Origin: an uncultured Anaerolineae bacterium
GTDB taxonomy: Bacteria > Chloroflexota > Anaerolineae > J036 > Brachytrichaceae
Reading direction: 5' to 3'
NCBI GenBank assembly: GCA_938034415.1
Contig: CALHLE010000043.1
Coordinates: 1 to 35,093 of the forward strand
DNA: 35,093 nt
Both the position numbers and the translations under genes were made by a program. Positions 1-35,093 of this stretch are shown here, one piece after another (positions within the stretch are counted from its first letter, which is position 1; the number at the start of each line of letters is the position of its first letter). The notes under the pieces are model-generated. The model ran no database searches, was not told the DNA's origin, and worked only from the letters and a program-made list of their open reading frames with translations.

Positions 1-49
1 AAGCGCGCGATCCGTCATGGCGCATGAGCTGTGGTAGCCTTCGCGCCCG

Positions 50-679
50 ATGTCCGGCGTGCCTCGCAGCGTCTGGTTGGTGCGACATGGACAAGCCGAT
101 TGGAACGTCGCCCGTCGCTACATGAGCATCACCGATCGGCCGCTGACCCGGTTCGGCGAACGCCAGGCGCTGGCGCTGGCGCGCTTCTTCGCGGCCCGCC
201 GGGTGGATGCCATTGTTCACAGCGGCTTGATGCGCACCGAAGCGACGGCCCAGGCGATCAAGGGCGCGCGCCGCATCCCGGTCTTGGCCGACGCGCGCTG
301 GCGCGAGGCATCGCACGGCGCATGGGAGGGCCTCACCTATCGCGAAGTGATACAGCGCTACCCAGAGGACGCCGCGCGGCGTTTCGCCGACCCGCTCCAT
401 CATGCGCCGTTGCAGGGCGAATCGCTGGCGCAGTTGGCCCGGCGCGTCGCGCAAGCGTGGCAGGACCTGGGCGCGCAGTTCGCCGGCCGCCGCGTGGTCG
501 TGGTAGCCCACAGCGGCCCGATACAGGCCCTGCTCTGCGCGCTGATGGGGACGCCGACGGCCGATCACTGGCGCTGGCGGATTGACCTGGGCAGCGTCAC
601 CGCAGTGGACTGCTACCCCTCGACGACCATCCTGCGCATGGTGAATCACGTGCCGCCGCTCGCGGCCGGCCATTCCTGA
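50..679 (+). CDS. cobC: Histidine phosphatase family protein, probable alpha-ribazole phosphatase (CobC-like)
   Basis: The 209-residue protein has the full phosphoglycerate-mutase/acid-phosphatase signature. LVRHG at 10-14 contains the phospho-accepting H13, R62 lies in LMRTEATA, E86 in REASHGAWEG, and the second catalytic His is H154 in VVAHSGP. The family dephosphorylates small phosphoesters through a phosphohistidine. Because cobS follows on the same strand, the likely job is removal of the 5'-phosphate from alpha-ribazole phosphate or adenosylcobalamin-5'-phosphate in the nucleotide-loop pathway. That substrate comes from context; the family itself is broad. Length is normal (about 200 residues). 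The ATG at 50 is used because the RHG motif then begins at residue 12, as is typical. No strong Shine-Dalgarno is seen. A possible upstream gene may end at 27 or 37 but cannot be identified. Confidence 0.8.
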   Translation: MSGVPRSVWLVRHGQADWNVARRYMSITDRPLTRFGERQALALARFFAARRVDAIVHSGLMRTEATAQAIKGARRIPVLADARWREASHGAWEGLTYREVIQRYPEDAARRFADPLHHAPLQGESLAQLARRVAQAWQDLGAQFAGRRVVVVAHSGPIQALLCALMGTPTADHWRWRIDLGSVTAVDCYPSTTILRMVNHVPPLAAGHS

Positions 680-704
680 CCCGAGCGCGGGGTGCGGAGG
701 CAAC

Positions 705-780
705 TGAGTAGGCCTGAGTAGGCGAAGGCAATGCCTTCGCCCACCCAGGCCCACCCTGGCCTACCTAGACCTACCTAGAC
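705..780. repeat. Palindromic repeat copy A flanked by decamer tandem repeats
   Basis: The core at 721-741 has arms GGCGAAGGCA and TGCCTTCGCC around one base. Allowing two A:C mismatches, the stem extends outward to about 20 bp (712-731 against 733-752). Both flanks are built from decamers. On the left, TGAGTAGGCC at 705-714 is followed by TGAGTAGGCG at 715-724. On the right are four units: CCACCCAGGC, CCACCCTGGC, CTACCTAGAC and CTACCTAGAC (741-780), the last two identical. The right decamers are roughly complementary to the left ones, so the whole element can fold as one long hairpin between the phosphatase gene and cobS. The core recurs at 7278 and 11995. Confidence 0.8.
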
Positions 781-803
781 TTATAAGAGAAGAGGCGATC
801 ATC

Positions 804-1589
804 ATGTTCACTGCATTCTTCGAGGCCGTTCGATTTCTCACGCTCATCCCCTTGCCGTTCATGCCGCCGATGACCGGCGAGGATTATGAGCAAACGGTCG
901 CGCGCGCGATGGCGTGGTTTCCGGCCGTCGGCGCACTCATCGGCCTGCTGGCGTGCGGCGTCGGTTGGCTGGCCGATGCGTTGTGGGGTGACTTCGCGCG
1001 CGCCGTCGCCGTCGTCATCGCCCTCGCCGTCATCACCTCGGGGCTGCACCTGGATGGCCTGAGCGACACGTTCGACGCGGTGATGAGCTGGCGGCCGCGC
1101 GAGCGCAAGCTGGAGATCATGAAGGATAGCCGCATCGGCGCGATGGGCGCGCTCGCGCTAACAGCAGTCATCCTGCTCAAGGTCGTTTTCATCGCAGCCG
1201 CCGGCGCCGATTGGCTGCGCGCCGTGCTGATCGCGACGACGCTGGGCCGGTGGGCCGACCTCTACGGCATTTTCTTCTTCCCGGCCGCGCGCGCGGGCGG
1301 GCTGGGCCGCAACTTTCGTGACTTTATCCGCCGCCGCAGCCTGGTCGTCGCCACTTTGCAGATGCTGGTCATCGTCGCGCTCGCGTGCGCCGTGGGACGC
1401 CCACCGCAGGCCTGGCCGGCCGGTCTGCTGCGCGGCGGGATTGCGATTGGGCTAACGCTGCTCGTCGCGCGGGTCGTCTTCGCGCGCTGGACCCGGTCGC
1501 TGGGCGGGCTGACCGGCGACACCTATGGGGCGATGTGCGAGATCGGCGAAGTGGTCGCATTGGCGGCGATGAGCGCGCGGCCGCTCTAG
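804..1589 (+). CDS. cobS: Adenosylcobinamide-GDP ribazoletransferase (cobalamin synthase)
   Basis: This 261-residue integral membrane protein has the CobS hallmarks. GLHLDGLSDTFD at 80-91 is the metal/diphosphate-binding motif, and KDSRIGAMGA runs from 107, followed by several hydrophobic helices. CobS joins adenosylcobinamide-GDP and alpha-ribazole (or its phosphate) to make adenosylcobalamin or its 5'-phosphate at the cytoplasmic membrane. Length matches the family (about 250). The ATG at 804 is preceded by a purine-rich Shine-Dalgarno (AGAGAAGAGG, 787-796). It lies 124 bp after the CobC-like gene, with a large palindrome between them. It converges on the GH130 gene: both stop codons share one CTAG at 1586-1589, so no spacer is left. 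Confidence 0.95.
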   Translation: MFTAFFEAVRFLTLIPLPFMPPMTGEDYEQTVARAMAWFPAVGALIGLLACGVGWLADALWGDFARAVAVVIALAVITSGLHLDGLSDTFDAVMSWRPRERKLEIMKDSRIGAMGALALTAVILLKVVFIAAAGADWLRAVLIATTLGRWADLYGIFFFPAARAGGLGRNFRDFIRRRSLVVATLQMLVIVALACAVGRPPQAWPAGLLRGGIAIGLTLLVARVVFARWTRSLGGLTGDTYGAMCEIGEVVALAAMSARPL

Positions 1590-2641
1590 TCCGGCAGCGT
1601 CATCCGCGCGACGCCGATGTAGAAATCGGCCATGCCGTAGTACACGTCCAACCGTCCGCCTGCGCGCAGATCTACGCCGGTGGGAAAGACCACGTTCGCC
1701 ACCACGCCTTCTTTCTCCTCCGGCGCCTCGGGCGAGAGGATTGGCTCGCTCGACCGGTAAATCACATGGCGCGGGTCGTCGCGATCCAGCAGCATCGCGC
1801 CAGCGCAATAGCGCACGAACGGTTGGTGATCCACGCCCTCCACAATGCGGCCGGAGACGCCGTGATAGATCGTGAGCCAGCCGCGCGAGGTCAACACCGG
1901 CGGCGTGCCGCCGCCGATCTTCAGGCTTTCCCACGGCTGGGCCGGGGCGGCCAACAACTGGTGCGCTTCCCACAGCAGCAATCCTTCTGGGCCGGCCTGA
2001 GCGCGGTCGAGGGGGCAATACGAAATCCACATGCTCGGGCGCGCTTCGGCGATGCCCGCCGGCGTGACTGTCAAGCCGCCTTGCGTGTTCGACGGGCGGT
2101 GGATCATCGCCAACGCCAACCGCCCGTGTGGATCGCGCACCGGCTGCGGGAAGAGATAGGCGTCCTTGTTGTCATAGAGGTCGAAGTCAACCCGATACTG
2201 CGGCATGAAGGCGAATTTGGCCGGGCCGATGCGCTGCCAGGTGAACAGGTCTTTGGACCAGGCTAATGCGACGCGCGGCCCCAACGGCCCGTACGCCGTG
2301 TAGGCCATCACGTAGTAGCCGAGCGGCGCTACGAACGTGATGCGCGGGTCTTCGCAGCCGGCGGTGCGCGCGTTGCGCTCGTAGGACTCGGTCGGCTCGA
2401 GCGCGTAGCCCTTCCGCTCGACCGCGACGGGATCGCCGCGCGCATCGAACAGCACCTCGGCGATGCCGATGCGCGAGTAGTTGCCGGCGGCGACGACGCG
2501 CGCAAAGAGATACAGCTTGCCGTCCGGCCCGCGCGCCGTCGCCGGATTCAGCACGCCGAGCGCTTCTTCGGGGTTGTCCGGGTCGGCGCGCATCACGACG
2601 CCGAGGCGATGCAGACGATAGTCTGGGCCTTGTTGATTCAT
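1586..2641 (-). CDS. Glycoside hydrolase family 130 protein (beta-mannoside/oligosaccharide phosphorylase type)
   Basis: The 351-residue protein shows GH130 five-bladed beta-propeller motifs: N-terminal LNPATARGPDGKLYLFAR (31-48), CEDPRIT at 96-102 (E97-D98; the Asp of this EDPR motif is the usual proton donor of the family), HRPSNTQGG at 181-189, GGGTPPVLT at 243-251 and IYHGV at 258-262. GH130 enzymes phosphorolyse (some hydrolyse) beta-1,2- or beta-1,4-mannosidic linkages and release mannose 1-phosphate in the cytoplasm. There is no signal peptide, which fits a cytoplasmic enzyme. The subfamily and exact substrate cannot be read from sequence alone. The start at 2641 has a Shine-Dalgarno GGAG eight bases upstream on the minus strand. 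The gene is monocistronic here and shares its stop CTAG with cobS. Confidence 0.85.
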   Translation of the reverse strand: MNQQGPDYRLHRLGVVMRADPDNPEEALGVLNPATARGPDGKLYLFARVVAAGNYSRIGIAEVLFDARGDPVAVERKGYALEPTESYERNARTAGCEDPRITFVAPLGYYVMAYTAYGPLGPRVALAWSKDLFTWQRIGPAKFAFMPQYRVDFDLYDNKDAYLFPQPVRDPHGRLALAMIHRPSNTQGGLTVTPAGIAEARPSMWISYCPLDRAQAGPEGLLLWEAHQLLAAPAQPWESLKIGGGTPPVLTSRGWLTIYHGVSGRIVEGVDHQPFVRYCAGAMLLDRDDPRHVIYRSSEPILSPEAPEEKEGVVANVVFPTGVDLRAGGRLDVYYGMADFYIGVARMTLPD

Positions 2642-3018
2642 TGCGCTATCTCCGTGTAGCGGGCGCCTAGGGGTTCACTGCTTTTGCGGCCCACTGCGCA
2701 CCGGCAAACGTGGGCAGTCCTTGTCAACACGAGAGGGGGCCAGACCCGAAGGGCACTATGTAATCTCACAAGTCTGCAGCTTATCTTACAAATTCGCGCG
2801 ACGCAACCGACGATCGGCGTCATAGGCAACCTCGCAGAGACGAAACAAGATGCGCCGCAGGCGCGAGCGCAAATGCTCGCCCCCCAAGCGCGGGACGAGA
2901 CGACGCCTCGCACTTCGGCCGATGCGCTGGTGTTTGCCGGACTCGCCCTCGCGCCACAGCGCTTCGGCCCGACGCGCTGCACAATGCGGCGAGTCGCTAT
3001 AGGGTAACATTTCGGCTC
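2642..3018. other. 377-bp divergent intergenic region
   Basis: This spacer separates the divergent GH130 (minus) and YfhO-flippase (plus) genes, so it should hold both promoters. On the minus strand a TTGACA lies at 2722-2727, but no convincing -10 follows at 16-18 bp. A short perfect hairpin (GCGAGC/GCTCGC) lies at 2863-2880. Open frames across it have no recognisable protein content. I see no RNA gene or repeat copy in it. Confidence 0.5.
3005..3010 (+). promoter_or_regulatory. -10-like TAACAT, probable leaderless promoter
   Basis: TAACAT ends 8 bp before the ATG at 3019, and no Shine-Dalgarno is present between them. This is the TANNNT arrangement expected for a leaderless mRNA. No clear -35 is visible. 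Confidence 0.4.
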
Positions 3019-6000
3019 ATGCAATCGTTGCTGTCATGGCTGAAGCGACCGCAGGCAGCTACAGCGGCGTGCATCGCCCTGCTCATGCTGCTGCCGATGG
3101 CGCTGTTCTTCCCGGTGACCGTCGGCGGTTACACGTTGCTCCCAGCAGATAACCTGTTCGCCTGGCAGCCGTTCAAATCTGCGGCCGCGTCGCTCGGCGT
3201 CGGCGTCCCCCAGAACGAGCTGCTCTCCGATCTGATCCTGGAAAACTACCCCTGGAAGCGCTTCATCATCAAGTCGCTCGCCGAGGGTGAGCTGCCGTTG
3301 TGGAACCCCTACCTCTTCGCCGGCGTGCCGTTTCTCGCGGCGGGCCAGCACTCGGCGATGTATCCGTTCAGCCTGTTGTATTACGCGCTGCCGTTGGAGA
3401 AAGCCTATGGTTGGTTCACCGTGCTGCAGCTCGGGTTGGCCGGCGTCTTCACCTTCATCTTCATGCAGACGCTCGGCGTCCGACGCTACGGCGCGCTCTT
3501 CGCCGGCGTGGCTTACCAGTTGAGCGGCTTCTTCGTGGTCTCGGTGGTCTTCCAGATGATCATCGCCGGCGCGGCGTGGTTGCCGCTGATTTTGGCCATG
3601 TGCGAGCGCGTGATCCGGCAGTCGCCTGGGCTGGGCAACCGGCCGTCGTCCATGCCCTGGGTGGTGATCGGCGCGCTGGCTCTGGCCATGGTCGTCCTGG
3701 CCGGCCACGTCGAAATCCTGGCCTACACGCTCATCGTGACGGCGCTGTTCTGCCTGTGGCGCGTGAGCACGGTGATCGGCTTCGGCAACCTGCGCGTGGA
3801 TGGGCCGTATCTGGCCGGCCGGCTGGCCTGGCTGGTCGCCATGGGCGTCGCCGGCCTCCTCATCGGCGCGGTGCAGTTGATCCCGTTGCTGGAGTTGGTG
3901 ACGCGCAACTTCCGCCAGGGCAGCGCCTCGCTGCAGGAGGTGATGAGCTATGCCTTCCCGTGGCGCTATGTCGTGCAGTGGTTGGGGCCGGATTTCTTCG
4001 GCAACCCGGCGCACCACACCTACTTCGACCTGTTCACATTCAGCCGTCAGGCGGTGAATACGCCAAGCGGCAACACCGCCTGGGGCGTCAAAAACTACGT
4101 CGAAGGCGCGGCTTACGTGGGCCTGATCACGCTCATCCTCGCCGGCGTGGCCATCGCCGGCCGCATCCGCGCTGCATCGGGCCGTCGCGCGGCTGCCGGC
4201 CGACAATCGAAGTTCCCGACCTGGTTCTTCGTCGCGCTCGGCGTGCTCTCGCTGTTGTTCATCTTCGGCACGCCGGCCTATGCCATCCTGTTCTTCGGCG
4301 TGCCGGGCTTCAGCCAGTTGCATTCGCCCTTCCGCTGGATCTTCCCGCTCACCCTGTCGCTGGCCGCGCTGGCCGGCGCTGGGCTCGACTCGTTGGCGAC
4401 GGAGCCGAAAGGCCCGCCGGCCATCGGCGAGTATCGGCCTAAGCTCACGCCGGCCAGGCAAAACCCGATCGCGCGGGCGCACTGGATCGCGAGCGCGGCG
4501 GCAATGGCGCTGGGCGCGCTGGCGATTGCGTCGGTGGCGGTCGCGCGGCTGGCTTGGCCGGTCTTACAACCATTCTTCGAGGGCATCGTCAGAAATTCGG
4601 CCGCACAGCAAGGGTTCACCGGCGGCGAGATGTTCTTTAGCTACCAGGCGCTCAACGTCGTTCGCCTAGGGCTGTTGCTGGTCGCCGCCGGCGCGGTCTG
4701 GTGGTTGTTGCTCAGGCATCACGCGCAGCCGGCCGAGGGCGCTCACGTCGGGGCGCGGCTGGTGCGCGCGGCGCCGGCGCTGGCCATCGCGTTGCTGGCC
4801 GCCGACTTGAACTGGGCGTGGGCCGGCTTCAACCCGGCGGTGGATCCCCGGCTGCTGCAATTCACGCCGCCGGCCATCCAGGCGCTCCAGGCCGACGCGT
4901 CGCTCTGGCGGCTGACGGCCTACGAGCCGCGCGCCGGCAAGCCGCTCAACGCCAATTCGGCCTGGCTGTTCGATCTTCAAGACATCCGCGGCTACGACTC
5001 GATCATTCCTAAGCAGTACACCGACTTCATGCGGGCCATCGAGCCGCAGGGCGAGCTGCTCTACAACCGCATCGCGCCGATCAAGAACGCGCAGAGCTTG
5101 GAGTCGCCGCTGCTCGACCTGCTCGGCGTGAAGTATGTGGTGACGGAAGAGGAGATCACAACGCCCGGCTTCTCGCTTTTTTACGATGACGGCGCAACGC
5201 GCATCTACCAGAACGAGCGGGCGATGCCGCGCGCATTCACCCTGCCGGTCAGCGCCACCGTCGCTGCCGATGACTTCGCCCAGGCCATCCGGCGCTACGA
5301 CCCGCGCAGGTTCGTCTTGGTAGAACCCGACGTGCTCCGCGCGGTGCAGTCGGCGACGACTGCCAATGCGCTGCCCAACAACTCGAGCGTCTCGCCTGCG
5401 CAGTTCTCGCCGGCCAGCGTCACGGTATATCGCCACAACGAGGTGTGGGTGGATGCACAGGTCGGCGGGCCGAGCTGGCTGATCCTGGCCGACAGCCACT
5501 TCCCCGGCTGGCGCGCCTTCGTCCGGCCGCTGGGCGCGCCGGACGGCGCCGAGCGCGAAGTCCCCGTGTTCAAGGTCAACGGCAACTTCCGCGGCGTGTT
5601 GCTGGGGGACGCGGGGTCAAGCGCAGACGGGGGCGCGCTTCCGACTCCCGATGCGCCGCGGGCTTTCACCGTGCGCTTCCGCTATTCGCCCGACTCGTTC
5701 CGCATCGGCGCGTTCGCCACGTTCATCGCGTCGGCGGCGATGTTGTTCCTGGGCGGCGTGTATGTCTGGCGCAACGCGGTGCGCGAGGCGCGCGCGCAAT
5801 CCGGCGTGCGCCTGATCGCGCGCAACAGCCTGATCCTGACCGGCCTCAACATCGCCGCGCGGCTGATTGACTTCGCCTTTGCGCTGCTCATGCTGCGCGT
5901 GCTCGGGCCGGAGGGCGCCGGCAATTTCTACTTCGCCGTGGTGATCGTGGGCTGGTTCGAGATCGTGATGAACTTCGGCCTGAACACCTTCCTCACCCGC

Positions 6001-7266
6001 GAAGTCGCGCGCGACCCCGCTCACGCGCAGGCCTATCTGTTGCAGACCAGCCGGCTGCGCATGTTGCTGGCGCTGGGGATTGCGCCGATAGTCCTGCTGC
6101 TCGTGTTGATCTGGCGAGCGGCGTTCAACCTCGCCCCGGAGGCCGAGATCGCCATCCTTCTGCTTGCGCTCAGCCAATTCCCCGGCAGCCTGTCTACCGG
6201 CCTGAGCGCCGTGTTTTTTGCCTATGAGAGGGCCGAAGTGCCCGCCGCGCTCACCATCGTCAGCGCGCTGCTGAAGGCCGTGATCGGCGCGACGTTGTTG
6301 TTGCTTGGCTGGGGCGTGGTCGGGTTGGGGATCACCTCCATCATTGTCAACGTCATCACGCTGGCCCTCCTGCTCTTCCTCGCCGGGCGGATGTTGCATT
6401 TGCGGCTGCGGCCGGCCGGCGCGCCGTCATTGCCGGCGGCTGCGCAGCAATCATCGGCTATCCTGCGCGAGTCCTTCCCGCTGATGCTGAACCATCTGCT
6501 GGCCACGCTGTTCTTCAAGGTGGATGTGCCGATGCTGCAGGCGTTGAAAGGGCCGACGGCGGTGGGCTGGTATAGCGCGGCCTACAAGTTCATTGACGCC
6601 TTCAACATAATCCCCGCCTTCTTCACGCAGTCGCTGTTCCCGGCCATGTCGCGCATGGCGCAGCAGCGCGATGCGTCACTGGCGCGCTCGTACACGCTGG
6701 CGCTCAAGCTGCTGGTGATGACGGCGCTGCCGCTGGCGGTCGCCACGGCCTTCCTGGCCGAGCCGATGATCGCCGTGCTGGGCGGGCGCGAGTTCCTGCC
6801 GAACGGCGCTATCGCACTCGCCATCATGGCCTGGAGCATGCCGATCGGTTGGATCAACAGCGTGACGAACTACGCGCTGATAGCCGCCGGACAACAGCGC
6901 GCGCTTACCCGCGCCTTCGTCATTGGGCTGACGTTCAACGTCGTCGCTAATGCTATTTTCATCCCGTTGTTCTCATTCGTGGCGGCGGCGGTGACGACTA
7001 TCTTCAGCGAGATCGTCGAGGGTGCGGCGTTCTACGTCTTCGTCCGCCAATACATCGCGCCGGTGAACTGGGTCGAGGTACTGGCTAAGCCGTTCCTCGC
7101 GGCGGGGGTGATGGCGGTTGTGACGGCGGCGTTTGCCTTCGGCGGCGCCGTGCTCATCGGGCTAGCGTTTGGCCTGGCGGGCTACGGCGCGGCGCTGTGG
7201 CTCACCCATGCGCTGGCTCCACAGGAGCGTGAGATTCTGCGCCCGTTGGTCAGGCGCGGTGCGTGA
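3019..7266 (+). CDS. YfhO-like (GT-C type) membrane protein fused to a MOP-superfamily oligosaccharide flippase
   Basis: One uninterrupted 1415-residue frame contains two normally separate proteins. Residues 1 to about 915 look like the YfhO family: an N-terminal helix, then a first extracytoplasmic loop with PADNLFAWQPF and LPLWNPYLFAGVPFLA, many transmembrane helices, a soluble beta-rich segment (roughly 610-890) and a closing helix at about 897-917. Residues from about 930 (RLIARNSLILTG) to 1400 form a complete flippase: GPEGAGNFYF, LNTFLTREVARD and about 12 hydrophobic segments. YfhO proteins transfer sugars from polyprenyl-phosphate donors outside the membrane, as in lipoteichoic-acid glycosylation. 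MOP flippases move lipid-linked sugars across it. The fusion would place both steps in one polypeptide. Codon use is uniform across the joint with no frameshift, so this looks like a real fusion. There is no Shine-Dalgarno; a TAACAT lies 8 bp upstream. Confidence 0.85.
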   Translation: MQSLLSWLKRPQAATAACIALLMLLPMALFFPVTVGGYTLLPADNLFAWQPFKSAAASLGVGVPQNELLSDLILENYPWKRFIIKSLAEGELPLWNPYLFAGVPFLAAGQHSAMYPFSLLYYALPLEKAYGWFTVLQLGLAGVFTFIFMQTLGVRRYGALFAGVAYQLSGFFVVSVVFQMIIAGAAWLPLILAMCERVIRQSPGLGNRPSSMPWVVIGALALAMVVLAGHVEILAYTLIVTALFCLWRVSTVIGFGNLRVDGPYLAGRLAWLVAMGVAGLLIGAVQLIPLLELVTRNFRQGSASLQEVMSYAFPWRYVVQWLGPDFFGNPAHHTYFDLFTFSRQAVNTPSGNTAWGVKNYVEGAAYVGLITLILAGVAIAGRIRAASGRRAAAGRQSKFPTWFFVALGVLSLLFIFGTPAYAILFFGVPGFSQLHSPFRWIFPLTLSLAALAGAGLDSLATEPKGPPAIGEYRPKLTPARQNPIARAHWIASAAAMALGALAIASVAVARLAWPVLQPFFEGIVRNSAAQQGFTGGEMFFSYQALNVVRLGLLLVAAGAVWWLLLRHHAQPAEGAHVGARLVRAAPALAIALLAADLNWAWAGFNPAVDPRLLQFTPPAIQALQADASLWRLTAYEPRAGKPLNANSAWLFDLQDIRGYDSIIPKQYTDFMRAIEPQGELLYNRIAPIKNAQSLESPLLDLLGVKYVVTEEEITTPGFSLFYDDGATRIYQNERAMPRAFTLPVSATVAADDFAQAIRRYDPRRFVLVEPDVLRAVQSATTANALPNNSSVSPAQFSPASVTVYRHNEVWVDAQVGGPSWLILADSHFPGWRAFVRPLGAPDGAEREVPVFKVNGNFRGVLLGDAGSSADGGALPTPDAPRAFTVRFRYSPDSFRIGAFATFIASAAMLFLGGVYVWRNAVREARAQSGVRLIARNSLILTGLNIAARLIDFAFALLMLRVLGPEGAGNFYFAVVIVGWFEIVMNFGLNTFLTREVARDPAHAQAYLLQTSRLRMLLALGIAPIVLLLVLIWRAAFNLAPEAEIAILLLALSQFPGSLSTGLSAVFFAYERAEVPAALTIVSALLKAVIGATLLLLGWGVVGLGITSIIVNVITLALLLFLAGRMLHLRLRPAGAPSLPAAAQQSSAILRESFPLMLNHLLATLFFKVDVPMLQALKGPTAVGWYSAAYKFIDAFNIIPAFFTQSLFPAMSRMAQQRDASLARSYTLALKLLVMTALPLAVATAFLAEPMIAVLGGREFLPNGAIALAIMAWSMPIGWINSVTNYALIAAGQQRALTRAFVIGLTFNVVANAIFIPLFSFVAAAVTTIFSEIVEGAAFYVFVRQYIAPVNWVEVLAKPFLAAGVMAVVTAAFAFGGAVLIGLAFGLAGYGAALWLTHALAPQEREILRPLVRRGA

Positions 7267-7277
7267 GCACCCTGGGG

Positions 7278-7298
7278 GGCGAAGGCAGTGCCTTCGCC
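7278..7298. repeat. Palindromic repeat copy B
   Basis: Arms GGCGAAGGCA and TGCCTTCGCC surround a single G. Outer CTGG (7272-7275) and CCAG (7302-7305) can extend the pairing. The element lies between the convergent flippase-fusion and metallophosphoesterase genes, and the latter's stop codon begins on its last base. It may act as a bidirectional terminator, but no T-run follows. Confidence 0.8.
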
Positions 7299-8071
7299 TA
7301 TCCAGTTATCCAAGGCGGTTGTCGCTCGCCACGAAAGTGCGCGCTCAGCACCCCGATGCCCGGATGGTTCATCCGTTCTAGCTGCGCGATCACAGCGCTA
7401 CGGTCGTAGTCCACCCGCCGATGCTCCAGACGGTAGCCCTTCTCGTCCGCTTCCAGCAGGTAGTAGCTGGCGCGCAGATCAGGCGCCCACGGGTTGCTCA
7501 CGCTGCCCAGGTTGACGACGCGGACGCCGCCGACTGCGCGATCGAGTGGCCAGTGCGTATGGCCGGTGAAGACCAGGTCGGCCTCACACCCTTCGATGAC
7601 TGCGGCGATCTCGTCGTCGCTCATCGTAGGCCGGATTCCGGGCCCGTCGTCGGTTCTCGGCGCAGCGTGCACCAGCAGCACGCGCGCGCCATTGGGCAGC
7701 ACAAGCCGCTGCTCCAGCGGGAGCGTCGCCATCCAGTTCAGCCATCCCGATGCAGCCAGCGCGCCCTGCGTCCAACACAGCATGGCCAGCCGCGTCGCCA
7801 CGGCCGGCGCAGAGTGGGGCGCCTGCGCGATCTCCGCCGCCGCTTCGCTTGGGTCGAGCAGGTTGCATACATAGCGGTCGGTGTTGCCGCGCACAAAGCG
7901 CGTTTTGGGCAGCTCGTTCAGCCGCTCCAATACCGGCACGGGCGAGGGACCTAGCGCGGCCAAGTCCCCCAGAATCCAGTGCTCGTCGGCGCCGAGGGAT
8001 GTGATGTCGCTCAGCACGGCATCCAGCGCTACTGCGTTGCCGTGGATGTCGGAGAAGATCGCAACTCGCAT
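7298..8071 (-). CDS. Metallophosphoesterase, YfcE/MJ0936-like phosphodiesterase
   Basis: The 257-residue cytoplasmic protein has the full calcineurin-like metal site in order: FSDIHGN (D8, H10), LGDLAALGP (D36), RGNTDRY (N63, D65), LLVHAAP and FTGHTHWPLD, then VNLGSVSNPW. Such proteins bind two divalent metals and hydrolyse phosphomono- or diesters. Natural substrates of this subgroup are often unknown. The start at 8071 gives the typical N-terminus MRVAIFSDIHGN. There is no Shine-Dalgarno, but TACAAT lies 8 bp upstream, so the mRNA may be leaderless. The gene ends against palindrome copy B. It is separated from the upstream PTS gene by 172 bp and is probably transcribed on its own. Confidence 0.9.
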   Translation of the reverse strand: MRVAIFSDIHGNAVALDAVLSDITSLGADEHWILGDLAALGPSPVPVLERLNELPKTRFVRGNTDRYVCNLLDPSEAAAEIAQAPHSAPAVATRLAMLCWTQGALAASGWLNWMATLPLEQRLVLPNGARVLLVHAAPRTDDGPGIRPTMSDDEIAAVIEGCEADLVFTGHTHWPLDRAVGGVRVVNLGSVSNPWAPDLRASYYLLEADEKGYRLEHRRVDYDRSAVIAQLERMNHPGIGVLSAHFRGERQPPWITG

Positions 8072-8079
8072 GATGCCGA

Positions 8080-8085
8080 TTGTAA
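8080..8085 (-). promoter_or_regulatory. -10-like TACAAT for the metallophosphoesterase
   Basis: On the minus strand TACAAT ends 8 bp before the start codon at 8071. It overlaps a palindrome (GTAAGGC/GCCTTAC, 8082-8096) that could be an operator. No -35 is clear. Confidence 0.4.
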
Positions 8086-8243
8086 GGCGGCCTTACGGCT
8101 TCGGCGGGCGCAGCGCCGTGAGCGTCTGCCCTTCGGTGGCGGATCAACATGGCGCGAGGGCGCACAAAATGGGCGAGCGAATAGCGCCACAAGAGGCAAC
8201 TCTTCAGCAGGGCGAGCATCGCGCGGCAAATGGAGTTGCAGCC

Positions 8244-9884
8244 TCATACCCAGCCGATCGCGCGCGCGATGACTGCGCCGGCAGCGGCGACGATCAGGCA
8301 TCCGCCCATCAGGCCGACCGGGCTGGCCCGCCGAGAGCGCAGCAACCACCACATCGCCAGCGTGGCGACTAGGGGCAATCCGCCCGGCAGAATCGCATCC
8401 AGCACGCGCGTCTGCACGGGCAGTTGCGCCGCGCCGATTTGGATCAAGCCGCTGCCGGGCAATCCGATCGGCACGAGCGCGACAACCAGCGCGCCCAGCA
8501 CGAAAGCGCCCAGGCGCATCGCGCCGAACAAGGCCGGGCGCAGCCAGTTGTTGGCGCGCGCCCAGTCGCCGAAGCGATGCATCTGCGCATAGCCGAGTTG
8601 AAAGCTGATGAATCCGGCCGCCAGCACCAGCGCCGACTGGACGACTGCGAACATGAACGGCCCGACCAGGCTGCCGCGGTCCGCCAACGCCGCGCCTGCG
8701 GCGATGAGCAGCGAGCCGATCGCGCTCCGCATGACCGTATCGCCGATCGCGCCCAGGCCGGCCATGACGCCCGTCTTTGCGCCGACCAGCTCGGCGTCGT
8801 TGATCGCTTCGCCGTTGGCGCGGCGCTCCTCCAACGCGATGAGCGCGCCGACCAGCGATGCGCCGAAGGACCACTCGCAGTTAAACAGCGTCAAGCTGCG
8901 GCGCAACAGCGTGACGCGCTCGCTGGCCGTCTCGCATAGCCGCCTGGCGGCCGGCGCGAGCGCCGCAGCGAACCCCATGTTCTGAAAGCGCTCGAAGTTC
9001 GCGCCGGCGTCGTGGAAGAACGTCCACAGCATGAACGAAGACAGCAGCTCTGCCGGCGACAATCGCTGTCCTGCCACGTAGCCTTCGGCCTGATCGGAGG
9101 GCAGCACGTCGGCGACGAGCATCTCGGCTTTGGCGTCGGCGCGTCGGCGGGCCAGGAAGGCGTGGATGATGGCGATGCTGCCGCCAAGGAGCGTCGCCTG
9201 CGTCAGGTTCAGGTGGGGCGCGCTCAGCCAGCCCAGCAGGAAGTAGGCGACGCTGCTGCCTTGCATGACCAATCGCAGGCTCATGGCGATGCCCAGCGCA
9301 GCCAACAAGTGCCGGCTCCAGTCCATCGCCAATTGCACCCAAGCGGGGATGGATGCGGCGATGCCGGCGATGGTCGGCGCATCGAACAGCAGGATGAACA
9401 GCGCCGGCAGAAACGAGGTGAGCACGACCCAGATCTGCGTGGGGACGACATTGAGCAGCGCGACGCCGCCGACGTTGCCCTGGTCGGCGAAGTAATCGGC
9501 CCAGTGCGCGACCACGGTGTTGAACATGCCGCGCGCGAAGTTCAGCGCGATCCCGAACACGACCAGCGCGCCGAACAGCGCTGCCGTTTCCGGAGCGTCG
9601 GGGCGCAGGCCGCTCAGCAGCATGAGCGGCACCCCGACATAGCCGATGAGCGCGACATCCGGGCCGACCTGCACGCGGAGCTGGCTGAGGGCAAGCGTGC
9701 CCAAGTTGAGCGCGCCGCCGATTTGCGCACCGCGGATCGGGTCACCGAGCAGCGCGCCGGCTATCGTGCCGGCGACGAGCGGCTGGGCCAGCACATAGCC
9801 GCCCAACCCGGCGTTGAAGGCCGAACGGGCAAACGCATAGAACAGGGCGATGAGCGCAGCTTGCAGGACGCTCATCCGGCTCAC
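8244..9884 (-). CDS. Fused PTS mannose/sorbose-family IIC-IID permease, no IIA/IIB nearby
   Basis: The 546-residue membrane protein joins two PTS subunits. Residues 1 to about 255 match EII-Sor IIC (AQPLVAGTIAGALLGD, GAQIGGALNLGTLAL). Residues from about 274 match IID: LSPAELLSSFMLWTFFHDAGANFERFQNMGFAAALAPAARRL, then ALIALEE and GAKTGVMAGLGAIGDTV. IIC and IID together form the membrane channel for hexoses. Transport normally needs phosphorylated IIA and IIB plus HPr, none of which is encoded in this window. The IID segment that usually reads FNTHP is FNCEW here (near residue 333), an altered conserved position. The start overlaps the stop of the MBL gene by 4 bp, so the two are translationally coupled. 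It may be an uncoupled channel, or may use a distant IIAB. The family call is firm; the substrate is unknown. Confidence 0.85.
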   Translation of the reverse strand: MSRMSVLQAALIALFYAFARSAFNAGLGGYVLAQPLVAGTIAGALLGDPIRGAQIGGALNLGTLALSQLRVQVGPDVALIGYVGVPLMLLSGLRPDAPETAALFGALVVFGIALNFARGMFNTVVAHWADYFADQGNVGGVALLNVVPTQIWVVLTSFLPALFILLFDAPTIAGIAASIPAWVQLAMDWSRHLLAALGIAMSLRLVMQGSSVAYFLLGWLSAPHLNLTQATLLGGSIAIIHAFLARRRADAKAEMLVADVLPSDQAEGYVAGQRLSPAELLSSFMLWTFFHDAGANFERFQNMGFAAALAPAARRLCETASERVTLLRRSLTLFNCEWSFGASLVGALIALEERRANGEAINDAELVGAKTGVMAGLGAIGDTVMRSAIGSLLIAAGAALADRGSLVGPFMFAVVQSALVLAAGFISFQLGYAQMHRFGDWARANNWLRPALFGAMRLGAFVLGALVVALVPIGLPGSGLIQIGAAQLPVQTRVLDAILPGGLPLVATLAMWWLLRSRRASPVGLMGGCLIVAAAGAVIARAIGWV

Positions 9885-10948
9885 CGTCCTTTGCCCTTCT
9901 TCGACGCGCCGCCCTTCGGCAAAGCTTTGCGCTTAGCGGGCTTACTCGTCTTCTTGTTCTTGGTCGTCGCCTTCGACTTCGCTTTCGCTGCGCCCTTCTT
10001 CGCCGATGCCTTGCCGTCGGATTTCTTCGCGCGCGCGGCTTTCGCCTGCTTTGTGGTGGCCGGCTTCTTGGCCGTCTTTGGCTTTGCGGCGGACGCCGCG
10101 CGCGATGTTTCGGCAGCCTTCGCGGCCATCAGCCGATCATACGTCGCCAGCACGTTGGCGAGGTGAAGCTGCACCACAGCGCCGTTCAGCAGCACGCGCG
10201 GCATGCCGCATTGCTCGATAGTGATGGCTTTGGCCTCATCGCGGCTGCCGCCGGCGTCAATCAGCTTTTGCACCTTGCTGCGCAGGGTGTCTAGGTAGTG
10301 GACCTGCCGGCGCAAGGTGTCGCGGATCTCGCCGCGCAGGATGATTTCTCCGTGGCCCTGCACGATGTTCTCCAGTTGCATCGCCCCGATGGCTTCGAGC
10401 GACTGCTTAAGCTGATCGGGATCGCCGTTGGTGATGGTTGGCAGGGCCATGACGGTGTCGCCGGAGAACAGAATGCGTTCCTCGTGCAGCAGCACCGAGA
10501 CGCAATCCGCTGTGTGGCCCGGCGTGTGGATGATCTCCAGCGTCTTGCCCGGCATGCGCAGCGTGACGCTGTTCGTGGTGAAGGTGAACGTCGGCAGGCG
10601 CAGTTGGACGGGCGCAAATTCCGGCGATTGCTCCTTGGCGCGTTGCAAGGCGGCGAAGCCGCGCTCGATCAGGATTTCGCGCGCCATCTCGTGCGCGATG
10701 ATCTCGGCTTTGGGGAAGAGAAAGGCGCCGTAGACGTGATCGGCCTCGTGGCCGGTGTAGATTACGAAGCGCACGCCGTCCGGACAGCGCTTGCGAGCGA
10801 ACAAGGCGATCTGGGCCGTTTCGCTTGGGAAAGGAAGTGTGTCGATCAGGATGCCCGTGTTGCCGGAGACGATCAGGCTCGCGGTCACCTGCGCGTAGCG
10901 GTCGCTGGTGAAGACGTAGATGTCCTCCGAAGCCCGTTCCCAATGCAT
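9881..10948 (-). CDS. MBL-fold metallohydrolase with Lys/Ala-rich histone-like tail
   Basis: Residues 1 to about 275 are a metallo-beta-lactamase-fold domain. The first metal motif, usually THxHxDH, reads TGHEADH at 65-71, so D70 and H71 are kept while the first two His positions are Gly and Glu (H67 is shifted by one). The remaining motifs are normal: TPGHT with H145, SGDTV with D164, and QGHGE with H199. Residues about 276-355 are a low-complexity tail of Lys, Ala, Ser and Thr resembling histone H1 or bacterial Hc1-type tails, which suggests nucleic-acid or polyanion binding. The MBL fold covers hydrolases of thioesters, lactones, phosphoesters and beta-lactams; the substrate cannot be told. 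It is first in a two-gene unit with the PTS IIC-IID gene (4-bp overlap). A promoter is visible at 10987-11016. Confidence 0.85.
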   Translation of the reverse strand: MHWERASEDIYVFTSDRYAQVTASLIVSGNTGILIDTLPFPSETAQIALFARKRCPDGVRFVIYTGHEADHVYGAFLFPKAEIIAHEMAREILIERGFAALQRAKEQSPEFAPVQLRLPTFTFTTNSVTLRMPGKTLEIIHTPGHTADCVSVLLHEERILFSGDTVMALPTITNGDPDQLKQSLEAIGAMQLENIVQGHGEIILRGEIRDTLRRQVHYLDTLRSKVQKLIDAGGSRDEAKAITIEQCGMPRVLLNGAVVQLHLANVLATYDRLMAAKAAETSRAASAAKPKTAKKPATTKQAKAARAKKSDGKASAKKGAAKAKSKATTKNKKTSKPAKRKALPKGGASKKGKGR

Positions 10949-10986
10949 ACATTGAGGATACCTAAGCTTTTGACGTAATGCAAATT

Positions 10987-11016
10987 TTTATACATAAAGC
11001 TAGATGCGCGACACAA
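10987..11016 (-). promoter_or_regulatory. Sigma-70-type promoter for the MBL-PTS unit
   Basis: On the minus strand TTGTGT (11016-11011) is followed after 18 bp by TATAAA (10992-10987). This lies in the most AT-rich spacer of the region, about 40 bp before the start codon at 10948. Confidence 0.6.
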
Positions 11017-11063
11017 CATAAATTAAAGCTAAGGCATCCTGAGCATGCGACGAGGGGCTGCTG

Positions 11064-11939
11064 CTACGCGCCGATCAATGCTCGATAAGTCTGCGGCTGG
11101 CGCTGCTCGAGCAGGGGAAAGAGGTTGCGCCAGAAAGCCATGACGCTGAAGTCCAGATCGGCGATCAGCACGGCCGGCCGGCTGCGCGGCGCGCGGGCGA
11201 TGACACGGCCGGTCGGGTCGCACACGAACGACGAGCCGTAGAACTGAACGACGCCCTCGTCGCCGGTGCGGTTGACGGCCGCCACGAATACGCCGTTGGC
11301 GATGGCGTGAGCGATCATCACCGTTTGCCATCGCGGTTGCGTATCGAAGCCCGGGAAGTCCGGCTCGGAGCCGATGGCGGTGGGGTAGAGGATCAGCTCC
11401 GCGCCTTTCAACGCGCAGATGCGCGCCATCTCCGGGAACCACTGGTCGTAGCACGTCGGCACGGCAACCTTGATGAAGCCCAGGTCGTGCACCGGATAAT
11501 CCGAGTCGCCGGGCGCGAAGTAGTAATCCTCATGGTAGCCGCTGCCGCGTGGGATGTGTTGTTTGCGGGTGAAGCCGAACAGGTTGCCGCGCGGGTCGAA
11601 GATGACGGCAGTGTTGAAGTAGCGCCCATCTGCGCGCTCGAACAGTGAACCTACCACGAACGCGCCGGACTCGCACGCCAGCCGACTGCACAGCGCGCTG
11701 GTCGGCCCGTCGCCGAGCGGCTCGGCCAGGGCGAAGCGAGCGGGATCCTTTGCGTCGGCGAAGTAGCGGTGCAGCGTGAGTTCTTGCAAGCCGATCAACT
11801 GCGCGCCGCGGGCCGCGGCGGCCAGCACGCCATGGCGCAGCGCCTGCGCGTGCCGCAGCGGGTCGGCGCGCCATCGCTGTTGCACCAGCCCGATGCGGAT
11901 CACGCGCGCGCCGGGCTGCTGAGTGTTGCGCTTGGGCAT
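11064..11939 (-). CDS. aguB: Carbon-nitrogen hydrolase, probable N-carbamoylputrescine amidase
   Basis: The 291-residue nitrilase-superfamily enzyme has the catalytic triad E53 (GLQELTLHRYF), K126 (FTRKQHIP) and C163 (PTCYDQWFPE). The sequence around these residues closely fits AguB, which hydrolyses N-carbamoylputrescine to putrescine, CO2 and ammonia in the agmatine route to polyamines. The ATG at 11939 (MPKRNTQQ) is preferred. An in-frame start at 12023 would add 28 unrelated residues that run into palindrome copy C. No agmatine deiminase gene is in the window. A related omega-amidase or beta-ureidopropionase activity is possible but less likely. There is no Shine-Dalgarno; TAGAAT lies 7 bp upstream. 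Confidence 0.85.
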   Translation of the reverse strand: MPKRNTQQPGARVIRIGLVQQRWRADPLRHAQALRHGVLAAAARGAQLIGLQELTLHRYFADAKDPARFALAEPLGDGPTSALCSRLACESGAFVVGSLFERADGRYFNTAVIFDPRGNLFGFTRKQHIPRGSGYHEDYYFAPGDSDYPVHDLGFIKVAVPTCYDQWFPEMARICALKGAELILYPTAIGSEPDFPGFDTQPRWQTVMIAHAIANGVFVAAVNRTGDEGVVQFYGSSFVCDPTGRVIARAPRSRPAVLIADLDFSVMAFWRNLFPLLEQRQPQTYRALIGA

Positions 11940-11946
11940 GCGGGAG

Positions 11947-11952
11947 ATTCTA
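11947..11952 (-). promoter_or_regulatory. -10-like TAGAAT for aguB
   Basis: On the minus strand TAGAAT ends 7 bp before the ATG at 11939, with no Shine-Dalgarno between. This is a leaderless arrangement. No good -35 was found. Confidence 0.4.
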
Positions 11953-11990
11953 TATGCGATTGCGAGGCGCCGAGCAGCAACCGAAGACGC

Positions 11991-12021
11991 GGGTGGGTGA
12001 AGGCAATGCCTTCGCCCACCC
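11991..12021. repeat. Palindromic repeat copy C
   Basis: GGGTGGGTGAAGGCA (11991-12005) pairs with TGCCTTCGCCCACCC (12007-12021) except for one G:T position, around a single A. It shares the GAAGGCA/TGCCTTC core with copies at 721 and 7278, and CCACCC on its right flank with copy A. It lies between the divergent aguB and thrS-leader promoters. Confidence 0.8.
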
Positions 12022-12113
12022 ACCCCTTCTGGTTTTACTGCGGGCGAGGGGAGGTCTCATGCGCCTTAGCCTCCGGCAGGTTGCGTCCTCTGCTCTGTCA
12101 GCGGGGGCGCGTA

Positions 12114-12119
12114 TATAAT
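12114..12119 (+). promoter_or_regulatory. -10 TATAAT of the thrS leader
   Basis: A consensus TATAAT lies about 20 bp before the first base of the T-box stem I. The -35 is unclear: a TTGCGT at 12081 is 27 bp away, which is too far. Transcription should start near 12126. Confidence 0.6.
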
Positions 12120-12125
12120 TCGCCC

Positions 12126-12405
12126 TATATCAGGCTAAAGCGATGAGCGGAACAAGCGCCGCGCAACGCAGCTTTCAGCGAGCCGTCGTCAGGTGCGAGT
12201 GACGGCAGCCGGCCGCGCGGCAGCACCCTCCGCGAGCGCTGGTCGAGCCAGCAAGGCCAGCCGGGTTTCGCCCGTTAGCGCGAACATGAGCGGCTCGTCC
12301 GCAGCCGGTCGGCAGCATTGGCAACCGTCGCGGACGGCCGGAACGTGGGTGGAACCGCGAGACCAGACGCCTCTCGCCCCATGATGGGCCGGAGGCGTTT
12401 TCGTT
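12126..12405 (+). ncRNA. T-box riboswitch leader of thrS
   Basis: All main T-box parts are visible. The base of stem I pairs AGCG (12139-12142) with CGCT (12237-12240) and GCGG (12147-12150) with CCGC (12230-12233), with a kink-turn-like ATGA/GA between. The apical AG bulge and distal loop appear as AGCGAGCCGTCGTC and AGGTGCGAG. A Thr codon ACC at 12225-12227 on the 3' side of stem I is a plausible specifier. The T-box sequence GGGTGGAACCGCG is at 12347-12359. In the antiterminator GGG and GCGAG pair with CTCGC and CCC (12373-12380) around a 7-base TGGAACC bulge that would read the 3' end of uncharged tRNA-Thr. The competing terminator follows. Low charged tRNA-Thr should raise thrS expression. 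The element class is firm; the specifier call is inference. Confidence 0.92.
12367..12405 (+). terminator. Intrinsic terminator of the thrS T-box
   Basis: ACGCCTC (12367-12373) pairs with GAGGCGT (12392-12398), with inner GCCC/GGGC (12376-12379 and 12386-12389). It is followed by TTTTCGTTT. Its 5' arm is shared with the antiterminator, so the two folds are mutually exclusive. Confidence 0.88.
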
Positions 12406-12442
12406 TGGGCGCGCAATGCCGAACTTGAGCGCTGGAGCAAAG

Positions 12443-16332
<3,890 letters not shown>

Positions 16333-16339
16333 GACGCTA

Positions 16340-16374
16340 GGGACGACGAAAGCGCTGCAGCGCTTCGTCATCCC
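16340..16374 (+). terminator. Long hairpin after sat-cysC, probable terminator
   Basis: GGGACGACGAA and its near-complement TTCGTCATCCC flank a perfect palindrome AGCGCTGCAGCGCT, starting 8 bp after the stop codon. It is strong and well placed as a 3' end, but no T-run follows. It could instead belong to a second palindrome family. Confidence 0.5.
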
Positions 16375-16410
16375 ACACGATCCAAGCACCTTGCCCACCG
16401 GATCGTCGGG

Positions 16411-16773
16411 CTAATAGTAGCCGGCGATGGCGATGCAGGGCACATCGTGCCGGTCGCCGCCGAGAGGTCTACGATGGACAGCGCGCGGGCGAAGGCGCCG
16501 CCTTCGCCGATCATGCGCATGGCGCGCCGCGCGGCATCCCAGGCCGGCCGAATGGCATGTGCCGGCCGGCCGATGACGAGCGGCTTGAGATGGCGTTCGA
16601 TGATCTCGACGATGCCGGCGACGCGGCCGAGGCCGTAGCCGACGCCGACTTGTCCGTCGGCGCGCGCGGGCGAAGATGAACTCGCGCTCGGTGATGCGCT
16701 TGCCCCACACGAACAGCGGCTCGGACAACGGGACGACGACGCGGAAGGCTTCCAGCGATTCGACAGGAGGCAT
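16411..16773 (-). pseudogene. Enolase-superfamily (mandelate racemase/muconate lactonizing type) N-terminal fragment
   Basis: On the minus strand the frame from 16773 reads MPPVESLEAFRVVVPLSEPL then FVWGKRITEREFIFARA, a typical start of a mandelate racemase/MLE protein. Near 16665-16672 the reading continues in another frame as ADGQVGVGYGLGRVAGIVEI, IERHLKPLVIGRPAHAIRPA and EGGAFARALSIVDL. The first frame resumes as GGDRHDVPCIAIAGYY and ends at a TAG. The stretch that normally lies between IVDL and the GG loop (about 20 residues with ALWD) is missing, and the whole catalytic barrel is absent. This is a decayed fragment with two frame changes, an internal deletion and truncation. Fragment identity is fairly sure; the original substrate is not. 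Confidence 0.7.
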
Positions 16774-17019
16774 AGAAGCTATTTTGTGCCAAACCCGCAA
16801 GGGCGCAGTGCGCGCCTGATCAGCTCATGTGCGTCCCACAAGCGCGAGCAGGGGATGGCTCGCGCCGACGCCGAGCGAATCTAGAAGTCATCTAAAAACA
16901 GTACCGCAGCAAGATTCTGAGGCAGGCGCAATTTCAACGAGCGTCGTCAGCGAGTGCGCGGGCGATGCAACGGAACCAATCCACGAATACACAACCGGAG
17001 ATGGTACTCCGTGGGGTGC

Positions 17020-17500
17020 TGTGGAGGCTGAGTGTGAAGACATAGTTAAGCGATACCGACAGCCTGTTCCGCCTCTGTGGGCGCCAGCGCAGCGTGCAAG
17101 CGTTGTCGGTTGTAAAACACCTCGATGTACTCAAACGGCTCGCTCCATGCCTGCCAGCGCGCGTCGAATCCCCGCTTCAGCACACATTCCAGCTTGCAAC
17201 TTGCAAAGAAGCTCTCCATGACTGCGTTGGCATAGACATCGGCGGCGCGACTCATGCTTTGCATGACCTCGAATGCGCCGAGCCGTTCCGCAAATCGTTG
17301 CCGGCGTATTGACTGCCACGGCCTGAGTGAAACAGCAGGCCGGCTTCCACATCTCGTGTGCGCACAGCCTGCTCGACGGCCGCCACCACCCGTTCACGGC
17401 TCAGCGTGTCCCGCATCGCCCAGACCACCACCCGCCGCGCAAACAAGTCCATCACCACCGCCGGATGCAGCCAGCCTTCACGGGCGGGCACATACGTGTT
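17020..17500 (-). mobile_element. Remnant of an IS3-family insertion sequence
   Basis: The segment holds the 3' part of an IS3-type transposase and, beyond its stop, a string beginning TGTGGAGGCTGAGTGTGAAG on the plus strand (from 17020) that could be the right terminal inverted repeat because it starts with TG. The left end, orfA and the first half of orfB are missing, so the boundary near 17500 marks where the element was cut off against the nusA promoter. The terminus assignment is inference. Confidence 0.55.
17046..17500 (-). pseudogene. Truncated, frameshifted IS3-family transposase (OrfB, rve integrase core)
   Basis: Reading from 17500 on the minus strand gives NTYVPAREGWLHPAVVMDL, FARRVVVWAM and LLFHSGRGSQYAGNDLRN, the middle of a DDE integrase core (usually HSDRGSQYAS; here the catalytic Asp is Gly). 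Near 17280 the frame shifts and continues as LGAFEVMQSMSRAADVYANA, VMESFFASCKLE and FEYIEVFYNRQRLHAALAP to a stop at 17046. These are standard IS3 OrfB motifs, including the final Glu of DDE in MESFF. The N-terminal third is missing. Truncation, a frameshift and loss of a catalytic Asp make it non-functional. Confidence 0.85.
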
Positions 17501-17527
17501 GACAACCTTAAAAAACCTTAGTAGACT
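17499..17527 (+). promoter_or_regulatory. Sigma-70 promoter of the nusA operon
   Basis: A perfect -35 TTGACA (17499-17504) and TAGACT (17522-17527) are separated by exactly 17 bp. Transcription would start near 17534, giving an approximately 80-nt leader before nusA. The -35 box lies at the very edge of the transposase remnant, so part of the promoter may derive from the insertion. Confidence 0.75.
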
Positions 17528-17555
17528 TATCGCACAACCTCACGCGACGCAGGAT

Positions 17556-17589
17556 GAGAAGTGGGTTAAGAAAGCCCACTTTCTCTTTT
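17556..17589 (+). terminator. Terminator-like attenuator hairpin in the nusA leader
   Basis: GAGAAGTGGG (17556-17565) pairs with CCCACTTTCTC (17575-17585) with one bulged T, around a 9-base loop, and is followed by TTTT. It lies between the promoter and the nusA start, so it should stop or attenuate transcription into the operon. NusA itself promotes hairpin-dependent termination, so negative autoregulation is a reasonable inference. Confidence 0.7.
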
Positions 17590-17615
17590 CTAAGACGCAT
17601 GGGGTGTGATGGGCC

Positions 17616-19481
17616 ATGAAAAGCGAATTTGCACTTGCTCTTAATCAGATTGGCGCCGAGCGAAATCTGCAGCGCGAAGTCATCGCCAAGGTGATCGAAA
17701 GCGCGCTGGTCCAGTCCTATCGCAAATACGCCAACGTGATGAACAGCCAGAACGTGGCCGCCGTGGTGGACATGGACAGCGGGGATATGCGCGTCTTCGT
17801 CGAGAAGGAGGTCGTCGAGGAGGTGATGGACGACCGAACCGAAATTTCTCTGGAAGACGCCCTGAAGCAAAAGCCGGATGCCGTCCTCGGCGATTGCATT
17901 ATGGTTGACGTCACGCCGAAGGACTTCGGGCGCATCGCCGCGCAGAACGCTAAACAGCTCATTGTGCAAAAGCTCCGCGAAGCCGAGCGCGACTCTCAAT
18001 ATAGCCACCTTATTGATCGCGAGGGCGAAATCGTCACGGGCACGGTGCAAAGTGTCAACAACGCTGCCGTAATTATCAACCTGGGCCGCAGCGAGGCCAC
18101 CCTGCCGCGCAAAGAGCAGATTCCAAATGAGAAGTATGAGGTTCAGCAACGCGTGTGCGCCTACGTCCTTGAGGTCAAACGCACCAACCGTGGCCCTCAA
18201 GTGACGCTGTCGCGCGCGCATAAGAATTTCTTGCGTCGGCTGCTGGAAAGAGAAGTGCCTGAAGTGAACAATGGCTTGGTGGAGATTAAGTCCATCGTCC
18301 GCGAGCCAGGCTCGCGATCAAAGGTTGCCGTGGCCGCGTTGCAACCGAATATAGATCCGGTCGGCGCGTGCATCGGCCAGCGCGGGACGCGCATTCAGAA
18401 TATCATCAACGAACTACGCGGCGAGAAAATTGACGTCATCGAATGGAGCGCCGATCCAACGGTATATATTGCCAAAGCGCTCGGCCCGGCCAAAGTGATG
18501 GCCGTGCATCCCATTGATGACAAGAGCGCGTCTGTGATCGTGCCAAACGACCAGCTCTCGCTGGCCATCGGCCGCGAGGGGCAGAACGCGCGCCTGGCTG
18601 CCCGACTGACCGGCTGGCGGATTGACATCAAAAGCAGCAGCGAAGCGCTCAGCGAGGCGCTCAATAAAATTGCGGAAGATGCCGACCTACGGGTTTGGGT
18701 AGGCGACGAAATCATACAGGCGTTGCCAACGCTGCGCGAGCTGCTCGTGCGTCAGCGCGCCCTGCCAACGGCGCTGACGCCGGAGGAATTCACGCTCGTC
18801 AAGCGCGTGGTGGACAGCGTTTACGCCTACGAGGTCGCGCGCCGATCGAACGCCGATAAGCTCAAGCCCGTGATCCAAAAGGCGCAAGCCGAAGAGCGCC
18901 GTCAGGCGCGTCAGGCAGCCCTCGCGGCCATCCCCCAAGCAGCCTATGCCATGCCGCTGGAGGAGCTGGGACTTTCTCCTCGCGTAGCGCAACACATCAT
19001 CGCCGCCGGCATCGTCTCGGTGGGACAACTGCTCGAACATAGCGTGCGCGGCGATGAGGGCTTCCTGGCTATCGAGGGCATTGGCCCAAAGGCGCTGAAC
19101 GAGATCAAACAGGCGTTGGATAAGGCAGTTGGTCAATGGAAGGTAATGCCTGAGTCCGCGCAGACTCACGCCGGCGACGGCGCAAACGCATCGGCAGCGC
19201 AACCGGCGACGGAAGCGACAGCGCCTAAAGTCGAGGAGACGACAGAGGAGGCGCAGCAATACTTCATCGAAGCCATGAGCGAGGGCGAAAAAGAGGAAGA
19301 AGACGAGGGCGAAGGTGAGGCTATCGGTGCCAAGCCGTCCAAGCCGAAGAAGAAAGACGCGAAAGGCAAGAAGCCGGGCAAAGACCGCTTGCTCGTCTAC
19401 GATGAAGAGTTAGGCCGCGTCGTGACTCAGCACTTGCGCAAGCCGGGGCGTTACGGTGACCTGGACGACTTTGAAATCTGA
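17616..19481 (+). CDS. nusA: Transcription termination/antitermination factor NusA
   Basis: NusA binds RNA polymerase and controls pausing, termination and antitermination. The domain order is clear: an N-terminal polymerase-binding domain (1 to about 130), an S1 domain ([20 protein letters not shown] onward, to about 200), then two KH domains ([15 protein letters not shown] and the [17 protein letters not shown] region, to about 350). The 621-residue protein is much longer than minimal NusA. After a helical linker, residues about 446-503 ([20 protein letters not shown] to [16 protein letters not shown]) form a helix-hairpin-helix unit resembling the polymerase alpha C-terminal domain and the acidic repeats of E. 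coli NusA. A highly charged tail (Glu-rich, then Lys-rich) follows, ending in YGDLDDFEI. It heads the operon; rimP is not upstream. The promoter and an attenuator hairpin are visible. Confidence 0.95.
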
Positions 19482-19492
19482 ACGTGACGCGG

Positions 19493-19819
19493 ATGAGCAA
19501 GGCGAAGCGCGCGCATCTCAGGGGCAAGCACGTGCCCATGCGCACCTGCATCGGCACGCGCACCCAGCATCCCAAGCGCGATATGATTCGTTTAATACGA
19601 ACGGAAGACGGTCACATCGTGATCGATCTAACCGGCAAGCGTTCGGGGAGTCGGGGCGCGTATCTTTCGAAGAGCCGCGCCGCCGCCGAACAAGCGATCA
19701 AACACAAGCGCCTGGAGGCCGCATTCGGCCAACCGGTCTTGAAGGAAGATGAGGAAGCTATCCTAGCGTTCTTCAGTCAGTTCGACGAAGGTCAACGCAA
19801 TGTGACTAGCGCAAGTTGA
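19493..19819 (+). CDS. rnpM: RNase P modulator RnpM (YlxR family)
   Basis: This is the small basic YlxR protein normally found between nusA and infB. It has the family pattern KHVPMRTCIGTRTQHPKRDM, then IRLIRTEDGHIVIDL and SGSRGAYLSKS. The usual GRGAY loop reads SRGAY, and the Cys often found after it is absent. B. subtilis YlxR/RnpM binds RNase P RNA and modulates its activity; the same role is inferred here. The ATG at 19493 gives 108 residues. A GTG at 19484, two bases after the nusA stop, would add MTR and cannot be excluded. Neither has a strong Shine-Dalgarno. It is tightly coupled to nusA and followed by a strong hairpin. Confidence 0.88.
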   Translation: MSKAKRAHLRGKHVPMRTCIGTRTQHPKRDMIRLIRTEDGHIVIDLTGKRSGSRGAYLSKSRAAAEQAIKHKRLEAAFGQPVLKEDEEAILAFFSQFDEGQRNVTSAS

Positions 19820-19848
19820 ACGCTGAAGTTTTCAGCAAGACTTGGAGC

Positions 19849-19880
19849 AACGCAGGCTTCCATAAGCCTGCGTTATTGTT
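19849..19880 (+). terminator. Strong hairpin between rnpM and infB
   Basis: AACGCAGGCTT (19849-19859) pairs perfectly with AAGCCTGCGTT (19864-19874) around CCAT, followed by ATTGTT. An 11-bp perfect stem in the middle of this operon suggests partial termination or an RNA-processing site that separates nusA-rnpM from infB onward. A smaller hairpin (GCTGAA/TTCAGC) lies just upstream at 19822-19836. Confidence 0.7.
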
Positions 19881-19914
19881 GCCGGCGCCTGGCAGTGCGC
19901 CAGTGATGCCCGGA

Positions 19915-19963
19915 GCAGAGGAGTAAGCCGATCATCTACAGACGATTCGGTTCAAGCCTCTGC
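19915..19963 (+). promoter_or_regulatory. Structured leader element of infB
   Basis: GCAGAGG (19915-19921) pairs with CCTCTGC (19957-19963), enclosing an inner helix AGCCGA/TCGGTT. It lies about 40 bp before the infB start. It resembles an autoregulatory mRNA leader, but I recognise no named RNA family. A chance fold is possible. Confidence 0.4.
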
Positions 19964-20003
19964 CCCATCGCACTGCGCAGCGCGGCGAAGAGAGGTGATG
20001 TAT

Positions 20004-22013
20004 ATGGCGGTAGAGACGAAAACTCCTGCGAAGCATTCAGCACAAGGCAACCGCAACAGCGGCCGCAGCGGCGAGCCGCGCCGTGACGCACCACGGTCGA
20101 GCGGCCCATCGCAACCCAAGCCGCCCCGGCCGGCTGAGTCAAAGCCGGCTAAGCCGGCTGAAGCCAAAGTGATTGAACTGCCGGAGTCTATTTCGTTGCG
20201 CGATTTGGCGACCAAGATCAACGTCAGCCCGATCAACGTCATCCGCGAGCTGATGCAAAACGGCGTGATGGCGACCATCAACCAGCAGCTCGACTTTGAC
20301 ACGGCCGCCATCGTCGCGAGCGCGTTTGGCTGGGAGGCGCGACCGATCCCGGTCGTGGTCGAATCGCAGATCCCGGAAGAAGTCGCGGTGACGCCTGACG
20401 GCAAACCTGCGCCGGTCGGCAAGGTTATGACGCTCAAGCAGCGCTTGCTGGCCAAGGAGCAGGCCGAAAACGAAAGCGCGCTCAAGCCGCGCCCGCCCGT
20501 CGTGACCGTGATGGGACACGTGGATCATGGCAAGACATCGCTGCTGGACGCCATCCGCAAGACGGACGTAGCTAGCGCGGAGGCCGGCGGGATCACCCAG
20601 CACATCGGCGCCTACATGGTGGAACACCAAGGCAAGAAGGTCACCTTTATTGACACGCCGGGCCACGAAGCCTTCACCGCCATGCGCGCGCGCGGCGCGC
20701 AAGTGACCGACATCGCGGTGCTGGTAGTTGCAGCCGACGACGGCGTGATGCCTCAAACGCGCGAGGCGATTGCCCATGCCCGCGCGGCGCAAGTGCCGAT
20801 CATCGTCGCCATCAACAAGATTGACAAACCGAACGCCAACCCGGAGTTGGTGAAGAAAGAATTGAGCGAGCTGGGCCTGGTGCCTGACGAATGGGGCGGC
20901 AATACGCTGTTCATCCCGGTCTCGGCCAAGCAACGCAAAGGCATCGAGGACTTGATCGAAGGCATCCTGCTGGTGGCGGAATCGCTCGATACGATCAAAG
21001 CGAACCCCAACCGCAGGGCGGTCGGCACGATCATCGAAAGCCGACTGAGCAAGTCGAAGGGCGCGATGGCGACGGTGCTGGTGCAGAACGGCACGCTCAA
21101 CGTCGGTGATGCGTTCGTGGCCGGCGGCGTGTATGGCCGCGTGCGCGCCATGTTCGACTTTCGCGGCCAGAGTGTGAAGAAGGCCGGGCCTTCCGTGCCG
21201 GTCAGCATCACCGGCATGTCGGAAGTGCCGATCGCCGGCGACATCCTCGAGGTCGTCGAGGACGAACGCGCGGCGCGCGCGCTTGCAGCGCAAAATCAGG
21301 CCAAGCGCGAGCGCGAGGGCAACGTCCAGCGCGCGACCAGCCTTGAGCAATACTTCGCCATGGCTAAGGCCAGCAAGGCCAAGAAGATGTTCTTCATCGT
21401 CAAGGCCGACAACCAGGGGTCGCTCCAGCCGATCGTTGAGCAGTTGCAAAAGCTCAACAGCACCCTCAGCAGTGAGAAGGGCGAAGAGATAAGACTCGAA
21501 GTCATCCATCAAGGCACCGGCGACGTGACCGAAAGCGACGTGAACTTGGCGATTGCGTCTGGCGCTGTGATCCTCGGATACGAAGTGCAGGTGGACACAG
21601 CCGCGCGACGCAAAGCCGAGAGCAACCACGTGGACATCCGCCTGTATAACGTGATCTACAACCTGCTCGAAGACGTGGAGCTGGCCATGAAAGGCATGCT
21701 CGCGCCGAAGGTCATCGAGAAGGTGGTCGGCACAGCCGAAGTCAGGCAAACCTTCAAAATCCCCAAGGTGGGCATCATCGCCGGCGTGCGCGTGACGAAC
21801 GGCGTGGCCATGCGCAATGCCAAGGTGCGCATACTGCGCGGCGATCAGGTGTTGCACACCGGGGCGGTGGCCTCGCTTAAGCGGTTGACGGAGGATGTGA
21901 AAGAAGTGCGCCAGGGCTTCGAGTGCGGCATTGGCATCGAGGGCTTTGAAGGGTTCAAGCCAGGCGACATCATCGAATTCATCGTGCAAGAAGAGCAGAC
22001 CAAGCCCGCATAG
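20004..22013 (+). CDS. infB: Translation initiation factor IF-2
   Basis: This GTPase brings initiator fMet-tRNA to the 30S subunit and promotes subunit joining. It has a short N-terminal Lys/Pro-rich region and one IF2-N domain ([20 protein letters not shown]), then the G domain: GHVDHGKT at 171-178, [17 protein letters not shown] from 217, NKID at 271-274 and a SAK motif. Domains II, III and IV follow, ending with the initiator-tRNA-binding C2 ([30 protein letters not shown]). The total is about 669 residues, on the short side because the N-terminus is compact. The ATG at 20004 is chosen because AGAGGTG lies about 6 bases upstream. In-frame GTG at 19995 and ATG at 19998 are alternatives. Confidence 0.96.
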
Positions 22014-22080
22014 GCCTAAGAAACCACGACGACATACTTTCCACCGCCTGATCCCTGTGCGCCTAGCCCCATATCAGACT

Positions 22081-22449
22081 ATGAGTAAAAAGTATGCCAA
22101 GCGCGTCAACGAATTGATTCGCATGCATTTGACCGATCTGTTGGAGCGCGAGTTGAACGATCCGCGCGTGAACAGCGCTCAGGTGACGATTAGCGACGTG
22201 GAAATCACGCCCGACGTGCGACATGCGCGGGTGTTCTACAGCATCATCGGCGATGATGCCCAGAAGGCCGAGGTCGCGCGCGGTTTAGAGAGCGCCGCCG
22301 GCTGGCTCAGCCGCGAGCTAGGCAAGCGCCTGCGCACGCGCCACACCCCCCAGTTGACGTTCGAGTTTGACGAATCGTTTGAACGTGGCGACCGTCTGTC
22401 GCGGCTGCTGGACGAGCTGAAGGGCGGCGAGGAGTTAACTGCATCTTGA
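22081..22449 (+). CDS. rbfA: 30S ribosome-binding factor RbfA
   Basis: The 122-residue single-KH-domain protein acts in late 30S maturation and processing of the 16S rRNA 5' end. The sequence reads MSKKYAKRVNELIRMHLTDL then LERELNDPRVNSAQVTISDV, with the conserved DPR and the C-terminal part TPQLTFEFDESFERGDRLSRLL, all typical. The ATG at 22081 matches the family N-terminus. The frame is open further upstream, but that part overlaps infB and shows no homology. There is no obvious Shine-Dalgarno. The stop overlaps the TTG start of nrnA by 4 bp. Confidence 0.93.
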   Translation: MSKKYAKRVNELIRMHLTDLLERELNDPRVNSAQVTISDVEITPDVRHARVFYSIIGDDAQKAEVARGLESAAGWLSRELGKRLRTRHTPQLTFEFDESFERGDRLSRLLDELKGGEELTAS

Positions 22450-23423
22450 TAGTGACCGACCCTCGCGCTTGGGCGGACGCCGAAGGCTGCTTGCGCCGGG
22501 CGCAATCTATCCTAGCCATCACCCATGTTGCACCGGACGGCGACGCCGTCGGCAGTTTGCTGGGGTTCACGCACGCGATGCGTAGCCTGGGCAAGCTGGT
22601 CACGCCGGCCTGTCAGGACCAGCCGCATCCGCGCTTCGATTACCTCAAGGGCGTGCGCGACATTCGCCAATCGGGCGAGGGCGAGTTCGACCTGATCGTT
22701 TCGCTCGACTCGAGCGATCTGGCCCGCCTGGGATCGGTCTTCATCCCGGCACAGCACGGTCGCCTGCCGGTCGTGGTGTTCGACCACCACATCACCAACC
22801 TGAACTTCGGCCTGGTCAACGTCGTCGAGCCGGGCGCGTCTTCGACATCTGAGATCATCTACACGCTGCTCCAGCGGATGGGCGTGACGATCACCCCCGA
22901 CATCGCCAACGCGCTGCTGACCGGCGTGATCACCGACACGTTGGCCTTCCGGACGTCGAACACGACGCCCGATACGCTGGCCGTGGCGATGGCGCTCATG
23001 CGCAGCGGGGGCAACCTGCAGGAAGTCACGCGCCAAGCGCTGATCATGCGCTCGTTCGACTCGCTGCGCTTGTTGGGCGCCGGCCTGATGAACGCCAAGT
23101 TGGAAGGCCGCCTGGCTTACGCGACGATCCCGCGCAAGCTCCGCAAAGAGCTGGAGGTGAAGGAGGAGCGCGGCGACGCCGGCCTGGTGGGCACCCTAAT
23201 CACCGCCTACGAGGTGGACGTGGCCGCGGTGTTCGTGGAATTGCAAAACGGCGACATCGAGATCGGCTTTCGCGCGCAGCCGGGCTTCGATGTATCCCAG
23301 GTGGCGCTTGAGTTAGGCGGGGGCGGGCACCCAGCCGCTGCCGGATGCACGCTGCCCGGCCCGATGCGCGACGCCGTCAATCGGGTATTGCCGCGGCTCA
23401 AGCAGGTCATCCGCGAAACGTAG
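22446..23423 (+). CDS. nrnA: DHH/DHHA1 bifunctional oligoribonuclease / PAP phosphatase (NrnA-like)
   Basis: The 325-residue DHH-family phosphoesterase has THVAPDGDAVGS (H27, D31, D33), VSLDSSD, VVFDHHITN (DHH at 113-115) and a C-terminal DHHA1 domain with GGGGHPAAAG. NrnA degrades very short RNAs (nanoRNA) to mononucleotides and can dephosphorylate pAp. Clustering with rbfA and truB is typical. pAp removal would also serve the sat-cysC product pathway encoded nearby. The TTG at 22446 is chosen because it overlaps the rbfA stop (TTGA) and has GGAG 11 bases upstream. A GTG at 22452 is the alternative. Confidence 0.9.
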   Translation: MIVTDPRAWADAEGCLRRAQSILAITHVAPDGDAVGSLLGFTHAMRSLGKLVTPACQDQPHPRFDYLKGVRDIRQSGEGEFDLIVSLDSSDLARLGSVFIPAQHGRLPVVVFDHHITNLNFGLVNVVEPGASSTSEIIYTLLQRMGVTITPDIANALLTGVITDTLAFRTSNTTPDTLAVAMALMRSGGNLQEVTRQALIMRSFDSLRLLGAGLMNAKLEGRLAYATIPRKLRKELEVKEERGDAGLVGTLITAYEVDVAAVFVELQNGDIEIGFRAQPGFDVSQVALELGGGGHPAAAGCTLPGPMRDAVNRVLPRLKQVIRET

Positions 23424-23453
23424 CCGAACCGGTCGGCACAACGCGAGCCGGCA

Positions 23454-24380
23454 ATGGATGGTTTGTTGATCGTGGATAAGCCGGGCGGCATGTCGTCGCA
23501 CGACGTGGTGGCGCGCGCGCGCCGGATATTGCGCGAGAAGCGCATCGGCCATGCCGGCACGCTCGATCCGTTGGCGACCGGCGTGCTGGTGTTGTGCGTC
23601 GGCCAGGCTACCCGCCTGAGCGAGTACCTGCTCGGCGAAGACAAAGCCTACGAAGGCGTGATCCGGCTGGGCCAGCGCACCACGACCGACGACGCCGAAG
23701 GCGAGGTCATCGAGGCGCGCGCGGTGCCGCCGATAACCCCGGAGAGGCTGAGGCAGCTCGAAGCGCAATTCACCGGCACAATCGCGCAGACCCCGCCTCA
23801 GTTCTCCGCGATTCAGAAGGGCGGCCAACGCGCTTACGCCCTGGCGCGGCAGGGCCGTTCGGTTGAGCTTGAGCCGCGACAAGTCACGGTGTATGAGCTG
23901 CGGCTCATGCCGAGCGACAGCAAGGAAGCGGCGGAAGTCGGCCACCTGCGCATCCTCGTCCGCTGTTCCGGAGGCACCTACATTCGCGCCCTGGCGCGCG
24001 ACATCGGCGAGGCGCTTGGGTGCGGCGGCCATCTCATCGCGCTGCGCCGCACACAGGCCGGACGCTTCACGTTGGCCGACGCCGTCACGCTCGAGCGCAT
24101 CGAAGCGGCGGCCAACGCAGGCACAGCCGCAGCGTTGTTGCTGCCGATGGATCGCGCGGTGGCCGATTGGCCGGCAGCGTATCTGAGCGACGATGACGCC
24201 CGACGCTTGCGGATGGGACAAGCGATTGCGCTGCCAACGGCGGCAGCGCCGCGCGCGGCCCACGCACCAGGGGTGCGCGTGTATGATTCCCGCCGCGCGT
24301 TCATCGCTATCGCCCACTGGGATGGGATGAAACTCAAACCGGCGAAGGTCTTCAATGCGGCTCCTCCACTCGTTCGATGA
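23454..24380 (+). CDS. truB: tRNA pseudouridine-55 synthase
   Basis: TruB makes pseudouridine 55 in the T-loop of tRNAs. The N-terminus MDGLLIVDKPGGMSSHDVV and the catalytic motif GHAGTLDPLATG with D38 are diagnostic. KAYEGVIRLGQRTTTDDAEG and CSGGTYIRALARDIGEALG follow. At 308 residues it is a normal full-length enzyme with a C-terminal PUA-like part. It starts 30 bp after nrnA, and its end overlaps ribF by 26 bp. Confidence 0.95.
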   Translation: MDGLLIVDKPGGMSSHDVVARARRILREKRIGHAGTLDPLATGVLVLCVGQATRLSEYLLGEDKAYEGVIRLGQRTTTDDAEGEVIEARAVPPITPERLRQLEAQFTGTIAQTPPQFSAIQKGGQRAYALARQGRSVELEPRQVTVYELRLMPSDSKEAAEVGHLRILVRCSGGTYIRALARDIGEALGCGGHLIALRRTQAGRFTLADAVTLERIEAAANAGTAAALLLPMDRAVADWPAAYLSDDDARRLRMGQAIALPTAAAPRAAHAPGVRVYDSRRAFIAIAHWDGMKLKPAKVFNAAPPLVR

Positions 24381-25107
24381 ACTCTCTGCCTCCGTTCCAT
24401 CCACCTGCACAATCGGCGCATTTGACGGCGTGCACCTGGGCCACCAGCAGTTGATCCGCGCCACGGTGAACGACGCGCGCGAACGAGGCGCGCAGTCGGC
24501 CGTGATCACGTTCTTTCCCCACCCGCGCGTGGTGCTGGGCAGGGCGCCGAATCGCTATCTCACCTTGCCGGATGACAAGGCCGAACAAATCGGCGCGCTC
24601 GGCGTGGACGTGTTGGTAACCTTGGAATTCACGTTGCAGATGGCCCAACTTACGGCGCATGAGTTCATCGCGCGCATGGTCGCCGCGCTCGCGCCAGTCA
24701 GCCTGTGGATCGGCCCAGATTTCGCGCTAGGCCGCGGGCGACAAGGGAACGCGGCCTACCTGGCCGAACTCGGCAGCCGATTCGGATTCACGGTCAACGT
24801 GCTGCCCGAGCTGAACATGGGGGCCAGCATCGTCTCCAGCACGCGCATTCGCGATGCGCTGGCCCGCGGCGACGTGAGCGACGCCAACCTCTGCTTGGGA
24901 CGCCCGTTTCGGGTGACCGGAAGCTACGACGGCGACCGCGCGCTCTGTGTGGACGAGCGACAATGGCTGCCCGCGCCGGGCGTCTATCCGGTGTTGATCG
25001 AGGAACGCATCAACCAGGCGATCTTGACGAGCGACCGGCCCGGCCGCATCGCCATCGAGCACCCGCTCAGGGATGGTCGTCGGCTGGTGAAGGTGGAATT
25101 CGTATAG
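24355..25107 (+). CDS. ribF: FAD synthetase (RibF) with degenerate riboflavin kinase domain
   Basis: Residues 1 to about 165 are the FMN adenylyltransferase domain of RibF: IGAFDGVHLGHQQLI (20-34), FFPHPRVVLG, WIGPDFALGRGRQGN and ASIVSSTRIRDAL. It makes FAD from FMN and ATP. The C-terminal part should be a riboflavin kinase barrel with the GRxLGFPTAN motif. Here the segment LGRPFRVTGSYDGDRALCVD runs into a short barrel-like end, without PTAN or the catalytic Glu region. The total is 250 residues against about 310. The enzyme may therefore lack kinase activity, so a separate riboflavin kinase would be needed. The ATG at 24355 has GAAGG six bases upstream. It overlaps truB by 26 bp and is followed directly by recF. 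Confidence 0.85.
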   Translation: MRLLHSFDELSASVPSTCTIGAFDGVHLGHQQLIRATVNDARERGAQSAVITFFPHPRVVLGRAPNRYLTLPDDKAEQIGALGVDVLVTLEFTLQMAQLTAHEFIARMVAALAPVSLWIGPDFALGRGRQGNAAYLAELGSRFGFTVNVLPELNMGASIVSSTRIRDALARGDVSDANLCLGRPFRVTGSYDGDRALCVDERQWLPAPGVYPVLIEERINQAILTSDRPGRIAIEHPLRDGRRLVKVEFV

Positions 25108-26307
25108 ATGCGCGTGCGTCACCTTTCGCTCACCAACTTTCGGTTGTACGCGCGGCTGGAACTCCACTTGCCGCGCGGGCTGGTGATCGTGCAAGGCGAC
25201 AACGCCCAGGGCAAGACGTCGCTGCTCGAAGCGATCTACTTTCTGGCCACGGCCCACTCCCCTCACACGCGCGCCGACCGACAGGTGATCCGCTGGGGGG
25301 CAGAGGAGGAAAGCCCGTATCCCTACGCCGTGCTCAGAGCCAGGATCGAGCGCAACGACGGCTTGCGCCTGATTGAGATCGCGCTCCAACGAGGCGATTC
25401 AAACCGGTTGCGCAAAGAAATCCGCATTGACCACGTCGAGCGACGCGGGATAGACCTGGTCGGCCAGCTCAATGTGGTGCTCTTCCTACCCGGCGATGTC
25501 GAGCTGGTGAGCGGCGCGCCGGCGCTGCGCCGCGATTTCCTCGATGCGGCGCTGTCGCAGGTGGATGCCGATTACGTGCGCGCGCTCGACCGCTACGCGC
25601 GCGCGCTCGCCCAGCGCAACGCATTGCTCAAGCAAGCCCAGGAACGCAGGCTCGATCCCGACGAACTGGCGATCTGGGACGATCAACTCGTGCCGGCAGG
25701 CGTGGAGATCGCCGTGCGCCGGCGTCGGGCTGTGGCCGATCTGGCCCGCCTGGCCGCGCCGATCCACCGCGAGCTGTCCGACGGCTCAGAGTACCTGCGG
25801 ATCATCTATCAGCCGAACTTCGACCCGGCCCGGCCCAGCACACTCAACGCGCCGTATCAGGTGGGCATAGACGACTCGCAACCGCCGGCCGGCATAGATC
25901 AGCGCGACTTGCAAACAGCCTTTCGCCGGGCACTGGACGAGCGTCGGCGAGAAGAGGTCGCCCGGGGCATGACGCTGGTCGGCCCGCACCGCGACGAGGT
26001 GCGCTTCATCGCCAACGGCATGGACTTGGGCGATTTCGGCTCGCGGGGGCAGCAGCGCACAGCCGTGCTGGCGCTTAAGCTGGCGCAGGTCGCGTGGATG
26101 CGCGAGCGCACCCACGAGGAGCCGGTGCTGTTGCTGGACGAGGTGCTGGCCGAGCTTGATCCGCACCGGCGCCGCTGCTTGCTACAGCGAATCGGCAGCG
26201 CGCATCAGACGATCGTCACTACGACCGACATTCAGCGCTTCGATCGCGACTTTGTGCGCCATGCCGAGATGTTGCGGGTGCACGCCGGCGTGGTATTCCC
26301 TCTATAG
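25108..26307 (+). CDS. recF: DNA replication/repair protein RecF
   Basis: RecF is an SMC-like ATPase that loads RecA at single-strand gaps with RecO and RecR. The 399-residue protein starts MRVRHLSLTNFRLYARLELH, has Walker A GDNAQGKTS (30-38), VGPHRDEVRF, the ABC signature GSRGQQRTAVLALKLAQV and Walker B VLLLDEVLAELD (catalytic Asp 344). Length is typical. It begins on the base after the ribF stop, so it is translationally coupled and the last gene of the nusA-type cluster. This is not the common dnaA-dnaN-recF location. Confidence 0.94.
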   Translation: MRVRHLSLTNFRLYARLELHLPRGLVIVQGDNAQGKTSLLEAIYFLATAHSPHTRADRQVIRWGAEEESPYPYAVLRARIERNDGLRLIEIALQRGDSNRLRKEIRIDHVERRGIDLVGQLNVVLFLPGDVELVSGAPALRRDFLDAALSQVDADYVRALDRYARALAQRNALLKQAQERRLDPDELAIWDDQLVPAGVEIAVRRRRAVADLARLAAPIHRELSDGSEYLRIIYQPNFDPARPSTLNAPYQVGIDDSQPPAGIDQRDLQTAFRRALDERRREEVARGMTLVGPHRDEVRFIANGMDLGDFGSRGQQRTAVLALKLAQVAWMRERTHEEPVLLLDEVLAELDPHRRRCLLQRIGSAHQTIVTTTDIQRFDRDFVRHAEMLRVHAGVVFPL

Positions 26308-26365
26308 CCTAACCAGCGCGTGACGCTATGCGCCCACCTGCTTTGTGCAAGCATCGTAACCTTCA

Positions 26366-26394
26366 TTGACAAACATTAGACACAGGATTACATT
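26366..26394 (+). promoter_or_regulatory. Promoter of the CarH-like regulator gene
   Basis: A perfect TTGACA (26366-26371) is separated by 17 bp from TACATT (26389-26394). Transcription would start near 26401, a few bases before the ATG at 26408, so the mRNA is close to leaderless. The -35/-10 region is where CarH-type repressors bind, so autoregulation is possible. Confidence 0.65.
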
Positions 26395-26407
26395 AAGAGT
26401 GCGTCTG

Positions 26408-27754
26408 ATGTTCGCGCAATATAGTGACGAGCCTGTCTACAACGTCAAAGCCGTTTCGCACCAGACCGGCATCGCTGCCGCGACGCTGCGCGCTTGGGAA
26501 CGGCGTTACGGCGTGCCCTCGCCTCCGCGCACCGACAGCGGCTATCGGCTGTATTCTGCCCGCGATGTGGCCATCATCCGCTGGCTGAAGTCGCAGATCG
26601 AAAACGGCATGAGCATCAGCCACGCCGTGCACTTGCTGCGTTCGCTCGAGGCACAGTCCGCCGATGGGCACACCGGCGAACCGGCGACTGAGCTTCCAGC
26701 ACCGGACGCGCCGGCCTCGTATCAGCGCTTGCATGACGAAATCATCGCCGGCGCCGTTGAATTCAACGAGGCGCGTATCGAGTACGTGTTGGCAGAGGCA
26801 TTTTCGCTCTTCCCAGTGGAGGAAGTGTGCCTGCACCTGATCCAGCCAACGCTGGTGACTCTGGGTGAGCAGTGGCATCTGGGTGAAATTAACATCAGCG
26901 TCGAGCACTTCGCGACCAATATCATGCGCCGCAAGCTATCGGCGCTGATGTCCGCATCGCCGCCGGTCAGCCGTGAGGAGCGCATCGTGAGCGGATGCGC
27001 GCCGGGAGAGTATCACGAACTAGGCATCCTGATGGTCTCGCTCTTCCTGCGCCGCCGCGGTTACGAGGTCATTTACTTAGGGCAGAACATCGCTGCCGCA
27101 CGCTTTCAAGAGATGCTGATGAAAACACAGCCCGACCTATTGATGCTCTCGGCCAGTGGGCTGATCGCGGCAGCCAACCTACTGGACGTAGCCGAGGAGC
27201 TGCGCCACCACTCCACTCAACTCGGCACAATAATTGCGTTCGGCGGACGGGTGTTCAATCAGGCGCCTGAGTTGCGGCGACGCGTGCCCGGCATATACGT
27301 CGGCGAAGACGCCCAGGCAGCTACGCGCCGGACTGTCGAGTTGACGACCGATAAAGCCGCTGCAATGGCACTGCAGATGAACTATGCGCCGGTAGACGCC
27401 GAGGCGCTTGAGGCTTTGGCCGTTTTGCGCCGCCATCGTCCGGAAATCGTCGCCGTCGCTACGCGCTTAGTTCAGAACTACGTCGAGCAGGATTCGGAAC
27501 AACAACATCTCCTGATCGCCGCCAACGAAACCTTGCTGCAGATTGTGGAATCGGCGTTGCGCTTCGGCGAACCGGCCATCTTGAGCAACCGAGCAAACTG
27601 GTTGTGGGATGCGCTGCCTCCCGACGGCATCTCAAGTGCGCGATTGCAGCGCGTCGCACAGGCCTTGGCCGAAGGGGCTGAAACGGTCTTGCATTCACCG
27701 CAGTTGGATCAGCTTCAGCCTTATTTTCAAGCATTGCAAGGAGCTTTCGACTAG
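26408..27754 (+). CDS. CarH/LitR-like MerR-family B12-dependent transcriptional regulator with C-terminal extension
   Basis: Residues about 10-80 are a MerR DNA-binding domain (YNVKAVSHQTGIAAATLRAW, ERRYGVPSPPRTDSGYRLYS). Residues about 100-285 are a cobalamin-binding module. The cap has the exact light-sensor signature W-x9-EH (W156, E166, H167), and the Rossmann part has ExHxxG as EYHELG with H203, the lower cobalt ligand. CarH proteins tetramerise on adenosylcobalamin and repress in the dark; light breaks the Co-C bond and releases DNA. All residues needed for this are present. About 160 more residues (to 449) follow, mostly helical, that standard CarH (about 300) lacks; I do not recognise this part. 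The frame opens upstream at a TTG inside the promoter; the ATG at 26408 is preferred. Confidence 0.88.
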   Translation: MFAQYSDEPVYNVKAVSHQTGIAAATLRAWERRYGVPSPPRTDSGYRLYSARDVAIIRWLKSQIENGMSISHAVHLLRSLEAQSADGHTGEPATELPAPDAPASYQRLHDEIIAGAVEFNEARIEYVLAEAFSLFPVEEVCLHLIQPTLVTLGEQWHLGEINISVEHFATNIMRRKLSALMSASPPVSREERIVSGCAPGEYHELGILMVSLFLRRRGYEVIYLGQNIAAARFQEMLMKTQPDLLMLSASGLIAAANLLDVAEELRHHSTQLGTIIAFGGRVFNQAPELRRRVPGIYVGEDAQAATRRTVELTTDKAAAMALQMNYAPVDAEALEALAVLRRHRPEIVAVATRLVQNYVEQDSEQQHLLIAANETLLQIVESALRFGEPAILSNRANWLWDALPPDGISSARLQRVAQALAEGAETVLHSPQLDQLQPYFQALQGAFD

Positions 27755-27967
27755 CGCACGCCCGCTAAATGGCCCATGTAGCCCGCCCGATGTGAGCGCT
27801 GCGATCCCACCTGCATAGACCGCCTTGGTTCGACCGGCACAAACTTTGCGCAACTTATCAAGCGCAGTTAACTGAAGTCTAAGCATATCCGGTAGATTTA
27901 CAGTCCTGGATTCGAGACCGCAGCATAGCGTCTCGGACATGGACGCATGACATGGGAGCCGACTGAC
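27755..27967. other. Spacer after the CarH-like gene
   Basis: This 213-bp spacer holds a hairpin CGAGAC/GTCTCG at about 27913-27934, too far from the upstream stop to be a certain terminator. No clear -35/-10 pair was found. GGGAG at 27954-27958 serves as Shine-Dalgarno for the next gene. Confidence 0.4.
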
Positions 27968-28909
27968 ATGATTCTGGTCACTGGTGCAAACGGTTACGTC
28001 GCCGGGCATACGCTTCGGCAATTGCAAGCGGTAGGGGCAGGCGTTCACGTGCGCGGCCTGATTCGCAATCCCGCGCGCGCCGACAAGGTGCGCGCGCTCG
28101 GCGCGGAACCGGTCGTCGGGGATGTCACCGACCGGGCTTCGCTCACTCAGGCTATGGCCGGCGTGGAGAAGGTGATCCACCTGGCCGCCGTCAATCGTGA
28201 TCGCGGCGAGGTCACCATGGAGCGCGTGAACGCCCAGGGCACGATCAACGTGGTTGAGGCGGCGAAGCAAGCCGGCGTGAAACACATCATCAACCTGGTC
28301 GGTTTGGGCGCGGATCCAAAGCGGCCCTACCCTTTGGCCTACACGCAGGGCCGCGGCGTGGAAGCGATCATCTCCAGTGGCATTCCATACACGATCTTGG
28401 AAGCCTCGGTGATCTTCGGCCCGGGCGACGAATTCCTCAACACGCTAGCCGGCCTGGCGCGCATTCCGCCGTTCATGATTGTGCCGGGCGATGGCCAAAC
28501 CAAGTTCCAACCGATCGCCGTGCAGGACGTGGCGGCCTGCCTGGTGCAGTCGCTGTCCAAGCCGGAAGTGATCAATCGCCGCTTGCAGATTTGCGGCAGC
28601 GAAGTAATCACGCTCGAAGGCATCATCGATGCGATCCTGGCCGAGATGGGCGTGAAGCGCGTCAAGCTGCACATGCCGGTCTTCTTGTTGAAACCGGCCG
28701 TCGCCATCATGGACGCGCTCTTGCCTAAGCCGCCGGTGACGCCCAGCCTGCTCGCGCAGTTGGGTGTGGACAACGTAGCTACGGACAACGCCACAACCAA
28801 AGTGTTCGGCATTGAACCGATCAAGCTGCGCGAGGGCATCGGCTTCGTGCGCGAGATGTCCTTCGGTAAGTTGATGGCGCGCACTTTCGGCCGGGCTGAA
28901 TATCGCTAG
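27968..28909 (+). CDS. Atypical SDR, NAD(P)H-binding protein (NDUFA9/NmrA-like)
   Basis: The 313-residue atypical short-chain dehydrogenase starts MILVTGANGYVAGHTLRQL, with the TGxxGYxxG dinucleotide-binding motif. The middle has VNLVGLGADPKRPYPLAY and YTILEASVIFGPGDEFLN, then IAVQDVAACLVQSL and ICGSEVITLEGIIDAIL, the pattern of NDUFA9-like proteins. Members act as epimerases or reductases, or as quinone/complex I-associated NAD(P)H-binding subunits. The classical YxxxK catalytic pair is not evident, so catalysis is uncertain. The ATG at 27968 with GGGAG nine bases upstream is preferred over one at 27947. It begins a three-gene series with the SRPBCC and SDR genes. Confidence 0.8.
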   Translation: MILVTGANGYVAGHTLRQLQAVGAGVHVRGLIRNPARADKVRALGAEPVVGDVTDRASLTQAMAGVEKVIHLAAVNRDRGEVTMERVNAQGTINVVEAAKQAGVKHIINLVGLGADPKRPYPLAYTQGRGVEAIISSGIPYTILEASVIFGPGDEFLNTLAGLARIPPFMIVPGDGQTKFQPIAVQDVAACLVQSLSKPEVINRRLQICGSEVITLEGIIDAILAEMGVKRVKLHMPVFLLKPAVAIMDALLPKPPVTPSLLAQLGVDNVATDNATTKVFGIEPIKLREGIGFVREMSFGKLMARTFGRAEYR

Positions 28910-28935
28910 ACACAGAAGCGAGACAGAATACACCC

Positions 28936-29439
28936 ATGCGCCACTTCGAGTATGCCTTCGTCGTGAACGCCCCGCTTGACCAGGTGTGGGCCTTTCACGA
29001 CGACCCGACGGCGCTGCCGAAGGTGATGACCGGCGCGGTGAAGATGCACGTACATCACGTGGACCGCCCGCTACAGCCGGGCAGCCGCATTTTGATGACG
29101 ATGCAGATCGGGCCGATTCGTCGCCGCTGGAACGTCCGGCTTCTTGCAAGAGAAGCGCCGCGCTTCTTCACCGACGAACAGATCGAGGGCGAAGGCCCCT
29201 TTCGCGCGTGGCGCCACACGCACGCATTCGAGGCGGTAGACGCCCAGCGCACCCGCGTGATTGACCGCTTGGAGTACGAGCCGCCGTTCGGCTGGCTGGG
29301 CAAGATCGGCGATGCGCTGATCGGCGGCCTCATCATGCGCGGCATGTTTGCCTCGCGCGCCAAGGCGACCCGCCGGTGGCTGGAGTCGCAAGCCTCGCGG
29401 GTCACGGCGCCGGCCGGTGCGGAGCGGTCGGCGCAGTGA
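28936..29439 (+). CDS. SRPBCC-fold protein (polyketide cyclase/dehydrase family)
   Basis: The 167-residue protein of the START/Bet v1-like fold starts MRHFEYAFVVNAPLDQVWAF and continues DDPTALPKVM, then GPIRRRWNVRLLAREAPRFF and WRHTHAFEAVDAQRTRVIDR. The family forms a deep hydrophobic pocket that binds lipids, quinones or pigments, sometimes with cyclase activity. No specific ligand can be assigned. It lies 26 bp after the NDUFA9-like gene, which suggests co-transcription and perhaps a shared hydrophobic substrate. Confidence 0.8.
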   Translation: MRHFEYAFVVNAPLDQVWAFHDDPTALPKVMTGAVKMHVHHVDRPLQPGSRILMTMQIGPIRRRWNVRLLAREAPRFFTDEQIEGEGPFRAWRHTHAFEAVDAQRTRVIDRLEYEPPFGWLGKIGDALIGGLIMRGMFASRAKATRRWLESQASRVTAPAGAERSAQ

Positions 29440-29476
29440 GTTCCGGTGGCGCGTTGAGATGGATTGGTGTAACGTG

Positions 29477-30202
29477 ATGGACGCAACCATGAAGGACAAA
29501 GTGATAGTCATTACCGGAGCCAGCAGCGGCATCGGCCGCGCAGCCGCGCTCATGTTGGCGAAAGCCGGCGCTCGGTTGGGATTGGCCGCTCGCAACTACC
29601 ACGCGCTGATGGAAGTCGCCGACAATGCCCGTCAGCTCGGGGCGCAGGCCATCGCCATCCCTGCCGATGTGACGCAGAAAGACCAAGTGGCCGACATGGT
29701 GAGCGAGGTGCTGGCCACCTTTGGACGAATTGATGGGCTGGTGAACTGCGCCGGCGTGGGCGTCATCCGGCCGATTGAACAGTTGACCGAAGAGGACATT
29801 GACCGCACCTATGCGGTGAACACCAAAGGGGTGATTCTGGTCTCGCAGGCGGTCGGGACGGCGATGCTCAAGACCGGCGGCGGTCGAATTGTCACGCCGG
29901 TGGGCACAATGGGGCGCTACGTGATGCGCGGCAGCACTGCATACAGCGCCAGCAAATGGGGCGCAGTGGGCGCGCTCAAAGCGATGGCGACGGAATGGCA
30001 ACGCAGCGGCATCGGTATCACACTGCTCTACCTCGGCGGCGTAAACTCGCCGTTCTGGGATGGCATTGACATGAAGGTGCAGCGCGACAAGATGCTGAGC
30101 GTGGACGACGCCGCTCAGGCGATCCTCTACGCGCTACAAGCGCCATCCAATGGCGTGCTGAACGAAATCGTGCTGCAACCGGAGAGCCACCAGTTCATCT
30201 AG
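29477..30202 (+). CDS. Classical short-chain dehydrogenase/reductase with altered catalytic serine
   Basis: The protein shows the SDR Rossmann motif TGASSGIG (13-20), D64-V, NCAG at 90-93, the AVNTKG helix-4 region with N115, and YSASK with Y156 and K160. The serine normally 13 residues before Tyr (usually within SS) is replaced: RIVTPVGTMG puts G143 and T144 there, so the triad is incomplete unless T144 substitutes. It is about 242 residues, a normal length. Three in-frame ATGs (29459, 29477, 29489) are possible. The last gives the most family-like start MKDKVIVITG; 29477 is a compromise. It follows the SRPBCC gene closely and ends before a perfect hairpin. Confidence 0.82.
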   Translation: MDATMKDKVIVITGASSGIGRAAALMLAKAGARLGLAARNYHALMEVADNARQLGAQAIAIPADVTQKDQVADMVSEVLATFGRIDGLVNCAGVGVIRPIEQLTEEDIDRTYAVNTKGVILVSQAVGTAMLKTGGGRIVTPVGTMGRYVMRGSTAYSASKWGAVGALKAMATEWQRSGIGITLLYLGGVNSPFWDGIDMKVQRDKMLSVDDAAQAILYALQAPSNGVLNEIVLQPESHQFI

Positions 30203-30205
30203 TAG

Positions 30206-30236
30206 CAGGCTAGACCGTCTGGAGCGGTCTAGCCTG
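30206..30236. terminator. Hairpin between convergent SDR and Yip1 genes
   Basis: CAGGCTAGACCG and CGGTCTAGCCTG form a perfect 12-bp stem around TCTGGAG. It begins 4 bp after the SDR stop and lies 13 bp from the Yip1 stop, the right place for a bidirectional terminator. There is no T-run on either side. Confidence 0.65.
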
Positions 30237-30248
30237 TCAACTCCTCGG

Positions 30249-30773
30249 TCAACCGCCGCCTAACAAGACGCCAACGCTGCCGCCCAAGATCGTTGAAATC
30301 ACAAAGAGGATGATGTTGACGATGATAGCCGTCAGGACGGCTTTTTGGGTATCTAGCCCGGCGGCCTCGCGGATGGCCAGCACATTGGCGATGACGCTCA
30401 GCACTAACGCGATAATTGCGCCGATAAATGGAATGATGACGGGGAGCTGCAAAACGTAGGCGTGACCCAGGACGCGCAGCATTTCCATTGCGTTCGTCTG
30501 ACCCTGAAAGAGCCTGGATGCGACAAAGGCAGCCAGCCAGCTTCCCAGCAGCCAGAAGACCAGGGCGCCCAAGATAGAGAGGGCAATCCCGCCAACTGGA
30601 CCGAGGGGGCTGCTCGTCAGGCCGTTCAAGATGCCGATCACCAGAGTGGCGACGACGACGATGATAGCCGCCGGCTGGAGCGCATTTGCATCATGCGCCA
30701 CCTCCCGATAGACAGGCGCTTTGAATGTCACGATGCCCTGCAGGCGTTCGACCAAAGAAGCTGAAGACGACAT
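30249..30773 (-). CDS. Yip1-family membrane protein
   Basis: The 174-residue protein has a soluble N-terminal stretch with VERLQGIVTFKAPVYREVAH, then five hydrophobic segments: the pattern of bacterial Yip1-domain proteins. Their role is not well defined (membrane organisation or transport accessory). The start at 30773 has an excellent Shine-Dalgarno AGGAGGT on the minus strand. It lies downstream of the DUF4013 gene on the same strand, 132 bp away, so the two may form a membrane-related unit. The C-terminus is Gly-rich (GGSVGVLLGGG). Confidence 0.75.
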   Translation of the reverse strand: MSSSASLVERLQGIVTFKAPVYREVAHDANALQPAAIIVVVATLVIGILNGLTSSPLGPVGGIALSILGALVFWLLGSWLAAFVASRLFQGQTNAMEMLRVLGHAYVLQLPVIIPFIGAIIALVLSVIANVLAIREAAGLDTQKAVLTAIIVNIILFVISTILGGSVGVLLGGG

Positions 30774-30905
30774 TATTGATTACCTCCTGATGAATCCAAG
30801 ATATCCGGTCTGTGTTAAGAATGAATTGCGTCTCTAGGCGCACTCTTTCAACGCGGCTCTCGGCGCAGACGACGCTCGCTCGGGCTGTTGCCTTGAAGGC
30901 GCCGC

Positions 30906-31604
30906 TTAGACGACGATGTTATTGCTGCGCGCATATTGGCCACATAGATGGCCCAGCAATATAGCGAGATACGGCGCAGCTAGAAAGGCAATCAGCAGAG
31001 AGAGAATCTGGCCCAGGCAGGGGATGATATTTAACACACCTGCGATAAGGCCAAGGACGAACGTAATGCCTATCAAAATGGCAAAGATGGTTAGGTAGCT
31101 GCCCGTATCGGCGCGAGCGATGCTCAACAGTTCACCAAGGCGCAGGCAAGCGCCGACATCCTTCGTCTTAGCATACTGAATATAAATAGCCGGCAAGAGG
31201 TAGGTCAAAAATAGCCCATAGAGGGCTGCGAGACAAGACACGGCGAGCGCCAGCGCGCCAACGCCGGCTACGGCTGCATCCCCTGGCCGCTCAGTTCCTC
31301 CTGATAGCGCCGCTAAGCCGCCGCCGGCGGCCGCGATGATGCAGGTGAGCAGGACAATCGGCAATGCGAGGACGAGTGTCACGGCGAACACCCTCAAGCC
31401 GTTTGTGAACTTCTCGCCTAGGTTATCCCACGCCGGCAGCGGAACGTCCATGCCGTTCGATGCATTCTTGAGATGCTCAACAGCGTAGCCGTTCAAGGCG
31501 AAGTTGAGAATTGGGACGAGCGCAATGAGCGCGCCGATGCCGAGTTTGCGAGGCCAGTTTGGGTCTTCCGTGGGATGTTGTATCGCCCTTCCGATGTCAA
31601 TCAT
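30906..31604 (-). CDS. DUF4013-family membrane protein
   Basis: The 232-residue polytopic protein starts MIDIGRAIQHPTEDPNWPRK, LGIGALIALVPILNF, a start typical of DUF4013 proteins, followed by hydrophobic segments and an end at GQYARSNNIVV. The function of the family is unknown. The ATG at 31604 is chosen because AAGGAGCT, a strong Shine-Dalgarno, lies about 8 bases upstream. An in-frame start at 31637 would bypass it. The upstream spacer to the next gene (31605-31736) shows no clear promoter. Confidence 0.8.
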   Translation of the reverse strand: MIDIGRAIQHPTEDPNWPRKLGIGALIALVPILNFALNGYAVEHLKNASNGMDVPLPAWDNLGEKFTNGLRVFAVTLVLALPIVLLTCIIAAAGGGLAALSGGTERPGDAAVAGVGALALAVSCLAALYGLFLTYLLPAIYIQYAKTKDVGACLRLGELLSIARADTGSYLTIFAILIGITFVLGLIAGVLNIIPCLGQILSLLIAFLAAPYLAILLGHLCGQYARSNNIVV

Positions 31605-31736
31605 GAGTGTAGCTCCTTGGCGCAGACACACAAACATCCCAAACCCTCGGTTGGCGCAGGTATGTCGCGCAGGTTTTAGTCCTGTCGGATTGTATTAGCG
31701 GTTCACAGATGCGCAAGTAGAGATGACCGGCTGCAC

Positions 31737-32774
31737 CTAGGCCACGCGGCCGTCGAGCGGTTCATTGTGGAGCGCGCGCTGCACGTTGGCGTAGAACTCG
31801 GCGAACTCATTGGCGAACCCGCCGTCGTTGCAACTGCCGATGTGCGGCAGCAGAAAGATGTTCGCTTCGGGATCGCTGTCGGCCAGCCTCAGCAGTGGGT
31901 TGTCGGGCCGGATCGGCTCCCACTCATAGGTGTCGAACGACGCGCCGGCCAAGTGTCCGGATCGCACGGCATCGGCGACGGCCTGCTCGTCCACCACGCT
32001 GCCGCTGCCGGCCTCCACTAACCAAGCGCCGGGCTTCATCATGGCGATTCGCCCCGCATTCAGCCACAGGTCGGTCTCCTGGAAGTAAGGGAGCAGGCAA
32101 ACAACGATGTCGCTCTCGCGCAACACCTGCTCGGCGTCACGATAAGCGATGCCCAGCTCCTCTTCCACAAAGCGTGGCAGCGGGTGACGCTTGGCGTAGA
32201 GCAATCGGCACCCCCACGGCCGCAGTCGGCGCGCCAGCTCCGCGCCGATTTCGCCGAATCCCAAGATGCCGATGGTCTTGCCGTGGATCAGGCACACGCG
32301 CGCTTGCCCGCTCCAGTTGAAAGCGAACACGTCCTCGGTCGTGCGACGCGGGCCGGTGGGCAGGAAGGCCTCGGGCGGGGTGTGCAGCACTTTCTGCAGA
32401 GGCATGGCCCGACGCAGCACGGCCAGCATTTGCAGCACTAGGTTCTCGGCGACGGCGATCGCGCCGCGGATGGGGCGCACGCACACCGGCACGTGAAACT
32501 CGCGGGCAGCGTCCAGGTCTATGTCGTGGTAGAGCGAGCCGATGCGCTGAATGATCTTCAGGCGCGGGCCGGCTTCGATCATCGCGCGATCCACGCTGCC
32601 AACGCGTTCGGTGATCAGCGCATCGGCTTCGCGGAGTAGCGCGAGCACTTCTTCCCGCGAGACCTCGCTGCTGCGTCGCATGACGACTTTGAACTCAGCC
32701 GGCGCAGCAGCCAGTCGCCAAGCCTGGTGCTGCTTGCCCAGGGGACAGAGGTAGAGGACGGTATGTTGGGCCAT
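31737..32774 (-). CDS. D-2-hydroxyacid dehydrogenase homologue lacking the catalytic arginine
   Basis: The 345-residue protein has the two-domain D-2-hydroxyacid dehydrogenase layout. The nucleotide-binding motif is GILGFGEIGAELA (169-181), and SDIVVCLLPYFQET lies at 221-234. The catalytic Glu is E284 in FDTYEWEP and His is H311 in LLPHIGS. The substrate-binding Arg, usually in NTARGxVVDE, is missing: VEAGSGSVVDE puts S257 there. The family oxidises or reduces 2-hydroxy/2-keto acids with NAD(P); without the Arg the substrate is probably different or activity is lost. It is divergent from the GH4 gene with only 14-35 bp between. No Shine-Dalgarno; TAAACT lies 6 bp upstream. Confidence 0.8.
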   Translation of the reverse strand: MAQHTVLYLCPLGKQHQAWRLAAAPAEFKVVMRRSSEVSREEVLALLREADALITERVGSVDRAMIEAGPRLKIIQRIGSLYHDIDLDAAREFHVPVCVRPIRGAIAVAENLVLQMLAVLRRAMPLQKVLHTPPEAFLPTGPRRTTEDVFAFNWSGQARVCLIHGKTIGILGFGEIGAELARRLRPWGCRLLYAKRHPLPRFVEEELGIAYRDAEQVLRESDIVVCLLPYFQETDLWLNAGRIAMMKPGAWLVEAGSGSVVDEQAVADAVRSGHLAGASFDTYEWEPIRPDNPLLRLADSDPEANIFLLPHIGSCNDGGFANEFAEFYANVQRALHNEPLDGRVA

Positions 32775-32780
32775 GCGGCG

Positions 32781-32790
32781 AGTTTACAAT
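32781..32790. promoter_or_regulatory. Overlapping divergent -10 hexamers
   Basis: AGTTTACAAT contains TACAAT on the plus strand (32785-32790), placed for the GH4 gene. On the minus strand it contains TAAACT (32786-32781), 6 bp before the dehydrogenase ATG. The two promoters would share bases and exclude each other. No clear -35 elements are seen; these would lie within the coding regions. Confidence 0.4.
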
Positions 32791-32809
32791 GCGGCGCAGC
32801 GGCTTAGGT

Positions 32810-34138
32810 ATGCATACGAAAATCGTCATCATCGGCGCGGGCAGCGTGAGCTTTGGGCCGGCGATCCTTGGCGATCTATTCGCCTTCGCCGGCGACCTGC
32901 AAAGCAGCGAGATCTGGCTGGTGGACACCAACGCCGAGTCGCTCGATGTCATGGCGCGATATGCTGAGAAGCTCAACCGAGCCTTCGCGCAGCCGTTCAC
33001 TTTTCACGCCACAACCGACCGCCGCGAGGCGTTGCCCGGCGCTTGCTTCGTCATCATTTCGGTCGCTGTGGACCGCCTGGCGACGTGGAAGCTGGACTGG
33101 CAGATCCCGCTCAAACACGGCGTGCGCCACATCCTGGGCGAGAACGGCGGTCCCGGCGGGCTAAGCCATGCGCTGCGGCACATTCCGTTGCTGCTGGACA
33201 TCGCCCGCGACGTAGAGCAGCTTGCGCCGCAGGCGATGCTGCTCAACTTCACCAACCCGATGAGCCGGCTGTGCATGGCGCTCGACCGATATACGCGCGT
33301 GCGCTTCGTGGGGCTGTGCCATCAGATCGGCGAGGGATATCGTATCGTCAACCGCGCCCTGGGCCTGGTGCCGGAGACCGGCGATCGATGGGCCGACACG
33401 CACGCGATTCAGCAGCGCATTCATATCACGGCCGCCGGCCTCAACCACTTCACGTTCATCCTCGATTTGCGCGACGCCCAGACGGGCGAAGACTTATATC
33501 CCTTGCTGCGTGAACGGCTGGCCAAGATGCCCATGGACTTTGAACTGCTGTCCCGCCGGCTGATGGACGTCTTCGGCCTGTTTTGTGCCGCCGGCGATAT
33601 CCATGCCGGCGAATACATCGGTTTCGCGGCGGAGACGATCGCGCTGACCGGCTACGATTTCCATCGCTACGAACAACACGGGCGCAAGCAGTGGGAGCAG
33701 ATCCAACGCGTCGCCTTCTCCGCCGAGGCCGACCTCAGCGAGCTGCGGAAGGCCATTCGTCCTTCTGGAGAACGCGCCGTGCCGATCATCCATGCCATGC
33801 TGTGCGACTTGAACCAACGCGAGCTTTCGGCCAACATCCGCAACCAAGGCTGCATCAGCAACCTGCCGGATGATGCTATCGTCGAAGTGCCGGCGATCGT
33901 GAACGCGCAAGGCGTGCGCGGCGTCCACGTCGGCCAACTGCCGAAGGGTCTGGCCGCCATCATGCGCCGCGAAATCGAGATTCAGGAATTAGCGGTGGAA
34001 GCCGGAGTGAAGGGCGACCGCAACGCGGCGCTTCAGGCGCTGCTGCTCGACCCCCACATCCATAGCTACGCGCAGGCTACGCACTTGCTTGACGATTTGC
34101 TCAGGGCGCATGCTAAATACCTGCCCCAGTTCGCTTAG
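32810..34138 (+). CDS. Glycoside hydrolase family 4 protein (NAD- and metal-dependent, alpha-galactosidase/glucosidase type)
   Basis: The 442-residue protein has the GH4 features. Residues MHTKIVIIGAGSVSFGPAIL open the NAD-binding fold, with D40 ending strand 2. NFTNPM lies at 146-151, the metal-binding Cys-His at 170-171 in LCHQIGEGYR, and NHF at 212-214. GH4 enzymes cleave glycosides by an oxidation-elimination mechanism using NAD+ and Mn2+ and accept alpha or beta links. CHQ and the length suggest the alpha-galactosidase/alpha-glucosidase branch, but the substrate is not certain. There is no signal peptide. The ATG at 32810 gives the usual N-terminus; one at 32789 would overlap the TACAAT box. 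It is divergent from the dehydrogenase homologue. Confidence 0.88.
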   Translation: MHTKIVIIGAGSVSFGPAILGDLFAFAGDLQSSEIWLVDTNAESLDVMARYAEKLNRAFAQPFTFHATTDRREALPGACFVIISVAVDRLATWKLDWQIPLKHGVRHILGENGGPGGLSHALRHIPLLLDIARDVEQLAPQAMLLNFTNPMSRLCMALDRYTRVRFVGLCHQIGEGYRIVNRALGLVPETGDRWADTHAIQQRIHITAAGLNHFTFILDLRDAQTGEDLYPLLRERLAKMPMDFELLSRRLMDVFGLFCAAGDIHAGEYIGFAAETIALTGYDFHRYEQHGRKQWEQIQRVAFSAEADLSELRKAIRPSGERAVPIIHAMLCDLNQRELSANIRNQGCISNLPDDAIVEVPAIVNAQGVRGVHVGQLPKGLAAIMRREIEIQELAVEAGVKGDRNAALQALLLDPHIHSYAQATHLLDDLLRAHAKYLPQFA

Positions 34139-34412
34139 CAGGACGAAATGAACGAATAGGCCGGTTGCTTGGCTCCCCCTTTATCGCCTGCCCTTTGACG
34201 GCGCAGCGCCGCGCGAGGATGCAGCCGGTTACGCCGACGGGCGAGTGGCGCGCAGCCTGTGCAGCGTCTAGAATCCCCAGGGTGTCAAAGCGCCGGCAAT
34301 CGCTGCGCAACGACATGGCCGGTGCGATGTTCTATTTAGATGATGTTCGCTTAAGGCGCGCTTCAGCGCCTGCGCCCTGAAGCGCGAAATTTGCCACCAA
34401 GGAGGAACCGGG
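34139..34412. other. GH4 to CSLREA spacer with a perfect hairpin
   Basis: A perfect 10-bp hairpin CGCGCTTCAG/CTGAAGCGCG with a 10-base loop occupies 34357-34386, just before the Shine-Dalgarno of the next gene. It may be a leader hairpin of that gene, a terminator for GH4, or a member of another palindrome family. A shorter GGCGC/GCGCC hairpin lies near 34199-34211. No convincing promoter pair was found. Confidence 0.5.
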
Positions 34413-35093
34413 ATGTTTACAACTTTACCACTTCGTCGGCTTGCTAGCATAGCCACGGCGCTCGGCGCTTCGGCGCTGTTTGCCGGCGCTGCACATGCAG
34501 CGACGATCACCGTCACTATCCCCTTCGACCGCTTCGACAGCGGCGCGACCACCGACTGCTCGTTGCGCGAAGCGATCCAGACGGCAAACATAAACGCCGC
34601 CTTCAGCGGCTGCGCTTTCAGCGGCACGCCGGGCAATGATGTGATCGTATTCGACTCGTCGTTGACCACCGTGACCATCACCCAGACCGTTTCGGGCGGC
34701 AACAACGACAACACCGACGGCGACCTGGACGTGTTCGTAGGTGTCACGAGCGGCACACTGACGATTCGTGGGCCGATCACGATACAAGTGGCAGGCATCT
34801 ACGACCGCGCGATTGACGTGCACCCGGACGGCAGCGGGAGCGGCGCGTCGTTTACGCTGGAGGAGGTGACCATCACCGGCGGCGACGTGCGCGCCTGGCT
34901 GCAGCCTGATGACGTGTGGCAGAGCGTCGGGAGTGCGCAGTTGCTTTGCGTCAACGGTGGCGGGGCGGTGCGCGTGATTTCTGGCGTGCAGGCGACGCTG
35001 GCCGGCGTGGTGCTGCGCGAGAACGCGGCGGGCTACGCGGGCGGCGGCCTGTGCGCGCAGGAGAACGCCAGCGTGGTCATCACCGGCTCGCAG
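34413..35093 (+). CDS. Secreted CSLREA-domain / right-handed beta-helix protein (partial, runs off the window)
   Basis: An open frame from 34413 continues to the last base (227 codons, no stop). Residues 1-29 are a signal peptide: LRR, a hydrophobic core and AHA-A at the cleavage site. Mature residues include CSLREAIQTAN (49-59), the CSLREA motif that marks large exported proteins of Chloroflexota and related bacteria. Then come Thr/Val/Ile/Gly-rich repeats with LTIRGPITI, FTLEEVTITGGDV and GGAVRVISG, typical of parallel beta-helix (pectate-lyase-like) surface proteins. Likely extracellular; the ligand or substrate is unknown. AAGGAGG seven bases upstream of the ATG is a perfect Shine-Dalgarno. 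The C-terminal anchor or sorting domain lies outside the window. Confidence 0.85.
   Translation, partial: MFTTLPLRRLASIATALGASALFAGAAHAATITVTIPFDRFDSGATTDCSLREAIQTANINAAFSGCAFSGTPGNDVIVFDSSLTTVTITQTVSGGNNDNTDGDLDVFVGVTSGTLTIRGPITIQVAGIYDRAIDVHPDGSGSGASFTLEEVTITGGDVRAWLQPDDVWQSVGSAQLLCVNGGGAVRVISGVQATLAGVVLRENAAGYAGGGLCAQENASVVITGSQ

Follow-up and report, generated by a model that had tools for sequence, protein, structure and literature searches.

What does a PTS permease do in a genome that appears to encode no phosphotransfer chain to drive it? PTS permeases are a textbook case of phosphorylation-tied transport, and this question was raised by a 35,093-nucleotide stretch of DNA (hereafter the window) from an uncultured Anaerolineae bacterium. 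In it, an earlier note made from the sequence alone had described a mannose-family permease with its IIC and IID parts fused and no phosphotransfer component nearby, and had proposed a facilitator or a repurposed membrane protein. The window corresponds to contig C43 of a host genome of 2.83 Mb (83 contigs, 98.5% complete), whose named relatives are Candidatus Roseilinea and Thermoflexales MAGs (Anaerolineae, Chloroflexota). Features discussed below are collected in Table 1.

Table 1 Features of the permease locus in window coordinates.
Feature	Position	Strand	Basis or remark
MBL-fold metallo-hydrolase-like protein, first gene of the pair	9881..10948	minus	Pfam Lactamase_B, adjacency, Foldseek
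Altered MBL metal motif T-G-H-E-A-D-H, residues 65-71	10736..10756	minus	Compared with T-H-x-H-x-D-H in most class relatives
Fused mannose-family PTS IIC-IID permease	8244..9884	minus	Pfam, AlphaFold model, dN/dS
Gln34 codon (ManY Arg31)	9783..9785	minus	Predicted break of IIC hairpin HP1
Arg70 codon (ManY Gly67)	9675..9677	minus	Predicted break of IIC hairpin HP2
FNCEW codons, residues 334-338	8871..8885	minus	Predicted tip of IID hairpin HP2

A mannose-family permease by descent

The permease reading frame runs from 9884 down to 8244; the plus-strand reading of the same positions is interrupted by stops. Read from a GTG at 9884, which overlaps the stop codon of the preceding MBL gene by 4 nt (as GTGA), it encodes 546 amino acids. 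The start common among its relatives is an in-frame ATG at 9875, downstream of this GTG, which yields a permease of 543 amino acids, and the GGACGG before that ATG could be a ribosome site.

Both halves were recovered in one chain, in agreement with the earlier note. Pfam EII-Sor (IIC; PF03609) covers residues 6-240 (E = 4e-35, 121.8 bits, cut-off 26.3) and EIID-AGA (IID; PF03613) residues 278-539 (E = 2.9e-50, 171.4 bits, cut-off 25), both far above their cut-offs, while curated NCBIfam thresholds were not reached (for example, TIGR00828 with 139.7 versus 292.75). An AlphaFold model that drew on 15 sequences of the family reached a mean pLDDT of 84; in it, the IID half matched ManYZ chain 7dyr_C (Z 18.1 over 262 residues) and the IIC half 7dyr_B (Foldseek); a phmmer comparison with 6k1h_Z gave E = 1.1e-35. 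By descent, as judged from sequence, the window protein is a mannose-family PTS permease with a predicted ManYZ fold in both halves. It is homologous over both halves to ManYZ of the E. coli and Firmicutes mannose PTS and shares its predicted fold, but differs from it in being a single polypeptide, in occurring in a genus without detected IIAB, HPr or EI and in belonging to a clade changed at residues that are invariant in coupled transporters.

Phosphotransfer proteins in the host genome, genus and family

No phosphotransfer gene lies near the window permease, and the absence noted earlier for its surroundings extends to the whole genome: EIIA-Man, PTSIIB_sorb, HPr, the EI N-domain and PTS_EIIA_2 were not detected in the 98.5% complete host assembly. 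Its sole PEP-utilizers_C match is one 969-aa frame; this domain is present in 14/14 control genomes, and control genomes gave the expected PTS profile matches. Most family genomes are MAGs in which single absences are soft, and the no-PTS case is built on nine congeners jointly. None of the same profiles matched in the nine genomes of the window's genus (the host and eight congeners), all of which carry the fused IIC-IID. One of these, G022, is assembled as a single contig of ~4.7 Mb and likewise has no detected PTS phosphotransfer protein. On the strength of the nine congeners, this single-contig genome included, an assembly gap was rejected as the reason for the missing PTS.

The suggestion that PTS is rare in the lineage did not hold beyond the window's genus, as HPr and EI were found in 16 of the 28 family genomes. 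In genera g4 and g8, IIB, HPr and EI are all present and a second fused IIC-IID (~30% identical) adjoins IIB, and genera g3 and g7 combine the window's permease clade with HPr/EI and no IIB. In two further family genomes, G003 and G012, the permease clade is present and no PTS was detected. The clade permease thus appears to be independent of a PTS; where one coexists, the permease is a separate gene. As a side observation, the IIA-Man, HPr and EI domains of the g7 genomes (L181, L182 and L183, from G014, G016 and G015, respectively) lie in one frame of ~800-890 amino acids with a DhaM-like arrangement and no IIB.

A permease clade apart from coupled fusions

The IIC-IID fusion, taken in the earlier note as a distinctive cue, turned out to be common in ordinary coupled PTS of the class. 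A search of 396 Anaerolineae genomes returned many fused homologues, nearly all with IIA, IIB and HPr or HPr-EI beside them, which rules out the fusion as the oddity of this locus. These coupled fusions (groups B and C) have the same domain order and fusion as the window's clade, termed group A, and are the nearest homologues outside that clade, reaching ~358 bits; the best matches from outside the family also scored ~358 bits, versus 650-900 bits within it. Their surroundings set them apart: groups B and C adjoin IIB, IIA and/or HPr/EI, with IIB at 9/9 group B loci, whereas group A never does (IIA, IIB or HPr at 0/24 loci) and adjoins an MBL gene instead.

Group A occurs in 24 of the 28 family genomes and in seven of eight genera. 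It forms a monophyletic group (support 100/100) set off by a long stem (1.21 changes per site), and its sequences cluster largely by genus, a pattern consistent with vertical inheritance. The class and phylum samples contained no group A member outside the family, and no outside match in the phylum sample exceeded 360 bits. When 84,980 species genomes were scanned with two peptides of the clade, a method that does not see distant relatives, hits came from this family and two Thermoanaerobacter only. As far as these searches reach, group A appears confined to one Chloroflexota family. The Thermoanaerobacter fusions (L085 and L086) lie beside IIA and IIB in ordinary PTS, and G029 (L135), which at first looked like another independent case of an orphan, was rejected as such with IIB located elsewhere in its genome. 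A full-length permease frame is retained in 23 of the 24 group A genomes; that of G023 is frameshifted near residue 344 (L054:3502-5065), reflecting a sequencing error or a recent pseudogene. Three g2 genomes have no permease copy.

Substitutions at coupled-invariant positions

We compared 18 group A sequences with 36 coupled homologues comprising group B, group C, split genes, Thermoanaerobacter and E. coli ManYZ. In the IIC half, the position of ManY Gly67 is Gly in 36/36 coupled proteins and in none of group A, where 17/18 have Arg (R70 in the window). ManY Gly62, also invariant among the coupled set (36/36), is Ala in 15/18 group A members, among them the window protein (A65), and is kept in 3/18. 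ManY Arg31 is Arg in 30/36 coupled proteins and Gln in 18/18 of group A (Gln34 in the window). In the IID half, ManZ Gly113 (35/36 coupled) is kept in 0/18, and two positions invariant in all 36 coupled proteins are variably retained: ManZ Asn73 in 6/18, with 12/18 having lost it, and ManZ Asp120 in 8/18; the window protein keeps both (N335 and D382). Residues fixed specifically in group A are Q34, R70, N122, N302, E365, W447 and R457, while many residues, D76, E298, E352 and K370 among them, are common to group A and coupled transporters.

The FNCEW segment to which the earlier note had drawn attention is present, but proved less telling. Within group A it varies (FNCEW, FNSEW, FSTEF, FTTEF, FLTEP, FATEW and FSSDW), and its fourth-position Glu also occurs in group B and in 10 of 27 other coupled homologues. 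FNCEW was consequently rejected as a group A signature, save for the loss of the coupled-invariant Asn in most of the clade.

In the permease model, Gln34, Arg70 and FNCEW are placed at breaks between hairpin helices; the mannose-binding core consists of the hairpins and TH1-2 (PMC11403280). On this model, the residue changes point to an altered substrate site in group A. They could also affect the substrate alone, and the group A protein may have another role, as a scaffold, receptor or sensor. Judged by its sequence, the window protein departs from a functional PTS in the features tested, namely IIA/IIB, HPr/EI and the invariant residues. Permease dN/dS ranged from 0.08 to 0.24 (0.15-0.24 for the window versus congeners), with similar values for the MBL gene; together with the clade-fixed residues, these values argue for a new, constrained function rather than decay.

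A conserved MBL-fold partner

Directly upstream of the permease and codirectional with it (10948 to 9881) lies a gene for an MBL-fold protein, the two being laid out as a single unit. The protein matches PF00753 Lactamase_B (E = 7.1e-23, 82 bits, cut-off 22.7), and its AlphaFold model adopts an MBL fold with 8d2z, a Burkholderia MBL-superfamily protein, as best Foldseek match (E = 6.9e-19). No N-terminal signal is evident, and the protein is presumably cytoplasmic. The distance from MBL stop to permease start is -4 to +6 nt in all 21 measurable loci from seven genera, most of which show a 4-nt stop-start overlap; outside the 21 are two loci with misread or frameshifted starts and one split by a contig end. 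The pair is kept across seven genera at 37-90% permease identity, with outer neighbors that differ between most genera. On the two points for which the earlier note advised a comparison with other fusions, FNCEW is not fixed in the clade and the MBL partner is kept.

The metal motif of the partner is unusual. In all 26 family MBLs counted, both first His of HxHxDH are replaced, by G/Q/S and E/Q, respectively, giving (G/Q/S)x(E/Q)xDH; Asp70, His71, His145, Asp164 and His199 are retained. CphA-type (B2) metallo-beta-lactamases and 8d2z-type MBL proteins are the fold matches to the partner, which shares only 18-23% identity with them and reaches no beta-lactamase family cut-off. In B2 metallo-beta-lactamases, the ligands of one metal site are kept and a His of the other site is lost. 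The partner recalls these enzymes in its metal ligands, but two His are replaced, not one.

Strong relatives of the MBL protein were found in 316 of the 396 Anaerolineae genomes. Sampled loci across the class (L161-L179) have no permease behind the MBL gene and show varied gene settings; their motif is mostly HxHxDH, with IxHxDH in a few. Within the family, G001, G004 and G013 carry the MBL gene with the altered motif and no permease. Pairing alone, therefore, does not explain the motif change, and these three genomes together with the class-wide loci indicate that the MBL protein does not need the permease. Separately, we observed a Lys/Ala-rich, disordered, histone-H1-like C-terminal tail on the window's MBL protein (residues ~289-355; window 9884-10084, minus strand). 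Such a tail is common in the family and variable in length.

Probable transport without phosphorylation and competing explanations

Taking the sequence data together, we think that the PTS-derived permease probably works without phosphorylation and has the MBL protein as its functional partner. A mannose-family permease would have become independent of phosphotransfer while remaining an elevator-type transporter, now for a small polar solute that stays unphosphorylated (going by the family, a sugar or a compound resembling one) and could move either by facilitated diffusion or through coupling to an ion. The MBL protein might act on the transported compound or its product, so that hydrolysis instead of phosphorylation would trap the solute; alternatively, it might control the permease. 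UlaG, an MBL-fold lactonase, is encoded with the ascorbate PTS permease UlaA. The window pair is similar in joining an MBL-fold hydrolase to a PTS-type permease; it differs in that UlaA comes from a different PTS superfamily, with UlaBC providing the coupling. Precedent for an EIIC passing sugar without HPr/EI comes from E. coli GatC, in which one substitution permitted glucose import without ptsHI, as seen in a ptsGHI deletion (PMC12089948). These GatC F340 variants import solute without HPr/EI (PMC12089948), as we propose for the window permease, but they are laboratory-selected point mutants in another PTS family, whereas group A is a natural, fixed lineage. The most specific version of our reading is a hydrolysis-linked uptake module fixed in one Chloroflexota family, in which a phosphotransfer-free elevator permease is joined to an MBL hydrolase changed at one of its metal sites and intracellular hydrolysis replaces phosphorylation in trapping. 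We offer this version as speculation and hold it to be doubtful as a whole.

The main rival, to which we give a modest chance, is that the IIC-IID trimer no longer transports and has become a membrane partner of the MBL protein, serving as its anchor, its regulator or the sensor of a ligand on its behalf. The close pairing of the two genes, the loss of core residues conserved in coupled transporters and the altered MBL metal motif would all fit, and the Lys-rich MBL tail could contact the membrane. Against it stand the ManYZ fold retained in both halves of the predicted model, the persistence of D76, E298, E352 and K370 as in coupled transporters and the occurrence of the MBL gene without a permease in G001, G004 and G013. 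It is improbable, by comparison, that the permease is an ordinary transporter standing next to the MBL gene only through historical co-transcription of two functionally unrelated genes. The class-wide presence of the MBL gene, elsewhere without a permease, speaks for such an accident, but the pair has persisted in seven genera despite the divergence of the permease and the change of outer neighbors, and its genes overlap by 4 nt in most loci.

A coupled PTS after all, relying on a divergent, unrecognized phosphotransfer chain or on components missing from the assemblies, might be suspected from the presence of IIB, HPr and EI in g4/g8 and of HPr and EI in g3/g7. We consider this quite improbable: EI, HPr, IIA-Man and IIB-Man went undetected in nine congeners, one of them single-contig, and in G003 and G012, with controls behaving as expected, and the group A copies of g4 and g8 are also changed at coupled-invariant residues in genomes that have a separate IIB-linked fusion. 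Least probable among these explanations is a functionless, degenerating relic of a lost PTS. The G023 frameshift and the three g2 genomes lacking a copy are what such a relic might leave, but purifying selection on the permease, with similar dN/dS for the MBL gene, makes it very unlikely, and the full-length frames in 23 of 24 genomes and the clade-specific invariant residues also oppose it. Phosphorylation-free function with an MBL partner, our preferred reading, accords with the part of the earlier proposal that concerned orphan status and repurposing, which is supported by a genus without PTS, 0/24 loci with PTS genes, residue loss and the kept MBL gene; a facilitator and other kinds of repurposing look alike in sequence. 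A full PTS elsewhere in the genome, which would have spoken against the proposal, was not found, and coupled relatives with the fusion exist in other clades only.

Context and flanking genes

Our literature search, which left most subscription journals outside its reach, found no description of an orphan mannose-family IIC-IID, of its link to an MBL gene or of Roseilinea PTS content; earlier surveys of PTS relatives may include orphan IIC/IID genes. A lineage with a permease free of a phosphoryl chain, beside genera that also bear a PTS-linked copy, offers a natural experiment on the need of these permeases for phosphotransfer. The fixed substitutions are residues to probe, and the conserved MBL partner provides an entry point to the new role. 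For annotation, the label 'PTS mannose IIC/IID' in the window's genus does not imply a PTS.

The wider neighborhoods yielded two minor observations. In genera g4 and g8, a divergent galactokinase gene stands beside the MBL-permease pair (L033:2630-3811, L034, L035, L036, L038, L039 and L044). It is possibly a hint to the substrate, but a weak one because the wider neighborhood is syntenic between the two genera. In five congeners, the permease is separated from a YfcE-like phosphoesterase by an MFS transporter gene (L041:3079-4371). In the corresponding window interval (8072-8243, minus strand), no more than ~18 codons of the start of this MFS gene seem to be left (MLALLKSCLLWRYSLAHF, to window 8219); the gap between permease and phosphoesterase is likewise short in G017 and G023.
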